Positions 1 through 64,000 of a stretch of DNA of 64,000 bases are shown here, in pieces. Position numbers and translations under genes: made by a program. Below the pieces are notes generated by a model. The model had not been told where the DNA came from, did no database searches, and saw nothing but the letters and a program-made list of their open reading frames with translations. Every line of letters starts with the position of its first letter. The stretch's first letter is position 1. The stretch comes from an uncultured Alphaproteobacteria bacterium (GTDB lineage Bacteria > Pseudomonadota > Alphaproteobacteria > Rs-D84), in assembly GCA_944389495.1 (NCBI GenBank), contig CALXMN010000001.1, positions 1-64,000 of the forward strand, given 5' to 3'.

Positions 1-2
1 TT

Positions 3-95
3 CATAACGCAAACCCAAATATAGAACTGGAATATATCAATGCAAACGAAAATGTCGTAAATATGATAAAACGCGCAAAATCGGTAATATTATAA
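3..95 (+). CDS. C-terminal fragment of an unidentified protein
   Basis: An open frame enters from the left edge and runs 30 codons to a TAA at 93-95. The visible tail reads NANPNIELEYINANENVV followed by NMIKRAKSVIL. The alternation of a short beta-like stretch (IELEYI) and a terminal amphipathic helix would fit the end of an STAS-like or similar small alpha/beta domain, but this is too short to assign. The codon choice resembles that of the neighbouring genes. The start and most of the protein lie outside the window. Confidence 0.45.
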   Translation, partial: HNANPNIELEYINANENVVNMIKRAKSVIL

Positions 96-183
96 ACTAT
101 TTTTGGCCTAATCGTGGCGGTTTTTTATTGCTATATTTATGGGAATTGTTATTCTGTTTGAGTAGAGGTAAAGGGATAGCGAT

Positions 184-549
184 ATGAAAATTTTTGCAAA
201 ACATTTTGATGAAAATGGCGAAGTATATATGTTTCGGCCGAACGAGATATATGATTCCGCCACAAATACGTTTAAGCCAACCGGGGATAATACTTTTACT
301 GTGGCGATGGAAAAATTCTCGCCATTGGGCAACAGTCATATTTTGCAGCATACTGTTTATGATTTTGAAGAGGCCATAGATGAATATCGCGCATTCATTG
401 ATAAGTTAAATGGGCGTGCGTCTGCGCGTACGTGCACGGCAAATGCGGCGGGGCGTTGTAAATGCAGTGCCGCAAATTGTCCAAAATCTTTGGGTGGTGC
501 GGCATACTGGCAAATATTCCGCGAAGCGTGCCCGAACAGAACAAAATAA
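184..549 (+). CDS. Hypothetical protein with C-terminal Cys/WQIF motif (paralogue A)
   Basis: A 121-residue protein of unknown function. It has no signal peptide or membrane segment. The C-terminal third carries a cysteine cluster, RCKCSAANCPKSLGG then AAYWQIF and a last Cys, which recurs in the protein at 1199-1525 (RCDCRAGNCPAELGG then LAFWQIF). The spacing suggests a small metal-binding or disulfide-stabilised module; I do not recognise the family. A purine-rich stretch (agaggtaaaggga) lies 8-20 nt before the ATG. The gene ends 17 bp before a serine hydrolase, so the two are probably co-transcribed. Confidence 0.65.
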   Translation: MKIFAKHFDENGEVYMFRPNEIYDSATNTFKPTGDNTFTVAMEKFSPLGNSHILQHTVYDFEEAIDEYRAFIDKLNGRASARTCTANAAGRCKCSAANCPKSLGGAAYWQIFREACPNRTK

Positions 550-566
550 CAAAGGAGAATCCCATA

Positions 567-1148
567 ATGCCGAATGCGATAATATGTCACGGCGTTAAGT
601 TTAAAGATGCGTTTGACAAGATGACAATACCGTTTTGTGCATCGTATTGGTATCCGTGGTTGCAACAGAAATTGATTTTATCGGGCGTCCCGACCCAGGT
701 TCCGTCTTTTACCAATTCTTGGTTGCCGGCGCGTAATTATGCGGCGGATGTGGATATTTTATCGCGCCAGCATATCGGACCAGATACTATTTTAATTGGC
801 CATTCGTGTGGCGGCGGATTGTTGGTTAAATACTTATCTGAAAATCCAGATGTTAAAATCGGGCATTTAATATTGGTTGCGCCCTGGATAGACGCGGCCC
901 ATCAATTCCCACAATATTTTAATAATTTTGAACCGGATCCCAATTTACCGTCGCGTGTTGGTGCAATGGATTTATTTTATTCCGCTGACGATCATTATGG
1001 CAATATGATTTTATCAGGATGCGAAAAACTGCAATCAATATATCCAAATATGCGCGTGCATAAATTCGACAACCGTGGTCACTTTTCGGGCGATATGCGC
1101 GAATTTCCAGAATTATGGGACGCGTGTCTTGATTTTATAAAAGGTTGA
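567..1148 (+). CDS. Serine hydrolase, RBBP9/YdeN-like alpha/beta hydrolase
   Basis: A compact 193-residue alpha/beta hydrolase. The nucleophile elbow GHSCGG puts the catalytic Ser at residue 80. The acid is probably Asp141 or Asp142 in the SADDHYG stretch, and His172 (RGHF) completes the triad. Length and the N-terminal IICHG strand match the RBBP9/YdeN group of small serine hydrolases, whose substrates are mostly unknown. The start at 567 is chosen because AAGGAG precedes it by 8 nt; an upstream in-frame extension would run through paralogue A. It sits between two Cys-motif paralogues, which may hint at a shared function. Confidence 0.82.
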   Translation: MPNAIICHGVKFKDAFDKMTIPFCASYWYPWLQQKLILSGVPTQVPSFTNSWLPARNYAADVDILSRQHIGPDTILIGHSCGGGLLVKYLSENPDVKIGHLILVAPWIDAAHQFPQYFNNFEPDPNLPSRVGAMDLFYSADDHYGNMILSGCEKLQSIYPNMRVHKFDNRGHFSGDMREFPELWDACLDFIKG

Positions 1149-1185
1149 CATATATTTTGTTTGTGTTAAATTTATGCACAAACAA
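1145..1185 (+). promoter_or_regulatory. Promoter with inverted-repeat operator
   Basis: TTGACA at 1145-1150 and TAAATT at 1167-1172 are 16 bp apart and face the gene at 1199. A perfect 9-bp inverted repeat, TTGTTTGTG at 1157-1165 and CACAAACAA at 1177-1185, overlaps the -10 region. No U-tract follows, so an operator fits better than a terminator. The -35 overlaps the stop codon of the hydrolase. Confidence 0.55.
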
Positions 1186-1198
1186 TGGGTATTAAATT

Positions 1199-1525
1199 AT
1201 GTCAATTTATTTATACGAATACGGTAACAAAAATACTGATGTTTGTTTTGAACGTGATGGTGATTGCTTTATCGTCAAAAGCCAAATGTATAGTTCTGCG
1301 GGTATTTGGCGTTGCGGTATTTATTCAACCAGAAATTATGACAATGCATTGGAACGATTAGAATCAGAAATAACCATCGCACGCGGTGGATGCCCGGCCA
1401 GAAAATGTGCCTTTGCGGGGAAATCTGATAGATGTGATTGTCGTGCGGGAAACTGTCCCGCTGAATTGGGTGGTTTGGCATTTTGGCAGATTTTTCATCG
1501 TTCCTGTTTATACAGATGCAAATAA
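1199..1525 (+). CDS. Hypothetical protein with C-terminal Cys/WQIF motif (paralogue B)
   Basis: A 108-residue soluble protein of unknown function. Its N-terminal half (MSIYLYEYGNKNTDV) differs from paralogue A at 184-549. The C-terminal half shares the pattern RC-C-x-A-x-NCP-xx-LGG-x-A-(Y/F)-WQIF-xxx-C, with added cysteines (CPARKC) before it. The shared tail with variable fronts suggests a common metal-binding or interaction module. It has its own promoter and a putative operator rather than relying on read-through from the hydrolase. No clear Shine-Dalgarno precedes the ATG. Confidence 0.6.
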   Translation: MSIYLYEYGNKNTDVCFERDGDCFIVKSQMYSSAGIWRCGIYSTRNYDNALERLESEITIARGGCPARKCAFAGKSDRCDCRAGNCPAELGGLAFWQIFHRSCLYRCK

Positions 1526-1753
1526 TCCCTGCGGATAATTCAAGTTACAATATTAATGATGCAATTGGTTTGGGATGAATATGGCTTTACCGGCGAATCC
1601 TGTCGGGGCGTAGGATTATTGTTATCACATATCAAGACCCCAAGCGCCCCCCAGGATCCGACAGACAGTTTTCAACGTTGTTTTTGTTAACATAAGTTCC
1701 AGAATATTTATATTCATTCCCCGGATGTTTGATTTTATCAAAACCGCACCATT

Positions 1754-1775
1754 AAAATTTACGACGTGGTTTATT
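1754..1775. repeat. Left 22-bp near-direct repeat flanking the restriction-modification genes
   Basis: AAAATTTACGACGTGGTTTA here matches AAAATTTACGACGGGGGTTA at 3542-3563, with 19 of 22 positions alike. The two copies lie just downstream of the last methyltransferase codons and just upstream of the endonuclease promoter region, so they bracket the whole module. Confidence 0.45.
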
Positions 1776-2763
1776 CACATTTTACCCAGTGTAAATATTC
1801 AATCGTTTCATTTTTTTTGTAGTTGCGGTTGGCGTCTGCCTTGAATCTGCTGTGTGTTTTTGTAAAAAAACCGTATTTTCCCCTGGTTTTCATGATGTCG
1901 CGTATATCGTCCGGTGTCATTAAACCTTCATTATTATAAGATAGAAATATATATTTTGTTTTTGCGTTTTTTATTATGTCTGCAAATGCATTTTTTACGT
2001 GTGCTTTTTTACAAAAATCAGATTTTTGTTCTGAATATTCACGTAATCCTGTTTTGCCCTGGATCTTTGGATTGTCGTACTTGGCGATTGTTTCCAAAAT
2101 GTGATAATTACTTGCATACTGTCGTTCATTGTATGGCGGATCAAGATATAAAATATCTGCATATATATTTTTAATCAAGTTATTTGCGTTTTGATTGAAT
2201 ACAAATTGAGGCAAGTCGCTTGGTATTGTGTCAATTGGTAATAATAAGAAGCGTTTTTGCGCACTTTTTTTCAGTTGTTTTAAATAAGCGCCGTAAACAG
2301 AAGCGGTATTGGCATATTTGTCTATGCATTCAATCAAACTTGCTAGTAAAAAATAATATTCTGTTTCGTTTATTTTTTTATTTTTATATAAAATTTCGAT
2401 TTCGGTTCTTATTGCATCGCAACGCATCGCATTTTCATCAGAAAAATACATCCGTGTCCCAGATCCGCCAAAAGAATAGTTATTATAAATAAAACCGTGT
2501 ACGTTTGGTATTTGATTAAGATAATCAAAAATGTTTTTTAATCCAATTTCTGAACAATTGCCGATATAGTGTTTATTTAAAATATATGAATAATATTGAA
2601 TGTCATTAGAAATAATTGACATACCGCGTTGTTTGTAATGGCGACCAACAATACCTGTGCCCGCAAACAGATCGCAGAGCGTGTTATTGTTACGACCTGC
2701 AACTTCCTGAATGCAGGAATCCAAAAAATCTAGTAAAGAAACTTTACTGCCTATGTAATTCAT
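1771..2763 (-). CDS. D12-class N6-adenine DNA methyltransferase
   Basis: A 330-residue Dam/D12-class enzyme that would methylate adenine N6 using S-adenosylmethionine. The N-terminal MNYIGSK is the typical start of this class. The SAM-binding motif FAGTG is at residues 33-37 and the catalytic motif DPPYN at 208-212. The reading frame begins immediately after the stop of the HNH endonuclease gene, so the two form a type II restriction-modification operon with the nuclease translated first. The coding DNA is noticeably more AT-rich than the surrounding genes, as expected for an acquired module. The recognition site cannot be read from the sequence. Confidence 0.9.
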   Translation of the reverse strand: MNYIGSKVSLLDFLDSCIQEVAGRNNNTLCDLFAGTGIVGRHYKQRGMSIISNDIQYYSYILNKHYIGNCSEIGLKNIFDYLNQIPNVHGFIYNNYSFGGSGTRMYFSDENAMRCDAIRTEIEILYKNKKINETEYYFLLASLIECIDKYANTASVYGAYLKQLKKSAQKRFLLLPIDTIPSDLPQFVFNQNANNLIKNIYADILYLDPPYNERQYASNYHILETIAKYDNPKIQGKTGLREYSEQKSDFCKKAHVKNAFADIIKNAKTKYIFLSYNNEGLMTPDDIRDIMKTRGKYGFFTKTHSRFKADANRNYKKNETIEYLHWVKCE

Positions 2764-3435
2764 TTAATTTTCATCATTAAACAGTTTACGTGAAATATAT
2801 TGTGCGGCTTCTGCACTAATTTTTTTAATAGACTCTTTTCTGTAAGCAACAGGATCGTATTGATAACAGCCTTTGCATCCCAATTCTGGTGTCCAATTTT
2901 CGTCCCCGCAATAGAAAGAATATGGATTCCCTGGTATATTTTTTGCGTTCCATCGTTTATTTGTTTCGCGGCATTTTTTACATATTTGTCGCTTAATATC
3001 GTTTGCGGCTTTACATAAAGGTTGAAAATCTTCAACTCTTTGCGTTGATAGGTTGGATACTTGTTCGTCTGTTTTTCTGCCGTCTTTGTGATCTAATTCA
3101 ATTGTTGTGTTTTCAGATGTGCCATTCACACCAAGCATAACACAGTTTTTATTTTTGTAAAAATCACGAATATCTTGACGTATGTTCTGATTAAATTGTT
3201 TGTTTTGATTAAAGCCATTCAATCTGATTTTATCAATAGATAATCCCGGTGTTACAGATCGATCAATTTCTATTATATATTTTCGGGCCAGCGGTGACGA
3301 TCTGCGGCACCAAGAACCCCCATTGCCCAATTGTAAATCTTTATATTTTCCGACAAATTCGGATTTGTCAACCCACCTGCTTACGCCATTTGCGTTCGGC
3401 TGTGCCAATTCAATGAATAGATTTGCCTTGGTCAT
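2764..3435 (-). CDS. HNH-type restriction endonuclease
   Basis: A 223-residue protein with an HNH nuclease core: ELDHKDGR (residues 113-120) supplies the first His-containing strand and FQPLCKAAND (137-146) the Asn-bearing part. Zinc-binding pairs lie around it (CKKC at 152-155 and GCKGC near 186-190). The N-terminal half, with WVDKSEF and SWCRRSSPLARKY, is probably the target-recognition part. Its stop abuts the start of the adenine methyltransferase, which identifies it as the restriction partner. Some type IIS restriction enzymes have comparable HNH cores, but the specificity is not deducible. Confidence 0.82.
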   Translation of the reverse strand: MTKANLFIELAQPNANGVSRWVDKSEFVGKYKDLQLGNGGSWCRRSSPLARKYIIEIDRSVTPGLSIDKIRLNGFNQNKQFNQNIRQDIRDFYKNKNCVMLGVNGTSENTTIELDHKDGRKTDEQVSNLSTQRVEDFQPLCKAANDIKRQICKKCRETNKRWNAKNIPGNPYSFYCGDENWTPELGCKGCYQYDPVAYRKESIKKISAEAAQYISRKLFNDEN

Positions 3436-3541
3436 AATTCATTCCAATTTTTATATATTTTATATATGTTATTCGTGTAAAAATTTTAATGCAAGTTTTA
3501 TTTGATTGTTTTTATGAATAATAAAATATCGCTTTTTTGTC

Positions 3542-3563
3542 AAAATTTACGACGGGGGTTATC
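3542..3563. repeat. Right 22-bp near-direct repeat flanking the restriction-modification genes
   Basis: This is the second copy of the repeat at 1754-1775. It sits between the endonuclease upstream region and the end of the VIT1-like gene. The 107 bp between it and the endonuclease ATG are very AT-rich and presumably hold the promoter. Confidence 0.45.
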
Positions 3564-4105
3564 TATACATCAATTCCCAAACAGTATTTTGCGCACCATC
3601 CAATAAAAAACGCAACAATGGATACAGTTGTGCATACAGTTACCATTTCTATAAATTTTTTTATATATGGTTGATGTTGAATACGGCCCACGCCCCAATT
3701 AAATATAAATATTATAAAAATTGCTGTGACCAATGTGGTTGCGATTTCCAGCCACCGATTTTCAAATATAAAAAATGGTAATATCAGCATTGCGCACGTA
3801 ATCATATATGCGCCGCCGGTGTACATTGCGCCACGTATTGGGTGCTTTTGGTTATTTGCGCGCATTGCCAGATAGTTTGATGCCCCCATAGACAAACTGG
3901 CGGTGACGGATGCAATAACACTGGTCAAAATTATTGCGTATCTGTCGGCCATTGCAAAGGCCAATCCGGCAATCAATCCGGTTAATGATACCAGTGCGTC
4001 GTGCATTCCCAATACAATTGCGCCGATAAAGTTAAATTTGTTCTTGCGTGTCACAGGCGATATTTTATCATTACAGACGTGTATTTTACCCAGGTATGAA
4101 ATCAT
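3563..4105 (-). CDS. VIT1/CCC1-family iron/manganese transporter-like protein
   Basis: A 180-residue inner-membrane protein with about five hydrophobic segments. FIGAIVLGMHDALVSLTGL matches the first helix of VIT1/CCC1 proteins, whose family signature includes an acidic residue followed by a small/aliphatic VSLTG-type motif, and LSMGASNYLAMRAN matches the second conserved block. The cytoplasmic metal-binding insertion found in many members is missing, so this is a short version. Family members move Fe2+ or Mn2+ out of the cytosol. Its ATG lies one base from the ATG of the divergent mpg gene, so one of the two starts may be further in; Met34 is the only other internal early Met. Confidence 0.7.
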   Translation of the reverse strand: MISYLGKIHVCNDKISPVTRKNKFNFIGAIVLGMHDALVSLTGLIAGLAFAMADRYAIILTSVIASVTASLSMGASNYLAMRANNQKHPIRGAMYTGGAYMITCAMLILPFFIFENRWLEIATTLVTAIFIIFIFNWGVGRIQHQPYIKKFIEMVTVCTTVSIVAFFIGWCAKYCLGIDV

Positions 4106-4106
4106 A

Positions 4107-4646
4107 ATGATACTTCGTCGTGATTTTTATTTGCAAAATCCAATGGACGTGGCGCGTGCATTGTGTGGTGCGTGGCTGTGCCGGGAAATGCCGAATGGAA
4201 AACTTGTGCGTGCACAGATTTGTGAACTGGAATTATATCTGGAAAATGACCGTGCGTGTCACGCGTTTGGCGGTCGGTGTACGGCGCGTAATGACGCAAT
4301 GTTTATGGCGGGCGGTTATGCATACGTATATTTATGCTATGGATTGCACAATATGTTTAATGTGGTATTGGGGGCGGCGGGTACGCCTGCGGCGGTGTTG
4401 ATACGTGCGCTGGAATATGATAATTGTAATGGTCCTGCAAAGTTAACAAAGCGTTTACAAATCACGCGTGATGATAATAAGTTGGATTTAACGTGTGGTA
4501 AAAAGATTTGGTTGGAACCGCGCGACGAAACACCAAAAATAGTAACGGGGCCACGTGTCGGGATTGATTACGCCGGCGCGGACGCGCATCTGCCATATCG
4601 TTTTGTAATTGCAAACAGTCCGTATATCAGCAAGCCGATAAAATAA
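4107..4646 (+). CDS. mpg: DNA-3-methyladenine glycosylase (AAG/MPG family)
   Basis: A 179-residue monofunctional glycosylase of base-excision repair that removes alkylated purines such as 3-methyladenine. The family pattern is intact: ICELELY at 38-44 holds the catalytic glutamate region, RNDAMFMAGGYAYVYLCYG at 61-79 contains the intercalating-tyrosine segment, and GPRVGIDYAG lies near the C terminus. The start at 4107 gives the usual N terminus (LRRDFYLQNPMDVARALCG). It is head-to-head with the VIT1-like gene and convergent with tsaC, sharing a terminator hairpin with it. Confidence 0.9.
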   Translation: MILRRDFYLQNPMDVARALCGAWLCREMPNGKLVRAQICELELYLENDRACHAFGGRCTARNDAMFMAGGYAYVYLCYGLHNMFNVVLGAAGTPAAVLIRALEYDNCNGPAKLTKRLQITRDDNKLDLTCGKKIWLEPRDETPKIVTGPRVGIDYAGADAHLPYRFVIANSPYISKPIK

Positions 4647-4680
4647 AACAACCGCCATTTTGGCGGTTGTTTTATTTTAT
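4644..4680. terminator. Bidirectional terminator between mpg and tsaC
   Basis: AACCGCC and GGCGGTT form a hairpin with AAAATAAAAC before it and TTTTATTTTAT after it, giving U-tracts in both directions. The tsaC stop codon lies inside the distal A/T tract. Confidence 0.85.
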
Positions 4681-5241
4681 CACCACGCCACCGGGGCGGA
4701 CAATGTTTATATCATCGCCGTCCAGGATTGCAACCGTACTGGGGGCGCCGCCCATTGGGGAATCTGCATTATCGATGACGATAATATCTGGAAATACTTT
4801 TTTGATTTCTTTGGCGGACGTTAATGGTGGTTGTCCGGAAATATTGGCGGATGTTGTTGCCAAACAATGTCCATCAATTACAGCACACAATTCCATAAAT
4901 GGTTTATAATTTGGTACACGTACACCACCAAACACCATAGAGTCTGTCCCCGCGACCGGCACCCCCAGTGTCAATGCGCCCGGCCAGTATTTTTGTGCCA
5001 ATTCAAATGCGCGTTTTGGATAGTTTATCATATATGGTTTTATGTGTTCCAAACTGTCGGACATAATAATCAAATGCTTGTTTGCGGGTCGGCGCTTTAT
5101 TTCGAACAGCGCGTCCGCCCCCGCACGTGTTGGCAACGCCCCCAGTCCCCATACTGTATCAGTTGGGAATGCAATTACGCCGCCGGATTTCAAGTGATTA
5201 TTTAATTTGGCAAGGTTTATTGGGTCGGTTAAATTTTTCAT
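4672..5241 (-). CDS. tsaC: Threonylcarbamoyl-AMP synthase, YrdC/Sua5 family
   Basis: A 189-residue single-domain YrdC protein that makes threonylcarbamoyl-AMP from threonine, bicarbonate and ATP for the t6A37 modification of ANN-decoding tRNAs. It has the signature FPTDTVWGLGA near residue 27, KRRPANKHL, the ATTSANISG block and the terminal STVAILDG/IVRPGG segment. It lacks the extra Sua5 domain. The start at 5241 (MKNLTDPIN) is chosen as the usual N-terminal length; an upstream extension has no family match and would run into the ppdK leader. Confidence 0.9.
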   Translation of the reverse strand: MKNLTDPINLAKLNNHLKSGGVIAFPTDTVWGLGALPTRAGADALFEIKRRPANKHLIIMSDSLEHIKPYMINYPKRAFELAQKYWPGALTLGVPVAGTDSMVFGGVRVPNYKPFMELCAVIDGHCLATTSANISGQPPLTSAKEIKKVFPDIIVIDNADSPMGGAPSTVAILDGDDINIVRPGGVVIK

Positions 5242-5375
5242 ATTTTTCAAAATAAACCCAAAATTCAGTATTGTAAAGATAAAAGTTTTGTCCATATAAT
5301 GCTTTTTTCCCTTGCATTTACGCGGCATATCCCCCACAATCCTTTGGCGTTTTAAAACACTAAGGAGAAACCATA

Positions 5376-8036
5376 ATGAGTAATAAATGGGTATACACAT
5401 TCGGTAATGGTGCCGCCGAAGGCAAAGCAGATATGCGCAATTTGCTGGGGGGCAAGGGTGCTAATTTGGCCGAAATGAATTTGGTTGGACTGCCTGTGCC
5501 GGCCGGTTTTACCGTAACAACCGAGGTTTGTACATACTATTATGATAATAACCAGACGTATCCTGCGGATTTGATGGACCAGGTACGTGCCGGTATTGCA
5601 CATATTGAAAAAATTATGGGCAAGAAGTTTGCAGATATGGAAAATCCGTTATTGGTTTCTGTGCGTTCTGGTGCCCGTGTATCTATGCCCGGTATGATGG
5701 ATACGGTTTTAAATTTGGGATTGAACGACGACACGGTCAAGGCGTTGGCCAAGCATTCCGGGAACGAGCGTTTCGCCTATGATTCATATCGTCGTTTTAT
5801 TATGATGTTTTCTGATGTTGTGCTGGGGGCGGATATCGATTTGTTCGAGCATACGCTGGAACGTATGAAGGAAGACAAAGGTTACAAGGTTGACACAGAA
5901 CTGACCGCCGAAGATTTAAAAGAACTGGTTGAAAAATTCAAAGAAATCGGTGTTAAAATTGGCAAAGTTTTCCCCCAGGATCCGTGGGAACAGTTAAAAC
6001 TGGGTATCGGCGCAGTATTTGGCAGCTGGATGAGCAAAAAGGCCATCACATACCGCAAATTGAACAACATCCCCGGCGATTGGGGCACGGCTGTTAATGT
6101 CCAGGCAATGGTGTTTGGAAATTCGGGTGATGATTCTGCAACCGGCGTATGTTTCAGTCGCGATCCGGCCACGGGCGAAAACAGATACTATGGTGAATAC
6201 CTGATTAATGCCCAGGGCGAAGACGTTGTTGCCGGTATTCGTACCCCGCAACCAATGAGCAAAGATGATTCCGGTCGTCTGTCATTGGAAGAGGCAATGC
6301 CCGATGTCTATCGTGAATTGTGCGATGTTCGCGAAAAACTGGAACGTCATTACAAAGATATGCAGGATATGGAATTTACCATCGAACACGGAAAATTGTG
6401 GATGTTACAGTGTCGCAATGGTAAACGTACGGCGGCCGCGGCGGTTCGTATGGCGGTTGAAATGGTTGACGAAGGATTGTTGACCAAGGAAGAGGCCATC
6501 TTGCGTGTTGGTGCGGACCAATTGGATCATTTGTTGCACCCGATGTTGGATCCCAAGGCGGAAAAGAATGTTATTGCAACAGGCTTGCCGGCGTCACCGG
6601 GCGCGGCCGTAGGCCAGGCGGTATTTAACGCCGAAGATGCGGAACGTTGGGCCAAAGAAGGCAAAAAGGTTATGTTGATTCGCGTTGAAACATCGCCCGA
6701 AGATATTGCGGGTATGAACGCGGCCCAGGGTGTTATCACTGCGCGTGGTGGAATGACGTCACACGCGGCGGTGGTTGCGCGTGGTATGGGTACGCCGTGC
6801 GTGTCGGGCTCGCCGGATATCAAGATTGATTATGAATCCAAGACAATGAAAACAACCGGCGGTGTTGTCATTAACGAAGGCGATTGGGTTTCCATTGATG
6901 GTGCGCGTGGCGAAATTATCGCAGGCCAGGTTCCAACAGTATCGGTTGAATTGACCGGTAATTTTGGAACATTGATGAAATGGGTTGATGAAATCAAGGC
7001 ATTAAAGGTCAAGGCAAACGCCGAAACACCAAAAGATGCGAAACAGGCACGTGACTTTGGTGCCGAAGGCATCGGATTGGCGCGTACAGAACATATGTTC
7101 TTTGACCCAAGTCGTATCCAGGATATGAGAGAGATGATTTTGGCCGACGATGTTGATGGACGTCGTGCTGCGCTGGCTAAATTATTACCGTATCAAAAGG
7201 CCGACTTTGTGGAATTGTTCAAGATTATGGATGGGTTGCCGGTAACAATCCGCTTGATTGACCCGCCGTTACACGAATTCTTGCCACACACGGATGCAGA
7301 AATCAAGGAATTGGCCGATCATATTGGCAAAACGGTCGAGTTTGTCAAGACACGGTCCGATGCATTACGTGAATCGAATCCTATGTTGGGACATCGTGGT
7401 TGCCGTTTGGCAATTACATATCCAGAAATTTGTGAAATGCAGACCCGTGCAATATTGTCTGCGGCGCTGGAGTGCAAGAATGCCGGTGTACGTGTGTTCC
7501 CAGAAATCGAGGTTCCACTGGTTGGTTCCAAGAAAGAGGTTGACATTGTTAAGTCTGTAATTGATGCAACGGCGGCGTCGTTGTTTGCGGAAACGGGCGA
7601 CAGTGTTGAATACACGGTTGGGTCAATGATTGAATTGCCGCGCGCGGCCGTTTTGGCGGATCAAATTGCGGAAAGTTGCGAATTCTTTGAATTTGGTACA
7701 AACGATTTGACCCAGACCACATTGGGAATGTCGCGCGATGACACGGGCAAGATTTTGGATGAATATCGTGCACGTGGAATTTATGTTGCAGATCCATTTG
7801 CGTCCGTTGACCAAGAGGGTGTCGGTCTGTTGATCCAGGACGCGGTTGCCAAGGCTCGCAAGACCAAGGGCGATAAAATCCACCTTGGGGTTTGTGGTGA
7901 ACACGGCGGTGATCCTGCATCGGTTGAATATTTCCATCGTGTTGGATTTGACTCTGTTTCCTGCAGTCCGTTCCGTGTGCCAATTGCACGCCTTGCGGCG
8001 GCCCAGGCGGCGGTCAAATTCCCGCGCAACAAATAA
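5376..8036 (+). CDS. ppdK: Pyruvate, phosphate dikinase
   Basis: An 886-residue full-length PPDK, which interconverts pyruvate, ATP and Pi with PEP, AMP and PPi. The N-terminal ATP-grasp part begins YTFGNGAAEG with LLGGKGANLAEM. The phosphocarrier His lies in GGMTSHAAVVARG near residue 461. The C-terminal PEP-binding barrel has LARTEHMFF, PEIEVPLVG, SMIELPRAA, FGTNDLTQ and the catalytic GVCGEHGGD. The start has a strong AAGGAG. With pyruvate kinase also encoded here (59613), the cell can run the PEP/pyruvate step either way with pyrophosphate energy saving. A strong terminator follows. Confidence 0.98.
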   Translation: MSNKWVYTFGNGAAEGKADMRNLLGGKGANLAEMNLVGLPVPAGFTVTTEVCTYYYDNNQTYPADLMDQVRAGIAHIEKIMGKKFADMENPLLVSVRSGARVSMPGMMDTVLNLGLNDDTVKALAKHSGNERFAYDSYRRFIMMFSDVVLGADIDLFEHTLERMKEDKGYKVDTELTAEDLKELVEKFKEIGVKIGKVFPQDPWEQLKLGIGAVFGSWMSKKAITYRKLNNIPGDWGTAVNVQAMVFGNSGDDSATGVCFSRDPATGENRYYGEYLINAQGEDVVAGIRTPQPMSKDDSGRLSLEEAMPDVYRELCDVREKLERHYKDMQDMEFTIEHGKLWMLQCRNGKRTAAAAVRMAVEMVDEGLLTKEEAILRVGADQLDHLLHPMLDPKAEKNVIATGLPASPGAAVGQAVFNAEDAERWAKEGKKVMLIRVETSPEDIAGMNAAQGVITARGGMTSHAAVVARGMGTPCVSGSPDIKIDYESKTMKTTGGVVINEGDWVSIDGARGEIIAGQVPTVSVELTGNFGTLMKWVDEIKALKVKANAETPKDAKQARDFGAEGIGLARTEHMFFDPSRIQDMREMILADDVDGRRAALAKLLPYQKADFVELFKIMDGLPVTIRLIDPPLHEFLPHTDAEIKELADHIGKTVEFVKTRSDALRESNPMLGHRGCRLAITYPEICEMQTRAILSAALECKNAGVRVFPEIEVPLVGSKKEVDIVKSVIDATAASLFAETGDSVEYTVGSMIELPRAAVLADQIAESCEFFEFGTNDLTQTTLGMSRDDTGKILDEYRARGIYVADPFASVDQEGVGLLIQDAVAKARKTKGDKIHLGVCGEHGGDPASVEYFHRVGFDSVSCSPFRVPIARLAAAQAAVKFPRNK

Positions 8037-8062
8037 AAAACGCCCGAAAGGGCGTTTTTTCA
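8037..8062 (+). terminator. Intrinsic terminator after ppdK
   Basis: AAAACGCCC, a short GAAA loop and GGGCGTTTTTT form a stable GC hairpin followed by a U-tract directly behind the ppdK stop. Confidence 0.9.
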
Positions 8063-8106
8063 GATAACAGAGTACAAATGATGCATAAATATCTGTTTTC
8101 TGTTAT

Positions 8107-8667
8107 CTAGAAACTATAGTTGATCGCGATACCAGTAAAATTAAAGCCGCGATTTATTTCTGTAAAGTCGCCATTTGAAAAATGCTGGGTAAACAATTCA
8201 ATGCGCCAATCATTCCCAATATTTTTCCCGATAAATACGCGTTCCCCGAATACCAGTCGGCTTTCCACATATCTGTCGCGTGAATCGCGCATATATGGCC
8301 CGATACCGATGCCCAGGTAAAATCCACGCCAATCAATTATCGAAACGTCCCACGAAACGCCAATTGCCATAAAGGATAAACCACGGTCGTGCCCATACCC
8401 AAGGTTTTGGACAAATGTTAAATTCATACGTGATGGCAATCTGAAAATACTAAGCGGTTGACTGTACTGCAGCATCAGGTTTGTCATCGGTTCAAATTCC
8501 CATAAAAAAGGGTCGACCAGTTTAAATAAAGACCCCGGTCCCGTTCCCTGGGACACATACAGTGCGATTGAATTTTTATTATTATTTCCAAACATTGGGT
8601 TGTACGCATTGTCTGCAAATGCGGGCATTGTAACAATTGCTAAAAATACTGTGATAAATTTTTTCAT
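8107..8667 (-). CDS. PagL-like lipid A deacylase / outer-membrane beta-barrel
   Basis: A 186-residue protein with a signal peptide (MKKFITVFLAIVTMPAFA, cleavage near 18) and alternating hydrophobic strands ending in a terminal Phe, typical of an outer-membrane barrel. The block ELFTQHFSNGDFTEINRGF resembles the PagL active-site strand, where His and Ser two residues apart act in removing the 3-O acyl chain of lipid A. The third catalytic residue, a Glu in known PagL, is not clearly in its usual place, so activity is uncertain. Other small barrels of this size cannot be excluded. It stands alone, convergent with ppdK. Confidence 0.65.
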   Translation of the reverse strand: MKKFITVFLAIVTMPAFADNAYNPMFGNNNKNSIALYVSQGTGPGSLFKLVDPFLWEFEPMTNLMLQYSQPLSIFRLPSRMNLTFVQNLGYGHDRGLSFMAIGVSWDVSIIDWRGFYLGIGIGPYMRDSRDRYVESRLVFGERVFIGKNIGNDWRIELFTQHFSNGDFTEINRGFNFTGIAINYSF

Positions 8668-8744
8668 AATAAGTTATTATACACGATAAAACATATCGTA
8701 ACAAATAATAAAAAATTCCGCTTTGTAAATACCCGGTTTTCTTA

Positions 8745-8773
8745 TTTACAGACCGCACCAAAAATGTTATAAT
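8745..8773 (+). promoter_or_regulatory. Sigma70-like promoter for the large secreted protein
   Basis: TTTACA at 8745-8750 and a perfect TATAAT at 8768-8773 are separated by 17 bp and point toward the gene at 8860, leaving an untranslated leader of about 80 nt. Confidence 0.6.
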
Positions 8774-8859
8774 TAAAGAAAACAGATGGGGGTTAATGTA
8801 TCCAAAACACCATTGAACATCGGGTTTTCCGGTTGTTTCCGGAATACAGGAGAGTATTT

Positions 8860-11094
8860 ATGAAAAGCCGTAATTTCGCAGAACACGTAAAAAATGCGAT
8901 GGGGACAGTATTCTTGTTGGCCGGCGCGTTCTTTGTTTGTTCAACATTATTATCGATGCGTGCCGTATTTGCCGACCCTATTGCGCCGGCAAATACGGTT
9001 CCCACGTCATCTGGGGCGGTGGCGTCACCGCGTGCGTCCGGTACGGTACGTTCTGCGGCGCGTCCATCTGTTGCCGCATCGCGTGGTACATCATCAAATA
9101 TTGTGTCACGTGGCACGTCATTGACGTCAAATAATAATTCTGCAACGACTGCGCGTACGGTGACATCGCGTACCGCTGCATCACGTGCGGCCGTAACGCC
9201 GGGGGGCGCGCGTACAAATACCGTGTCCCGTGCAACGAATACATCGGGTGGTGGTCGGCCGTCTGTAACCGCGTCGCGTAATACGGGTGTGGTAACATCA
9301 CGCACAAATGCATTGCGCGGAAATACATCACGTAATGTTGTGTCGCGCACAACGTCAACAAATGTTGCCAATCCGTCACGTGCGGTTGTGTCACGTACAA
9401 CAACACCATCGCGTGTTTCCCTCCAGGGCAGTGCCATCCGTGGCAGCAAGGCCGCCGTTAATTCCAGCACATATACATATCTTCAGAACAGATTGTATAC
9501 CGGTAACTATTCAAACATAATTGATTCCACCACGGGTCTTATCTCGGCCGAGGCATATAATAACTGTCTGGAATCATATTATGCCTGTATGGACGAGATT
9601 TGTACGGCGCGTAACGCGGCCCAACGTCGTTGTGCCTGTGCCGGTCGTGTCAAGGCCTTTGCCGAGGCCGAAGACGCACTTGAGCGTGCAAACGAAGAAT
9701 TAATCAAGGTTTCTGGCGAATTGGCATTATTAATCGCCACCAAGGGCAAAGATATAAGCGAGGCATTTCAATTAACCGATGCAGAAAAGGTTATGAACTG
9801 CGTTTCCTGGAAAGAGGTTACCGATCAATATGGCCAATCTTCGGACGAGGCCGTTGAATGGTGTAATAACCACGGCATCTATGGAACAAATGGTGGTGCA
9901 TTATCCACCTGTTCCCAGCCATCGTATTGCTCGGAAAGTGGAAATAATTTCGGTTTTGATATTACGAATATTGATGGTTCCAGCAGTGATATTTTGGCGT
10001 CCCTGCAATCTTGGGCCGATGCCAAAGAACAGACGTTAACAATTCTGACCGATGATAATGACAGTTTGACATCTGCATTTGATGAATTGACCAGTGTCGT
10101 CGGCAGTTTGGCCGGCATAGATGGCGCATTGGCATCGTCGGATGAATTAAAGGATTCTTTGGCGGAAACGTGGGGTTATGAATTGTTTGAATATGCGCAT
10201 AATAATGTGTGCAACCGCGTATTAGACTCTTGCTTTAACGGTATATACGAGGCCTGTGGTACACCGCCCGCCGGTGGCACCAAGTGCGGAAATGGTCGTT
10301 CCCAGTGTCCATATAACTATAACAGTTATATATCCGTATCAAACAGCGGTTCGTATGAATTGGACTTTATTGAACCGAACACGGGCTATACGGCATCTAA
10401 TTCGGCGACGTGTTTTGGCTATACAACCGCATCGGGTGACCCGTATGCTGATTTGCGCGGCCCGGTTGCAGATGCCCGCCGCAGTATTATGCAGAAATAC
10501 GCATTGGATGCAAATGCAGATTGTGATGCGTATGGCGAACAGTTAAGTGCCACCGCCCAAAATATTGGATATCAAAAGGTTGCCGCACAACAGGCATTAC
10601 AACAGAAACGTCTTGAATTCTATCAAGAAGAACAAGAAACTGTTTTGGCCGATGCAACCGCCGCCGGTACAAACTTTAACGAGTGCCTGAGCGAGATATT
10701 AGATTGCTATGAAACCCAGGCGGATTCCGAACCGAACTGGACAACGGCGCGTATCAAAACATACTGTGCCCAGGTTGCAAATGTTCCGCATTGTTATGAA
10801 ACGATGATTTGTAACCCGTCCACGTCCCAGTTCCGTGCCATCATCGACGAACAAGACAGTGAAACCTGTAACAACAGCCAGGATTACGAAGAAAATACCT
10901 GTCGTAATATCGTGACATTGAACGAAATCTTGAATGGTGTTAACGGCGCGACGGTAACGGATACAGAAACCGCATTGTGCATTGGCGAAGATGCATCGCG
11001 TTGCAGTTCTGCAAATATGCGTGAACAATGTCTGTTGAACAATTGGGTAACCGAAATTCGTGAATGGGAAAAACCCAAAGACGATGGTGAATAA
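8860..11094 (+). CDS. Large secreted Ser/Thr/Arg-rich, Cys-rich protein (paralogue 1)
   Basis: A 744-residue exported protein of unknown function. A hydrophobic export segment (residues about 16-37, ending MRAVFA) is followed by about 170 residues of low complexity built from loose repeats of VSR, TSR and ASR with Thr, Ser, Ala and Asn. From about residue 233 a cysteine-rich region begins with YNNCLESYYACMDEIC and RRCACAG, then helical segments and many paired cysteines. The same order of blocks, including a DCxAYxxxL stretch followed by LQxxRLxxxQ, appears in the protein at 13004. Start chosen for its AGGAGAG. Many cysteines imply periplasmic or surface disulfides. Confidence 0.75.
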   Translation: MKSRNFAEHVKNAMGTVFLLAGAFFVCSTLLSMRAVFADPIAPANTVPTSSGAVASPRASGTVRSAARPSVAASRGTSSNIVSRGTSLTSNNNSATTARTVTSRTAASRAAVTPGGARTNTVSRATNTSGGGRPSVTASRNTGVVTSRTNALRGNTSRNVVSRTTSTNVANPSRAVVSRTTTPSRVSLQGSAIRGSKAAVNSSTYTYLQNRLYTGNYSNIIDSTTGLISAEAYNNCLESYYACMDEICTARNAAQRRCACAGRVKAFAEAEDALERANEELIKVSGELALLIATKGKDISEAFQLTDAEKVMNCVSWKEVTDQYGQSSDEAVEWCNNHGIYGTNGGALSTCSQPSYCSESGNNFGFDITNIDGSSSDILASLQSWADAKEQTLTILTDDNDSLTSAFDELTSVVGSLAGIDGALASSDELKDSLAETWGYELFEYAHNNVCNRVLDSCFNGIYEACGTPPAGGTKCGNGRSQCPYNYNSYISVSNSGSYELDFIEPNTGYTASNSATCFGYTTASGDPYADLRGPVADARRSIMQKYALDANADCDAYGEQLSATAQNIGYQKVAAQQALQQKRLEFYQEEQETVLADATAAGTNFNECLSEILDCYETQADSEPNWTTARIKTYCAQVANVPHCYETMICNPSTSQFRAIIDEQDSETCNNSQDYEENTCRNIVTLNEILNGVNGATVTDTETALCIGEDASRCSSANMREQCLLNNWVTEIREWEKPKDDGE

Positions 11095-11120
11095 AAAACG
11101 GGGCAGATGCCCCGTTTTTT
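11093..11120 (+). terminator. Intrinsic terminator
   Basis: CGGGGC, AGAT loop, GCCCCG and six T follow the stop of the large secreted protein. A-rich sequence on the other side allows some function for the opposing genes as well. Confidence 0.88.
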
Positions 11121-11169
11121 ACAAAAATTTAACCGTGTTATGAAAACGTGCCGAACGCGGGTTATATGC

Positions 11170-11448
11170 TTATTCTAATGGACAGATTTCGGTAAATTCA
11201 TATGTGCCGGTTGTATCGGTGTATTCTGTGTTCGCCGGTGCGTACATTATGCAAAAACCGTCGGGTGCGGTGGTCAGACAACTGGTCACCGTACCACCAG
11301 ATAGGTAACCCGTCGGACAGGACCAAGGCGCGATAATTGTATCTTTTTCTTCGGCCTGTATATATCCATTTGGGCACGTGGTCAGTGGTTCGGCCGCAAT
11401 TGCGGTGCGGAATATCGGTAATATACATAAAAACAAAGATTTTTTCAT
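11170..11448 (-). CDS. Small secreted Cys-rich protein B1 (CPNGY-repeat family)
   Basis: A 92-residue exported protein: signal peptide MKKSLFLCILPIFRTAIA, then two CP(N/T)GY repeats and a conserved tail CIMYAPANTEYTDTTG ending CPLE. The paralogue at 39414-39692 has the same repeats and tail. The start at 11448 is preferred to the ATG two codons earlier because AGGAGG lies just upstream and overlaps the first ATG. It is the second gene of a two-gene operon, 19 bp after the gene at 11468-11890. The function is unknown; the cysteine spacing suggests a small disulfide-bonded extracellular or periplasmic domain. Confidence 0.72.
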   Translation of the reverse strand: MKKSLFLCILPIFRTAIAAEPLTTCPNGYIQAEEKDTIIAPWSCPTGYLSGGTVTSCLTTAPDGFCIMYAPANTEYTDTTGTYEFTEICPLE

Positions 11449-11467
11449 ATGCATCCTCCTTGTCTGT

Positions 11468-11890
11468 TTAAATAGATTTTATCAGCGAATATCTGAATGG
11501 TTGATTTGCTGTTATTTGTTTTGCGCATTCTTCTGCGCATCGGCTGGTACAGGAAAGGCTGTTGCTAAATGAAAATGCTTTTACCCAGTTTGACATAACG
11601 GGGTGAATTATTTTGCAGTAACAATGCCGATTGTTGTTTTGCGTTGTTGCATCGATTTGCAGATGGGTTAGTGCGCCCGAGTTGTCTTCAGAAGAGCATC
11701 CTGCAATACCGTCGATAACCGTTTCTTTGTTGTTTGTGTCACAATTGGTGCGCCAATCATATGCACCTTTAAATACACCGGCACTGCATTTTGTAAGTCC
11801 GGAATCCAGTGCCACGCACTTTACAACGGCCGCGGCCGGCGGAATCGCGACCACACACAACGCACCTGCGATTAGTAAATATTTTTTCAT
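11468..11890 (-). CDS. Small secreted Cys-rich protein A1
   Basis: A 140-residue exported protein. The signal peptide (MKKYLLIAGALCVVAIPPAA) and the first mature residues VVKCVAL are almost identical to those of the paralogue at 38961, while the rest has diverged strongly, keeping only cysteine positions such as the GCSS and CYCK motifs and a C-terminal Cys cluster. The ribosome-binding site GGAGATAAGA is the same in both. Its leader is the structured RNA at 11921-12098, which ends in a terminator 31 nt before the ATG, so expression is probably controlled by attenuation. No known family is recognised. Confidence 0.74.
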   Translation of the reverse strand: MKKYLLIAGALCVVAIPPAAAVVKCVALDSGLTKCSAGVFKGAYDWRTNCDTNNKETVIDGIAGCSSEDNSGALTHLQIDATTQNNNRHCYCKIIHPVMSNWVKAFSFSNSLSCTSRCAEECAKQITANQPFRYSLIKSI

Positions 11891-11920
11891 ATTCTTATCT
11901 CCATTTTCTTTTGTTTTTTA

Positions 11921-12098
11921 TAAAGAAAAACCACCGAATTTTTTAGGTGGTTGGAGTTTAAGAACAATTGATCGAATTGCGTGGCTTATTCAATATATTC
12001 ACCACACTCCAACCGCGCGGGTTGGATTTATTTTACGTCCGTATTACCAGACGCGATCAATGGGTTCTTAAGCCCAATGTGGAAACACCCCACATCAG
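11921..12098 (-). promoter_or_regulatory. Structured leader RNA with attenuator, copy 1
   Basis: The minus strand shows, in order: a 5' hairpin (ATGTGG/CCACAT), a GGG/CCC hairpin at 12062-12075 whose loop CTTAAGAA can pair with TTCTTAA near 11958-11965, a GCGTCTG/CGGACGT hairpin, CCAACC/GGTTGG, a GTGTGG/CCACGC hairpin with the conserved GAATATAT...GAATAAG loop (11985-12000), and CAATT/AATTG. It ends with CTCCAACCACC leading into the terminator AACCACC/GGTGGTT plus U-tract. GGTTGGAG can pair either with the upstream CCAACC or with CTCCAACC, which overlaps the terminator arm, an alternative-pairing switch. Copies at 38762 and 26616 support the helices by compensatory changes. Confidence 0.8.
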
Positions 12099-12103
12099 TA
12101 TTT

Positions 12104-12131
12104 ATAATATCATACGCGCGTGGTAAATCAA
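12104..12131 (-). promoter_or_regulatory. Promoter of structured leader copy 1
   Basis: Reading the minus strand, TTGATT (12126-12131) and TATTAT (12104-12109) are 16 bp apart, placing the transcription start near 12098 just before the first hairpin. The -10 and start region (TATAAATAC) matches copy 2. Confidence 0.65.
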
Positions 12132-12204
12132 CAGTAAATGTTATTCATAATCATTTGTTAATCTTGTTCAAGGCAATGTTTGCAGTAAATTTTATGCAAA
12201 ACAC

Positions 12205-12232
12205 TTGACTTTTTAACAAAATATGTTACTTT
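12205..12232 (+). promoter_or_regulatory. Promoter of rplU-rpmA
   Basis: TTGACT at 12205-12210 and TACTTT at 12227-12232 have a 16-bp spacer and face rplU, leaving a leader of about 45 nt. It is divergent from the leader-RNA promoter about 75 bp away. Confidence 0.55.
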
Positions 12233-12283
12233 TGTAGAAACTTTTGAACAAAACGAACAAGAACAATAACAAGAGAAAGACAG

Positions 12284-12583
12284 ATGAGCAACATTGCAAT
12301 CTTTCAAACCGGCGGCAAACAATATCGCGTAAAGGCGGGCGATTTTGTAAAGGTTGAACGCCTGAATGCCGAAGGTACGGTCGAATTCGACCAGGTTTTA
12401 ATGCTGGACGATAAAATTGGCACACCGTTTGTTGACGGTGCGCGCGTTGTGGCCCAGGTTGTTGAACAAAAACGTGGGGACAAGGTTTTGGTGTTCAAGA
12501 AAAAACGCCGTCAAAACTATCGTCGCACACGCGGCCATCGCCAGTATATTACGGTTTTAAAAATTACGGAAATCAAGGGTTAA
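12284..12583 (+). CDS. rplU: Large ribosomal subunit protein bL21
   Basis: A 99-residue bL21 with the family's N terminus ([15 protein letters not shown]) and the C-terminal [15 protein letters not shown] segment that contacts 23S rRNA. It is followed 25 bp later by rpmA in the standard rplU-rpmA arrangement and shares the promoter at 12205 and the terminator at 12875. The RBS is purine-rich (AAGAGAAAGACAG). Confidence 0.97.
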
Positions 12584-12608
12584 TCCCCGGATATGAAGGA
12601 GTTTAATT

Positions 12609-12875
12609 ATGGCACATAAGAAAGCTGGTTCTGCAACCGCCAACGGACGCGATTCTGCGGGACGTCGTTTGGGTGTTAAAAAATCCGGCGGCAGCCGTGT
12701 TATCCCGGGCAACATCATTATTCGCCAGCGTGGTACATCGGTTCATCCCGGTCTGAACGTTGGTATGGGCAAGGACCACACACTGTTTGCAAAAATTGCG
12801 GGCATTGTGAAATTTAAAAAGGGTTTGGGCGACAGAAAGACTGTTTCTGTTATTCCAGAATCCGAAGCAAAATAA
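12609..12875 (+). CDS. rpmA: Large ribosomal subunit protein bL27
   Basis: An 88-residue bL27. [20 protein letters not shown] is the conserved N-terminal tail that reaches toward the peptidyl-transferase centre, and there is no Firmicutes-type cleaved extension. [20 protein letters not shown] follows the family pattern. AAGGAG lies 7 nt before the ATG. It is second in the rplU operon; the obg GTPase that often follows in other bacteria is absent here. Confidence 0.97.
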
Positions 12876-12902
12876 AAAACGCCCCGACGGGGCGTTTTTT
12901 AT
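12875..12902 (+). terminator. Intrinsic terminator after rpmA
   Basis: ACGCCCC, GAC loop and GGGGCGT followed by a T-tract, directly behind the stop codon. Confidence 0.9.
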
Positions 12903-13003
12903 TAGAGAACAAAGTTCAGGAGAAAGTTAGCAGTAACGAGCAACCAGTAACATTTTCATCTTTTATGCGGGCGGTTGTTGTGATATAATTACATAATAAA
13001 ATT

Positions 13004-15379
13004 ATGAGAAGATTGCCCCTGTGCTTTTTCTTGATGGCGGTTTTTATACCGTTGGTTTTTGCCGACGGTACTGCTTCGGCCATATCACGTGTTATTCCAT
13101 CTACGGGCGATACAACAAATGGCGCCGCGACCACGTCCGGCGGGCGCGGGGCCACAAATACGGTTTCGCGCACATCCGTATCACGTGCGACAACTGCGAC
13201 AACGACGGGTGAACAATCGATTGATGTTTCCGGCCAAGATTCAGAAAATACATCTGGGCGTGGGACGTCGGCACGCACGGTCGTCGGGCGCAGTGCAACA
13301 TCCGGACAATCCAGGTCTGTGACGGACAATTCATCGGTTGTGCGTGTTGGTTCGCGTGTGTTGAATTTGGGGGACGCGGCCACGCCAACATCAACCGCGC
13401 GTGGTTCAACGACAACCGTGAATTCGGGTACATCGCGTGCCGGTGCGACCCAGACGCATACAAATACTGCGCGTGAAAATTTGGATGCAACGGTTAACAC
13501 GGTTGGTCGCAACGCTCGTGTGGAAAGTGCAAGTATAAATAATAATCCTGCGGTTCGTCGGGCTGGGTTGACATTGCGGCCATCCACGGCCGAGGTTGGC
13601 GGTCGTGCCACCATTGCGGGCACAGATGTCCAGACTGGATCAAACATCGACGAACAGGTTCGTGGTGTTCGCACGCGTGCGGCGTCTGTGACACCAACGG
13701 CGGAATCAATTGCCGATGCGACCGAACGGTTAAACCTGACGTCGGATTTAAATTCTTCGTGCCAGCAACAGTATAATGATTGTATGGACCAGTTTTGTAA
13801 TGTTATCGATGCAAACCAGGGACGTTGTTCGTGTTCTTCAAACCTGTCGAATTACACCGATGTAGAAGAGGCTGTCACCGATGCCAACAACCAATTGAAC
13901 GAGGTTGCACAACGTATTCGCTATGTCGGATTGTCCGCGGATGAAATTCGCGCCATTATGAATGAAACCGAGGCAGAAGAGGCTTTATCCGGCGCCAAGG
14001 ATACATCTGAAACCCGTAATATGTTGGAAGAGATAGAAAATCTTATTCGTGACCCATCAAGTACGGCGTCATCATATAATTATGGTTCCGGTTTCGGGTT
14101 GGATATGGATTTAGATTTTACGACAAATATTGCGGATTTGTTCAGTTTGGACTTTTTGAACACCGGCACAACCAGTTTTTCGAACCTGCGTGGAACGGAT
14201 TTGTATAACGCGGCCAAGAATCGTTGTCGTGTCGTCCTTGACCAGTGCGAGGCCGCCGGTGCCAACATAGACCAGATTACCGCAAACTATGATTTGGCCG
14301 TGGACAAGGATTGTATTGCCTATGAACAGGGGCTGAACAAAATGAATGAAACGTTGGTTTCTAATGTGCGCAGTGCGAATTTAATGCTGCAAAAGGCGCG
14401 TTTGGCCGTGTTACAGAATAAAAATCAATATGATGCCAAGGGATGTATTGCCGCGCTGGATCAGTGTATGACGGATGAAATGGTGTGCGGTGCGGATTAT
14501 ACAAAATGCTTGGATCCGACCAAAACGTATATCGATGAAAACGGCGAAGTCGTATTGGGCCAGGATGTTACCAAAATTCGTGACTTTATGACAAAGTATG
14601 ACAATTCAAAAATAGACAAAGGATTTTTGCAAAATTCATACAGTATGCCAATTGGTGTGAACAATTGCACCGCCGCAGTGGACGATTCGGACGAAGATGA
14701 TGTTGGTAATAATGGCGCCTGTATTGTAAAATATTTGTTACAGAAAATTGGTACCAAGCAAGAGGTCACAGACGAAGGTTTGTGTCGTGCTGTTTTGGAT
14801 AAATGCCAGGCATACACATATGACGACCGTGGAAATTATTTACCATATAACGACGTTGTCATAAATTATGTCCAGCGTGCAATGGTTAATATTCAGGCCG
14901 AACAACGCCAGATTATATCGGACTATGCATCAAATTGTATGTTGGATATTGCGAATTGCTATAACCAACAGGTAACCCAGGTTAATGCCTGGTCCACCAG
15001 TGCCAGCGTAAACAGCATTTATAACGTTATGCGTGGTGCGTGCCGCAATGTTGCATTAACGTGCGCATATGCCGTGTTCGATCAAGACAGCACCAGTTGC
15101 CCTGCAACCAACGACGATAAGTGCATAGAAAGCATTTCGGAAATGTTTTATCAATCATTGTTGTGTCCGGATAATGCGATATATGACGATACGTGTTCAA
15201 CAACCGATGGCGAATGTGTCAATGAAAAGTGCAGATGTTTGTCTGAGTATGAAAAGTGGGGTACCCAATGTTTGGCCAAATGTCCGCCCAATTCAAATCG
15301 TAATTCTTATGGTTCGTGCACCTGTCTGTCAGAATATGTAATGAAAAACGGTGTTTGTGAAAAGATAAACGACAACTAG
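13004..15379 (+). CDS. Large secreted Ser/Thr/Arg-rich, Cys-rich protein (paralogue 2)
   Basis: A 791-residue exported protein related in architecture to the one at 8860. The signal peptide MRRLPLCFFLMAVFIPLVFA is followed by about 200 residues rich in Thr, Ser, Arg and Gly with VSR/TSR-type repeats. A Cys-rich part starts near residue 250 with CQQQYNDCMDQFC and RCSCSS. Later blocks (CIAYEQGLNKMNETL, AALDQCMTDEMVC, CMLDIANCYNQQV) keep cysteine spacing seen in paralogue 1. The last 60 residues are extra: EGF-like cysteines CVNEKCRCLSEYE and GSCTCLSEYVMKNGVCE. Such tails are usual in extracellular binding proteins. A TATAAT lies about 15 nt upstream, so the leader is short. Confidence 0.75.
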   Translation: MRRLPLCFFLMAVFIPLVFADGTASAISRVIPSTGDTTNGAATTSGGRGATNTVSRTSVSRATTATTTGEQSIDVSGQDSENTSGRGTSARTVVGRSATSGQSRSVTDNSSVVRVGSRVLNLGDAATPTSTARGSTTTVNSGTSRAGATQTHTNTARENLDATVNTVGRNARVESASINNNPAVRRAGLTLRPSTAEVGGRATIAGTDVQTGSNIDEQVRGVRTRAASVTPTAESIADATERLNLTSDLNSSCQQQYNDCMDQFCNVIDANQGRCSCSSNLSNYTDVEEAVTDANNQLNEVAQRIRYVGLSADEIRAIMNETEAEEALSGAKDTSETRNMLEEIENLIRDPSSTASSYNYGSGFGLDMDLDFTTNIADLFSLDFLNTGTTSFSNLRGTDLYNAAKNRCRVVLDQCEAAGANIDQITANYDLAVDKDCIAYEQGLNKMNETLVSNVRSANLMLQKARLAVLQNKNQYDAKGCIAALDQCMTDEMVCGADYTKCLDPTKTYIDENGEVVLGQDVTKIRDFMTKYDNSKIDKGFLQNSYSMPIGVNNCTAAVDDSDEDDVGNNGACIVKYLLQKIGTKQEVTDEGLCRAVLDKCQAYTYDDRGNYLPYNDVVINYVQRAMVNIQAEQRQIISDYASNCMLDIANCYNQQVTQVNAWSTSASVNSIYNVMRGACRNVALTCAYAVFDQDSTSCPATNDDKCIESISEMFYQSLLCPDNAIYDDTCSTTDGECVNEKCRCLSEYEKWGTQCLAKCPPNSNRNSYGSCTCLSEYVMKNGVCEKINDN

Positions 15380-15384
15380 GGCGA

Positions 15385-15415
15385 ATAAAAAACACGGTTT
15401 TCCCGTGTTTTTTAT
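15385..15415. terminator. Bidirectional terminator between the secreted protein and dnaQ
   Basis: AACACGG and CCGTGTT pair around a TTTTC loop, with A-rich sequence on the left and TTTTATT on the right. Confidence 0.85.
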
Positions 15416-15432
15416 TGCATTTTTTAATGTGT

Positions 15433-16110
15433 TTATGCCGTTATTTTTTCCATAAATGCGTTATGTGCGGCCAATTCATCTGGGTGTGGCCGAAATTCGC
15501 GACGTGGAAAATCTGCGCCAATTTTTGGATGTGCCAAAAAAGCGGCGTGTTGTTTTTCAATTATTTCTGAAACGTCGGGCGCGGGCGCCGTGTTTTCCAG
15601 TTCTTTGTACACCTTGGCCAAAATTTCGGCGTCAATTAACGCGCCGTGCGCATCTGCGCGCGCCGTCAGTGATATTCCATACCATTTGGCCAACGCGTCC
15701 AGCGAATAACTTTTGGGGCCAAAAACGCGATTACGCGCAATAACAATGGAATCAAATTGTTGGCTGCGCGGAATCTGGGGTAATCCCACCATCTGTAATT
15801 CGTGATTTATAAAAGGAAAGTCAAAGTCCAATCCATTGTGCGCGACAATGGGGCTGTCGCCGATAAAGGCCAAGAACTTTGGTGCGACCGCGGACATTTT
15901 CGGTTTGTCTTCCAGAAATGCGTTGGATATTTTATGAACCATATACGAATCAGGCGGGATAATTTTCCCATCTGGGTTAATATATTCGTGAAATGTATTA
16001 TCTGTTATTGTGCCGTCAATCATTTCAACCGCACCGATTTCTATGCATCTATCGCCACGCATATATTCCAATCCGGTTGTTTCTATGTCAAAGCAAATAA
16101 CACGCCCCAT
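15433..16110 (-). CDS. dnaQ: DNA polymerase III epsilon subunit (3'-5' proofreading exonuclease)
   Basis: A DEDDh exonuclease of about 225 residues. ExoI is FDIETTGLE near the N terminus, ExoII lies in IVAHNGLDFDFPFIN and ExoIII in ADAHGALIDAEILAKVY, all in order. Length and the C-terminal extension fit DnaQ, which proofreads with the polymerase alpha subunit. A second in-frame ATG three codons upstream (16119) is possible, but 16110 has a better-spaced GGGG. It is divergent from uvrD, with the promoter at 16135 between them. Confidence 0.92.
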   Translation of the reverse strand: MGRVICFDIETTGLEYMRGDRCIEIGAVEMIDGTITDNTFHEYINPDGKIIPPDSYMVHKISNAFLEDKPKMSAVAPKFLAFIGDSPIVAHNGLDFDFPFINHELQMVGLPQIPRSQQFDSIVIARNRVFGPKSYSLDALAKWYGISLTARADAHGALIDAEILAKVYKELENTAPAPDVSEIIEKQHAAFLAHPKIGADFPRREFRPHPDELAAHNAFMEKITA

Positions 16111-16134
16111 TGTCCCCATCCCATAAATATAGTT

Positions 16135-16163
16135 TTGTAAAGTTATGTTTTGTGTATTATAAT
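16135..16163 (+). promoter_or_regulatory. Promoter of uvrD
   Basis: TTGTAA (16135-16140), a 17-bp spacer and a perfect TATAAT (16158-16163) face uvrD, whose ATG at 16179 leaves a very short leader of about 9 nt. Confidence 0.65.
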
Positions 16164-16178
16164 GTGCTGGTGAATTTA

Positions 16179-18302
16179 ATGCTACAAAATCTTAACCCGG
16201 AACAAAAATTGGCGGTCGAAACGACTGATGGGCCATTATTGGTGCTGTCGGGTGCGGGCACGGGTAAAACGCGCGTTTTAACCACCCGGGTGGCATATAT
16301 ATTGAATTCTGGTTTGGCATTACCGTGGCAGGTGTTGGCCCTTACATTCACGAACAAGGCCGCAAATGAAATGAAGGCGCGTCTGGCTGCATTTGCTGAT
16401 GATGGTACGTGGTATGCGGGCGATGTATGGTGTGGAACGTTTCATTCAATTTGTTTGCGGATATTGCGGTCTAATGCGGACGCGGCTGGTTTGCGTCGTG
16501 ATTTCTTGATATATGGCGAAGATGAACAAAAAACTGTTATTAAAAATGTTTTGGCCGATATGGGGATGGACGTCAAAGATTTCAGTCCCGCCGATTGGGT
16601 TGAACGTATTTCTGCAATCAAAGACAGGGGCTTGCACGGCACAGAACACACGTCCGCCGTTGCATTAAAGATATTAAATGCATACAACGCAGAATTGGCG
16701 CGTCTTGGTGCGGTGGATTTTGGTGATATTATTTTAAAAGTTTTGGGTTTGTTTGACGCATTTCCTGATATTCTTGCCCGGTACCAGCGTCAGTTTAAAT
16801 ATATCCTGGTTGACGAGTTCCAGGATACAAACGCCGCTCAGATGCAGTTATTACAAATGTTAACACGTGGTATTGAAAATCCGAATATATGCTGTGTTGG
16901 TGATGACGACCAATCGATTTATTCGTGGCGTGGTGCGGAAATAAAAAACATTTTAAATTTTGAAAAGACATTTCCAAATGCCAAGGTTATCCGTTTGGAA
17001 ACCAATTATCGCAGTACACCAAATATTTTGGGGGCGGCAAATTCTTTGATACGGCATAATACCGGTCGTCTTGGCAAAGATTTGCGTACACCGGATACAT
17101 CCACACCTGGCGAGCCGGTTTATGTTTTAACCGTCCCCAGTGATTTTGACGAGGCGCGCATTGTTGCAGATACAATTATGTCCAAATCATCGGATATGCC
17201 GTATTCTGGTTTTGCAATATTAATTCGTGCGGGCTCGTTATCACGTTTGTTTGAAGAAGAATTTACATCGCGTGGTATACCGTATAAATTAATTGGTGCG
17301 ACCAAGTTCTATGATCGTGCCGAAATACGTGATGTGATTGCGTATTTACGATTACTGGTATATCCGTTTGATGATATATCGTTTATGCGTGTTATTGGGC
17401 GCCCACGTCGTGGGTTTGGGCCATCTGCGATTGCGCGTCTGCGTACCGCGGGTGAAAATCTGATGGATGGGTTACGCCACGCGCAATTAACCACGCGTCA
17501 GCGTGCGGCCGCAGATGCATTTTTGGCGGCGTTTGATTTTGACTGGGCGGGCATTGCGCCAATGGATGCCGCCCAAAAGTTGTTGGATAATGTGGGCTAT
17601 ATAAAAATGTGGCGTGAATCCAAGGATGCGGATGCAACCGACCGATTGGATAATATACGCGAATTAATAACAAACGTAATTGCCAAGTATGACACTTTGT
17701 CGGAATTTTTAGAGCACGCGGCATTGATGATGACGGACGATAATGATTCAGATGATGCAAACTCTGTGGCTGATGCGGTCAGCATTATGACAATTCACGC
17801 GGCCAAGGGGCTGGAATTTGATACGGTTTTTCTGCCCGCCTGGGAAGAGGGTATTTTCCCCAATGATATGGCGGTCCAGTCCGGCGGGCAAGAGGAAGAG
17901 CGTCGTCTTGCATACGTTGCGATTACACGTGCGCGTCGTCGTGCGATAATAATAAACACAATGTCACGAATGCTGTTTGGTGAACGTCGCTATAATTCGC
18001 CCAGTCGCTTTATTACCGAAATGGATAACCGCTTTTTGGATTTCCAGGGTGGTGCGCCACGTTCTTATGTGTATGGTAACTATGGTGATGGGGCATATTC
18101 GCATTCGCGTGGTGGCACATTAAATACGGTTTCGCGTATGCGACGTACAACAGAACATAAATCTGCGGTGGGTCGTTTGGTATCACACGATGAATTGGGC
18201 AATGGCGTTATAATCGAAGAAAACGGTGATATACTGACAATTGCCTTTAAGGCCAAAGGTATAAAAAAGGTTGCCCGCCAATATATTAAGTTTATCGATT
18301 AA
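16179..18302 (+). CDS. uvrD: ATP-dependent DNA helicase UvrD/PcrA
   Basis: A 707-residue superfamily 1A helicase. It has the Q-motif region LNPEQKLAVE, Walker A GAGTGKT near residue 38, LTFTNKAANEM, DEFQDTN (motif II), DDDQSIYSWRGA, NYRS (motif IV) and the late motifs TIHAAKGLEFD and VAITRARRR. The C-terminal GRLVSHDELGNGVI segment is the tudor-like domain that in PcrA/UvrD contacts RNA polymerase. It acts in nucleotide-excision and mismatch repair. The start is set at the usual family N terminus; the frame extends upstream through the promoter without homology. Confidence 0.96.
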   Translation: MLQNLNPEQKLAVETTDGPLLVLSGAGTGKTRVLTTRVAYILNSGLALPWQVLALTFTNKAANEMKARLAAFADDGTWYAGDVWCGTFHSICLRILRSNADAAGLRRDFLIYGEDEQKTVIKNVLADMGMDVKDFSPADWVERISAIKDRGLHGTEHTSAVALKILNAYNAELARLGAVDFGDIILKVLGLFDAFPDILARYQRQFKYILVDEFQDTNAAQMQLLQMLTRGIENPNICCVGDDDQSIYSWRGAEIKNILNFEKTFPNAKVIRLETNYRSTPNILGAANSLIRHNTGRLGKDLRTPDTSTPGEPVYVLTVPSDFDEARIVADTIMSKSSDMPYSGFAILIRAGSLSRLFEEEFTSRGIPYKLIGATKFYDRAEIRDVIAYLRLLVYPFDDISFMRVIGRPRRGFGPSAIARLRTAGENLMDGLRHAQLTTRQRAAADAFLAAFDFDWAGIAPMDAAQKLLDNVGYIKMWRESKDADATDRLDNIRELITNVIAKYDTLSEFLEHAALMMTDDNDSDDANSVADAVSIMTIHAAKGLEFDTVFLPAWEEGIFPNDMAVQSGGQEEERRLAYVAITRARRRAIIINTMSRMLFGERRYNSPSRFITEMDNRFLDFQGGAPRSYVYGNYGDGAYSHSRGGTLNTVSRMRRTTEHKSAVGRLVSHDELGNGVIIEENGDILTIAFKAKGIKKVARQYIKFID

Positions 18303-18303
18303 A

Positions 18304-18335
18304 AAAATCCGCGTTGCGCGGACTTTTTATTTTTT
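18304..18335. terminator. Bidirectional terminator between uvrD and the VirB6-like operon
   Basis: TCCGCG, TTG loop and CGCGGA with A-tract before and TTTTTATTTTTT after. The T-tract overlaps the end of the convergent membrane-protein gene. Confidence 0.85.
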
Positions 18336-19625
18336 CTTGCGAATAATACTGATTACTCTTTTACCCCAGTTAACAGAATTATTCCACAGTTTACTTATAT
18401 CGCCACCGAACTTTTTACCAAAACTGTCGTCAATGGCCCCCCCAAGGTTCCCCGCGATTTCATCGGCCCTGTTTGCCAGATATGCCACCAATAACCCGGT
18501 CATAAGTGTTATAATAAATCCACTGTTTTCCAAACTTGGTATGTTTGTGGCCAAATTTGCATCCACGGTCCCCGCCAATAATGCCGCACACAGTGCCACC
18601 ACAATGGACAGTGATACAAAATATATTGCCGCATTTATAAAGCGCATAATTTGTTTTGATAAAGATTCCGGACTGAATAATCCCAAGAATCCATTAAATA
18701 TATCGCCGACAATGCCTTTGTACGATGTTTTGTTAATTGTCTGGGCAATTGCGGTAAATGGTAACATTATAACCCCCAAGAACAGATCGACAATTACACC
18801 AAATCCCATTAATGCAAACTTAAACGCATTGTAAACGAATATAACAATAAACACCGCCCCAACCAGTGTTGTAAATGCGCTGTGCCCGATGCCGGAAATC
18901 ATCCATTTCCATCCGGCGGCAATCGCGGTCATAAAAAATCCAGACAAACGTGTCGGCACACAAAGCATATTTGCCACAGAATTTGCATCAACTAACATTG
19001 TGTCCGCCATATTTGTGGCGGCATATTCGCGAATTGCGGCACACGTATCCGGCAATTGCGCCCCCGTGGCATTGGCCACCGCCCCCAGTATTAAATCAGA
19101 CATATATGTTGCAACGCCAATAATTGGTCCAATAATCCACATAAACACCTGGGCCGGGCCAAACGCCAATATGATTGACCATATTGCGACGACCGCGCCC
19201 TTTTTTACCAAATTCACCCCCAGTTCCATTGCGCTGGAACCCTTGGTCATCATATTGTATGCTTCGAACATAACCCAGAATATATACGCAACAATCATAA
19301 ATATGATTGCAAATCGCACCAGCGATGAATCCAGCATATCCGCAACCAGTGACATTCCCTGCATTAATGCAAAGCCAATTTTCGCCTCGATCGGGACATA
19401 GTCAGGCACCAACTGGGTCGCTTGAAATTCCGATTGGAATTCGGTCATATCTTGGCCGATTGTATTATTAAATGTTGCCAGGTTGTCGGCCGTCATCCAA
19501 TTGCCGTAATCGCCAATTTCACTGAATGGTGCATTGGTTGTTGCCGCCACGGTGGGTGATGCAATTAAAATTACGGCCACGGCGGCAATTAAGATTTTGT
19601 TTAAGATATGTTTTAAATATTTCAT
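18327..19625 (-). CDS. VirB6/TrbL-like polytopic membrane protein (member 1)
   Basis: A 432-residue integral membrane protein with an N-terminal export signal (MKYLKHILNKILIAAVAVIL) and about seven further hydrophobic segments. The mid region, with GPAQVFMWIIGPIIGVATYM, matches in position the IxPxxNxG-type segment of its four neighbours, so it belongs to the same family. The architecture (periplasmic N part, membrane core, charged tail) resembles VirB6/TrbL components of type IV secretion channels. It is the last gene of an operon of four, overlapping the upstream gene by 1 nt (TAATG). No VirB4, VirB8-10 or VirD4 gene lies in the window, so a secretion role is inferred. Confidence 0.62.
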   Translation of the reverse strand: MKYLKHILNKILIAAVAVILIASPTVAATTNAPFSEIGDYGNWMTADNLATFNNTIGQDMTEFQSEFQATQLVPDYVPIEAKIGFALMQGMSLVADMLDSSLVRFAIIFMIVAYIFWVMFEAYNMMTKGSSAMELGVNLVKKGAVVAIWSIILAFGPAQVFMWIIGPIIGVATYMSDLILGAVANATGAQLPDTCAAIREYAATNMADTMLVDANSVANMLCVPTRLSGFFMTAIAAGWKWMISGIGHSAFTTLVGAVFIVIFVYNAFKFALMGFGVIVDLFLGVIMLPFTAIAQTINKTSYKGIVGDIFNGFLGLFSPESLSKQIMRFINAAIYFVSLSIVVALCAALLAGTVDANLATNIPSLENSGFIITLMTGLLVAYLANRADEIAGNLGGAIDDSFGKKFGGDISKLWNNSVNWGKRVISIIRKKK

Positions 19626-21064
19626 TATTTTTTACCAACCGCCTTGGATATTATGTCGAAAAGTTGCTTTGGTGCGTTCCATATTTTCGTTCCCAAATCT
19701 TTGGCCCAGTTACCAAAGTCAAATTGTTCTTTGCCACCAATATTTAATACGCCATCAACCTTGGGCTTGATGGTATAGAAATACAACAGGCAGATTAAAA
19801 ACATCATCAGCAAGAAATCCCACCCATCGCGCATAAAGTCAAATGCGCCGGGGTATTGTGTCTCTGCCATATTGCGTTGTGCGGTAAAGCAATCACGGAA
19901 TTTATCTGCGTCCATTTCGCCATCGACGGTTGCCACTGTCTCGCAGACAGAGAACGCGTTTATAACAGACATTGTTTGCGCATCTGGGTTTTTAATTTCT
20001 TGGCCCATCATTGGGGGCAATATTGCACTGTACCCATCAACGGGACCGGGGAAGTATGCATCTGCGGCGTACGCGACGATGGCGTATGTAATAATAACCT
20101 TTAATGTTATCCCAACGATTTGAATTGCAGACTTAACCAGCGTGTTAATTGCGCCCTTGACCACGCCCGCGGCCAAAGACCAGGTTTGTTCAAATGCTGC
20201 CGCCGCCAACAGCAGGGGCAAAAATATAATTAAAAATACTAATTTAAAGATAACGGTCAGAACCTGGAACACCAAATCAAATCCGATAATCAAGAACATC
20301 AGCACCAATGTTAATCCTGCAATCCAGGTAAACACCCCGCCACCCATATCCATCCAGGCATAGTTCATCAGGGAAAATCCACCCGCCGCCCCGGCCAGCA
20401 TTACGCTGTTGATATTTCCCATAACGCACATAAATGGTTGCAAAATCGGGTTTAGTATATCGCCGGTTGCATCGCCAATGTTTGCGGTGGCGCCGCATTG
20501 TGCGGCATCATTAACCCCAGTTGCGGCCATAGATAATTCTGCACCGACAAACAGTACGGGTGTAATGGTTATATTTGCAACTGTTCGCAGGGCGGCACTG
20601 CCACCCATACCCAATGCGCCCATCAATGCGCCAACAATCAAGACACGTGCGCCTTGGCGCCAAACTTTGTCGAACCAGGCCTGGAATTCCAGTTTTTTTT
20701 CAGATGTATCCAATGTTGCGGTTTTTTTTGTGGCATCAAATATATATTTACCGGTGTGTATAAATAAAAATATTCCGAAACCTATTGCCATCAATATCCA
20801 TATATTGTCCACCATCGCGTTCCAGAACAATTCCGCGGCATCACCAATCACGGCAAATAATTGTTCTATGTATCCGCACAGGAAACATCCATTTGCGGTT
20901 GCGATGTCACCATTTTGCACACCGATTGCGTGCAAAAATCCGTCCATACTAGTGTACGTTATTGCGGCCCCGCCGATTGATGAAGATAAATACCAAATCC
21001 CAACTCCCAGCGCGATTGCACCCATTAAAATACGTATGGCAACGGATATCAGTGTCGCCTTCAT
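19625..21064 (-). CDS. VirB6/TrbL-like polytopic membrane protein (member 2)
   Basis: A 479-residue membrane protein with about eight hydrophobic segments. After the first one comes a CFLC pair (Cys60 and Cys63) followed by YIEQLFAVIGDAAELFWNAM, which parallels CWGC/CWSC plus a similar helix in members 3 and 5. A conserved stretch TPVLFVGAELSMAA follows the second membrane pair. The last 60 residues are soluble (KEQFDFGNWAKDLG) and probably cytoplasmic. Translation is coupled to both neighbours by 1-4 nt overlaps. It is a candidate inner-membrane channel component of a type IV secretion-like apparatus. Confidence 0.65.
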   Translation of the reverse strand: MKATLISVAIRILMGAIALGVGIWYLSSSIGGAAITYTSMDGFLHAIGVQNGDIATANGCFLCGYIEQLFAVIGDAAELFWNAMVDNIWILMAIGFGIFLFIHTGKYIFDATKKTATLDTSEKKLEFQAWFDKVWRQGARVLIVGALMGALGMGGSAALRTVANITITPVLFVGAELSMAATGVNDAAQCGATANIGDATGDILNPILQPFMCVMGNINSVMLAGAAGGFSLMNYAWMDMGGGVFTWIAGLTLVLMFLIIGFDLVFQVLTVIFKLVFLIIFLPLLLAAAAFEQTWSLAAGVVKGAINTLVKSAIQIVGITLKVIITYAIVAYAADAYFPGPVDGYSAILPPMMGQEIKNPDAQTMSVINAFSVCETVATVDGEMDADKFRDCFTAQRNMAETQYPGAFDFMRDGWDFLLMMFLICLLYFYTIKPKVDGVLNIGGKEQFDFGNWAKDLGTKIWNAPKQLFDIISKAVGKK

Positions 21065-22248
21065 TTAGTGTCCTTTTTTTCGCCGCCGGACAATATATTT
21101 TTCCCAACTTTTTTTGCCATATCAACGATATTGGTGGTCAGTTTCATTGCATCATTGGCCAACTGTTCACTTAATTGATTTTCGGCCGACACCCCAAATG
21201 CATCCAGTACCATTTTTGTAACGTTTGGAATTTCTTTATAAAGTGTGTTCAGTACATATACCAATATTACACATCCACCAATTGTCATCGCGGCCAGGTT
21301 GTCATCTGATAAATCGCCTGCGAAAATGTTTCCATTGGTAATCAGTTCCATAATTTCTGTGGTGCTTTGTCCGGGCGCGGCAAAGAACTTAGAAATAATT
21401 ACCATAATAACCGTATATGTTAAAACCGCAGCGGCCAAGGCGATAATCGCATTAATCAGATTTTTAAATTGATTCGTGCCAACCTTTTTCCCAAGATTTG
21501 ACATCCATCCCGGTGCATCACCACCCTTGAACGCCACCAGTATTAATGACAGCGGGAAAAAGAAAGCAAAGAATGTCATTGCAACAATAATATCTGCAAA
21601 ATAGCAGCAAAATCGCCAAAACAATTTAAAAAATCCATAGAACAAATATGCACCAATAAAGAATAAAATAATGTGCTTAATCAAAGAACCTATGCCCAAC
21701 AGCGCGTCCAAAGAAAACGCCTTGTCCATAACTGCAATGCCCAGTTTCATATATGATTGAAATTGCGTAATGGTTGTTTTCATCAACATAACAATCGTAT
21801 CACGCAGTTCTGGCCGGAAAAATCCATCATCAGAAATTTCCATTGGTTGATATGTGACACGTTCGTTAACATCTTCGGGATTTGTTTGCAGCATACTTTG
21901 CGTATAAATCAGTGTAATGTTTGCGACGGGTTCAAATGTAATTGATGTTATAAACCGCGGCAGCATAATTCCCATACTTAACAGGGCCAACGCAACCAAA
22001 GAATTAATAATTACGGGTTTAACCGATTTTTGATAGAACGGATCAGAAACATCGTTCTTCATATTTTTCCATACTGCATTTACGATATAAAACGCGAACA
22101 GTACACAGAATAAAATTACACAGAATATTACAAATTGATCATACACAGCGGCGGCGGCATTCGACACAATTTGAAATAAACGGTCAAACACCGGACAGCC
22201 CCAACACTGTACGGTGGTGTCAACCAAAGATCCCATAAATCCGTTCAT
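21061..22248 (-). CDS. VirB6/TrbL-like polytopic membrane protein (member 3)
   Basis: A 395-residue membrane protein without a cleavable signal. CWGC at residues 15-18 is followed by PVFDRLFQIVSNAAAAVYDQF and then several hydrophobic segments. The segment FEPVANITLIYTQSM aligns with PIFNVGLSLNRVV in member 5 and PFLQFGAIYTESI in member 4. The C terminus (MAKKVGKNILSGGEKKDTK) is charged. ATGA overlaps at both ends tie it into the operon. The repeated CxxC plus membrane core shows an internal gene family; the role in secretion or conjugation is inferred from the VirB6/TrbL-like layout. Confidence 0.65.
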   Translation of the reverse strand: MNGFMGSLVDTTVQCWGCPVFDRLFQIVSNAAAAVYDQFVIFCVILFCVLFAFYIVNAVWKNMKNDVSDPFYQKSVKPVIINSLVALALLSMGIMLPRFITSITFEPVANITLIYTQSMLQTNPEDVNERVTYQPMEISDDGFFRPELRDTIVMLMKTTITQFQSYMKLGIAVMDKAFSLDALLGIGSLIKHIILFFIGAYLFYGFFKLFWRFCCYFADIIVAMTFFAFFFPLSLILVAFKGGDAPGWMSNLGKKVGTNQFKNLINAIIALAAAVLTYTVIMVIISKFFAAPGQSTTEIMELITNGNIFAGDLSDDNLAAMTIGGCVILVYVLNTLYKEIPNVTKMVLDAFGVSAENQLSEQLANDAMKLTTNIVDMAKKVGKNILSGGEKKDTK

Positions 22249-23513
22249 TTCTTTTTAATCCACCCAAACGCCTTGCCCAGGGTTGTCCCCAGGTTTTTAA
22301 TGTTTTTCACGGTTTTTGTTGCGTCGCCTGTAACTTGTGTATACAGATTGTCCATTCCTTTACCAACGTACGAATTTAACTGTTCCCGTGTCAGGTTAAA
22401 TATGCGGAACATTAAATAGAATGTTAATATTGCCGACAACCATAACACAGAATGTGCGCCAAATCCCAAAGATGCGGTTGCCACCGGAACGTTTGATGTC
22501 GCACTGCCCCCGGCGGCGACAACGAATACAGATGAATTCCATTGAAACAAAGATTTTATTACCGCCAGGTTTACACACAGTATAAACACGCACGCAATCA
22601 TTGTGATAACAATTTTTTGCAGTGCCTTGGTAATTCCCCCGAATGCAGGCCACAGGTCAAACCATTTATCACTTGGTTTTACGACATAGGCCAAAACCTG
22701 GAATGGATAGAGTATCAATGCCATTCCAAAATTAAATATCGCCTGGATAATCAACAGTGCCATAAATAAGTTACTGGCGACAAATGTGAACACCAGGAAT
22801 ATTCCCGTAACTATGTTTAAAAAGTTTTCCCCCCCGTGTGGAATAAGTGTTATCAGACCACGCAACCCGGTATTAATAAAATCGAAACCGCGTTTTATAA
22901 TTTGATTGTTTGCGTGCGATATATCAGATACGGGTTGAATCAGAAATTCACAACTTTCTTGGCTTATCCATCCTTGTTGGATTATTGATTCTGGGCATTG
23001 CATTTTTGGTGCTTTGGCGCCGGTTTCATTTATTGTATTTGAAATACTTTCTGTATATATTGCCCCGAATTGCAGAAACGGATTAACCAACCATTCTGTT
23101 AGATATACGGGTTTTATTTGTAACAGTACTGTAACCGCAATGATGGCACGAATTGATGGCTTCAGCAGGTTCGTTGCGATTGTAAATCCATCGATGCCGC
23201 CCGACATTTCGCCGCCGCCCGAGAATCCGAAAAACGAAACCCAGATTTTTGGGAAATACATTTTTATCAGGTACAACGCCATTGATACCGCCAAAAATCC
23301 CCATACCAAGATATATATAATTCCATTTCCGCGTCCGACAAAGAATTCATAACCGCCCGTTGCAACGGCCAACAGTGCATCCAAAACGGTTGGAATAATC
23401 GGTGCCAGGTTTAGCGCATCAACAATTGCGTAATCTGCGGCATTGGCGCACATTGGCAAAAACAATGCCATTGCCACAGTTGCAAAAAAACATACACGTT
23501 TGAAAAAAAACAT
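22245..23513 (-). CDS. VirB6/TrbL-like polytopic membrane protein (member 4)
   Basis: A 422-residue membrane protein, first gene of the four-gene operon. The signal peptide MFFFKRVCFFATVAMALF ends near MCANA. It lacks the CxxC pair of members 2, 3 and 5 but keeps the core: a conserved helix (NLLKPSIRAIIAVTVLLQI) then VNPFLQFGAIYTESI and a Cys at the end of the following periplasmic loop (KMQCPES). The ATG at 23513 has GAGAG upstream; the frame could begin at a TTG at 23540 instead. It is transcribed away from member 5 with only 68 bp between the starts. Confidence 0.63.
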   Translation of the reverse strand: MFFFKRVCFFATVAMALFLPMCANAADYAIVDALNLAPIIPTVLDALLAVATGGYEFFVGRGNGIIYILVWGFLAVSMALYLIKMYFPKIWVSFFGFSGGGEMSGGIDGFTIATNLLKPSIRAIIAVTVLLQIKPVYLTEWLVNPFLQFGAIYTESISNTINETGAKAPKMQCPESIIQQGWISQESCEFLIQPVSDISHANNQIIKRGFDFINTGLRGLITLIPHGGENFLNIVTGIFLVFTFVASNLFMALLIIQAIFNFGMALILYPFQVLAYVVKPSDKWFDLWPAFGGITKALQKIVITMIACVFILCVNLAVIKSLFQWNSSVFVVAAGGSATSNVPVATASLGFGAHSVLWLSAILTFYLMFRIFNLTREQLNSYVGKGMDNLYTQVTGDATKTVKNIKNLGTTLGKAFGWIKKK

Positions 23514-23581
23514 TACTCTCGGACTTTTTTGTCTTTTCAATTATATCACATTTAGGGCAAAATATGATATACTTAAAAACA

Positions 23582-24871
23582 ATGAATAAACTAAAAAAGT
23601 TCTGGATTATTTTTTTATCCTTTCTGCCGTTTTCGGCGGGCGCGGTTGCACCATTTGTTGTCGGCGCAATTGCGGGTGTTGGGGTAATTGCGGGATTTTC
23701 TATATACAGAACGGCGGCGCCGGTTAATATGGCGGACGCATTGAATTTTTTTTCCAGTTGTTGGTCGTGCCAAATGTTTTCAGATGTTATGGCAACGATG
23801 TCTGGATTGGTGCCGCGTGTTTATGACGCATTGGGGTCTGTGATTGTTCCGTTTGGTGCGGCATTAATGGCGATATGGTTCGCGTGGAAATTATTTTCCG
23901 GATTTATAAATGCCAAGATTAACGAACCCTGGTCGATTGTCAGTGATTTTGGTACCAAGTTTATCAAGTTGGCATTTGTGGCGGCATTGTTGGCTGTGCC
24001 GTTGCCGCGTATGTTGACCGATATTGTCATAGAACCGATATTTAATGTTGGTTTGTCATTGAATCGTGTTGTCGCCGGTGACGATGAATTTGCCAAGTGC
24101 GTCGTTGCAACGGCCGTTGCGGACCCTACGTCGGTCAGTGTTGATGCCGCGTCTGCGGGTGCATTTTCGCCACGTCTGCGTCATAATTTATCGTGTGAAA
24201 TTGCCAATGTTCATCAAATGACAGGTTTGGGGATGACGGTTGGTTGGACTATGCTGAATATGGCATTTAACGAAGAATATATGCATCATATTCTATGGGA
24301 TATTCCGATTTTCCCAAACATTCCGATTTTCTTTGCTGGATTGCTGATACTGGCGTTGTTTTTTGCGGCATTATTACCGATACCATTATATTTTCTAGAG
24401 GTTTTTATAAAACTGTCTATGGATTTGATAATGTTGCCGTTTATGATGCTGTCGTGGTTGTTCAAGGGATGGGGAATATTTCCAAATGGCGGACGTAACA
24501 TAAGGTCTATGTTGGACGATGTGATTCGTGCCACCGGTGGTATTGCATTGATTGGCGTATTTATTACCTTTGCCGTAATGTTTTTGAATGCGGTGTTTGG
24601 CCGTTGGCAGGGTGCGGACAGATTGGCCGCTGCATTATCACAAAACGATTCGACGATTTTGATGGATGGCCTGATGATGCGCAACGACAGTATTATAACG
24701 ATTCTGTTAATGGGCATATTTATTGCGATGTTTATGACGATGATACCTGTATTGGTAAAGACGCTGTTCGCCAATGTATCCATACCAAAAACATTTTATG
24801 AAACGACGGTAAAAAATTTAAATACAGTGTGGGGAAACCTTAAAAAATGGTACGCCGCACTAAAAAAATAA
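23582..24871 (+). CDS. VirB6/TrbL-like polytopic membrane protein (member 5, divergent)
   Basis: A 429-residue membrane protein with a signal peptide (MNKLKKFWIIFLSFLPFSAG), CWSC at residues 60-63, then QMFSDVMATMSGLVPRVYDAL and about six hydrophobic segments. IEPIFNVGLSLNRVV matches the conserved block of members 2-4, and a periplasmic Cys (AKC) follows at the same place as in members 2 and 4. It is the only member on the plus strand, reading divergently from the operon across a 68-bp interval that must hold both promoters. The tail is short and basic. Confidence 0.65.
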   Translation: MNKLKKFWIIFLSFLPFSAGAVAPFVVGAIAGVGVIAGFSIYRTAAPVNMADALNFFSSCWSCQMFSDVMATMSGLVPRVYDALGSVIVPFGAALMAIWFAWKLFSGFINAKINEPWSIVSDFGTKFIKLAFVAALLAVPLPRMLTDIVIEPIFNVGLSLNRVVAGDDEFAKCVVATAVADPTSVSVDAASAGAFSPRLRHNLSCEIANVHQMTGLGMTVGWTMLNMAFNEEYMHHILWDIPIFPNIPIFFAGLLILALFFAALLPIPLYFLEVFIKLSMDLIMLPFMMLSWLFKGWGIFPNGGRNIRSMLDDVIRATGGIALIGVFITFAVMFLNAVFGRWQGADRLAAALSQNDSTILMDGLMMRNDSIITILLMGIFIAMFMTMIPVLVKTLFANVSIPKTFYETTVKNLNTVWGNLKKWYAALKK

Positions 24872-24939
24872 AAAATCAAGTGCTTTATTTAACGTGCCCC
24901 CCTTTTTTGTATAAACCGAATCTGATATAATTCATAGCA

Positions 24940-25455
24940 ATGAGGCACTTTCCGATTCTTTACTGGCCACGCAAGACAACCGCCGACCCGGATTACCAGT
25001 TGGCGCGCAAGGTCATAAATAATACCGCCGGTGTGATGCCGGATGTTATAACCGGCGATTTGGATTTGATGGGGCTTTTGGCCAAGAATCCAAATGCAAC
25101 AATATATTATCCTGTATTTTGTGAATCGACCGGTTGGTGGGGGGAATTGTTGGGCGGCAATGCCGTTGTAACGGACAAATTAATTATATCCCCGGAATGT
25201 CAGTTAATGGTCATAGAATCAGAACATACGGCCGGTACATCGACGCGTGGCAAAAATCAACTGTTGGCGGCGGAAATCTATCCAGCCAGCGGTTTTTTCA
25301 AGAAAATGAATTCTGGTATTGCGACGGTTGCAGATATGTTGGCAACGGATGCCGGCACGATTTTGGCACTGTTTGCGGGGAAAAGTCCCACCCAGTTTAT
25401 AAATGTTTTGGAATCAACGGGAAATTCATATTTGGGATGTATTGGTCGGTATTAA
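24940..25455 (+). CDS. Hypothetical protein, probably leaderless
   Basis: A 171-residue soluble protein of unknown function. It has no signal peptide. It is rich in small hydrophobic and glycine residues, with motifs ATIYYPVFCESTGWWGELLGG and SEHTAGTSTRG that I cannot place in a family. A perfect TATAAT at 24926-24931 puts the expected transcription start at about 24938, two bases before the ATG, and there is no Shine-Dalgarno, so the mRNA is probably leaderless. It follows the divergent VirB6-like gene by 68 bp but has its own promoter. Confidence 0.6.
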   Translation: MRHFPILYWPRKTTADPDYQLARKVINNTAGVMPDVITGDLDLMGLLAKNPNATIYYPVFCESTGWWGELLGGNAVVTDKLIISPECQLMVIESEHTAGTSTRGKNQLLAAEIYPASGFFKKMNSGIATVADMLATDAGTILALFAGKSPTQFINVLESTGNSYLGCIGRY

Positions 25456-25469
25456 TGTTTTAATATTGC

Positions 25470-25497
25470 TTGATTTCTGGAAAAATACTTGTATAAT
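25470..25497 (+). promoter_or_regulatory. Promoter of rpmE
   Basis: TTGATT (25470-25475), a 16-bp spacer and TATAAT (25492-25497) lie 33 bp before the rpmE start. Confidence 0.65.
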
Positions 25498-25530
25498 TTC
25501 GGGGCTTATGAAATAAAAAGGGTAAATACG

Positions 25531-25743
25531 ATGAAAAAAGGAATTCATCCGGAATACTATGAAATCAACGTCACGATGACGGACGGTAACACTGTAAAAA
25601 TGTATTCTTCGGTTAAAAAAGATTTAATTTTGTCTACGGATAACCTGAATCATTCCGCGTGGACCGGCCAACGCAGCAATGCCGGCGAAAAGGGACAACG
25701 CGCAACCAAATTTAAAAGCAAATTTGCAGGATTCAATTTTTAA
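25531..25743 (+). CDS. rpmE: Large ribosomal subunit protein bL31
   Basis: A 70-residue bL31: MKKGIHPEYYEINVTMTDG at the N terminus and HSAWTGQ then FKSKFAGFNF at the C terminus. It lacks the CxxC zinc motif of the C+ form, so it is a zinc-independent type, as in many Alphaproteobacteria. The start is the internal ATG at 25531; the upstream extension contains the promoter region. It is followed 24 bp later by an IMPase-like gene. Confidence 0.93.
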   Translation: MKKGIHPEYYEINVTMTDGNTVKMYSSVKKDLILSTDNLNHSAWTGQRSNAGEKGQRATKFKSKFAGFNF

Positions 25744-25767
25744 TATAATTATATACGGGGCGGGGCA

Positions 25768-26472
25768 ATGGAACTGCTGATCAAAGGTTCGACCGAATTA
25801 AACAAAATGTTTATGGCGTTGCAACGAACGGCATCCGGCCTGCGTCACGATTTTGGCGAGGTGGAAAATCTGCAACAATCCCTGCACGGTGCGCGTGACT
25901 TTGTAAAAAAGGCCGCGAGTCGTATCGAAGAAAGCATTTTGTCCGATTTGCTGTTGGTGCGTCCGGCGGCGGGTTTGTTGACCCCGAATGTGACACGCGA
26001 CGGCGCGGGGCGTGAAGAATTTGTATTATCGCTTTCGGGTGCGGCGAATTTTGTTCGCGCGAATCCGCATTTTGCAATATCATTGGCATTGCGTTCGAAT
26101 GACGAAACGAAAATCGCATTGGTATATTCACCAATTGATGAACGTTTGTATTATGCCGAGTTGGGACGTGGCGCATACGTTTTTTCGGCATATCATTCTG
26201 CGCGCGTTCGTGTATCTAATTTATCAGAAACGGCGGATTTAACGGTTGCGTATAATACCACGTATGCGCGGCGCACAATTGGTGATGTGCGTCGTACGGG
26301 ATGTCCGGCATTGGATTTGGCGTGGGTTGCATCTGGTAAATTTGATGGATATGTTTCTGATCCGTTGGATTTTGCAGAAATTGCGGCGGGCGACCTGCTT
26401 GTACGCGAGGCCGGCGGAAAAATCACAATGGATTCTGAATTAATTGCGACCAACGGCCACATAGATTTATAG
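25768..26472 (+). CDS. Degenerate inositol-monophosphatase-family protein
   Basis: A 234-residue protein with the IMPase/SuhB fold pattern: an N-terminal helical part, FVLSLSGAANFVRANPHFAISLAL where active enzymes have DPxDGTxNF, the strand IALVYSPIDERLYYAELGRGAY, and DFAEIAAGDLLVREAGG near the end where WDxAAG is normal. The two metal-binding aspartates of DPxDGT are gone (LSLSGA), so metal-dependent phosphatase activity is unlikely. Placement behind rpmE and SuhB's known role in ribosome maturation make a non-catalytic RNA-related role conceivable, but this is inference. Confidence 0.72.
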   Translation: MELLIKGSTELNKMFMALQRTASGLRHDFGEVENLQQSLHGARDFVKKAASRIEESILSDLLLVRPAAGLLTPNVTRDGAGREEFVLSLSGAANFVRANPHFAISLALRSNDETKIALVYSPIDERLYYAELGRGAYVFSAYHSARVRVSNLSETADLTVAYNTTYARRTIGDVRRTGCPALDLAWVASGKFDGYVSDPLDFAEIAAGDLLVREAGGKITMDSELIATNGHIDL

Positions 26473-26498
26473 TTTTTTTGTTTGATGGCTTGGTTTAT

Positions 26499-26522
26499 CC
26501 CGCACAAACGCGGGGTTTTTAT
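26499..26522 (+). terminator. Intrinsic terminator after the IMPase-like gene
   Basis: CCCGC, ACAAAC loop and GCGGG followed by GTTTTTATTT. Confidence 0.85.
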
Positions 26523-26615
26523 TTGATGGTCCGGTGCGAATGATTTTTAGCCAGAATCGAGAAACACATCACTTAATTATCTTTTGCCGGGTCAAAAAAT
26601 AAAAACCCGGGCCAG

Positions 26616-26846
26616 AAAAAGGGCGGGAATGCCCGAATTTGTGGAGATAAGATGGACATTCCCACGGCAGGTTACATATATTTGTAACAGGTGGTTGGAG
26701 GTTCAAAACTATATCAAGCAAATAGCGGAACTTATTCGATATATTCGTTCCCCTCCAACCCGATAAGCAATTGGTTGGCAGGATTTTAACGCAACCCGGT
26801 GCGCGCCTGATAGAGGTTTTGATGCCTCGCATTGATTCCCAATGCC
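26616..26846 (-). ncRNA. Structured RNA copy 3, probable free-standing small RNA
   Basis: Minus-strand homologue of the leaders at 11921 and 38762, with no gene behind it. Helices keep their places with new sequences: GCATTG/CAATGC, GAGG/CCTC whose loop TCAAAA pairs with TTTTGA downstream, GCGCA/TGCGT, CCAACC/GGTTGG, GGAAC/GTTCC around the same GAATATATCGAATAAG loop, CTAT/ATAG, and GGTTGGAG/CTCCAACC. The attenuator arm is missing; instead a GTTACA/TGTAAC hairpin and a 10-bp hairpin (GGGAATGTCC/GGGCATTCCC) follow, ending in GCCC plus five T. The loop of that last hairpin contains TCTTATCTCC, complementary to the RBS of both small secreted-protein operons. It occupies most of the 458-bp gap 26473-26930. 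Confidence 0.72.
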
Positions 26847-26851
26847 ATATT

Positions 26852-26880
26852 ATTATAACACGTTTAATTTTGCATTTCCA
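26852..26880 (-). promoter_or_regulatory. Promoter of structured RNA copy 3
   Basis: On the minus strand TGGAAA (26875-26880), a 17-bp spacer and a perfect TATAAT (26852-26857) place the start about 26846, exactly at the first hairpin, as in the other two copies. Confidence 0.68.
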
Positions 26881-26930
26881 GAAAATAAAATACAAAACTT
26901 GCAAATGCGGGATAAATATCTTAAAATTTA

Positions 26931-28985
26931 ATGGCTATGAAATTCAAAAAATTTTTACGTATTTTTCTGAATATATTGTTTTGGTGCTTTACATTTGGGA
27001 TTGCGGCATTGGCGGTCTTGGTTTTTATTTATGGTAACGATTTGCCGGATTACAAGAAATTGGCAACCTATGCCCCGCCGGTTGCAACCCGTCTTTACGC
27101 TTCGGACGGCAGTTTATTAATAGAATACGCCGAAGAACGTCGCGTATTCATTGATTTTGAAGATTTGCCGCCCCAATTGGTTAATGCGTTTATCGCGGCC
27201 GAGGATCAAAATTTCTGGACACATCCCGGCATTGATGTCCAGGGTATAACCCGTGCATTGGTAAATAATGGATTGCGTTTGGTCGGGTTTGATGCGCGTT
27301 TTTCGGGGGCATCCACCATCACGCAACAGGTTGCAAAAAACTTTTTCTTAACATCTGAACGTACCATTTCGCGCAAGATAAAAGAGGCGATTTTGGCCCT
27401 GCGTCTGGAACGTACTTTTTCCAAAGAACATATTTTAACCCTTTATATGAACCAGATATATTTGGGTGCGCGTGCATACGGCGTTGGTTCTGCGGCATTG
27501 ATGTATTTTAACAAGCCTGTGTCGGACTTAACCTTGGCGGAATGTGCTTTTTTGGCGGCATTGCCCAAGGCGCCAAACAATCGTGATAACGCCATTGCGC
27601 GTCGAAACTATGTATTACGTCGTATGGTTGACGAAGGCTATATCACACAATCTGCGGCGGATGCGGCCGCGGCCGAACCATTGAATATCAACAGTGGTTT
27701 TACCGCGCAAATGGATGCAGACTTTCAATATTTCGCCGAAGATGTTCGTCGTCAATTATTGGAAACATTGGGGCGCGAAACATTGTATAACCAGGGGCTT
27801 TATATCAAGACGACAATTGTTCCTGAATTCCAGCACGCCGCATCTGCGGCATTAAATCGCGAACTGGATCGATATAATTCAATTCGTGGTGAAAACGAGC
27901 CGAAGTTACAAGGGGCAATTATTGCGATGAACCCGCACACAGGACGTATTGTTGCGATGTCTGGGGGGCGTTCCTTTGCCGAGAGTTCTTTTAATCGTGC
28001 AACCCAGGCAATGCGCCAAATTGGCAGTACGATAAAACCATTTGTATATTTGGCGGCACTGGAACAAGGTACCTCGCCCGAGGCATTAATTCTTGACGCA
28101 CCGATTGTTGGCTGGCGCGAAGATAACTCGTTATGGAAACCGGAAAATTACGATAAAAAATTTTTGGGTGATATACCGTTACGCTATGCATTGGAAACAT
28201 CGCGCAATGTTCCGGCGGTTCGTATGGTGCAAAGTCTTGGGGTTGAAAACGCCATAGAGGTTGCCCAGCGTTTCGGTGTCTATCCCCAGAATTTGGAAAA
28301 TATAAATTTGTCATTGGCATTGGGGTCGGGCGAAACAACACTCCAGCGGTTGGTTTTGGGATATTCCGCGTTCGTAAATGGTGGTCACGTAATTCAACCG
28401 AAATTGGTTGATTATATCCAGGATCGTTATGGTCGTTCTTTGGATGGTCGTACGCCCCAGTTGATTGATTGGCAACCTGATTTGTTGCCACCCGAACGCG
28501 TTTCTGATGATTTGCCTTTGTCCGACCCACAAAGTTTATATCAAATGGTATCAATATTACAGGGCACCGTTGAACGTGGTACCGGTCGCCAGGCACGTGT
28601 TCCCGGCCATACAATCGCGGGCAAGACCGGCACAACAAACGATGTCAAAGATATATGGTTTGTTGGTTTTTCCAAGAATTTAATCGCGGGCGTTTATCTG
28701 GGGTTTGATATGCCGGCCCCATTGGGGCGTGGCGCAGGCAGTCATATGGCCGCGCGCGTATTCGCAGACTTTATGAAAACTGCCCTGGCGAATGAAAAGA
28801 ATCAACCGTTTTCTGTCCCGGATGGTATGACCTTTGTTCGTGTTAATCGGATGAGTGGCGCCGCCGCCGCCGATGACCCCAATGGCACCATTATTACCGA
28901 GGCATTTAAACCCGGGCAAAAACCGAATCCGGCCCCGCATAAGACTGCGGCACAATCCGGTCCGTCCGTTGGCGGAATATTTTAA
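26931..28985 (+). CDS. mrcA: Penicillin-binding protein 1A, bifunctional transglycosylase/transpeptidase
   Basis: A 684-residue class A PBP that polymerises and cross-links peptidoglycan. A single N-terminal membrane anchor (residues about 9-35) is followed by the GT51 domain with EDQNFWTHPGID, the STITQQVAKNFF block and KIKEAILALRLE. The transpeptidase has STIKPFVYLAAL, SRN and KTGTTND. The C-terminal tail is Pro/Gly-rich and low complexity. At 684 residues it is shorter than the 800-850 of enterobacterial PBP1A, because of a reduced linker/OB region. It opens a run of cell-wall genes. Two ATGs six bases apart could both serve as the start. Confidence 0.95.
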   Translation: MAMKFKKFLRIFLNILFWCFTFGIAALAVLVFIYGNDLPDYKKLATYAPPVATRLYASDGSLLIEYAEERRVFIDFEDLPPQLVNAFIAAEDQNFWTHPGIDVQGITRALVNNGLRLVGFDARFSGASTITQQVAKNFFLTSERTISRKIKEAILALRLERTFSKEHILTLYMNQIYLGARAYGVGSAALMYFNKPVSDLTLAECAFLAALPKAPNNRDNAIARRNYVLRRMVDEGYITQSAADAAAAEPLNINSGFTAQMDADFQYFAEDVRRQLLETLGRETLYNQGLYIKTTIVPEFQHAASAALNRELDRYNSIRGENEPKLQGAIIAMNPHTGRIVAMSGGRSFAESSFNRATQAMRQIGSTIKPFVYLAALEQGTSPEALILDAPIVGWREDNSLWKPENYDKKFLGDIPLRYALETSRNVPAVRMVQSLGVENAIEVAQRFGVYPQNLENINLSLALGSGETTLQRLVLGYSAFVNGGHVIQPKLVDYIQDRYGRSLDGRTPQLIDWQPDLLPPERVSDDLPLSDPQSLYQMVSILQGTVERGTGRQARVPGHTIAGKTGTTNDVKDIWFVGFSKNLIAGVYLGFDMPAPLGRGAGSHMAARVFADFMKTALANEKNQPFSVPDGMTFVRVNRMSGAAAADDPNGTIITEAFKPGQKPNPAPHKTAAQSGPSVGGIF

Positions 28986-28999
28986 AAATGGGGGAAAAG

Positions 29000-29293
29000 A
29001 TGAAACGTTTTATGTTGATGTTTTTGATGGCAATGACATTGGTTGCGTGTAATAAAAAAGATTCCACGATTGTTTGTGGTGATTATGATGTAACAATAAA
29101 TATGGCCGCGGATGGCGAAACAATAACTGCGGTTATAAACGGCGACGAAATGACATTACAACACGCGATTTCAGCATCTGGGGCGCGATATGTCGGCGAA
29201 TTAAATGATACCGTTGTGACATTATGGAACCAGGGCACGGAATGGACGCTGTTTTTTAACGAAGATGTACCAATTTCGTGTACTATTAAATAA
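29000..29293 (+). CDS. MliC-like lysozyme-inhibitor lipoprotein
   Basis: A 97-residue lipoprotein: MKRFMLMFLMAMTLVAC with lipobox LVAC, giving a lipidated Cys17. The mature part fits the MliC/PliC pattern: an early Cys (IVCGDYDVTINM), the central SASGARYVGEL block, WNQGTEWTLFF and a final Cys (ISCTIK), which would form the usual disulfide. Proteins of this family inhibit c-type lysozyme, protecting peptidoglycan from host enzyme. The start with GGGGGAAAAG upstream gives a proper lipoprotein signal. It lies between PBP1A and MraY in the cell-wall cluster. Confidence 0.78.
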   Translation: MKRFMLMFLMAMTLVACNKKDSTIVCGDYDVTINMAADGETITAVINGDEMTLQHAISASGARYVGELNDTVVTLWNQGTEWTLFFNEDVPISCTIK

Positions 29294-29347
29294 TTTTGGC
29301 TTTGTAATATTTATGTGATAGAATGTCAGCATAAGAAGGAGAATTTT

Positions 29348-30436
29348 ATGCTGACATCTTTGTTTTTGGAACGTGGGGCGACTTTTTTTGCCAGTGGTTG
29401 GACCCAGTTTGCGGCGGCATTCGGATTTGCGTTTTTAATCGTGTTAATATTCGGTCGCCCATTTATAAATATGATGCATCGTATCCAAAAACGGGGCCAG
29501 CCAATCAGCGAAAATGTTCCAAGTGTTCATCGGCAAAAGGCCGGAACACCATCGATGGGTGGTTTGTTAATAATTACGGCAATAATAATCCCCAGTATTT
29601 TGTTTATGCCTGTTTTTAATCCGACGGGTTGGATTGCATTATTGTCGCTGGTAATGTTTGGGGCGATTGGTTTTGTGGATGATTATAAAAAAATATCATC
29701 TCAATCGCACAAGGCATCAAACGGACTGTCGCCGTTAACCCGTCTTGGGCTCGAAGCGGTATGTGTTATCATCTTGGCGTATTTAATAAACCGCACAATT
29801 CCGCTGTATATCCCGGAATTGTCTTTGGCGTTACCATTTGGAATAATTTTGTCGTTGGGAATATGGTATTACGTGTTTGCGTATTTTGTAATCGCAGGCA
29901 GTGCAAATGCCACAAACATAACCGATGGCTTGGATGGTATGTTGGCCAAGTTATATATGCCGGTTTTGGTTGTGTTGGTTGTTGCGCTTTATGGTGCGAC
30001 GCGAATTGGTTTTATGGATACGGTTATGTTTCTGCCGACGGCCAGCGGCCTGTACGCGGTTTTGGGCGCGGCATTTGGTGCGGTTCTTGGGTTTTTGTGG
30101 TTTAATGCAAAGCCGGCGTCAATTTTTATGGGCGATGTTGGTTCGTTGGCATTGGGCGGATTTATGGGTACGGTCGCGATGTTGTTAAAGTCGGAAATAA
30201 TAATGGCTATTGCGGCGGGAATGATGGTTTTAATTTTGCTGTCATCATTTATCCAGACAATGTATTTCAAGATTTCGCGCAAGATTACCGGTACTGGGCG
30301 TCGTGTATTTCTGCGTGCGCCATTACATCATCATTTTGAAGAATTGGGATGGCCAGAAACCAAGATTGTTGAACGATTTTTCGTGATGTCTGTTTTGTTT
30401 TCTGGGCTGGCGTTGGTGTTATTAAAATTCGCATAA
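29348..30436 (+). CDS. mraY: Phospho-N-acetylmuramoyl-pentapeptide transferase
   Basis: A 362-residue polytopic enzyme that transfers phospho-MurNAc-pentapeptide to undecaprenyl phosphate, making lipid I. It has the family marks KAGTPSMGGLLI, GFVDDYKK with the catalytic Asp pair, NATNITDGLDG, FMGDVGSLALGG and RAPLHHHFEELGW. About ten membrane segments. AAGGAG precedes the ATG by 8 nt. FtsW follows after 7 bp; MurD, usual between them, is missing here. Confidence 0.97.
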   Translation: MLTSLFLERGATFFASGWTQFAAAFGFAFLIVLIFGRPFINMMHRIQKRGQPISENVPSVHRQKAGTPSMGGLLIITAIIIPSILFMPVFNPTGWIALLSLVMFGAIGFVDDYKKISSQSHKASNGLSPLTRLGLEAVCVIILAYLINRTIPLYIPELSLALPFGIILSLGIWYYVFAYFVIAGSANATNITDGLDGMLAKLYMPVLVVLVVALYGATRIGFMDTVMFLPTASGLYAVLGAAFGAVLGFLWFNAKPASIFMGDVGSLALGGFMGTVAMLLKSEIIMAIAAGMMVLILLSSFIQTMYFKISRKITGTGRRVFLRAPLHHHFEELGWPETKIVERFFVMSVLFSGLALVLLKFA

Positions 30437-30443
30437 GTTGAAA

Positions 30444-31583
30444 ATGTTACGAACCGAAGAAAGTAAACTTACCAGTTGGTATTTTGAAACAGACCGTAAA
30501 TTATTGGTCTATGTACTGGTTATGATGGTAATCAGTGTAATTTGTATGATTTCCGCCGGGTCGGTTGCGGCGGAACGTCTTGGACATCCGTGGAATTATT
30601 ATATTGTCAAGGCAATTCCTTTTTATATCCTGGGGGTTATCTTTTTGCTGGGGTCCAGTATGTTGTCCAAGAAATGGGTTATGTGGCTGTCGTGGGCAAA
30701 TGTTGGTGTTGGGTTACTGCTGCTGTTGGTTACATTGATTGCGCCACATACCATAAACGGTTCAGACAGATTTGTGTCTTTGATGGGATTGGCGAATGTT
30801 ATGCCCGCAGATATTATGAAGCCCGGGTTTATAATTATTACGGCCTGGTTTTTATCCAAGATGCGTGATACATACGGTGACGATATATTTTTCAATCGTG
30901 CGGCGTGGCGTTTTCGGTGGCTGTCTTGGTGGCCATATCTGGCGACCTTTGCGGTTGCATTGTTGATAATCTTTTCGCATCCAGATTTGGGAACGGCAAT
31001 TTTATATTTAACGGTTTTGGGCGCGATGCTGTTTATTGCGGGGTTACCATTGATAATGATACCTGTGATTGCAATGGCTGGATTGGGATTGTTAACGGTG
31101 GCGTTTTTCACAATGTCGCACGTTCATAATAGAATAATTTCATTTTTTACCGGCACAGGTGACACGTACCAGGTTACGCAATCAATGCAGTCGATACAAA
31201 ATGGCGGCTTGTTTGGCCAGGGTGACGGTTCGTTTGTAAAGCAATCATTGCCGGATGCGCACACAGATTTTATCTTTGCCGCGATTGCCGAAGATGCGGG
31301 TGCGATATTGGCGTGTGCATTAATTGTGTTCTTGATGTTGGTTCTGCGCCGTTTGATTGTGAACGCGTGCAATGCGCGTGACAAGTTTGTGTTATATGCC
31401 GCGGGTGGTGCGGCGGCACTGTTCGGAACCCAGGTTTGTATAAATCTGATGTCTACGTTAAATTTATTTGCGCCCAAGGGTATGACGTTGCCATTTATTT
31501 CATATGGGGGCAGTTCGTTGTTATCGTTCTGTTTGCTGTTTGGTTTTATTATGGCAATTGTTCGTGAAGACAAATGGAAATAA
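30444..31583 (+). CDS. ftsW: Lipid II polymerase FtsW (SEDS family)
   Basis: A 379-residue SEDS-family membrane protein with about ten helices. The large periplasmic loop region has NGSDRFVSLMGLANVMPADIMKP, matching the GAxRWI...QPSE block in weakened form, and the late segments QSLPDAHTDFIFAAIAEDAG and PFISYGGSSLLSF are diagnostic. Neighbourhood (mraY before, murG after) favours FtsW over RodA. It polymerises septal glycan strands with its cognate class B PBP. A TTG two codons upstream is an alternative start. Confidence 0.94.
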   Translation: MLRTEESKLTSWYFETDRKLLVYVLVMMVISVICMISAGSVAAERLGHPWNYYIVKAIPFYILGVIFLLGSSMLSKKWVMWLSWANVGVGLLLLLVTLIAPHTINGSDRFVSLMGLANVMPADIMKPGFIIITAWFLSKMRDTYGDDIFFNRAAWRFRWLSWWPYLATFAVALLIIFSHPDLGTAILYLTVLGAMLFIAGLPLIMIPVIAMAGLGLLTVAFFTMSHVHNRIISFFTGTGDTYQVTQSMQSIQNGGLFGQGDGSFVKQSLPDAHTDFIFAAIAEDAGAILACALIVFLMLVLRRLIVNACNARDKFVLYAAGGAAALFGTQVCINLMSTLNLFAPKGMTLPFISYGGSSLLSFCLLFGFIMAIVREDKWK

Positions 31584-31598
31584 ATTGGGGGATTTAAA

Positions 31599-32645
31599 AT
31601 GAAGATTTGGATTGCAACGGGTGGAACCGGTGGACACGTTTTTCCCGCACTAAGTGTGGCCCAAGAATTATCCGCACGTGGCCATAAAATTATTATATCA
31701 ACCGATGGGCGTGTTCGTAAAATGGTTCGTGACGGTGCGCCACGTGGTTCGGGCGTTGTGTCTGTATGGGCATCTGGTGTTGGTGGCAAAGGACGTATGC
31801 ATCAAATTATGGCGTTGTTTAAAATTGCGGTATCTGCGATATGGTTATCGTTGCGTTTTGGGATTACGCGTCCTGAACGTGTGGTTGCGTTTGGCGGATA
31901 TGCATCTGTGGCACCGGTGTTTGCGGCGCATTTGTGGAAAATTCCAACATATTTGCACGAACAGAATGCGGCAATTGGTCGTGCGAACAAATTTACAATG
32001 CGCTGGGTCAGGACATTGATGACCAGTTTTCCAAACGTTGACGGAATTCCAACCAATACATCTGTGCGTGTGGTGTATACAGGATTACCGGTGCGTCGTG
32101 AAATTTTGGCACGTGCGGGCGCGCCTTTGCCAAATGGTGCGCATTTGTTGGTGACGGGCGGTTCGTTGGGTGCCCAGATTTTGGATGATGTCGTTCCAAC
32201 CGCAATTTTACAAATGAAAAATAAAAAGATTTTTGTGACACATCAAACGCGCCCTGAAAATGTTGCACGCCTTCAAAAGTTATATGCAGACAATAAAATA
32301 CGCGCAAATGTTTTGTCGTTTATTCACGATATGGCGGGCGCAATTGCAAATTCTGATTTGATAATCGGCCGCAGCGGTGCCAGCACGGTTGTTGAATTGG
32401 AAACAATCGGTCGTGCGGCAATATTGGTACCATTAAATATCAATCCAGACCAGGCGGCCAATGCGGCCAGTTTTGCGCGTCTTGGCGGCGGCTTTGCGGT
32501 GCCCCAGGAAAAGTTTACGCCAAAATGGTTGGCGTCAACATTAACCGAACTGTTCGATAATCCATCACGCTTGGAAAAAATGGCCAAGAAAGCATTGGTT
32601 CCAAACAATGCAGTAAAAATAATTTGTGATGAAATAACAAAATAA
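31599..32645 (+). CDS. murG: UDP-GlcNAc:lipid I N-acetylglucosaminyltransferase
   Basis: A 348-residue GT28 enzyme that adds GlcNAc to lipid I to form lipid II on the inner membrane face. It has GGTGGHVFPALSVA at the N terminus, FGGYASVAP, HEQNAAIGRANK, the GGSLGAQILDD start of the second domain, IIGRSGASTVVELE and NPDQAANA. It follows ftsW by 15 bp and closes the mraY-ftsW-murG operon; murC, murB and ddl do not follow. Confidence 0.96.
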   Translation: MKIWIATGGTGGHVFPALSVAQELSARGHKIIISTDGRVRKMVRDGAPRGSGVVSVWASGVGGKGRMHQIMALFKIAVSAIWLSLRFGITRPERVVAFGGYASVAPVFAAHLWKIPTYLHEQNAAIGRANKFTMRWVRTLMTSFPNVDGIPTNTSVRVVYTGLPVRREILARAGAPLPNGAHLLVTGGSLGAQILDDVVPTAILQMKNKKIFVTHQTRPENVARLQKLYADNKIRANVLSFIHDMAGAIANSDLIIGRSGASTVVELETIGRAAILVPLNINPDQAANAASFARLGGGFAVPQEKFTPKWLASTLTELFDNPSRLEKMAKKALVPNNAVKIICDEITK

Positions 32646-32719
32646 TTTGTTTGATGCATTTTTCCACTTGCGCCCGATTCGTCATTTGTTCTATGATAAA
32701 TACAGGAAGGAAAGGAAAA

Positions 32720-34189
32720 ATGCGACAGATTGCAATTTCTGTGTTATCGCTGTTTATTGCGTTGCCGGCATTTGCGGATGTTCGTTTGCCGGTTGTAAAT
32801 ATTGCTGCGGGCGGGATTTCGGCGCGTGCCGCATTTGGTGAACCGATTGTTCCAACACAATCTGTAACGCCAAAATCGACCGGAACTGTCGCATCAAATT
32901 CAACAAAAGATACAAAAAAATTGGCCCAAGATTCTGTGAACGTGGCGGACACGGCCGCGCGTGCCGTTGTACCCGCAAGGCCGGAAACGCTTGTGGCCAC
33001 GGCGGATGCGGCGGATACGGGCGAACAAATTATTGCGGATGCGGATGTTTTGACACCGCGCCGGCCCAGTTCTGATTTATGGGCGCACGCATCGGTTGGT
33101 GATGTGGTACCGTTGCGTTTACCCACACCGGACGAGTTTTCGGTTATCCGTTCTGATGCCACATTACCGGAAGAGAATTTGGATAATACCGCCAAGACGA
33201 CGCAAACACGTGTTGCCGTGGCGCCGGTTAATAAACCTGTGTCGGTAAATACAGAAACGACGTCCCGTGCGGTGTCGGAACCACTGTCTGAATTGGATGC
33301 CCAGATTGCGCGCCTGAACGAATTACAGCGTCGTGCCGACGAAAGTGTACGTGAAGATTTTGCCCGGGCTAACCCCGCACCACGTGCGGCAACGGTCGTG
33401 GACCAAAACGTTACGACGCGTCGAAATGTTGTTGCGCGCCCAACCGTGTCGCGTGCCGCAAATATTGATGTGGCGCCCCGTGTTGCGCGTTCAGATGTGG
33501 ACGATTATTCCCCCAACGATACAGATGATGTAACTTTGTCGCAAATGGTTGTACCAATGGATGATATGACCGATGACGTTGTTGTTCGCGCGGTAAAAAA
33601 GGCAGAATCCCCACGCATCGCATCTGTTCGTAATGATATGACACAAATGAGCCCCAGTGAATTACGCAAGGCGTTCAGAAAAACATTTTTATCTGAAAAC
33701 AAACATTTGTCCACATTCCAAATAGACGATCGTTTTGACGTGGCCAGTGATATGACCGCCAACGCCGCAGGTTTTACGTCTGCGCGTGATTTGTCCGAAA
33801 CGGGTGGTATTCGTCCATTGGAAATCAAGATAAAGTTCCGTAATGATGATGCGGCATTGTCGCGTGATAATTATAATTTGTTAACCGAATATGCGGGAAT
33901 TGTGTTAAGCAATCCAACACGTGCGGTCCAGGTTTCAATTCCGCAAAGTGTAACGACCGACAAAGATGATCGTAAATTGGCGGCGCGTCGTTTGGCCATC
34001 ATAGAACAGGTGTTACGTGATAACGGTATTTCCGAACAACGTATTTTACCTGTCTTGTCCCAACGGGACGAGGAGGGATTGGTTCTGCGTATGATTTCTT
34101 TGGATCAATATGAAACATTGACCCGTCAACAGCGTGATATATTTGGCGACACAATCAGCAAAAAAACCTACAGAAGTATGTCGTGGTAA
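32720..34189 (+). CDS. Secreted low-complexity protein with OmpA-like C-terminal domain
   Basis: A 489-residue exported protein. Signal peptide MRQIAISVLSLFIALPAFA; then about 330 residues rich in Ala, Val, Thr, Asp and Arg with stretches such as RRNVVARPTVSRAANIDVA that echo the VSR repeats in the proteins at 8860 and 13004. The last 120 residues (IKFRNDDAALSRDNYNLLTEY, DDRKLAARRLAIIEQVL, ISEQRILPVLS) follow the OmpA/MotB pattern of strand, helix and an AxRR-type helix, so peptidoglycan association is possible. The Asp and Arg that bind diaminopimelate are not clearly conserved. It is 74 bp behind murG with its own AGGAAGG site; comF follows after 8 bp. Confidence 0.62.
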   Translation: MRQIAISVLSLFIALPAFADVRLPVVNIAAGGISARAAFGEPIVPTQSVTPKSTGTVASNSTKDTKKLAQDSVNVADTAARAVVPARPETLVATADAADTGEQIIADADVLTPRRPSSDLWAHASVGDVVPLRLPTPDEFSVIRSDATLPEENLDNTAKTTQTRVAVAPVNKPVSVNTETTSRAVSEPLSELDAQIARLNELQRRADESVREDFARANPAPRAATVVDQNVTTRRNVVARPTVSRAANIDVAPRVARSDVDDYSPNDTDDVTLSQMVVPMDDMTDDVVVRAVKKAESPRIASVRNDMTQMSPSELRKAFRKTFLSENKHLSTFQIDDRFDVASDMTANAAGFTSARDLSETGGIRPLEIKIKFRNDDAALSRDNYNLLTEYAGIVLSNPTRAVQVSIPQSVTTDKDDRKLAARRLAIIEQVLRDNGISEQRILPVLSQRDEEGLVLRMISLDQYETLTRQQRDIFGDTISKKTYRSMSW

Positions 34190-34197
34190 GTCCGTAT

Positions 34198-34941
34198 ATG
34201 GAACGCGTGACCAAGTTTGTTTCAGGTGTCACGCGTTTTTCAATTGAATTTTTATTTCCGTCTGCGTGTCCATTGTGTGATGCGCCTGTATCTGTGGACG
34301 GCGAATTGTGTGCAGATTGTTGGACATCTTTTAATTGGATTGGGCGTCCCTGTTGTGTACGGTGTGGTTATCCGTTTCCGGCGGATTTGGATTTAGGCAC
34401 GCGTCCGTTGTGTCCAAAATGTGCGTCGGGTGAAACTTCGTTGGACTTTATTCGCAGTGCGTGTGTTTATGATGATGTATCGCGTTTGGCAATGTTGCCG
34501 TTCAAGCACGGCGGTCGTATTCGTTATGCGTCGTTTATGTCGCGTGCAATGATGTGGGCGCTGCGTGATATTGATGTTCAGCCAGATATTATATTGCCGG
34601 TTCCATTGGCGTATCGTCGTTTGTTTCATCGTGGTTATAACCAGGCGGCATTATTGGCGCGGCCGATTGCGCGTGCGTATGGTGTAACAATGGATTTGGA
34701 TTGTGTTCGTCGCGAATACAGGCCTGATATGGGACACAAAAGTGCGCCCCAGCGTGCGGAAAATATTCGTGGTGTATTTCGCGTTATTCATCCGGATGCG
34801 GTTCGCGGTCGCCGCATTTTGTTGGTTGACGATGTTATGACAACGGGCGCGACATTTTCAGAATTGTCACGTGTATTAAGAAATGCGGGTGCCACGGCCG
34901 TATATGGTGTAACATTTTGTCGTGCGGCACGCGCAATATGA
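34198..34941 (+). CDS. comF: ComF-family phosphoribosyltransferase-like protein
   Basis: A 247-residue ComF/GntX protein. Four CxxC pairs near the N terminus (CPLC, CADC, CVRC, CPKC) form the zinc-ribbon part, and the C-terminal PRTase fold has LPVPLAYRRLFHRGYNQA and RILLVDDVMTTGATF, the PRPP-binding loop. In naturally transformable bacteria ComF is a cytoplasmic protein of DNA uptake. Together with ComEC at 55312 it suggests competence genes are kept. ATG at 34198 is preferred to the GTG at 34183 that overlaps the upstream stop. Confidence 0.9.
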   Translation: MERVTKFVSGVTRFSIEFLFPSACPLCDAPVSVDGELCADCWTSFNWIGRPCCVRCGYPFPADLDLGTRPLCPKCASGETSLDFIRSACVYDDVSRLAMLPFKHGGRIRYASFMSRAMMWALRDIDVQPDIILPVPLAYRRLFHRGYNQAALLARPIARAYGVTMDLDCVRREYRPDMGHKSAPQRAENIRGVFRVIHPDAVRGRRILLVDDVMTTGATFSELSRVLRNAGATAVYGVTFCRAARAI

Positions 34942-34949
34942 AATCGGAT

Positions 34950-35348
34950 TTATTGCATACGCTGGTTATATTTATTTATAAAGGATTTCAACATATGATG
35001 CTTGTGGCTTTGTAATTCTTGGCGTATCACCTGGACCGAGCATAAATAGGCCAGTAATTCCAGTTGGTCGGCCAAATTTTTTATTTTTGTTGGATCCTTT
35101 GGAATGCTTGGTGTGTTGAATACTGGTTTTATGGCACGTGCGAACTGCTCGTTATCAGAAAACATTTCGTATTCTATATAGCAATTTTGTGGATCTGTAT
35201 GTGAAAATCGTGTGCATAAATCTATGGTTACGTTATTTCCCCCATCGGTCATTTCGAATGAATAAATTGACTCGGTCGGCGAGTTAATCGCCGAAACATA
35301 CGATTTTTGTATCAATTCACATAATAAATAAAACAAATAAATTGGCAT
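34950..35348 (-). CDS. Hypothetical protein, probably leaderless
   Basis: A 132-residue protein I do not recognise. The N terminus MPIYLFYLLCELIQKSYVS is hydrophobic; the rest has YSFEMTDGGNNVTIDLC and a helical C-terminal half (KIKNLADQLELLAYL). On the minus strand TTGACA (35381-35386) and TACGAT (35359-35364), 16 bp apart, put transcription start about 35351, three bases before the ATG, so it is probably leaderless. It is convergent with comF (8 bp) and divergent from valS. Confidence 0.55.
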   Translation of the reverse strand: MPIYLFYLLCELIQKSYVSAINSPTESIYSFEMTDGGNNVTIDLCTRFSHTDPQNCYIEYEMFSDNEQFARAIKPVFNTPSIPKDPTKIKNLADQLELLAYLCSVQVIRQELQSHKHHMLKSFINKYNQRMQ

Positions 35349-35463
35349 AGCGGTTGTTATCGTATTACAAATATTTCTTTTGTCAAGCGTTGTATAACAA
35401 TGCCTTGAATTTTGTTTTTTATCTGGTACGATTTACGGGTATTAATTTTTATGGGATATTACG

Positions 35464-37872
35464 ATGAATATAGAACTGGGTAAAAACGTTAACACGCGTG
35501 AACTGGAAACCAAGATCCAGGAATTTTGGGATTCAAATAATTTCTGGGATAACGATGTAAATTCTGACAAGACGCCATTTTGTATAATGATGCCGCCACC
35601 GAATGTAACGGGTAATTTGCATATGGGGCACGCATTGGATAATATTTTAACGGACATAGTCTGTCGGTATAAGCGTATGTGTGGATACGATGTGTTGTGG
35701 CAGCCGGGTACGGATCACGCATCTATTGCGACCCAGTTGTTGGTAGAGCGCGATTTGTCAAAGCGCGGCATAAATCCCCGTTCTTTAAGCAAAGAAGAAT
35801 TGTTAAAAACTGCCTGGGAATGGAAGGCCGACAAAGGTGGTCAAATCATTCGTCAATTGCATATATTGGGCGTGACGCCGGTGTGGCATCGTGAACGTTT
35901 TACTATGGACGAAGGTTTGTCGCACGCGGTTATAAAATTATTTGTCAAGATGTATAATGCGGGAATAATTTATCGTGCAAAACGCCTTGTTAATTGGTGC
36001 CCGAAACAGCAAACATCTGTATCGGATCTAGAGGTGGAAACCCGGGAAGAACACGGAAAATTTTATTATTTTAATTATCCATTGGTTGGTGGTGGGGTGG
36101 TTGAAATTGCAACCACACGTCCAGAAACATTATTTGGGGACCAGGCAATCGCCGTACACCCGGAAAATGAAAAACTAAAGCATTTAATTGGTCGTCGTGC
36201 AATTATACCGTTAACCAATATTGAAATACCGATTATTGGTGACGAGCACGCCGATCCGGCCAAGGGTACCGGTGCGGTAAAAATTACGCCCGCCCACGAT
36301 TTCGACGACTGGGACGTTGGGGTTCGTCATAACCTTGGGGTGGTTAATATTTTGACCCCGGATGCGAAATTGAATGACAATCCGGTTGTGCCGGAAAAAT
36401 ATCGTGGTATGGATCGGTTTGCGGCGCGTGCAGAAATTGTTGCGGATATTGATGCCGCCGGTCTGTTGGTAAAAATAGAAGATAAAATAATTCCGACACC
36501 ATATTCTGAACGTGGCGGTGTGGTTGTAGAACCGTATCTTACGGATCAATGGTTTGTTGATACGACAAAATTGGTTGGCCCGGCCATAGATGCGGTGGAA
36601 TCGGGCAAGATAAAGTTTATGCCTGAACACAGATATAATCTTTATATGTCTTGGATGCGAAATATTCGCCAGTGGCCAATCTCGCGCCAGTTGTGGTGGG
36701 GACACAGAATACCGGCGTGGTATGATGCAGATGGTAATGTCTATGTGGCCGAGAGTGAATCCGCCGCCGTCGAACAATCGGGTGGCAAAAAATTAACCCG
36801 CGATAATGATGTGTTGGATACGTGGTTTTCGTCGGCGCTGTGGCCATTTTCTACGTTGGGTTGGCCGGATGAAACGCCCGAGTTAAAAAAGTATTATCCA
36901 ACAGATTTATTATACACCGCCGCAGATATAATCTTTTTCTGGGTTGCGCGTATGATAATGATGGGGATGTACGTGATGGGCGACGTGCCATTCAGAATGG
37001 TTAACTTTCACGGTTTGGTGCGTGATGCCAAAGGACAAAAAATGTCCAAAACCAAGGGTAATGGCACAGATCCATTGGTCGCGGTTGAAAAATTCGGTGC
37101 AGATGCATTGCGTTATTGGGCGGCAACTGCGCCAATTGGAACGGATCTGCGTTACAGCGATGACGAGGTTAGACGCGGATCCAAGTTGCTTACAAAATTG
37201 TGGAATGCGTCAAAATATGTTTTGATGAATCTGGCGGATTTTGATCCGAATACTGCGGCGCCGATTGCGATTGAAAACAGATATATCGAAGATAGGTGGG
37301 TTCTGTCTGAATTGAACAAGACAATCGCAGATGTGCGTCGGCATTTGGATAAATATGATAACTGTAATTCTCGTGCGGCGATTGACACGTTCTTTTACGA
37401 AATATTCTGTGATCAATATTTGGAGTTTATCAAAGACAGATTTTGGTCGCCGGAAAAATACAGTGCCGAATCAAAACTGTCTGCGCAATGGACGTTGTTC
37501 CAGGTGTTGCGTGCAATAATCGGAATGTACGCACCGTTTATTCCATTCCAGACCGAAGAATTATGGCAAAAGATTTATAAGGCATACGAAGGCGGTGAAA
37601 CACTGCATCTGACGTCGTACCCGGTGGTTGACGATGCGCGTAATACGGATGTGTCCAATATGCAAATTGCACTGGATATTTTAAAAAGTGTTCGTGGTTT
37701 ACGTACCGAGCGCAAGGTTGGCAATGGTGCCAAATTGGAAACTTTGACAATTCCGTCCACAACACCGGCAACATTGCACGGATTAATTAAATCCGCCGCA
37801 CGTGCGAACGAAATAATTTTGGGCGATACAATTGACTTTGTTGTTGCCGCATCACAAGCAAAGGCGGAATAA
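35464..37872 (+). CDS. valS: Valyl-tRNA synthetase (short form)
   Basis: An 802-residue class I synthetase that charges tRNA-Val. PPPNVTGNLHMGHALDN gives the HIGH motif at 53-56, DHASIATQ is diagnostic for ValRS, the CP1 editing domain has TTRPETLFGDQAIAVHP, and KMSKTKGNG near residue 525 is the KMSKS loop. The C terminus ends soon after the anticodon-binding helices and lacks the coiled-coil tRNA-binding arm of typical bacterial ValRS (about 880-950 residues). That short form is known from archaea and Rickettsia, so this may be the type acquired early in that alphaproteobacterial lineage; alignment would be needed to prove it. Confidence 0.95.
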   Translation: MNIELGKNVNTRELETKIQEFWDSNNFWDNDVNSDKTPFCIMMPPPNVTGNLHMGHALDNILTDIVCRYKRMCGYDVLWQPGTDHASIATQLLVERDLSKRGINPRSLSKEELLKTAWEWKADKGGQIIRQLHILGVTPVWHRERFTMDEGLSHAVIKLFVKMYNAGIIYRAKRLVNWCPKQQTSVSDLEVETREEHGKFYYFNYPLVGGGVVEIATTRPETLFGDQAIAVHPENEKLKHLIGRRAIIPLTNIEIPIIGDEHADPAKGTGAVKITPAHDFDDWDVGVRHNLGVVNILTPDAKLNDNPVVPEKYRGMDRFAARAEIVADIDAAGLLVKIEDKIIPTPYSERGGVVVEPYLTDQWFVDTTKLVGPAIDAVESGKIKFMPEHRYNLYMSWMRNIRQWPISRQLWWGHRIPAWYDADGNVYVAESESAAVEQSGGKKLTRDNDVLDTWFSSALWPFSTLGWPDETPELKKYYPTDLLYTAADIIFFWVARMIMMGMYVMGDVPFRMVNFHGLVRDAKGQKMSKTKGNGTDPLVAVEKFGADALRYWAATAPIGTDLRYSDDEVRRGSKLLTKLWNASKYVLMNLADFDPNTAAPIAIENRYIEDRWVLSELNKTIADVRRHLDKYDNCNSRAAIDTFFYEIFCDQYLEFIKDRFWSPEKYSAESKLSAQWTLFQVLRAIIGMYAPFIPFQTEELWQKIYKAYEGGETLHLTSYPVVDDARNTDVSNMQIALDILKSVRGLRTERKVGNGAKLETLTIPSTTPATLHGLIKSAARANEIILGDTIDFVVAASQAKAE

Positions 37873-38601
37873 ATGACGGAAAAGTTAATAGAAAAACGCG
37901 TGCTCCAGGCGTATCAATGCGACCGTTATGGGTATGTTCGGCCATTAATTTTAATGAATGAATTACAGGGTGTCGCTGATACGCACGCCGAACGTCTTGG
38001 GTGTGGTCGTACGTATTTGTTGGAACATAATTTGGCGTGGGTTGTAACGCATTATCTGGTTGATATTGTGGAAATCCCGCGTGAGGGCGAAGAATTGTCG
38101 TTTATAACCTGGCCGTCTGCACACGATATTCTGCGTGCCACCCGTGATTTCGAGGTTCGTGGTGCAGACAATCGATTGTTGGTTCGTGCCACGTCCCAGT
38201 GGATTTTAATTGATATGTCGCGTCGTCGGCCGTTGCGTCTGGATGAAAATTTACCATATTGGGAAATTATTCCGGAACGCGCGTGGGATGTGCCGTTTGA
38301 AAAGTTTCCGGATTTTGTATCGACCAAAACGCATACAATGAAATGCCGTTTCGATGATATTGATGTGAACCAGCATATAAATAATGCGGTCTATGCGGTA
38401 TGGGCCACGGAAAGCGTCGGGTACATATATCGTAATCAACATAAATTGAAACGTATCGAATTGAATTTCAAAAAAGAAATCAGTCCGGACACGCCTGAAA
38501 TTTCAGTTGATGTCGCAATTGATGGTCTGACCAGTCGTCATAAAATCAAGACGGGTGATATAGAACACGCAGATGTTATTTGCACGTGGGCCGATTTGTG
38601 A
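37873..38601 (+). CDS. Acyl-ACP thioesterase (double hotdog)
   Basis: A 242-residue protein with two hotdog domains, like FatA/FatB-type acyl-ACP thioesterases. The N-terminal domain begins KRVLQAYQCDRYGYVRPLILMN and has the WPSAHDILRATRDFEV core. The second domain carries the catalytic region DVNQHINNAVYAVW near residue 163, with Asp, Asn and His. It would release free fatty acids from acyl carrier protein. The ATG follows the valS stop with no gap, so translation is coupled; a strong terminator follows. Confidence 0.85.
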   Translation: MTEKLIEKRVLQAYQCDRYGYVRPLILMNELQGVADTHAERLGCGRTYLLEHNLAWVVTHYLVDIVEIPREGEELSFITWPSAHDILRATRDFEVRGADNRLLVRATSQWILIDMSRRRPLRLDENLPYWEIIPERAWDVPFEKFPDFVSTKTHTMKCRFDDIDVNQHINNAVYAVWATESVGYIYRNQHKLKRIELNFKKEISPDTPEISVDVAIDGLTSRHKIKTGDIEHADVICTWADL

Positions 38602-38615
38602 TAAAATTGCTTGTG

Positions 38616-38645
38616 AAAAAAATGGGGCGCTTGCCCCATTTTTTT
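38616..38645 (+). terminator. Intrinsic terminator after the thioesterase gene
   Basis: AATGGGGC, GCTT loop and GCCCCATT with seven T. Confidence 0.9.
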
Positions 38646-38727
38646 GTTATGGGTCACAGGGCGGTGGTATGTGTGGTGTATTTTTTTTTATTCTATGATG
38701 GGTTTGGTAACCGAATTTTATTATTCC

Positions 38728-38756
38728 TTGCGTTGGTATGGCTAATACGATAATAT
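38728..38756 (+). promoter_or_regulatory. Promoter of structured leader copy 2
   Basis: TTGCGT (38728-38733), a 17-bp spacer and TAATAT (38751-38756) precede the RNA; the sequence TATAAATAC after it is shared with copy 1. Confidence 0.65.
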
Positions 38757-38761
38757 AAATA

Positions 38762-38940
38762 CGTCGGTGGGTGTTCCGCCGATGGGCTTAAGAACCCTTT
38801 ACACGCGTCTGATTCAGACGTTAAACAAAACGTCCAACCATAACGGTTGGAGTGTGGTGAATATATTGAATAAGCCACGCAATTCGTGTAATTGTTCTTA
38901 AACTCCAACCACCTGAAAATTTTTGGTGGTTTTTTCTTGC
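38762..38940 (+). promoter_or_regulatory. Structured leader RNA with attenuator, copy 2
   Basis: Elements in order: CGGTGG/CCGCCG hairpin; GGGCTTAAGAACCC (38784-38797), loop pairing with TTCTTAA at 38895-38901; CGTCTG/CAGACG (38806-38820); CCAACC (38834) with GGTTGG (38845); GTGTGG/CCACGC (38852-38880) enclosing TGAATATATTGAATAAG; CAATT/AATTG (38880-38894); CTCCAACC (38903-38910); terminator AACCACC/GGTGGTT plus T-tract (38907-38936). GGTTGGAG (38845-38852) can pair with CTCCAACC, which shares AACC with the terminator stem, so the two folds exclude each other. It fills most of the gap 38602-38960. Confidence 0.8.
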
Positions 38941-38960
38941 AGAAAAAAGGAGATAAGAAT

Positions 38961-39398
38961 ATGAAAAAATATTTATTAATTGCGGGTGCGTTGTGTATGG
39001 TCGCGATTTTGCCGGCGGCGGCCGTTGTAAAGTGCGTGGCATTAAAGCCCGGCGAAACCACTTGCAGTGGCCCCAGTTTAAGTCCGGGTACGAATGAATG
39101 GACAACAACGTGTACAACAAATGGTACAAATGTGCCAGTCAGTGGTATAATCGGGTGTTCGTCCGTCCGCGGCAGTTATGTTGGGGCCACTGTTGATGAA
39201 TTACCAACAAATGTAAGAGCAGATGAAACGGTATACTGTTGGTGCAAAATGACAAGTCCCGCTGTATCAAAATGGACGTATCGTACATCTTGGAGCGATG
39301 CAGAAACTTGTTTGAACTCTTGTGCCCCTAATTGTGCAAATGCATTTTGGACGACGGATGGATTCAGTGATGGAATGTTTTCGTCTTTGTATGATTAA
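38961..39398 (+). CDS. Small secreted Cys-rich protein A2
   Basis: A 145-residue exported protein, paralogue of the one at 11468-11890. The signal peptide and mature start (MKKYLLIAGALCMVAILPAA, then VVKCVAL) are nearly unchanged, also at the DNA level, but the remainder differs apart from the cysteine framework (SGIIGCSSVRG, YCWCKM, and a C-terminal CLNSCAPNC). GGAGATAAGA serves as RBS, 4 nt before the ATG. It stands directly behind structured leader copy 2 and forms an operon with the gene at 39414. The function is unknown; export and Cys content suggest a secreted, disulfide-bonded product. Confidence 0.75.
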   Translation: MKKYLLIAGALCMVAILPAAAVVKCVALKPGETTCSGPSLSPGTNEWTTTCTTNGTNVPVSGIIGCSSVRGSYVGATVDELPTNVRADETVYCWCKMTSPAVSKWTYRTSWSDAETCLNSCAPNCANAFWTTDGFSDGMFSSLYD

Positions 39399-39413
39399 AC
39401 AGGGGGGGCAGAT

Positions 39414-39692
39414 ATGAAGCATTTATTTGTTTTTATATTGGCGATCGCGCCGTGTGCATCATTTGCCGCCGCGCCGTCAACATCGTGTCCATCCGGTTAT
39501 GTTGCCATAGAAGAAGAATATATGGCCATAGCGAATACTTCGTGCCCATCGGGTTACACATCCGCCGGCGCCGCGGCCAGTTGTTTAATTACCTCGCCCA
39601 CGGGGTCGTGCATTATGTACGCGCCGGCAAATACAGAATATGACGATGTCGCGGGTGTGTATCTGTTTACCGCCGCGTGTCCGTTGGAATGA
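39414..39692 (+). CDS. Small secreted Cys-rich protein B2 (CPSGY-repeat family)
   Basis: A 92-residue exported protein with signal MKHLFVFILAIAPCASFA and two CPSGY repeats separated by about 20 residues. The conserved tail CIMYAPANTEYDDVAGVY ends CPLE, as in the paralogue at 11170-11448. The gene follows protein A2 by 15 bp with a GGGGGG-containing RBS, copying the gene order of the other locus. A shared tail next to variable partners suggests that the A and B products interact or are exported together. Confidence 0.73.
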   Translation: MKHLFVFILAIAPCASFAAAPSTSCPSGYVAIEEEYMAIANTSCPSGYTSAGAAASCLITSPTGSCIMYAPANTEYDDVAGVYLFTAACPLE

Positions 39693-39744
39693 TGTGTAAA
39701 ACATAGGTGGTGTGAACGTGTATAATGGAACAAGGGGGGACAAT

Positions 39745-39772
39745 AAAAAAATCGCCAATCGGCGATTTTTTT
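39745..39772. terminator. Terminator between protein B2 and rpmH
   Basis: AAAAAAATCGCC, AATC loop and GGCGATTTTTTT can stop transcription from both sides. Confidence 0.88.
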
Positions 39773-39923
39773 AGTTTGCTGCACTTACAGCCAATCTTTT
39801 ACGACCCGCTGCGCGGCGACGATTTAATACGTCACGACCGCCCTTGGTCGCCATCCGTTCACGAAAACCGTGTGTACGTACGCGGCGTGTTTTGGATGGT
39901 TGATATGTACGTTTTGTTGCCAT
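39771..39923 (-). CDS. rpmH: Large ribosomal subunit protein bL34
   Basis: A 50-residue, highly basic protein starting [20 protein letters not shown] and containing [20 protein letters not shown], the bL34 signature. It is too short for common ORF thresholds. The expected partner rnpA (RNase P protein) is not behind it; instead the reading ends at a terminator. Two small unknown genes precede it on the same strand. Confidence 0.96.
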
Positions 39924-39979
39924 AATAAAATCCTTTTGTGCCCCTATTTAATCACAGGTTTTGCAAAAACGCAACCTTT

Positions 39980-40075
39980 TTATTTAGATTTTATCAATCC
40001 CGTCTTTTTTAATCCTTCCAACATCAGATAGTATATAAACAATGCCGTAAACAGTCGCCAAAATGGTAAAAACAT
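39980..40075 (-). CDS. Possible 31-residue membrane peptide upstream of rpmH
   Basis: A short frame, MFLPFWRLFTALFIYYLML then EGLKKTGLIKSK, forms one hydrophobic helix with a basic tail. GGGGGAC lies 7 nt before the ATG. It sits between the gene at 40094 and rpmH, same strand. Composition and RBS support it, but with no homologue in view it remains tentative. Confidence 0.45.
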   Translation of the reverse strand: MFLPFWRLFTALFIYYLMLEGLKKTGLIKSK

Positions 40076-40093
40076 ATTTTTGTCCCCCGATTG

Positions 40094-40297
40094 TTATCTT
40101 ATACGACTGTTGCGACGATGTTGGCGCATTTGGCGCACGAATTTATCACGCGCATTAACGGCATCTATGATAAGCCCCAGGTTCCATTTAATAATGGCCA
40201 GTTGTGCCCACATAAAAATATCACGTTTTTTACAGGTCGCCAGTATCAAATCCAACTCGCGATGTGTTTCATATAAAGATTCTTTAAAGTGTGTCAT
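40094..40297 (-). CDS. Small hypothetical protein, probably leaderless
   Basis: A 67-residue basic protein ([20 protein letters not shown], with [18 protein letters not shown] at the end) of unknown function. A frame extension to 40366 exists, but TTGACA (40330-40335) and TAATAT (40308-40313) lie inside it, giving a transcription start about 40301, four bases before this ATG. No Shine-Dalgarno is present, so a leaderless mRNA is likely. It reads divergently from gyrA. Confidence 0.5.
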
Positions 40298-40417
40298 AAT
40301 GTTGGTTATATTATCACAAAGATTTGTTTTGTCAATATCTTTTTTGGGGTTTATGTCTTGACCCAAAGTGAAAAAATTTGCTATTCTTTATTTGTTAAAA
40401 GCAAGGGAATTTCCAGT

Positions 40418-43168
40418 ATGTCAGAAACAAACAATATCAACGAAATAAACGAAATTAAAATTCCGCAATCGTCGCTGGAACACGAAATGCGGACCAGTTT
40501 TTTAGACTATGCGATGTCGGTCATTGTTGACCGTGCTTTACCGGATGTTCGTGACGGGTGCAAACCGGTTCATCGTCGAATTTTGTATGTTATGAACGAT
40601 GTTGCGCCTGCGACCAAGCCAACGGTAAAATCGGCGCGTATTGTTGGTGATGTTATGGGTAAATATCATCCCCACGGTGACAGTTCTATATACGAGGCGA
40701 TGGTTCGTATGGGGCAAGATTTTTCTATGGGTGAAATGTTGGTCCAGGGCCAGGGTAATTTTGGTTCGCGCGATGGTGACAAGGCCGCGGCTATGCGTTA
40801 TACCGAGGCACGACTCTCCAAACTTGGCGCATCAATGATGGACGATATGGACAAAGACACCGTTGATTGGCAGCCGAATTTTGACGGTACATTACAGGAA
40901 CCTGTTGTCTTGCCGACAAAATTTCCGAACTTTTTGGTAAATGGTGGTTCGGGTATTGCGGTTGGTATGGCGACAAATGTTCCAACCTATAACCTGGGCG
41001 AGATATGTAATGGTATCTTGGCAATTTTAAATAATCCCCAGATTTCTGATGATGAATTATTTGGGATTATTCCCGGACCGGATTTTCCGACGGGTGCAAT
41101 AATTATGGGGCGTGCCGGCGCGTACAAGGCGCACACCACGGGACGTGGATCAATAATCGTTCGTGCCAAGACACATATGGAAACGTTTCACGATCATCCG
41201 GCGATTGTTGTTGATGAAATCCCGTACCAGGTAAATAAATCGCAACTGATAATCAAAATTGCGGAATTAAGCAAAGAAAAACGTATCGAAGGTATCGCCG
41301 AAATTCGTGACGAATCATCCAAAGAAGGTTTGCGCATAGTCATAGAGTTAAAGCGTGATGCAATACCGGATGTTGTTTTGAATCATTTGTTCCAATATAC
41401 GGAAATGCAGACAAATTTCCCGGTTAATATGATGGCGCTGAATCGCGGGCGGCCAATGCTGTTTAATGTTCGTGGCGTATTGGATGCATTTATTGATTTC
41501 CGATGCGAGGTTATTCGTCGTCGCACCATCTTTGATTTAAATCGTGCCCGCAATCGTGCGCATACGTTATTGGGGTTGTCTGTGGCGGTTGGTAATCTGG
41601 ATGAAGTAATAGAGCTGATAAAATCCAGTGCCAACCCAGACGAAGCGCGCCAGGCATTAATTTCCCGTGGTTGGCGTGCATCTGATATAGAAAACTATAT
41701 TCAATTAATTGATGATCCAAACACTGAATACAAGGACGGAATGTTCTATATGTCCGAAGACCAGGCGCGTGCGATACTGGAATTACAGTTGCATCGTTTG
41801 ACGGGGTTGGAACGTGATAAATTGCACGCAGACTTGGTTGATCTGGGCGGACAGATTAAGGATTTGTTGGATATTTTGGGCAGTCACGAACGCATAATTC
41901 AAATTATTCGTGATGAAACAACAATGGTCCGTGACAGTTGGGCCAGTCCGCGTCGCACCGAAATTTCTGATGCGGAAATAGATATTGATGTCGAAGATTT
42001 AATTGCGCGCGAAGATATGGTTATAACTGTTTCCAATACGGGGTATATCAAGCGCGTGTCGCTGGATACATATCGCGCGCAAAAACGTGGCGGCAAAGGA
42101 CGCAATGCAATGACGACCAAGGATGATGACTATGTGGTCCAGGTGTTTGTGGCCAATACGCATACGCCGCTATTATTCTTTTCGTCCAAGGGATTATGTT
42201 ATAAATTAAAAACATATAAATTGCCCGAGGCCGCCGCCGCCGCCAAGGGGCGCCCATTGGTAAATTTGTTGCCGTTGGAAAACGGTGAAACAATAACCGC
42301 GATTTTACCGGTCCCCGAAGAGGATGTCGCCGCCGCACGTGAATCGGGGGTTGAACATTACTTTATGTTTGCAACTGCGTCGGGTACCGTGCGCCGTAAT
42401 CGTACCTCTGATTTTGATTCAATTCGTGCAAACGGAAAAATCGCAATGAAATTGGATGATGGTGACAGTTTGATTTCCGTACTGCCCTGTACCGAAGACC
42501 AGGATGTATTCCTTGCGACATATCGTGGTCGTTGCATACGCTTTCCTGTGTCCGAGATACGCGTTTTTGCGGGGCGTAATTCAACGGGTGTACGTGGTAT
42601 GACGTTGGGTGCGGACGATAAAATTATCGGTATGGCGATGTTAAATCACGGTGAATCAGATGCCGCCGTACGTGCCGCATATATTCGCCAGTCGCGTGCC
42701 GCACGCCGTGCCGCCACCGGCATAGAGGAAGAGGTCGATGAAGAAGAGGATGTGTCCACCCTGACATTATCCGATGAACAGATGGCGCAAATGGCGGCAA
42801 AGGAACAGTTTATTTTAACTGTGTCTGAAAACGGCTTTGGCAAACGCACCAGTTCGTATGAATACCGCACGACACATCGTGGTGGCGGCGGATTTACCAA
42901 CATTAAACTGGGGGGCAAGAACACGGCCGTTGCAGGTTCGTTCCCGGTTGCGGATGATAACGATATAATAATGGTTACCGATGGTGGCAAGATTATTCGT
43001 ACGCCTGTGCGTGATGTACGTATCGCGGGCCGCAGCACAGCGGGTGTAACCTTGTTCCGTACGGCTGAAAACGAACGTGTCGTATCCGCCATATCTATCT
43101 TAAGCGACGAAGGCGAGGCCGCCGAAGTGGAAACCGAGGTTGCCCAACAAGAATCAACACAACAATAA
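40418..43168 (+). CDS. gyrA: DNA gyrase subunit A
   Basis: A 916-residue type IIA topoisomerase subunit that cuts and rejoins DNA. The catalytic Tyr128 lies in [13 protein letters not shown]. The quinolone-resistance region [19 protein letters not shown] has Ser89 and Glu93 at the positions of E. coli Ser83 and Asp87. The GyrA-box QKRGGKG in the C-terminal pinwheel domain separates it from ParC. An acidic insert ([10 protein letters not shown]) interrupts the C-terminal domain, and the end is Glu/Gln-rich. AAGGGA lies upstream of the ATG at 40418. A MerR-type gene follows after 15 bp. Confidence 0.97.
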
Positions 43169-43183
43169 ACAACAGGGAACGGT

Positions 43184-43603
43184 ATGGATAACGAATATTT
43201 CGCATCAATAAATGAAGTATCAAAACGTCTGTCTGTGCCGGCGCACACCCTGCGTTATTGGGAAAAACAATTTCCTGTGATTATCCGGCCAACAACCGGC
43301 GCGGGCGGGCGGCGTTATTATCGTGCGGAAACGGTTGACCGATTAATTGTTATTCGTGATTTGTTGTATAAGCACGGATTAACAATTGCGGGGGTAAAAA
43401 AATTACTGCGTGATGGAAATTTTCCCGCGTCTGCGGATGAATTTATGGCATCTGGCAATGTAATGGATGCACCCGCCCAGCATCAGGCAGCGCCGCAATC
43501 TGCACCGGTTAAACCCGCGCAGTCAAACGTTAATGCCGGTCAAATTGATTTGGCAATATCCATTTTGGAAAGTGCGCGTGACTTATTAAAAACAGCGCAA
43601 TAA
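43184..43603 (+). CDS. MerR-family transcriptional regulator
   Basis: A 139-residue regulator with an N-terminal MerR winged helix: INEVSKRLSVPAHTLRYWEKQF, wing RPTTGAGGRRYYRAE, then VDRLIVIRDLLYKHGLTIAGVKKLL. The middle is a Pro/Gln/Ala linker, and a helix (DLAISILESARDLLKTAQ) ends the protein where dimerisation is expected. There are no metal- or drug-binding cysteines. It resembles the short MerR proteins that sit next to ihfA in many Proteobacteria; here it follows gyrA in an apparent operon. Confidence 0.88.
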   Translation: MDNEYFASINEVSKRLSVPAHTLRYWEKQFPVIIRPTTGAGGRRYYRAETVDRLIVIRDLLYKHGLTIAGVKKLLRDGNFPASADEFMASGNVMDAPAQHQAAPQSAPVKPAQSNVNAGQIDLAISILESARDLLKTAQ

Positions 43604-43610
43604 AATCGGT

Positions 43611-43643
43611 AAAAAATCGCCCCCGATGTGGGCGATTTTTATT
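43611..43643 (+). terminator. Intrinsic terminator after the merR-like gene
   Basis: AAAAATCGCCC, CCGATGT loop and GGGCGATTTTTATT. Confidence 0.88.
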
Positions 43644-43739
43644 AACCAGAATGTTGTACCAAATTTAAATGTTTTGCGTCGCCAATGCAGTATACAAAAA
43701 CAAAATGTGCATTTATTACATTGTAACAAATACAAATTA

Positions 43740-43814
43740 TGGCAGTCCCAACGGGAATCGAACCCGTGTTACCGGAATGAGAATCCGATGTCCTAACCGC
43801 TAGACGATGGGACC
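43740..43814 (-). tRNA. tRNA-Glu (CTC)
   Basis: The minus strand folds into a full cloverleaf of 75 nt including an encoded CCA: acceptor GGTCCCA with TGGGACT, D-arm with TAGCGGTTAGGA, anticodon loop TTCTCAT (anticodon CTC, glutamate) and T-arm with GGTTCGATTCC. Confidence 0.95.
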
Positions 43815-43874
43815 AACGTCGTATATATTATCAATTATTTACTGTTTTGCAAATCTAAAAATTGTCGAATGGAA

Positions 43875-44441
43875 TCAATATTGCCGTGTTAATCTAAGCA
43901 ATGATTGAATAGATTTGTTGGTTATTAACAATCTGCGTCCAAATACAGACTGTATCAGTTTGCGTGCAAATACATTTTTGGGTACATAAACATCAACACC
44001 GTCTGCCTTTATAATATCGGGTGTAATATCAATCCGGGCCAGAATTCGCACGTCGTCAAAGTTCACATATTCATCACGTACACCGGCGTCGTATTCGTGT
44101 AATCTGCGTTGTTCGAAGTTGGTCGGACACACCTGGTACACATAACTGACGGGATTCATACTGTACGCAATAAATGTCCGGTCGTATTGTTCTGTGTTTG
44201 GGCGCCGGGTCAGAATATACAACCCATCCAGTTTATAATCATCGCGAACCCGGCCCGCGTGCAGATGCGGAAAAATGTGATATTGTAATGCATATGAAAA
44301 TACAGATGTTGCGAATATAGCCACCTGGGTTTGTCCGTTTGCATTTCGTTCAGAACTGATCGCATTGCTGATACGCAACATATCCCCTACGGCCAGTTTT
44401 TGTTTGTTTGCGCTGTATAAAATCTTGGGCACTGACACCAT
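43875..44441 (-). CDS. Hypothetical protein, divergent relative of 44559-45008
   Basis: A 188-residue protein of unknown function. Its order of motifs, VAIFATSVFSYALQYHIFP, LYILTRRPNTEQ, a Val/Tyr-rich strand and DVYVPKNVF, parallels that of the next gene (INVFATSDLVHAKNYAI, LYIQELNPN, IKVYVLKDEF), so both probably share a domain. TTGCAA and TATAAC 16 bp apart on the minus strand put the transcription start at or within a base or two of the ATG: a leaderless gene. A palindrome (44442-44456) covers the -10, indicating regulation. It lies between tRNA-Glu and its relative. Confidence 0.62.
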   Translation of the reverse strand: MVSVPKILYSANKQKLAVGDMLRISNAISSERNANGQTQVAIFATSVFSYALQYHIFPHLHAGRVRDDYKLDGLYILTRRPNTEQYDRTFIAYSMNPVSYVYQVCPTNFEQRRLHEYDAGVRDEYVNFDDVRILARIDITPDIIKADGVDVYVPKNVFARKLIQSVFGRRLLITNKSIQSLLRLTRQY

Positions 44442-44456
44442 ACTGTGTTATACAGT
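44442..44456. promoter_or_regulatory. Palindromic operator candidate
   Basis: ACTGT, GTTAT, ACAGT: a 5-bp perfect inverted repeat directly in front of the 44441 start, overlapping its TATAAC -10 element. TTGCAA at 44469-44474 is the matching -35. Confidence 0.45.
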
Positions 44457-44558
44457 GAACTATTTACGTTGCAAAGTAAAGTCTTTTATCGTGCTGTATG
44501 CACAATATGGATTTTTATGACCAGTTATGATATGATTTATGATGATACGAGGACTAAA

Positions 44559-45008
44559 ATGTCAAATAAAATCAATGTGTTTGCAACATCTGATTTGGTG
44601 CACGCTAAAAATTATGCGATTATGAGGCTGGTTGGCAATGGATGGAAATCGCCACGCGAAAGAAATGTTTTATATATTCAAGAACTAAATCCAAATATTC
44701 CGGCCAAGGCGTATGTTTATGAACTGGATTCCAATGGTTTCAAACGGGACGTAGATGGCAGTTATTATTGTTTAACGGACAAGCAGATAAACAAGGTTAT
44801 AGAAATTGATATTATGCAAGAAATCAAAAACGGCAACATCAAAGTATATGTTTTGAAAGATGAATTTAATACGCCTAATATGTCTGGGGCCGAATGGGGC
44901 AAAATTGTCAAAGATAAAAACAATTTTGAATTGTATAAACCGGATTTCAATAGCAAAAACATATTTGTTTTATCTGAAGCACGGAAAAGTAATTCTAATA
45001 TTAAATAA
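44559..45008 (+). CDS. Hypothetical protein, divergent relative of 43875-44441
   Basis: A 149-residue soluble protein. The shared domain starts INVFATSDLVHAKNYAIMRL and continues NVLYIQELNPNIPAKAYVYEL, then IEIDIMQEIKNGNIKVYVL. The pattern of a strand followed by ATSxxxxAxxYA is reminiscent of proteins that bind nucleotide-like ligands, but I cannot assign a family. ACGAGGAC lies just before the ATG, unlike its leaderless partner. The pair sits between two tRNA genes, a frequent landing place for acquired DNA. Confidence 0.62.
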   Translation: MSNKINVFATSDLVHAKNYAIMRLVGNGWKSPRERNVLYIQELNPNIPAKAYVYELDSNGFKRDVDGSYYCLTDKQINKVIEIDIMQEIKNGNIKVYVLKDEFNTPNMSGAEWGKIVKDKNNFELYKPDFNSKNIFVLSEARKSNSNIK

Positions 45009-45049
45009 CATAGGGTGGGGTATCAATGAAATACGTGCGAATACCAAAT

Positions 45050-45078
45050 AAAAAATGCCCCTGTGGGGTGTTTTTTTG
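45050..45078 (+). terminator. Intrinsic terminator
   Basis: GCCCC, TGT loop and GGGGTG followed by seven T, after the hypothetical gene and immediately before the 3' end of the convergent tRNA-Gln. Confidence 0.78.
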
Positions 45079-45080
45079 TT

Positions 45081-45154
45081 TGGTTGGGGCGCACGGATTC
45101 GAACCATGATAAAGAGAACCAAAATCTCTTGTCCTACCATTAGACGACACCCCA
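45081..45154 (-). tRNA. tRNA-Gln (TTG)
   Basis: The minus strand gives a 74-nt cloverleaf with encoded CCA: TGGGGTG pairs with CGCCCCA, D-arm TCTAATGGTAGGA, anticodon stem AGAGA/TCTCT around loop TTTTGGT (anticodon TTG, glutamine), T-arm GGTTCGAATCC. Confidence 0.95.
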
Positions 45155-45255
45155 AAAGCAACACAGATTATAAATATCTTTTATATTTTTGCAATAACAT
45201 TTTTTTTATTTATCTTTTTTATTGAAAAATTTTTAAAAAAGATTACTTTTTTCAC

Positions 45256-45303
45256 TTGAATTTTGTTTATTAAAACATATAATCATTAAGGTTTTTAATG
45301 ATT
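45256..45303 (+). promoter_or_regulatory. Promoter and MarR-type operator of the efflux operon
   Basis: TTGAAT (45256-45261), 16-bp spacer and TATAAT (45278-45283). A perfect palindrome AATCATTAA (45281-45289), 5 bp, TTAATGATT (45295-45303) overlaps the -10 and start site, the classic placement for autorepression by the MarR protein encoded next. Confidence 0.75.
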
Positions 45304-45336
45304 AAATGTCCTGTTTAATAAATCAAGGAAAACAAA

Positions 45337-45786
45337 ATGGCGCACAAAGAATTTGTAAAATTATTTGAATCAAATATTTTGTTGTTTGATAAATTATCTG
45401 ATCGGTTAAAACGTGGACCGTCGGCTTTGTCGGGTTATCCGCGGCAACAGTTAAGTATTTTGGTGCGGTTGCATATTGGTGGGCCGGCATTGTTAAAGGA
45501 AATTGCACGTCGTGAAATGGTAACGACGCCGAATTTGTGTGCGGCCTTTCGTAAATTAGAGCGCGATGGTCTGGTCCTGCGCAGAATTGACGACACAGAT
45601 CGTCGCAATACGTGGTATTCGGTTACGAAAAAGGGTGAACAAATCGCGGGCCAGGCAATGGATTTAATGCGTGGCGCGATTGATAAACTGTTTGCCGGCA
45701 TATCACGTGAAGACGAGGTTGCATTAACAGGCGCAATGAAAACTATAAACAAGATTCTGGAAAAGATGGAGTTAACAAATGCATAA
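45337..45786 (+). CDS. MarR-family transcriptional repressor
   Basis: A 149-residue MarR protein. The winged helix spans about residues 30-100: SGYPRQQLSILVRLHIGG, ALLKEIARREMVTTPNLCAAFRKLERDGLVLR as recognition part and RIDDTDRRNTWYSVTKKG as the wing. Terminal helices would make the dimer. It precedes and overlaps the TolC-like gene by 8 nt and has a 9-5-9 palindrome on its promoter, so it most likely represses its own operon until a ligand releases it. Confidence 0.9.
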   Translation: MAHKEFVKLFESNILLFDKLSDRLKRGPSALSGYPRQQLSILVRLHIGGPALLKEIARREMVTTPNLCAAFRKLERDGLVLRRIDDTDRRNTWYSVTKKGEQIAGQAMDLMRGAIDKLFAGISREDEVALTGAMKTINKILEKMELTNA

Positions 45787-47113
45787 TCTGAAACTGGCCG
45801 CGGTTGTAATGTGCGCGGTTGTTGCCACATCAAATGCATACGCAATGGATTTATCATTAAATGATGCGGTTGATATGATTTTGGCTGAATCACAAGATTT
45901 GAAAAAGGCCGATGCCAACCTGAAAAAGGCCGAGGCGTCACTTGATTTGGCCAATTCAAATCGTTGGTTTAATATATCTGGTACCGCGACATATATGAAT
46001 TTGATTGATGTGAAAAATCCGACCAAGTCATATTCTGTGAATATTCCGCCTGAATTGGGTGGGGTGCTGTCGCAAATGGTGGGGCAACAGGTTAATTTAC
46101 CGGCCAGTTTGGATATCCCGGATAATATGTTTATGGCGGGTGTATCAGTTACCCAGCCGATTTATACATTTGGAAAAATTGGCAATGCGGTAAAGTCGGT
46201 CAAGGCGGCGGTCAAAATGGCCGAATCCAACCAAGAATTAACTCGTCGGGCGGTTCGATACAGTGCGGTTGATATGTATTGGACGGCCAAGATGACGGAT
46301 GAAATTGTTAAAATATCGCGTGCTGATTTGAATGCGGCACGTGATGCGCGCAAAAGTTTGACGTCGGCCGGACGTGCCAACCGCAGTAATTTGGTAAAAA
46401 TAGAATCTGATATTGCGACCAAGGAAATTAATTTATCGAACGCAGAATTTAATCGTGATACCGCGCACAGAATGTTGAAAATTCTGGCGGGTATAGATAT
46501 GAACGAAACATTAAATTTAACCGATGAATTCCCAGACGAATTTCCGGATTTAAATGCGGGCGAATTAACATCTACGCCACAATGGGATGTTTTGACAGAA
46601 CAGATTCAGATGTACGAACGCAATGCCAAGTCCAAGCGTGATGGGGCCTTGCCGACATTGGCGGCAACCGCGTCATACGATTATATTGCATATGGCCCGA
46701 ATATGGCAAATATGTTTGGTCATCATAATACCCAGTCTGCATATTGGGGGCTGGCGTTACAGATTCCGATTTTCAGTGGTGGTGCGAATATGGCGAATGC
46801 CACAATAGAGGCAATGAATGCCGAGGCCGCCCGTCAAGATCTGGATAAGGCAAAAAAAATGACAACCGAAGAATACACACGTGCCGTTGACCAGTACAAT
46901 CATTTACGTGGCAACTTGGCAACATTGGAAAATGCACGTGATTTGGCGGCCAAAGCGTACGAGTTTTCCAGTGGTCGTTTTGCATCCGGCCAGACATCCG
47001 CCGTTGAATTGGCCGAGGTTTCCGCCGGTCTGTATCAATTGGATATGGCGTTATTGGATGCCAAGTACAATATTTTAATGTCTGCGGAATCTGTAAAAAA
47101 ATTGGGTGAATAA
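45779..47113 (+). CDS. TolC/OprM-like outer-membrane efflux protein
   Basis: A 444-residue outer-membrane factor. Signal peptide MHNLKLAAVVMCAVVATSNA; mature part with two OEP repeats of long helices (LNDAVDMILAESQDLKKADA, then TPQWDVLTEQIQMYERNAK) and the strand block WGLALQIPIFSGGANMA that is typical before the second helix pair. No lipobox. It would trim the TolC channel through which the adjacent pump extrudes its substrate. Its start codon lies within the end of the marR gene. Confidence 0.88.
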   Translation: MHNLKLAAVVMCAVVATSNAYAMDLSLNDAVDMILAESQDLKKADANLKKAEASLDLANSNRWFNISGTATYMNLIDVKNPTKSYSVNIPPELGGVLSQMVGQQVNLPASLDIPDNMFMAGVSVTQPIYTFGKIGNAVKSVKAAVKMAESNQELTRRAVRYSAVDMYWTAKMTDEIVKISRADLNAARDARKSLTSAGRANRSNLVKIESDIATKEINLSNAEFNRDTAHRMLKILAGIDMNETLNLTDEFPDEFPDLNAGELTSTPQWDVLTEQIQMYERNAKSKRDGALPTLAATASYDYIAYGPNMANMFGHHNTQSAYWGLALQIPIFSGGANMANATIEAMNAEAARQDLDKAKKMTTEEYTRAVDQYNHLRGNLATLENARDLAAKAYEFSSGRFASGQTSAVELAEVSAGLYQLDMALLDAKYNILMSAESVKKLGE

Positions 47114-47115
47114 AA

Positions 47116-47712
47116 ATGGAACAAGTGTTAATCAAGTTAAAATCAGAAAAGGTAAAACGTACGCTGTATGGGGCGTGTCTTGTGGCGTTAATTGGATGGT
47201 GTATATTTCGCTTTGCGGCGATTGGTGTGGAAAATGCACGCGCGGTGTTTAATCCGGCACGCTATGCCACGGATGTTGGGGCGCCCGTTTATGCGATGGA
47301 TGTATCGCGCGAATCCGGCGTTCTGCGCGAACCCATAGAAATCAAAAATAATCGTGCGTTGGTATCCAGTGTGCGTGTTGATAAATTACAACCCGGCCAG
47401 CGTGTTGACGATGGTGAAATTGTATCTGTATCACGTGACATAGATTTAAATACGGGTATGCACATTGTTCGCACTCGTGGGGTGTCGGATGGTCTGCATT
47501 ATGCAGAATACCAAACAGATGGATATTTTATTCCGTTATATGCGGTAAATAATGGTGTTGTTATGTTGGATGTTGATGGCATTGCCACACCACGGGACGT
47601 TGATGTTTTGCGGTCTGATGCACAAACGGCGTTGGTATCTGGGCTGGCCGATGGCGATATTGTTATTTTGTCCCAGATTGATGCCGGTGACCGTGTCCAG
47701 ATTATAAAATAA
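47116..47712 (+). CDS. Truncated membrane-fusion (HlyD/AcrA) adaptor
   Basis: A 198-residue protein with an N-terminal membrane anchor (residues about 15-37) and a C-terminal part matching the beta-barrel/membrane-proximal domain of RND adaptors: GYFIPLYAVNNGVVMLDVDG and VSGLADGDIVILSQ. The lipoyl domain and the alpha-helical hairpin that dock TolC are absent; ordinary adaptors are about 350-400 residues. The frame is intact, with codon use like its neighbours, so this looks like a stable reduced form rather than a decayed gene. It is 2 bp behind the TolC-like gene and 39 bp before the RND gene. Confidence 0.7.
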   Translation: MEQVLIKLKSEKVKRTLYGACLVALIGWCIFRFAAIGVENARAVFNPARYATDVGAPVYAMDVSRESGVLREPIEIKNNRALVSSVRVDKLQPGQRVDDGEIVSVSRDIDLNTGMHIVRTRGVSDGLHYAEYQTDGYFIPLYAVNNGVVMLDVDGIATPRDVDVLRSDAQTALVSGLADGDIVILSQIDAGDRVQIIK

Positions 47713-47751
47713 AAATATGCGTTAAAGAATTTTTTTCAGGGGGAATTTACT

Positions 47752-50700
47752 ATGTTAAAGTTTTTCGTTCGCAGACCTGTTACAACGGTTATGTTTGTTT
47801 TGTTTTGGGTTGTGTTGGGTTTTGTATCTTTTCCAAAGATGAACATTGAACGCACACCATCGGTTGAAATGCCGATGGTAACGGCGACCTTTATTTATCC
47901 CGGTGCGGCACCATCTGAAATAGAATCCCAAGTTATCAAGCGTGCCGAAGACGCAATATCTGAAGTTTCCGAAATCAAAAAAATTACATCCCAGGCGTTT
48001 GAAAATGGTGGCTTTGTGATGGCAGAATTTAACATCGGCGTGGATGTTAATGACAAAGCGACCGAGGTAAAAACAAAACTTGATTCATTGGTGTCTGAAT
48101 TCCCCACAGATATGGAACAGCCCGTCGTTGAAAAATTAAACCCACTGGAACAGCCGGTTGTTGATATTATGATAACTGGGGATAACCTGCGTGATTTACA
48201 GGAATATGTGGATGACACATTGTCCAACAAGATTACCGGAATTGCGGGCGTGGCCAGTGTGGATGTCTTTGGTGGGAAAACGCGTGCGGTTCGTATTGCA
48301 ATGAATCCGGAATTATTGGCGGCGCGTGGTGCGACGGTAATGGATGTCGTGTCTGCATTGGGGGCACGCAATTTGAATGTTCCGGGTGGCAAAATTGAAT
48401 TTGGCACAAATTCGTCAAACGTTCGTTTTGTGGGCGAATTTTCCAGTGTCGATGAAATTGCAAATTTACAGTTAACCACGGTCGAAGGCCAGCGGTTCAA
48501 GTTGTCTGATATTGCGACCGTAACAGATGCGGCGCGTGATCTGGAAAACGGTGCACGTTATAATGGGCGTGATGTTATTATTGCATCTGTTGTCAAGTCG
48601 TCTGATGGGAATGCGATAAATGTATCGCGTGCATTGCGGGATCAAATGCCGGCCTTAACCGCAGATTTACAATCAGAATTCCCCGATGCCACGATGGAAA
48701 TCATATCTGATTCTTCGACCGCAATTGCCGATGAAACATACGGCACAATCGAAGGCATTATTTTGGGGGTTATATTCACAGTATTGGTTTTGTTGGCGTT
48801 TACGCGTAACTGGCGTTCAACGATTATTGCAGGCGTTGTGATACCTGCGTCATTAATTGCCGGATTTTTCTTTATGGATGCCAGTAATTTTACAATCAAT
48901 GCATTAACATTGTTGGCGTATTCATCGGCATTGGGCACATTGGTGTCAAACGCAATTATTTTAATAGAATCTGCCTTGCAGGAAATGCGCAACGGAAAAA
49001 ATCCCGAAGATGCCGCAATTGACGGTACCAAAAAAGTTGCCGTATCTGTATTGGCGGGCGTCGGGACAAATGTGGTGGTATTTTTACCATTGGCCTTTAT
49101 GGGCGGTATAGCAGGTCAATTTATGAACCAATTTGGTATGACGGTTGTATATCTGACATTGTTGTCATTACTGTTCTCGTTCACATTGACACCGATGATG
49201 ATTGCCAAATTTTTGCGTCTGACGAATAATAAAAAGTCCGGTCGCGCCCAATCGGCCAAGACGGTTCGTGCCGCGGTTGTATCCCCGGACAAAAAAGACG
49301 CATCGGCAAAGAAGTCGCGTCTGCGCCGTTGGTTTGATTACCAGCACGCACATCCGTGGCGCGTTGTTGCGATGGCACTTGCACTGTTATTGGTAACGGC
49401 CGGCTTAATGAAATTTGTCGGCAGTGAATTCGCCCCATCAACCGACACAAACGAAATAAACATTACTGCGCGTGCGCCAATGGGGGCCACGTATGAAAAA
49501 TCATCCGAAATCGCCGCCCAAATAGAAAAAAAGTTGGCTGATTTTGATGAGGTCCAGGCCGTATCTGTAAAAATTGGCGATCGTGGTCTGCAAAATATTG
49601 CGGTTAAGTTAACGTTGGTTGACGTATCGGAACGCAGTAAATCTGACCAAGAAATTGCGCGTGATATTATGCCGGTGTTGGCCCAGATTCCGGATGTCGA
49701 AATCCAGGTCAGTGCGGGTGCCGCCATATCGGCCGGAACATCCAATGCAGATATTGTATTAAACGTATACGGTGCAGATGATGCAAAACGTACGGCGTAT
49801 GCAAATCAAATTCTGGGTATGATAAACCACTTGCCCGAGGTGCAAACCGCCGTCCTGGCCCAGCAAAAGCCGGCCACTGAAACCCAGTTTGTCCCCGACG
49901 AAGATAAAATGAATTCTTGGGGTATAAACAATTCTTATGCGGGATTGACTTTGCGTACGGCATTGTATGGTAATGATGATTACAAGTACAAAGAAAACGG
50001 CGAAGAATACCCAATAATTTTGGAATTTGCCAAGCCTTTTAAAACAATGGGTATGTTTGATACCGTGTTTGTAAATTCCCAGCGTGGAATGGTACCATTG
50101 TCTGAATTGGGCAAGATCCAGGTTGTTGATGCCACACCCGAAATTATGCGTATTGACAAGAATCGTATAACAGAAATCGATGTTACACTTGGCAAGTCTA
50201 CAATGGGGCCGGTCCAAAAAAAGATAGAGGTCGCCATTGCAAAAATTGACTGGGATGCGGGCTATGGCGTTGAATTTGGTGGTATGTCTGAAATCCAGGG
50301 TGAAACAACAACCGAAATTGGAAATGCGTTTATGCTGGCGGTTATATTAACGTATATGTTATTGGCGGCGATATTAAATTCGTTGGCACATCCATTTACA
50401 ATTGCAACATCTATTGTGACCAGTTTTGCGGGCGTGTTTGCGTTGATGTTCTTGTCGGGCGCGACAATGAATGTTGGGGCGATGTTGGCATTTGTTATGT
50501 TGGTTGGATTGGTTGTTAATAACAATATTCTTGTTCTGGAACCGACGGTTAACCGTATTGCAAACGGTGAAAATGCGTCCGAAGCCCTGTGGACGGAATT
50601 AAAAGATAAACAATCAATGGTTTTAATGACGTCCATTGCGGTTATAACCGGTATGATACCCCAATTATGGTCAACCGATGGGATGAAGGTTGCAATGGGT

Positions 50701-50814
50701 GCGGTTATGATTGGCGGTATGTTTGCCAGTATGATATTTACATTTGTACTGACGCCGGCATTGTTCTTTTTGGTGGAACGCGGCCGTCAAAGATTACGTC
50801 GTGGCAATAAATAA
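47752..50814 (+). CDS. RND-superfamily transporter lacking the usual proton-relay residues
   Basis: A 1020-residue RND (HAE1/AcrB-type) permease with twelve membrane helices and two large periplasmic loops. The start MLKFFVRRPVTTVMFVLFWV and PSVEMPMVTATFIYPGAAPSEIE are typical. In TM4, where AcrB has the Asp407-Asp408 pair, the sequence is LGTLVSNAIILIES (Ser399, Asn400); in TM10 the Lys940 position is Asn923 (GLVVNNNIL). Thus the canonical proton relay is missing. Either other residues carry protons or the protein works in another way. A cytoplasmic loop in the middle is Lys/Ala-rich. The operon ends at the following terminator. Confidence 0.9.
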   Translation: MLKFFVRRPVTTVMFVLFWVVLGFVSFPKMNIERTPSVEMPMVTATFIYPGAAPSEIESQVIKRAEDAISEVSEIKKITSQAFENGGFVMAEFNIGVDVNDKATEVKTKLDSLVSEFPTDMEQPVVEKLNPLEQPVVDIMITGDNLRDLQEYVDDTLSNKITGIAGVASVDVFGGKTRAVRIAMNPELLAARGATVMDVVSALGARNLNVPGGKIEFGTNSSNVRFVGEFSSVDEIANLQLTTVEGQRFKLSDIATVTDAARDLENGARYNGRDVIIASVVKSSDGNAINVSRALRDQMPALTADLQSEFPDATMEIISDSSTAIADETYGTIEGIILGVIFTVLVLLAFTRNWRSTIIAGVVIPASLIAGFFFMDASNFTINALTLLAYSSALGTLVSNAIILIESALQEMRNGKNPEDAAIDGTKKVAVSVLAGVGTNVVVFLPLAFMGGIAGQFMNQFGMTVVYLTLLSLLFSFTLTPMMIAKFLRLTNNKKSGRAQSAKTVRAAVVSPDKKDASAKKSRLRRWFDYQHAHPWRVVAMALALLLVTAGLMKFVGSEFAPSTDTNEINITARAPMGATYEKSSEIAAQIEKKLADFDEVQAVSVKIGDRGLQNIAVKLTLVDVSERSKSDQEIARDIMPVLAQIPDVEIQVSAGAAISAGTSNADIVLNVYGADDAKRTAYANQILGMINHLPEVQTAVLAQQKPATETQFVPDEDKMNSWGINNSYAGLTLRTALYGNDDYKYKENGEEYPIILEFAKPFKTMGMFDTVFVNSQRGMVPLSELGKIQVVDATPEIMRIDKNRITEIDVTLGKSTMGPVQKKIEVAIAKIDWDAGYGVEFGGMSEIQGETTTEIGNAFMLAVILTYMLLAAILNSLAHPFTIATSIVTSFAGVFALMFLSGATMNVGAMLAFVMLVGLVVNNNILVLEPTVNRIANGENASEALWTELKDKQSMVLMTSIAVITGMIPQLWSTDGMKVAMGAVMIGGMFASMIFTFVLTPALFFLVERGRQRLRRGNK

Positions 50815-50840
50815 AAATGGGGCATCGGCCCCATTTTTAT
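50813..50840 (+). terminator. Intrinsic terminator of the efflux operon
   Basis: AAATGGGGC, ATCG loop and GCCCCATTTTTATT directly behind the RND gene stop. Confidence 0.9.
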
Positions 50841-50896
50841 TGCAAAATTAAAAAAAAGATTGTTATAATTCCACCGAATTATCAAAGGATTTATAT

Positions 50897-51508
50897 ATGT
50901 TAAAGAAAGAAGATGTTGTCGTTTTTGATTTTGATGGGACGTTATCTGGTCGTGATACCAGTATGGAATTTGTAAAGTATTGTTTTCGTCATTCTGGTCG
51001 TCCGTGGTTGTATTTACCATTGATTGGCGTCGGTCTGATTGGTCGCTGGTTAAATCCGTCCGGGATTTGGTGGCGCCAGGCAACGCGTCGCTTTTTGACG
51101 CCGGAAATGATACGGCGTTTTGCGCCCGCGTTTATAAAACAGCATCGTCGTGAACGTTTCGGCTGGTCCAAGGACCAGGTGGCCAAAGAACGTGCCGATG
51201 GGCGCAGTGTTGTTTTAATTTCTGCCAGTCCAGATTATTTGTTGCCACAATTGGTGCGCGATATTAAGTTTGATGCGGTATTGTGTTCGCGTATGGATGA
51301 AAATCATCCGTGGAAATATGAATTTTTGTGCTGGGGCCAGAACAAGGTTGTCGCAATGGATGAATGGGCCAAAAAAAATCATATGATTCCGCGTGTGGTG
51401 CGTTCTTATTCAGACAGTAAATCAGATATGCCGCTGATGGAAATTGCCGCGGAACAGGTATGGGTCGATAAAAAAACCGGGTTAAGAAAATCGTCCTGGT
51501 GCAAATAA
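50897..51508 (+). CDS. HAD-family phosphatase (subclass IB, SerB-like)
   Basis: A 203-residue HAD hydrolase. Motif I is VVFDFDGTLSG with the nucleophile Asp11 and Asp13; motif II is LISASPDYL; the catalytic Lys is probably in NKVVAMDEW; motif III is YSDSKSDMPLME. The helical cap between motifs I and II and the overall length fit the HAD-IB group, which includes phosphoserine and phosphatidylglycerophosphate/CicA-like phosphatases. A membrane-hugging stretch WLYLPLIGVGLIGRWL suggests a lipid-like substrate, but this is only an inference. Confidence 0.85.
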   Translation: MLKKEDVVVFDFDGTLSGRDTSMEFVKYCFRHSGRPWLYLPLIGVGLIGRWLNPSGIWWRQATRRFLTPEMIRRFAPAFIKQHRRERFGWSKDQVAKERADGRSVVLISASPDYLLPQLVRDIKFDAVLCSRMDENHPWKYEFLCWGQNKVVAMDEWAKKNHMIPRVVRSYSDSKSDMPLMEIAAEQVWVDKKTGLRKSSWCK

Positions 51509-51533
51509 GGCATCAATCCGTTATAATCACAGT

Positions 51534-51773
51534 ATGGTTATAACGGATGTTTTATATGATTTAACGGTTGGCGTTGCGGGCGCGGTATTGGGGGCGCTGA
51601 TAATGTTGGTGTTCAGCCATAAAAAAACGCGTCGTTTGTCGGATGAAATTTTGGTTAATCGCAAAGATTTAGAAAATTTACGCCTGGAAAACAATCGCTT
51701 GATTGAAACCATCAAAGACCGTGAAAATCAAATCCTGGCCCTGCAACGCAAAATTTTGAACAAGAAAAAATAA
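51534..51773 (+). CDS. Small membrane-anchored coiled-coil protein
   Basis: A 79-residue protein: one N-terminal membrane helix (residues about 8-27), a basic stretch HKKTRR, then a coiled coil (ILVNRKDLENLRLENNRLIE and IKDRENQILALQRKIL). There is no recognised family. It is 25 bp behind the HAD gene and could be in its operon; a TATAAT-like sequence (ccgTTATAATca) just upstream may instead provide its own promoter. The layout resembles small scaffold or cell-division anchors. Confidence 0.6.
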   Translation: MVITDVLYDLTVGVAGAVLGALIMLVFSHKKTRRLSDEILVNRKDLENLRLENNRLIETIKDRENQILALQRKILNKKK

Positions 51774-51787
51774 TTGTCATTATACAT

Positions 51788-51880
51788 AAGGTTACCCACA
51801 ATACGCGCATAAATAATATACATTATACGCGTATTATTATTTTATATTGTTATCACAGTGGTAACCCGACAATCGGGGTT
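51788..51880. repeat. Nested inverted repeats, dif-like core
   Basis: AATACGCG and CGCGTATT pair across about 20 bp, enclosed by GGTTACC and GGTAACC; a further CCCGA/TCGGG hairpin follows. The minus strand of the inner part contains ATAATGTATATTAT, identical to the core of Escherichia coli dif. The outer Xer arms match only partly. It fills the gap between the coiled-coil gene and rmuC. Confidence 0.45.
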
Positions 51881-51895
51881 AAAATTTACACGTAA

Positions 51896-52777
51896 TTAAT
51901 CTGCGTCTGTGCCAAAATCCATATCGCGCAATTTTTCGGCCCGCGGGGCGATTTTTCCAATGGATGTTTGCAATTGTTCTATGTCTGTTACCGCCAGATT
52001 AAAGTGTTGTTGTACCTTGGTCGCGCGATCAGACAGACGCGCCAGGTCGGCCAGCAATAAATCCAGTTCGCGTTTTATTTTATCCGCCACACGTTTTATT
52101 TTTATATCAGACAACACCGCGCGTATCGTGTTCAGTGTTGCCCACAATGTTGATGGCGATACAATAAACACCTTGCGTCGGGCGGCATAATCAACGATTC
52201 CCGGAAAATTTCTGTGCAGTGTTTCAAATATTGATTCTGATGCAATAAACATCATTGCAGAATCCGCGGTTTTCCCGGGGATGATATATTTATCTGCGAT
52301 TGCGTCGATATGTTTGCGCACATCCAATTCGAATTGCTTTTTTGCGCCATCTTCATTTTGTGCGGTCATACGGTTATAACTTTCCAATGGAAATTTACTG
52401 TCGATAATCATATCGCCCGGCGGATACGGCAGACGTATTATACAGTCCGGTCGTACCCCTGTATCCAGCACGGTTTGAAAAGAATACGTATCGGGTGGCA
52501 TAATATCGGCAACCAAGTCCGCCAATTGGCGTTCACCAAATGTGCCACGTGCCTGTTTGTTGCCCATCAATATATTCTTAAAATTGGCAATATCTGCGCT
52601 GATGTTTTTTAATTCGATTGCATTTTGACTTAACGCGCCAAGGCGTTCCGCCAATCGTTCGCGCAGACGTGCATTATCTTCACGCAGGGATGAAATGTCC
52701 ACCGTTGGCCGGCGCATCAACAGCGCAATTAATAATATGATTATTATAAACAGTAATACAAAAATATAGGTTGTCAT
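51896..52777 (-). CDS. rmuC: DNA recombination protein RmuC
   Basis: A 293-residue RmuC: N-terminal membrane anchor (MTTYIFVLLFIIIILLIALL), a coiled coil (ISSLREDNARLRERLAERLG), then the conserved nuclease-like domain with KQARGTFGERQLADLV, RPDCIIRLP, IIDSKFPLE and MMFIASESIFE. It is shorter than the 400-500 residues of enterobacterial RmuC because the coiled coil is reduced. RmuC limits inversion at inverted repeats, notable beside the palindromic region next to it. Divergent from def. Confidence 0.92.
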   Translation of the reverse strand: MTTYIFVLLFIIIILLIALLMRRPTVDISSLREDNARLRERLAERLGALSQNAIELKNISADIANFKNILMGNKQARGTFGERQLADLVADIMPPDTYSFQTVLDTGVRPDCIIRLPYPPGDMIIDSKFPLESYNRMTAQNEDGAKKQFELDVRKHIDAIADKYIIPGKTADSAMMFIASESIFETLHRNFPGIVDYAARRKVFIVSPSTLWATLNTIRAVLSDIKIKRVADKIKRELDLLLADLARLSDRATKVQQHFNLAVTDIEQLQTSIGKIAPRAEKLRDMDFGTDAD

Positions 52778-52819
52778 TTTCCAATCCTTTGCTAAAATCC
52801 ATTATAAAAGGATTTGTAT

Positions 52820-53320
52820 ATGTTGCAAATGAAACTTTGTGGTGATTTGATTTTGCGGGAAAAGTGTGAACCCGTGACTGAAATTACCCCGGATGTTTTG
52901 GATATAATGAATGAAATGGTGGAAATGATGCGGGCCCAGAATGGCGTTGGTCTGGCCGCGCCCCAGGTTGGACAACTAAAGCGATTTTTGGTTATGATGG
53001 ACCCGGATACAGAAACGGTGTTCAAGATGATAAACCCACAAATTATTACACGCAGTTCCGATACCTGCACAATAGAAGAGGGATGCCTGTCTGTTTTGGG
53101 ATCGGATAATTTACCGGTATACGCGAACGTTACGCGTCCCGCGTCCGTTGATGTTACGTGGACAGACGAAACCGGAAACCAGGTGGGGGCAAAAATGTCC
53201 GGACTGCCGGCGCGTATTGTTCAGCACGAAACCGACCATCTTGACGGTATATTATTTATTGACTATCTGTCGCCGGTGCGTCGTGAAATGGTTATGCGAA
53301 AGGTTCGGAAACACAAATGA
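52820..53320 (+). CDS. def: Peptide deformylase
   Basis: A 166-residue metallo-enzyme that removes the formyl group from nascent proteins. It has the three motifs in order: GVGLAAPQ (42-49), EGCLS (about 90-94) with the metal-binding Cys, and QHETDHLDG (about 134-142) with two metal His and the catalytic Glu. The fmt gene overlaps its end by 4 nt (ATGA), giving the standard def-fmt pair. ATG at 52820 is preferred to a TTG two codons upstream; AAAGGA lies before it. Confidence 0.97.
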   Translation: MLQMKLCGDLILREKCEPVTEITPDVLDIMNEMVEMMRAQNGVGLAAPQVGQLKRFLVMMDPDTETVFKMINPQIITRSSDTCTIEEGCLSVLGSDNLPVYANVTRPASVDVTWTDETGNQVGAKMSGLPARIVQHETDHLDGILFIDYLSPVRREMVMRKVRKHK

Positions 53321-54123
53321 AATTGGTCTTGATGGGCACAAATGATTTTGTTGTGCCAATATTTGAAGCAATACGAAATGCTGGTCACGAAATTATGGCC
53401 GTCTTTACGCGCGCGCCACGGCCGGTTGGGCGTAAACAGATTTTAACCCCGTCGCCTGTGCATACGTGGGCTGTATCGAACAGTTTACCGGTGTTTACCA
53501 GTATTCGTGAATATAATTTTTCACCGGATATGGTTGTGGTTGTGTCATATGGTGTAATATTACGTGATAATGTATTGGCATCTGCCCCGTGTGTGAATGT
53601 TCACCCCAGTCGTTTACCGCAATATCGCGGGCCGTCGCCAATACGCACGGCGATTTATAATGGCGATGAAAAATCGGCTGTGTGTTTGATGCAAGTAACA
53701 CCCGAAATGGATGCGGGTGACATCTATATGTGTCGTGAATTTGACATTGGCGAAAACGATACCAACCAAGATATTGAAAGTATTGTGTCAAAAATCGGTG
53801 CAGAAATGTTGGTCGAATATTTATCAAATCCGTCTGCGTATACCCCCACCGCCCAGGTTGGCACCCCAACATATACGCGCAAGTTTACGGGGGCCGATGA
53901 AATAATTGATTGGCGTCGTACACCACGTGAAATTCATAATCAAATTCGTGCGATTGGTGCGGGGCGTACCAAAATTAATGGTGTGGATGTAAAAATATTG
54001 GATACGCGTGTTGTGGATAATAAACTGGAAATTTTGCGGATTCAGCCGGCCGGTAAAAAGCCGATGGATTGGAAAAGTTTCTTAAATGGTCTGCACGGTG
54101 CAGAAATAAAATTTGGTGAATAA
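53317..54123 (+). CDS. fmt: Methionyl-tRNA formyltransferase
   Basis: A 268-residue enzyme that formylates initiator Met-tRNA. The N-terminal Rossmann part has LVLMGTNDFVVPIFEAI, then NVHPSRLPQYRGPSPIRTAI with the catalytic His region and QVTPEMDAGDIY. The C-terminal domain begins ADEIIDWRRTPREIHNQIRA. At 268 residues it is about 40 shorter than most Fmt proteins, with the loss in the C-terminal tRNA-contacting barrel. Translation is coupled to def. Confidence 0.95.
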   Translation: MKLVLMGTNDFVVPIFEAIRNAGHEIMAVFTRAPRPVGRKQILTPSPVHTWAVSNSLPVFTSIREYNFSPDMVVVVSYGVILRDNVLASAPCVNVHPSRLPQYRGPSPIRTAIYNGDEKSAVCLMQVTPEMDAGDIYMCREFDIGENDTNQDIESIVSKIGAEMLVEYLSNPSAYTPTAQVGTPTYTRKFTGADEIIDWRRTPREIHNQIRAIGAGRTKINGVDVKILDTRVVDNKLEILRIQPAGKKPMDWKSFLNGLHGAEIKFGE

Positions 54124-54124
54124 A

Positions 54125-54385
54125 ATGTATGTTGAAAAATATTGTAAATATAAAAAACAAAAAACCATTTTGAACGAGGTTAATTTAAATTGTACCTGTA
54201 TTGATTGTGAAAATGACGCGTGCTTTACCCGTCGTGATATTGGGTGCAAATATGCATATTCCACGTGTGCGGAATATGTCGCGGCAAAAATAGACCCAGA
54301 ATACAAAATGGAAAAAGAGCGTATGTGTCGTATGTGCCTTGATATGGCGGCGCGTTGTTTAAAACGAAATCAAAAGGAAAAATAA
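54125..54385 (+). CDS. Small Cys-rich protein, probable zinc binder
   Basis: An 86-residue protein with ten cysteines: CTCIDCENDAC, then GCKYAYSTCAEY and CRMCLDMAARC. No signal peptide, so reduced cysteines and metal binding in the cytoplasm are more likely than disulfides. I do not recognise the family. It starts 1 nt after the fmt stop and belongs to the def-fmt operon; the basic N terminus (KYCKYKKQK) would suit RNA or ribosome contact, but this is inference. Confidence 0.62.
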   Translation: MYVEKYCKYKKQKTILNEVNLNCTCIDCENDACFTRRDIGCKYAYSTCAEYVAAKIDPEYKMEKERMCRMCLDMAARCLKRNQKEK

Positions 54386-54511
54386 ATGATTAAAAAAATG
54401 ATTGTGTACACCAAGATTATCCACCACATTGGTGCAAATATTGTTACTTTTTGTGGTGTTATCGTGGGAACAATGCGTGTGGGTATGATAACTTGTTGCG
54501 TATGTTATTGA
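54386..54511 (+). CDS. Possible 41-residue hydrophobic peptide
   Basis: The ATG follows the previous stop directly, with AAGGAAAA 6-13 nt upstream. The peptide (MIKKMIVYTKIIHHIG then ANIVTFCGVIVG and CCVCY at the end) is basic then hydrophobic. Its TGA overlaps the ATG of another short frame (54511-54594, MGPKIVKFDDTCKHFKYADK onward), whose Lys/Tyr-rich tail resembles the start of the Cys-rich protein at 54125. Chance open frames remain possible. Confidence 0.3.
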   Translation: MIKKMIVYTKIIHHIGANIVTFCGVIVGTMRVGMITCCVCY

Positions 54512-54599
54512 TGGGGCCCAAGATTGTAAAATTCGACGACACGTGTAAACACTTTAAATATGCCGACAAATATAAAAATCAAAAAGTAAGATAGTTTAT

Positions 54600-55358
54600 A
54601 TGACGCGGTACAAAATAGAACTTGAATACGACGGCAGTGATTTAATCGGTTGGCAACAAAATCGCCAGGGCCCATCGGTCCAGTCGTTGTTAATGGACGC
54701 AATTGAACGCTTTTGTGGTGCGCGTCCAGACGTTGTTGCCGCCGGTCGTACAGATGCAGGCGTGCACGCGATTTCGATGACGGCACATTTTGATTTGAAT
54801 GCAATGCCCGATGCAAATACGGTTATGCGCGCATTAAATTTTTATTTGATGGAATTTCCTGTGTCTGTGTTGAATTGTGGTATTGTGTCGGATGATTTTA
54901 ATGCGCGCTTTTCGTGTACGTGTCGGCACTATAAATATTATGTATTAAATCGCGCGTCGCATCCGGTATTAAACAAGAATCGTGTATGGTGGGTCCCGCG
55001 CAAATTGAACGTTTCTGCGATGCGTCGCGCCGCCACAAAATTAATTGGCAATCACGATTTTACCAGTTTTCGTGCATCCCAGTGCCAGGCAAAAAGTCCC
55101 ATAAAAACATTGGATACGTGCAAGATAACGCGTCGTGGCGATATGGTGATATTTGAATTTTCTGCACGTTCTTTTCTGCATCACCAGGTGCGAAATATGG
55201 TTGGGACGCTGGTTGAAATTGGACTGGGTAAGCCATATGACATAGATGAAATTTTTGCCGCCCGTAATCGCAGTGCCGCGGGCCCAACCGCGCCGGCATC
55301 GGGGTTGTATTTTATTCGGGCGGATTATGCCACGGACGTGTCCGTGAAACATACTTGA
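54600..55358 (+). CDS. truA: tRNA pseudouridine(38-40) synthase
   Basis: A 252-residue pseudouridine synthase acting on positions 38-40 of tRNA anticodon arms. The catalytic Asp52 is in AAGRTDAGVHA. Other marks are YKIELEYDGSDLIGWQ, the FSCTCRHYKYYVLN strand, FRASQC and FLHHQVRNMVGTLVEIG. Its last 47 bp overlap the 3' end of comEC on the other strand, so the two convergent genes share coding DNA. Confidence 0.96.
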   Translation: MTRYKIELEYDGSDLIGWQQNRQGPSVQSLLMDAIERFCGARPDVVAAGRTDAGVHAISMTAHFDLNAMPDANTVMRALNFYLMEFPVSVLNCGIVSDDFNARFSCTCRHYKYYVLNRASHPVLNKNRVWWVPRKLNVSAMRRAATKLIGNHDFTSFRASQCQAKSPIKTLDTCKITRRGDMVIFEFSARSFLHHQVRNMVGTLVEIGLGKPYDIDEIFAARNRSAAGPTAPASGLYFIRADYATDVSVKHT

Positions 55359-57255
55359 TTTTTCCATTTGGATATATAACAAATCCGCCGCGTAAAATTT
55401 TATGGTTGCACTTTGGTGCATCTATGTGAAAATAAGATACGATATAATCTATGTCTTGGTTGTTGCACATTTGAACGATATTATTTTGCAGCGGAACATA
55501 TTTTTGGATATAGGCCAATGTAAAATTTTTTGTTTCGTACATCCATACGCCATTTTCTGGTTTGCGCCGAATGTTTTTAAGTGCTGCGGGCTCGCCATTT
55601 ATTTGTCGCCACGTATTAAATGTAAAATAATGATTGGATGCGCGCGATTTTGTAAAGCCCAATTTCCCGTCATTACCAACAAATGCCGCCAACTCGTGAT
55701 CATTCGTTACATAAAACAGCGGTCTTGGTTGTGCCACAGCAAGACAAATTCCAATTGTTAAAAACGCGCCACCAAAAATATAGTTTATTTTTATATGTAT
55801 ATTTCGGATGAATATAATTGATATAAAGCCCAGGATGATAAATACCATTGCGATATTTGGTATGTGCGACAATGTAATTGTTGAACCGGGCATTGTTGTA
55901 ATCCATCTGCCAATCCCCAGACAAAAGTCATAAATTTGTTCTGCAAAATTAATTGGCCACATCCATCCGAACAAAGATGTAAAAACGCCAATGCATACCA
56001 AAGGCATAATTGCGATTGAAAACAGTGGTAACAAAACAAGATTGCCAATCAGACCATAAACCGGCAATTCATAGAAATGCATTACAACAAATGGGGCGGT
56101 AAACAATGTTGCAACCCCAGATGTCAGTATTGCGGTATAAATTATTTTTATAATTTTATTTTTGGGCATTTGTGGTTTTATATCGTTCCACAACCACACC
56201 AGTCCAAATATTGCCGCAAAAGACAATTGAAATCCGGCCTGCATTACAAAGTGCGGATTCATTATAAATATTATACAGAATGCGACACATACGTTGCGAA
56301 CAGAAATTGCGTGTCGTCCAACAATGAATGCCATAAACACCAATGTTGCCATAATAAATGCGCGAATTGTTGCAACGTCTGTACCCGATAAAATCACATA
56401 GAACAGTAAACCGCACCACGCACAAATTAATGCGGGTATTCGTGCCGGTATGCGCCGTGTTAATGGTGCAATTGCGCGGAATATTAAAAAGAATATTGCG
56501 AACAACCACGCTGAAACCAATGTGATATGAAATCCACTGATTGACCAAACGTGTCCGACGCCGGTTGCGGTCCATACGGGCGCATCGTCTTTTGGAACCG
56601 CATTTTTATAGCCCAACACCAATGTATCCACCAGAAAAGAATTTGTTTGTCTGTGAATCCAATCACGCAAATCGGAAATGCTTTCACCGTTTGATGGTGT
56701 GATGACGGAATATTCATCAATGTATCCCGTTGCAGTCAGGCCATTAAAATACATCCATCGTGCATAATCAAAAGATTCTGGTGCGTCTGCACCATCTGGG
56801 CGAAACAGTCCGATTTTGGCGCGGATTATATCGCCCAGTTTTGGTGGTGTAATATTCGTTCCGGCGGAAACACGAACGATTGCGTCGCCATCGGGGATGG
56901 CGTTAATTTGTGCGGCGTCTGTTTTTATATAAATACGCGTCTTGTCATATGTATAGTCAATATGTGTGACCGTACCGATAATTTCTTGGTTATGTATATT
57001 GTGTGAAATCTGGGGTGTATTGATAAAGTGTGTAAATATTGCCGCCCAACAAAACCCGATCAAGAACAAAGAAATTGCGCGCACAATTACCGGTGTATGT
57101 AATATGACAAAAATTATGCCCATAATCGCGCCAATAATACACAGCCCAAGATTCGGTTCTGTACCCAGGTTAAAGTATAACCCGGCGCCAAATGCCAACA
57201 AGAATGGCACCCATAAAAACAGATTACGTAATTGATTTTTCCACAAATCCTGCAT
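55312..57255 (-). CDS. comEC: ComEC/Rec2-family DNA uptake channel, short form
   Basis: A 647-residue polytopic inner-membrane protein. It has the N-terminal soluble region (IGTVTHIDYTYDKTRIYI), DLRDWIHRQTNSF, the competence core HVWSISGFHITLVSAWLFA and several helices with LSFAAIFGLVWLW and APFVVMHFYELPVYGLIGN. The C-terminal part is a small soluble domain (FNTWRQINGEPAALKNI) without the metallo-beta-lactamase motif HxHxDH found in longer ComEC. It imports single-stranded DNA in transformation. The start at MQDLWKNQLRNLF avoids an upstream extension that crosses the pyrG leader. Together with comF and DprA-type partners elsewhere it may mean residual competence. Confidence 0.88.
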   Translation of the reverse strand: MQDLWKNQLRNLFLWVPFLLAFGAGLYFNLGTEPNLGLCIIGAIMGIIFVILHTPVIVRAISLFLIGFCWAAIFTHFINTPQISHNIHNQEIIGTVTHIDYTYDKTRIYIKTDAAQINAIPDGDAIVRVSAGTNITPPKLGDIIRAKIGLFRPDGADAPESFDYARWMYFNGLTATGYIDEYSVITPSNGESISDLRDWIHRQTNSFLVDTLVLGYKNAVPKDDAPVWTATGVGHVWSISGFHITLVSAWLFAIFFLIFRAIAPLTRRIPARIPALICAWCGLLFYVILSGTDVATIRAFIMATLVFMAFIVGRHAISVRNVCVAFCIIFIMNPHFVMQAGFQLSFAAIFGLVWLWNDIKPQMPKNKIIKIIYTAILTSGVATLFTAPFVVMHFYELPVYGLIGNLVLLPLFSIAIMPLVCIGVFTSLFGWMWPINFAEQIYDFCLGIGRWITTMPGSTITLSHIPNIAMVFIILGFISIIFIRNIHIKINYIFGGAFLTIGICLAVAQPRPLFYVTNDHELAAFVGNDGKLGFTKSRASNHYFTFNTWRQINGEPAALKNIRRKPENGVWMYETKNFTLAYIQKYVPLQNNIVQMCNNQDIDYIVSYFHIDAPKCNHKILRGGFVIYPNGKIKYVSRTRPWHNPPE

Positions 57256-57334
57256 ATAAAAAGTATAGGAATTTATTTTATTGCCTGGCAATGAAAAATT
57301 TCGTATGATGAAAGTCCATAAGGAGGCATTTCTT

Positions 57335-58909
57335 ATGGCAAAATATATTTTTATTACCGGTGGTGTTGTATCCAGTTTGGGCAAGGGCGTCGCGGCGGCA
57401 AGTTGTGGCGCCCTTCTTCAATCGCGTGGTTATACGGTGCACGCGCGCAAATTTGATCCGTATTTGAACATAGATCCCGGAACGATGTCGCCGTTCCAGC
57501 ACGGTGAAGTTTATGTTACAAATGATGGGTTTGAAACAGACTTGGATTTGGGGTATTACGAACGATTTTTGGGTATTCATTTGACACGAAATGATTCTGT
57601 ATCTGGGGGGCGAATATATTGGGATGTGTTAAATTCGGAACGTCACGGTGACTATCTTGGGGCGACGGTTCAAATGATTCCGCACGTCAGCAATAAAATC
57701 AAAGAATATATTTCTGGGCCGACCGGAACGGACTTTGTGGTATGTGAAATTGGTGGTACGGTTGGTGATATCGAGGGCAAGATCTTTCTTGAATCCATAC
57801 GACAATTTGCAAACGACGTTGGTCGCAAAAATGTTATGTTTGTGCATTTAACCTTGGCGCCATATTTGGAAAAAAGCGGCGAATTAAAAACCAAGCCGAC
57901 ACAAATGTCTGTGCGCGAATTATTGGAAAACGGTATCCAGGCCGATATGTTGATTGTTCGCAGTCCGCGTATGTTAACTGCGGATGAACGTGCCAAAATA
58001 GGGATGTTTTGTAATCTGCCGGCGAAAAATGTAATCAGTGGAATCGACCTGGATAATATATATAAAATTCCATTGGCTTATGATGCCCAGCACGTATTTG
58101 ATATAATCGCGGATCATTTCGATTTACCGAACGCAACGGGCAATATGGATAAATTCCAAAAATTATCCAGGTATTTGTCCGCGGATTTACCGCACGTTAA
58201 AATAGGCGTTGTTGGTAAATACTTTGATGTTCCCGATGCGTACAAATCATTGAACGAGGCACTGTTTCACGCAGGCATTCAAAACAACGTTCACGTGGAT
58301 ATTGAAAAAATAAATGCAGAAGATTTTTCCGCCGATGCGGCAACGGGATTGGATGGCATATTGGTTCCGGGCGGTTTTGGTGTGCGCGGCGTTGCGGGCA
58401 AAATTGCTGCGGCGGGATACGCACGTGAAAGTGGTACGCCATATATGGGAATTTGTTTGGGGATGCAGGTTGCGGTTCTGGATTTTGCACGCAATGTATT
58501 GGGTATTTCTGATGCGGATTCAACCGAATTTACGAAAAATTGTACCCCTGTAATAAATATTATGCCCGATCACGATGCGTTGGATATGGGGGGCACATTG
58601 CGTCTGGGGGCGTATCCGTGCCTAATACGTCCAAATACATTGGCGGCAAAGATATACGGCAAATCACAAATATCCGAACGTCATCGTCACAGATATGAAA
58701 TGGATATATCTTATGCGGATAAATTTGAACGTGCCGGTATGATAATATCTGGGGTAAGCCCGGATGGGCGACTGCCTGAAATGGTGGAATTAAAAAATCA
58801 TCCATTTTTCATTGCGGGTCAATTTCATCCGGAATTTCAATCCAGTCCATATTCAGGGCATCCGATGTTTAACGCATTTATTGCGGCGGCCGCCCATCAC
58901 GGTATATAA
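57335..58909 (+). CDS. pyrG: CTP synthase
   Basis: A 524-residue amidotransferase that makes CTP from UTP, ATP and glutamine. The synthetase domain starts KYIFITGGVVSSLGKGVAAAS and has DPYLNIDPGTMSPFQHGEVY and GGTVGDIEG; the glutaminase domain has GILVPGGFGVRG, the nucleophile in GICLGMQ and FHPEFQSSP near the end. It is slightly shorter than the usual 540-545. AAGGAGG precedes the ATG at 57335. Confidence 0.97.
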   Translation: MAKYIFITGGVVSSLGKGVAAASCGALLQSRGYTVHARKFDPYLNIDPGTMSPFQHGEVYVTNDGFETDLDLGYYERFLGIHLTRNDSVSGGRIYWDVLNSERHGDYLGATVQMIPHVSNKIKEYISGPTGTDFVVCEIGGTVGDIEGKIFLESIRQFANDVGRKNVMFVHLTLAPYLEKSGELKTKPTQMSVRELLENGIQADMLIVRSPRMLTADERAKIGMFCNLPAKNVISGIDLDNIYKIPLAYDAQHVFDIIADHFDLPNATGNMDKFQKLSRYLSADLPHVKIGVVGKYFDVPDAYKSLNEALFHAGIQNNVHVDIEKINAEDFSADAATGLDGILVPGGFGVRGVAGKIAAAGYARESGTPYMGICLGMQVAVLDFARNVLGISDADSTEFTKNCTPVINIMPDHDALDMGGTLRLGAYPCLIRPNTLAAKIYGKSQISERHRHRYEMDISYADKFERAGMIISGVSPDGRLPEMVELKNHPFFIAGQFHPEFQSSPYSGHPMFNAFIAAAAHHGI

Positions 58910-58928
58910 ATTGGGTATATATGGCAAT

Positions 58929-58957
58929 GGCCATCGATAGTTTACCGATGGCCTTTA
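58929..58957. terminator. Terminator between pyrG and the RNHCP gene
   Basis: GGCCATCG and CGATGGCC form a hairpin around ATAGTTTAC, followed by TTTATTATTT. Confidence 0.78.
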
Positions 58958-59272
58958 TTATTTACCAAATATAAAAGAATTATCAACCGACAGTTTGATT
59001 ATTTCATCTGTGTTATCATTATCTGCGGCGTGTTGTCGAACAGTTTTTCCACATTGCAGGCATTTATGGGTAATTATAAATGTGTCGCCGGATTTTTCTG
59101 CGACAACGGGACGCATCATTCCGCCACAGTTTGCCATCCTGTCCCCCGGTGCATTATCAACGTGTCGCGACCATAAACAATTCGGGCAATGGTTTGTATA
59201 TCCATTGCCCCGAACGTGCGCACCACAGTGTGCGCATATAAAATCTTCGACCCGACGGGTAAATCTTTTCAT
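58958..59272 (-). CDS. RNHCP-domain zinc-ribbon protein
   Basis: A 104-residue protein with paired cysteines: FICAHCGAHV, then TNHCPNCLWSRHVD, RMANCGGMMRPV and HKCLQCGKT. The NHCPxCLWSxHVD block with GDR and CGGxMxP is the mark of the RNHCP family, small zinc-ribbon proteins of unknown role. It is translationally coupled (1-nt overlap) to the gapR-like gene upstream in the same transcript. Confidence 0.88.
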   Translation of the reverse strand: MKRFTRRVEDFICAHCGAHVRGNGYTNHCPNCLWSRHVDNAPGDRMANCGGMMRPVVAEKSGDTFIITHKCLQCGKTVRQHAADNDNTDEIIKLSVDNSFIFGK

Positions 59273-59520
59273 TACAATCCCAATGCCGTACGATACATTT
59301 GTGTTAATTCGTCTGCCTCGTCCAATTCGTCTGGATCCATTTTACGCAGGCGTATCATTTGACGAATATATTTGGGGTCAAAGCCGGCGGATTTTGCCTC
59401 GCTATAAATTTCTTTAATATCTGCGGCGATGGCGGCCGTTTCTTCATTTAATTTTTCGATGCGTTCAATAATACTTAACAATTGTTGATTGTCAATTGCG
59501 CCGTGATTTGCATTTTTCAT
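59272..59520 (-). CDS. GapR-like (DUF2312) nucleoid protein
   Basis: An 82-residue protein that matches DUF2312/GapR: QQLLSIIERIEKLNEE, TAAIAADIKEIYSEAKSAGFD, PKYIRQMIRLRKMDPDELDE. In Caulobacter GapR binds overtwisted AT-rich DNA ahead of forks and helps topoisomerases. The family is mostly alphaproteobacterial, making it a useful taxonomic pointer here. The start at 59520 has AAGGGG upstream; an in-frame extension to 59604 overlaps the divergent pyk leader and is not family-like. Confidence 0.9.
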   Translation of the reverse strand: MKNANHGAIDNQQLLSIIERIEKLNEETAAIAADIKEIYSEAKSAGFDPKYIRQMIRLRKMDPDELDEADELTQMYRTALGL

Positions 59521-59612
59521 AGCAGATTTCCCCTTGTTTTTTGATGAACTATATGATATATCATAAATCGCAAAAATCAAGAAAAACAAAAGTAAAAAAA
59601 GCAAGGAATATT

Positions 59613-60980
59613 ATGAGATTTACAAAAATAACTGCATCTATCGGTCCAAAGTGCGAAGACCGCGAAACGTTAACAAAAATGATTTCGGCGGGGGTAAATA
59701 TGTGCCGCCTGAATTTCAGTCACGATACCGGCGATGTCCAGGGTAAAAAGATTGATTTAATTCGTGAAATATCGGATGAATTAAATACGCCGGTTGCGGT
59801 AATGATTGATTTACAGGGCCCGAAACATCGTATTGGAAATTTTGAAACCGAAGAAAAATATCCGCTGCAAATCGGGCAAAAGTTTACATTTGATACAGAT
59901 CCAACGCCGGGAAATTCGACACGTGTTCAATTGCCGGATTGTGATGTTATGAAATCTTTGAACGTTGGTGACAGAATATTGTTAAATGACGGTAAAATCG
60001 AAATGGCGGTTGAATCTGTATCGGCCGACAAAGTTGTTGCGACGGTTGTGCGTGGAACAGAAATTTGGTCGCGCCGTGGTTTTAATTTACCAGATACCGA
60101 GATTGCAACATCTGTCCTTACGCCCAAGGATCGGGCCGATTTGGAATATGCGATAACCAAAAATCCTGATTGGGTTGCAATATCTTTTGTGCAAAAACCC
60201 GAAGACGTGGCCGAGGTTCGTGATTTTATCACTGCGCGTACATCGCACCCGATAAAGATAATTGCAAAAATTGAACGTCCAAATGCGGTTGCACGTATTA
60301 CTGAAATTGCGGCCGTTGCAGACGGAATAATGATTGCGCGTGGCGACCTTGCTGTAGAGGTTCCGTTTGAAGAAGTGCCCGCAATATCGCGTCATATTAT
60401 TCGCGAATGTCGCAAAATGAACAAGCCGGTAATTATGGCGACCCAGATGTTGGGCACAATGGTTAACAGTGAATTTCCCACCCGTGCCGAAATTACCGAC
60501 GTTGCCAATGCGGCATATCTGCGTGCAGATTCCACAATGACATCCGAAGAAACAACAATCGGTATTAATCCGGTAAATGTCATAAACACTATGGACAAGA
60601 TATTGGCATATTCTGACGGTGATGCGATTGCAAATCCGTATGATTGGTCGCGCGTGGAAAATATTCCTGAAAATGATTGGTCGCGCAGTGTGGCGTCTAT
60701 GGCATATTTAAATCGTGTATCGGCAATAGTTGTGTTTGCGCGCGATGCATCCGCTGCGATGCAGATTTCGTGTCGCAAGCCCGATATTCCAATTGTTGCC
60801 GTGTGCAACGAACGCGTTATCGCGAACCAGTTATGTTTATTACGCGGTGTGTTTCCGGTATATGACGCAGATTTATTTGCCCAGCGTGACGCATTTAATT
60901 CGGCACGTCGTTTTGGGGTAAATTCTGGGAAATTGGTTATTGTCGATGACGATAAAATCAGTTTGCGTACATTGGACTAG
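59613..60980 (+). CDS. pyk: Pyruvate kinase
   Basis: A 455-residue glycolytic enzyme turning PEP and ADP into pyruvate and ATP. It has ITASIGPKCEDRETL, the CRLNFSHDT substrate loop, MIDLQGPKHRIG, IIAKIERPNAVARITEI, MIARGDLAVEVPFEEV and MATQMLGTMVNSEFPTRAE. The usual DxVMLSxETAxGxYP motif is altered to DSTMTSEETTIGINP. AAGGAATATT precedes the ATG. Presence beside ppdK in the same window allows both directions of PEP/pyruvate exchange. Confidence 0.95.
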   Translation: MRFTKITASIGPKCEDRETLTKMISAGVNMCRLNFSHDTGDVQGKKIDLIREISDELNTPVAVMIDLQGPKHRIGNFETEEKYPLQIGQKFTFDTDPTPGNSTRVQLPDCDVMKSLNVGDRILLNDGKIEMAVESVSADKVVATVVRGTEIWSRRGFNLPDTEIATSVLTPKDRADLEYAITKNPDWVAISFVQKPEDVAEVRDFITARTSHPIKIIAKIERPNAVARITEIAAVADGIMIARGDLAVEVPFEEVPAISRHIIRECRKMNKPVIMATQMLGTMVNSEFPTRAEITDVANAAYLRADSTMTSEETTIGINPVNVINTMDKILAYSDGDAIANPYDWSRVENIPENDWSRSVASMAYLNRVSAIVVFARDASAAMQISCRKPDIPIVAVCNERVIANQLCLLRGVFPVYDADLFAQRDAFNSARRFGVNSGKLVIVDDDKISLRTLD

Positions 60981-61000
60981 TATAAAAAAATATCATATTA

Positions 61001-61040
61001 CGGTGGCGGTTTTTGGTGTTGACCGCCACCGTGTTTTTTT
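61001..61040 (+). terminator. Intrinsic terminator after pyk
   Basis: CGGTGGCGGT and ACCGCCACCG form a 10-bp stem, followed by GTTTTTTT. Confidence 0.92.
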
Positions 61041-61058
61041 ACTAAAATCATTCTTGAT

Positions 61059-62276
61059 ATGAAAGGATTTTGGGGGATATTTCTTTTAAGTTTTGCGTTT
61101 ATTACGTCGGCGTCTGCCGCCCAGTATCGTGCGGCATTGGTTGCAGATATGGACAGTGGCCGCGTTCTTTACCAAGAAAATGCCAATGACCAAAATTATC
61201 CGGCCAGTTTGACCAAAATAATGACATTATATTTAACATTTGACGCATTGGAACACGGTCGTCTGCATTTGGACGATTATTTAATTGTTTCAAAGTCTGC
61301 GGCATCGGCGTCGCCGGTAAAATTGGGGTTGGCCGCGGGCAGTAAAATAAAGGTCGAAGATGCAATCAAGGCGTTAACCGTGTTAAGTGCAAATGATGTG
61401 GCGCGTGTGTTGGCCGAAAACCTTAAGGGCGGACAAGAGGGGAATTTTGCCGGATTGATGACGCGCGTTGCGGCCGAAATAGGGCTGTCCGGTACAAATT
61501 TTGAAAATTCATCTGGTCTGCCGGATGACGATCATATGTCAACCGCGCGTGATATTGCGTTGCTGTCTATGGCCGTGTACAAGCATTTTCCCCAGTATTG
61601 GAAATATTTTTCAATCAAGACCTGGACATATAATGGCAAGACGTATACAAACGGCAACCGTCTGTTGGGGACGTACCCGGGCTGTGACGGGATGAAAACG
61701 GGATATACTAACAAGTCGCGTTATTCATTGGTTGCGACGGCCAATCGCGAAAATCATCATTTAATTGCGGTTGTGCTTGGTGCGGCCAGCAAAGATGTTC
61801 GTGCCAACGTTGCAACAGATATGTTAAATCGTGGTTTTGAAATGGTGGCGGGGATGCCCGGGGAACGCGTTATTACATATACAACGGCGGCCCCTGTGAA
61901 TAATGTGCCGCAAACGGTTACATATTCTGCGTCTGGGGCTGCGTCAACCACGACATATTCTGCGCCTGTTCAATCGACTGTGCCAACGACGTTTGGTGCG
62001 GCATATAATGCCGCCACGGCCCAGACGGCACCCATTACGAACACGTCAAATAATGCACCCGGTAATGCAGGCGTGCAATTTGGGGCGTTTTCTTCACATG
62101 ATGCCGCCACGGCCCAGGTTTCAAATGTTCGTAATACTTTGGGGGTCACCGCTGTAATAGAAAGTGCGCCAAACGGTATGTTTCGCGTGCGTGTAAATAA
62201 CTTGTCTGAATCCGCGGCCCAGGATATTCATACACGTGCCCAGAATGCGGGCCTGGACAGTTATATTTTTCATTAA
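61059..62276 (+). CDS. D-alanyl-D-alanine carboxypeptidase with SPOR domain
   Basis: A 405-residue penicillin-binding enzyme of the DacA/PBP5 family. Signal peptide MKGFWGIFLLSFAFITSASA; catalytic SLTK at residues 50-53, SAN at 110-112 and KTG at 213-215, in proper order. After a Thr/Ala/Pro-rich linker (about 285-325) the last 75 residues (VQFGAFSSHDAATAQVSNV onward) form a SPOR domain that binds denuded septal glycan. This layout (PBP5 plus SPOR) is known in Alphaproteobacteria. It trims stem peptides, probably at the division site. Confidence 0.93.
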   Translation: MKGFWGIFLLSFAFITSASAAQYRAALVADMDSGRVLYQENANDQNYPASLTKIMTLYLTFDALEHGRLHLDDYLIVSKSAASASPVKLGLAAGSKIKVEDAIKALTVLSANDVARVLAENLKGGQEGNFAGLMTRVAAEIGLSGTNFENSSGLPDDDHMSTARDIALLSMAVYKHFPQYWKYFSIKTWTYNGKTYTNGNRLLGTYPGCDGMKTGYTNKSRYSLVATANRENHHLIAVVLGAASKDVRANVATDMLNRGFEMVAGMPGERVITYTTAAPVNNVPQTVTYSASGAASTTTYSAPVQSTVPTTFGAAYNAATAQTAPITNTSNNAPGNAGVQFGAFSSHDAATAQVSNVRNTLGVTAVIESAPNGMFRVRVNNLSESAAQDIHTRAQNAGLDSYIFH

Positions 62277-62294
62277 TGGTATTTTGGTAATATT

Positions 62295-62894
62295 ATGAAT
62301 TCAAAAATAGAAAAATTAATAAAACAGTTTGCAAAATTACCGCGCCTGGGGTCTCGCGCCGCCCAGCGGATTGTGTTATCCCTGCTCCAGGATAAAACGG
62401 GGCGTGCGGAAAATCTGGCAAATGCATTGTTGGATGCGGCATCAACTATTCGGCCGTGCCCGGTGTGTGGTGTGTTAACGGATACAAATGTTGGTCTGTG
62501 CGAATTTTGTCGTGATGCGACGCGTTGTAATGGGCAACTGTGCGTGGTACGCGATTTGTCAGATGTATGGACATTGGAAAAGTCCGCGATTTTTCACGGG
62601 CGGTATCATATTTTGGGTGGACTGTTATCTGGGGTTGCGGGAACTTTACCGGATGATCTTAATATTGCGGGTTTGGCAAATCGCATAAGGCAAGAAAACA
62701 TAACAGAAATAATATTTGCGTTACCAAACACGATCGAAGGAAAAACGACCCAGCATTATGTTATGTCAATAATTGATGCGGCCCCAGACGTTCGTTTTTC
62801 AGAATTGGCATCTGGGGTGCCATTGGGCGGTGATATAGATTATTTGGATGATGGTACACTGTCGCTGGCATTTGGGGGACGACGAGAATTATGA
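62295..62894 (+). CDS. recR: Recombination mediator protein RecR
   Basis: A 199-residue RecR. It has the N-terminal helix-hairpin-helix (LPRLGSRAAQRIVLSLL), the C4 zinc finger CPVCGVLTDTNVGLCEFC and the Toprim part (LCVVRDLSDVW, YHILGGLLSG). It helps load RecA at gaps with RecF/RecO. Usually recR follows dnaX and an ybaB gene; here it sits between dacA-like and ksgA. Its stop overlaps the ksgA start by 4 nt. Confidence 0.96.
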   Translation: MNSKIEKLIKQFAKLPRLGSRAAQRIVLSLLQDKTGRAENLANALLDAASTIRPCPVCGVLTDTNVGLCEFCRDATRCNGQLCVVRDLSDVWTLEKSAIFHGRYHILGGLLSGVAGTLPDDLNIAGLANRIRQENITEIIFALPNTIEGKTTQHYVMSIIDAAPDVRFSELASGVPLGGDIDYLDDGTLSLAFGGRREL

Positions 62895-63727
62895 ATAAAA
62901 CAAATACTTTTACTTTGGAAACATTACCACCTGTGTCAGAAATGATGCGTAATGCGGGGCTGGTGCCCAAGAAACAATTTGGACAAAACTTTTTATTTGA
63001 TTTAAATTTGACTGGGCGTATTGCACGCAGTGTTCCGAACATTTCCACCACCCCGGTAATAGAGGTTGGACCCGGGCCCGGCGGGTTAACACGCGCATTA
63101 TTGATGGCGGGTGCACCGCGTGTTATTGCCATAGAAATGGATAAAACGACCGCACCAATTTTAAATGAAATTGCGCGTGCCGCCACGTCCCGCTTAACGA
63201 TTATTTACGATGATGCGCTGCGTGTTGATTTTGCGGGGTTGGGCGTATCGTCTTATGCGATTTGTTCAAATTTGCCATATAATGTTGGAACCGAATTGCT
63301 GGTTCAATGGTTAATACGTGCAGCCCACGGCGCGCCTATAAAATCTATGACCCTTATGTTCCAGCGCGAGGTTGCACAACGTATCACCGCGCGTGTTGGT
63401 AATGACCAGTATGGTCGTTTGGCGGTTTTGACGGCATTGGTTGCAGATGCCCAGATTTTATTTGACGTTCCAAATACGGCCTTTGTTCCGCGTCCACGTG
63501 TACAAAGTGCCGTTGTTCGTGTTATACCGAACCCGAAAAAAATAGCGTCTTTACCGGATATTGCAAAAATTGAAAAAATAACTGCATTATTGTTTGGGCA
63601 TCGTCGCAAGATGATACGTGGTATAATTCCAAATGTTGATTGGGAAAGGTTCGGCCTGCGCGGAACCGAGCGTGCCGAAGAATTATCGCCGGAAACATTT
63701 GCACAATTGGCGCGCGATTTGATATAA
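62891..63727 (+). CDS. ksgA: 16S rRNA (adenine1518-N6/adenine1519-N6)-dimethyltransferase
   Basis: A 278-residue KsgA/RsmA enzyme that dimethylates A1518 and A1519 late in small-subunit assembly. It has KKQFGQNFLFDLN, the SAM motif VIEVGPGPGGLTRALL, CSNLPYNVGTEL (the NLPY catalytic motif), MFQREVAQRI and FVPRPRVQSAVVRV. ATGA overlap with recR shows translational coupling. TATAAT at its end (gATATAATatc) may contribute to the next gene's promoter. Confidence 0.97.
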   Translation: MNKTNTFTLETLPPVSEMMRNAGLVPKKQFGQNFLFDLNLTGRIARSVPNISTTPVIEVGPGPGGLTRALLMAGAPRVIAIEMDKTTAPILNEIARAATSRLTIIYDDALRVDFAGLGVSSYAICSNLPYNVGTELLVQWLIRAAHGAPIKSMTLMFQREVAQRITARVGNDQYGRLAVLTALVADAQILFDVPNTAFVPRPRVQSAVVRVIPNPKKIASLPDIAKIEKITALLFGHRRKMIRGIIPNVDWERFGLRGTERAEELSPETFAQLARDLI

Positions 63728-63761
63728 TATCATTAATGATAACAGAGAGAGAATATATAAA

Positions 63762-64000
63762 TTGACACTGCCTATACTAATATTTTTGGCGATATTGTTC
63801 GTATTGATTTGCGTGTTGCGTGTTGCGCACATAGGGGCATTGGTTGCTTTTTTATTGGCGGGTGTTATTTCCGGGCCATATGTTTTAAATTTATTCCAGT
63901 TATCTGAAACGTGGTCTTTTTTGGGTGATTTGGGAATATTATTTTTGTGGTTTAATATGGGATTGGGCATAAACATTCGCCGTCTGTGGGATATGCGTCG
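63762..64000 (+). CDS. CPA2-family cation:proton antiporter, N-terminal part
   Basis: An open frame of 79 complete codons runs off the right edge. It begins with a TTG (63762) and shows three hydrophobic helices. LRVAHIGALVAFLLAGVISGPYVLNL followed by LSETWSFLGDLGILFLWFNM matches the start of KefB/KefC and related CPA2 exchangers. No ATG fits the family start, so TTG initiation is likely, with AGAGAGAGAA upstream. A KTN domain or other C-terminal part, if present, lies outside the window. Confidence 0.75.
   Translation, partial: MTLPILIFLAILFVLICVLRVAHIGALVAFLLAGVISGPYVLNLFQLSETWSFLGDLGILFLWFNMGLGINIRRLWDMR

Follow-up and report, generated by a model that had tools for sequence, protein, structure and literature searches.

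Riboswitches and attenuators, among them the T-box and the c-di-GMP GEMM riboswitches, of which the latter are used many times per genome, combine a 5' position with a conserved core, mutually exclusive antiterminator and terminator pairings and a multi-copy regulon. All of these features recur in the RNA described here, which differs from them in that it matches no riboswitch family in Rfam. Another described RNA that invites comparison is sRNA-Xcc1 (RF02221), published as a trans-acting small RNA of 88 nt (PMC2996969), a transcript without the 5' half seen in our leader. In Xanthomonas integrons, it is reported to precede symE on the same strand, in the most widespread of the cassettes (PMC12444791), and it has been interpreted as a trans-acting, even exported, virulence sRNA (PMC12189769); in a search that was thin on subscription literature, we found no paper treating it as a leader. 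The SymE/SymR type I toxin-antitoxin system (PMC12444791) is comparable insofar as one of our loci (L210) carries the RNA before a SymE protein. However, SymR is antisense to symE, whereas the RNA studied here is a leader, and SymE was not found among the scanned downstream proteins of Enterousia.

The genome under study has a size of 0.9 Mb and belongs to the GTDB order Rs-D84, in which it is placed by kinship next to Candidatus Enterousia metagenome-assembled genomes (MAGs). Members of this order are described as animal-gut symbionts or parasites with reduced genomes (PMC12306168); the leader RNA is not mentioned in that paper. Our analysis started from the first 64,000 nt of contig CALXMN010000001.1, referred to below as the window.

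The leader RNA, its cassettes and its distribution

Two cassettes of the window share the order promoter-like -10 element (GATAATATAA, located by eye near 38749 in copy 1), 175-nt leader RNA, Shine-Dalgarno (SD) sequence and genes for two secreted proteins, A and then B (Table 1). The sequence-only reading had placed RNA, A and B correctly on both strands, and its description of a constant front holds, the two leaders being 79% identical in DNA and codons 1-27, which encode the signal peptide and the first mature residues, 93%. Likewise, B1 and B2 both contain two CPxGY motifs and a CIMYAPANTEY stretch. What it missed are an orphan leader on the minus strand at 26655-26847, which adjoins no plausible ORF on the same strand, and about 23 copies outside the window. 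The main and unusual finding is the leader RNA rather than the protein variation.

Table 1 Features of the window and elements of leader copy 1
Feature	Position	Strand	Observations
Leader RNA copy 1	38762-38936	+	174-position covariance model, full length; R1 E 2e-33; fold z -6.8
Protein A1 gene	38961-39398	+	Signal peptide; mature domain of 124 aa, Cys-rich, assigned to no known family
Protein B1 gene	39414-39692	+	Secreted; two CPxGY motifs
Leader RNA copy 2	11924-12097	-	Covariance-model match
Protein A2 gene	11468-11890	-	Aligns with A1
Protein B2 gene	11170-11454	-	Partner of A2 in cassette 2
Leader RNA copy 3, orphan	26655-26847	-	Covariance-model match; usual U-tract terminator lost
P1, 5' terminal hairpin	38764-38782	+	7/7 pairs with double-sided changes; 96.9% paired
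P2 hairpin (stem GGG/CCC) and its loop L2 (UUAAGAA, about 38789-38795)	38784-38797	+	P2 3/3 double changes; L2 pairs with K2b
Strand X, complementary to P7 loop L7	38799-38806	+	Nested in copy-1 MFE fold
P5a, CCAACC; competes with K5b for GGUUGGAG	38834-38839	+	Three-strand comparison
P5b = 5' strand of K5, GGUUGGAG, shared switch strand	38845-38852	+	Covariation; three-strand comparison
P6 hairpin, near-invariant 15-nt loop GAAUAUAUUGAAUAA (38859-38873)	38854-38878	+	Stem 5/5 pairs with double changes; loop a candidate recognition site
P7 hairpin, variable loop L7	38880-38894	+	Double-sided changes in 4/4 outer pairs; 99.8% paired
K2b, pairs with L2 (pseudoknot) or with AUAAGAAU after the SD	38895-38901	+	L2-K2b 7/7 pairs double-changed, 91% paired
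K5b, CUCCAACC; pairs with GGUUGGAG (antiterminator), terminator stem or SD	38903-38910	+	Covariation; duplex and hairpin energies
Terminator-like hairpin AACCACC/GGUGGUU with U tract, overlaps K5b	38907-38935	+	-9.0 kcal/mol
Shine-Dalgarno GGAG and AUAAGAAU, complementary to K2b-K5b	38949-38960	+	Duplex -12.5 kcal/mol

Further copies of the leader occur both in the genome and in its relatives. With R1, a covariance model built from eight leader copies, 24 copies were detected in the own genome (E < 0.002), and a search with RF02221 added two more (L251, L252), giving a total of about 26, some of them arranged in tandem. Related genomes contain up to 45 copies, and at least one copy is present in at least 135 of the 142 genomes of the order, copy counts in this survey being lower bounds. 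In other alphaproteobacterial orders, weaker matches were obtained in thirteen genomes; seven such loci were inspected, and in most of them the layout is clearly retained while the helix sequences differ, with pilin-like, lipoprotein and beta-barrel genes downstream. Pattern matches in Acinetobacter and in a Clostridia MAG (L108, L109) were discarded, as the covariance model did not confirm them. Two viral contigs (L242, 710-737; L245, 4178-4205) carry an identical P6 loop, GAATATATTGAATAA, on an unrelated 12-bp closing helix, and this RNA stands before an ORF of 67 amino acids. Overall, the leader represents a well-supported multi-copy RNA with switch-like features that has not been described before.

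In the relatives, most copies stand before a gene, and in most copies a start codon with an SD sequence follows about 25 nt past the RNA at nearly constant spacing. Applied to 128 non-redundant downstream ORFs, a crude hydrophobicity rule classed 69 as probably secreted and 51 as short, non-secreted proteins; a few helix-turn-helix proteins were thereby miscounted as secreted. A Pfam analysis of 102 downstream ORFs revealed helix-turn-helix domains in about 20, besides List_Bact repeats, a YadA anchor, beta-barrels, one GmrSD and one glycosyltransferase. Judged from these assignments, the regulon would comprise mainly envelope proteins and small regulators. A family of secreted proteins under a common leader had been proposed from the window; this part of the proposal is supported by about 20 A genes and by the position of the RNA before genes, and control extends further than was thought, since the RNA is also found in front of genes for small helix-turn-helix proteins, for secreted proteins of unrelated kinds and for a few enzymes. 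The accompanying idea of diversification is not supported, pN being below pS (see below).

Structure, exclusive pairings and proposed mechanism

The minimum free energy (MFE) of the copy-1 leader is -67.1 kcal/mol compared to -40.7 ± 3.9 kcal/mol for shuffled sequences (z -6.8). In an alignment of 108 copies, standard pairs make up 95.8% of the cells (shuffles, 75.9%; slid controls, 37-45%), and double-sided changes occur in 34 of 38 pairs (shuffles, 23.5 ± 1.6; slid structures, at most 17); the aligned copies are related, so that cell counts and p values overstate their independence. The L2-K2b pseudoknot covaries although it is absent from the search model. Compensatory change is found in all helices and indicates selection on the RNA structure. 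In several more distant genomes (L203-L207), the P6 internal-loop strands AAAUAAG and GAAUA occur, as judged by eye, in the order opposite to that of Enterousia, around an extra stem; this swapped order suggests that the P6 loop is a recognition module, as if entered from the other side.

The strand GGUUGGAG has two mutually exclusive partners, P5a upstream (helix P5) and K5b downstream (helix K5). As this region is badly aligned by the covariance model, a count of P5 pairs on that alignment is uninformative and the exclusive pairing was tested on unaligned sequences instead: in the few copies where GGUUGGAG is replaced, P5a, P5b and K5b have changed jointly (L139, L143 and L174, and by eye also L145, L119 and L106). 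A hairpin with a U tract occupies the terminator position before the ORF in 160 of 168 leaders. The hairpin of copy 1 was not listed by a simple consensus terminator scan of the plus strand because its loop exceeds the length allowed by the scan. Two marks of an attenuator are present, an intrinsic terminator ahead of the ORF and an alternative pairing that excludes it and shows compensatory change. In the nested MFE fold of copy 1, P5 and the terminator occur together, representing the predicted OFF fold.

Taken together, the leader is probably a bistable cis-acting element that decides expression by transcription attenuation, with some masking of the ribosome-binding site (RBS). In one fold, P5 would sequester GGUUGGAG, leaving K5b (CUCCAACC) free, so that the AACCACC/GGUGGUU-U6 terminator could form and transcription would stop. 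In the other fold, GGUUGGAG would pair with K5b, and K5, P6 and P7 would pack into a compact core, with L2-K2b and X-L7 as docking pseudoknots; the terminator stem would be cut to 3 bp and polymerase could read through. In some of the copies, among them those of both window cassettes, the 3' arm, when free, may also pair with the SD region. A putative ligand or protein would shift the balance between the folds, probably via the near-invariant loop of P6, and with its many copies per genome the RNA would control small helix-turn-helix proteins as well as proteins that are secreted or at the surface. Whereas structure, exclusive pairing, genomic position, the relation to RF02221 and cis-specific pairing are shown by comparison of sequences, we infer termination, read-through, the signal and the assignment of the ON fold. 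The 5'-end position, the very stable fold and the presence before many operons per genome would also suit an element without a switch, one that targets polymerase or RNases and so causes processive antitermination or affects the stability of the transcript, but the conserved competition for one strand, together with a terminator and in relatives with the RBS, makes such a function highly improbable.

The near-invariance of the P6 loop hints at a candidate recognition site. C-di-GMP was considered as ligand; GGDEF genes are absent in all 21 genomes of the same genus, the control genomes being positive, which argues against it.

Pairing with the RBS bears on the question whether the RNA acts in cis or in trans. 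In Enterousia, K2b fits its own SD region with a score of 8.12 compared to 7.39 ± 0.22 for swapped partners (p 8e-4), and the pairing is clear for only about 10 of 69 distinct K2b sequences. Sequestration of the RBS as a general rule in Enterousia was therefore rejected, as it holds for a subset only, and the terminator is the more general output. In 30 RF02221 loci from other Proteobacteria, the 3' arm reaches -30.3 kcal/mol with its own upstream L2-X element (swapped, -22.7 ± 0.6 kcal/mol) and -21.6 kcal/mol with its own pre-ORF/SD region (swapped, -17.2 ± 0.55 kcal/mol). This complementarity within loci favours cis action, as far as sequence comparison can speak for it. The orphan copy and the tandem copies may leave room for a role in trans, and a trans-acting sRNA that pairs with the RBS of other mRNAs via L7/K2b, its position in front of genes being secondary, would also account for the promoter-like -10 and the terminator of its own, and for the 88-nt transcript seen in Northern blots of Xanthomonas (PMC2996969). 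Such an sRNA would, however, explain neither the near-constant distance to the ORF start in most copies nor the preference of the 3' arm for its own SD region over those of other loci, and the conserved exclusive pairing that involves the terminator would have no obvious role; we regard it as unlikely and retain attenuation in cis as the preferred interpretation.

Relation to sRNA-Xcc1

An Rfam scan at gathering level assigned no family to the leader, and a permissive scan of five Enterousia-type loci yielded chance matches only. RF02221 emerged only when divergent loci were scanned, two of which align across the whole model with 40.0 (L066) and 33.8 bits. The best score in the own genome is 39.7 bits, and all scores stay below the gathering threshold of 53 bits. 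The orphan copy of the window also matches RF02221. The own genome contains four matches (E 6e-6 to 1.4e-4), two of them on copies also found by R1. The other two, L251 and L252, are new copies with a 5' half visible upstream, preceding a lipoprotein and a secreted protein; they represent a second, RF02221-like type in the same genome and thus form a bridge between the two groups.

The 87-nt Rfam model corresponds to the 3' half of the leader, K5-P6-P7-K2b-K5b. K5 encloses P6 and P7 in the cmscan alignments of two loci and according to covariation. Shared with sRNA-Xcc1 are, in the same order, the closing helix K5, P6 with an A-rich GAAUA/GAAUAA loop, P7, K2b and K5b. The P2/L2 hairpin and X are shared as well: most of the 30 loci have an upstream hairpin resembling GGGG-L2-CCCC and an X strand, which match the K2b and L7 of the same locus. 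In L221, L227, L228, L229, L238 and L239, the SD region nearly repeats L2-X, with the SD replacing CCCC. In contrast to sRNA-Xcc1, the Enterousia copies score 34-40 bits at a cut-off of 53 and have a 3' terminator, a short P6 loop, GGUUGGAG/CUCCAACC instead of a GC-rich K5, many chromosomal copies and genes for secreted proteins downstream. A terminator with U tract is absent in 28 of the 30 RF02221 loci, and the output stage thus varies by lineage.

The ORFs at the RF02221 loci include SymE, Bro-N, P22_AR_N, KilA-N and Rha proteins. In phage records, the RNA is located about 30-36 nt before ant or another coding sequence (CDS) on the same strand, as in Rac-SA53 (RNA, then ant) and VPBES (misc_RNA 'sRNA-Xcc1', then CDS). 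In phages and other Proteobacteria, the RBS region would mimic L2-X, allowing the 3' arm to pair with either one ahead of antirepressor, KilA-N, Rha or SymE genes. Mobility by integrons in Enterousia was rejected, since only XerC/D-like matches were obtained and none of 30 genomes had an integron integrase (TIGR02249) over the cut-off.

Rfam models only the 3' half, and the literature on that family describes a trans-acting RNA. By this comparison, sRNA-Xcc1 seems to represent the 3' half of a switch that acts in cis; the 88-nt RNA would then be either a processed form or a 3' half with its own promoter. More tentatively, and with somewhat less than even confidence, we propose a single ancient ligand- or protein-sensing switch class, hidden in Rfam as sRNA-Xcc1, that would regulate phage antirepressors, SymE cassettes and the secreted-protein regulon of Enterousia, its 3' arm engaging either a decoy upstream or an RBS mimic or terminator downstream. 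The leader is remotely related to RF02221, and this relation calls the accepted role of that family into question.

Proteins A and B and possible recombination at the front

From the window alone, the mature A proteins had appeared barely alignable beyond their cysteines. This is overstated, as A1 and A2 align over 122 residues with 34% identity (E 5e-21), and 22 members of the family share KCV, YCWCKMxSPAVSxW and LSD motifs besides the cysteines. In the own genome, the family has about 20 genes. Protein A has no Pfam domain and no sequence match in PDB, and its AlphaFold model (pLDDT 82) showed no significant fold match in PDB or BFVD; for protein B, only EGF/CC-like matches were obtained, all below threshold. 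In all ten pairs analysed pN is below pS; there is no excess of non-synonymous change and no sign of diversifying selection along A, and a hypervariable A family was dismissed. The A proteins form an ordinary family that can be aligned and has a mosaic front.

In five paralogue pairs, pS is 0.10-0.40 in the front and 0.63-0.81 in the mature part, and L134/L143 show the reverse, synonymous divergence being higher in the front. Leader distances do not track those of the mature genes. L138 and L150 share a different front of 35 codons (MQWHSNRGIIMRFLKGIFLFGITIALCPPA); in their mature parts, synonymous divergence is close to saturation. The contrast in both directions bears on the suspected recombination near codon 27: it speaks for recombination or gene conversion close to the boundary of the signal peptide, and the constant front seems partly recombinational, though 26 codons are few and constraint on early codons may contribute. 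In a more far-reaching version, the DNA of leader, promoter and signal peptide would serve as a recombination substrate for shuffling mature modules, similar to antigenic variation, and the RNA fold would be incidental. The divergence contrasts, the alternative front of L138/L150 and the unrelated leader and mature distances are compatible with this, but the same RNA precedes unrelated genes that lack the constant front, the compensatory changes described above reflect selection on RNA structure, and there is no sign of diversifying selection, so that we consider this version very unlikely.

In L149 and the A genes at C3:31821 and C3:15636 of the own genome, the leader is present and a stop codon lies inside the protein gene, showing that the family contains pseudogenes. 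Three A-family loci without leader RNA (L253, C3:25000-26600; L254, C4:56300-58000; L255, C4:104700-106300) are preceded by another repeated inverted element (TGCCGAAT..AAACGTCC ... GGACGTTTGGATTCGGC), which may constitute a second family of leaders.

If the interpretation as a switch is true, a presumed symbiont or parasite with a genome of 0.9 Mb and about 26 copies of a 175-nt RNA, mostly on secreted proteins, has an unusual global regulon, which would provide a handle on the dealings of these gut bacteria with their partners. The link to sRNA-Xcc1 offers a directly testable new reading of that RNA and ties it to phage lysogeny genes, and an orphan switch of such size and frequency is a good candidate for a new class of signal-sensing RNA.
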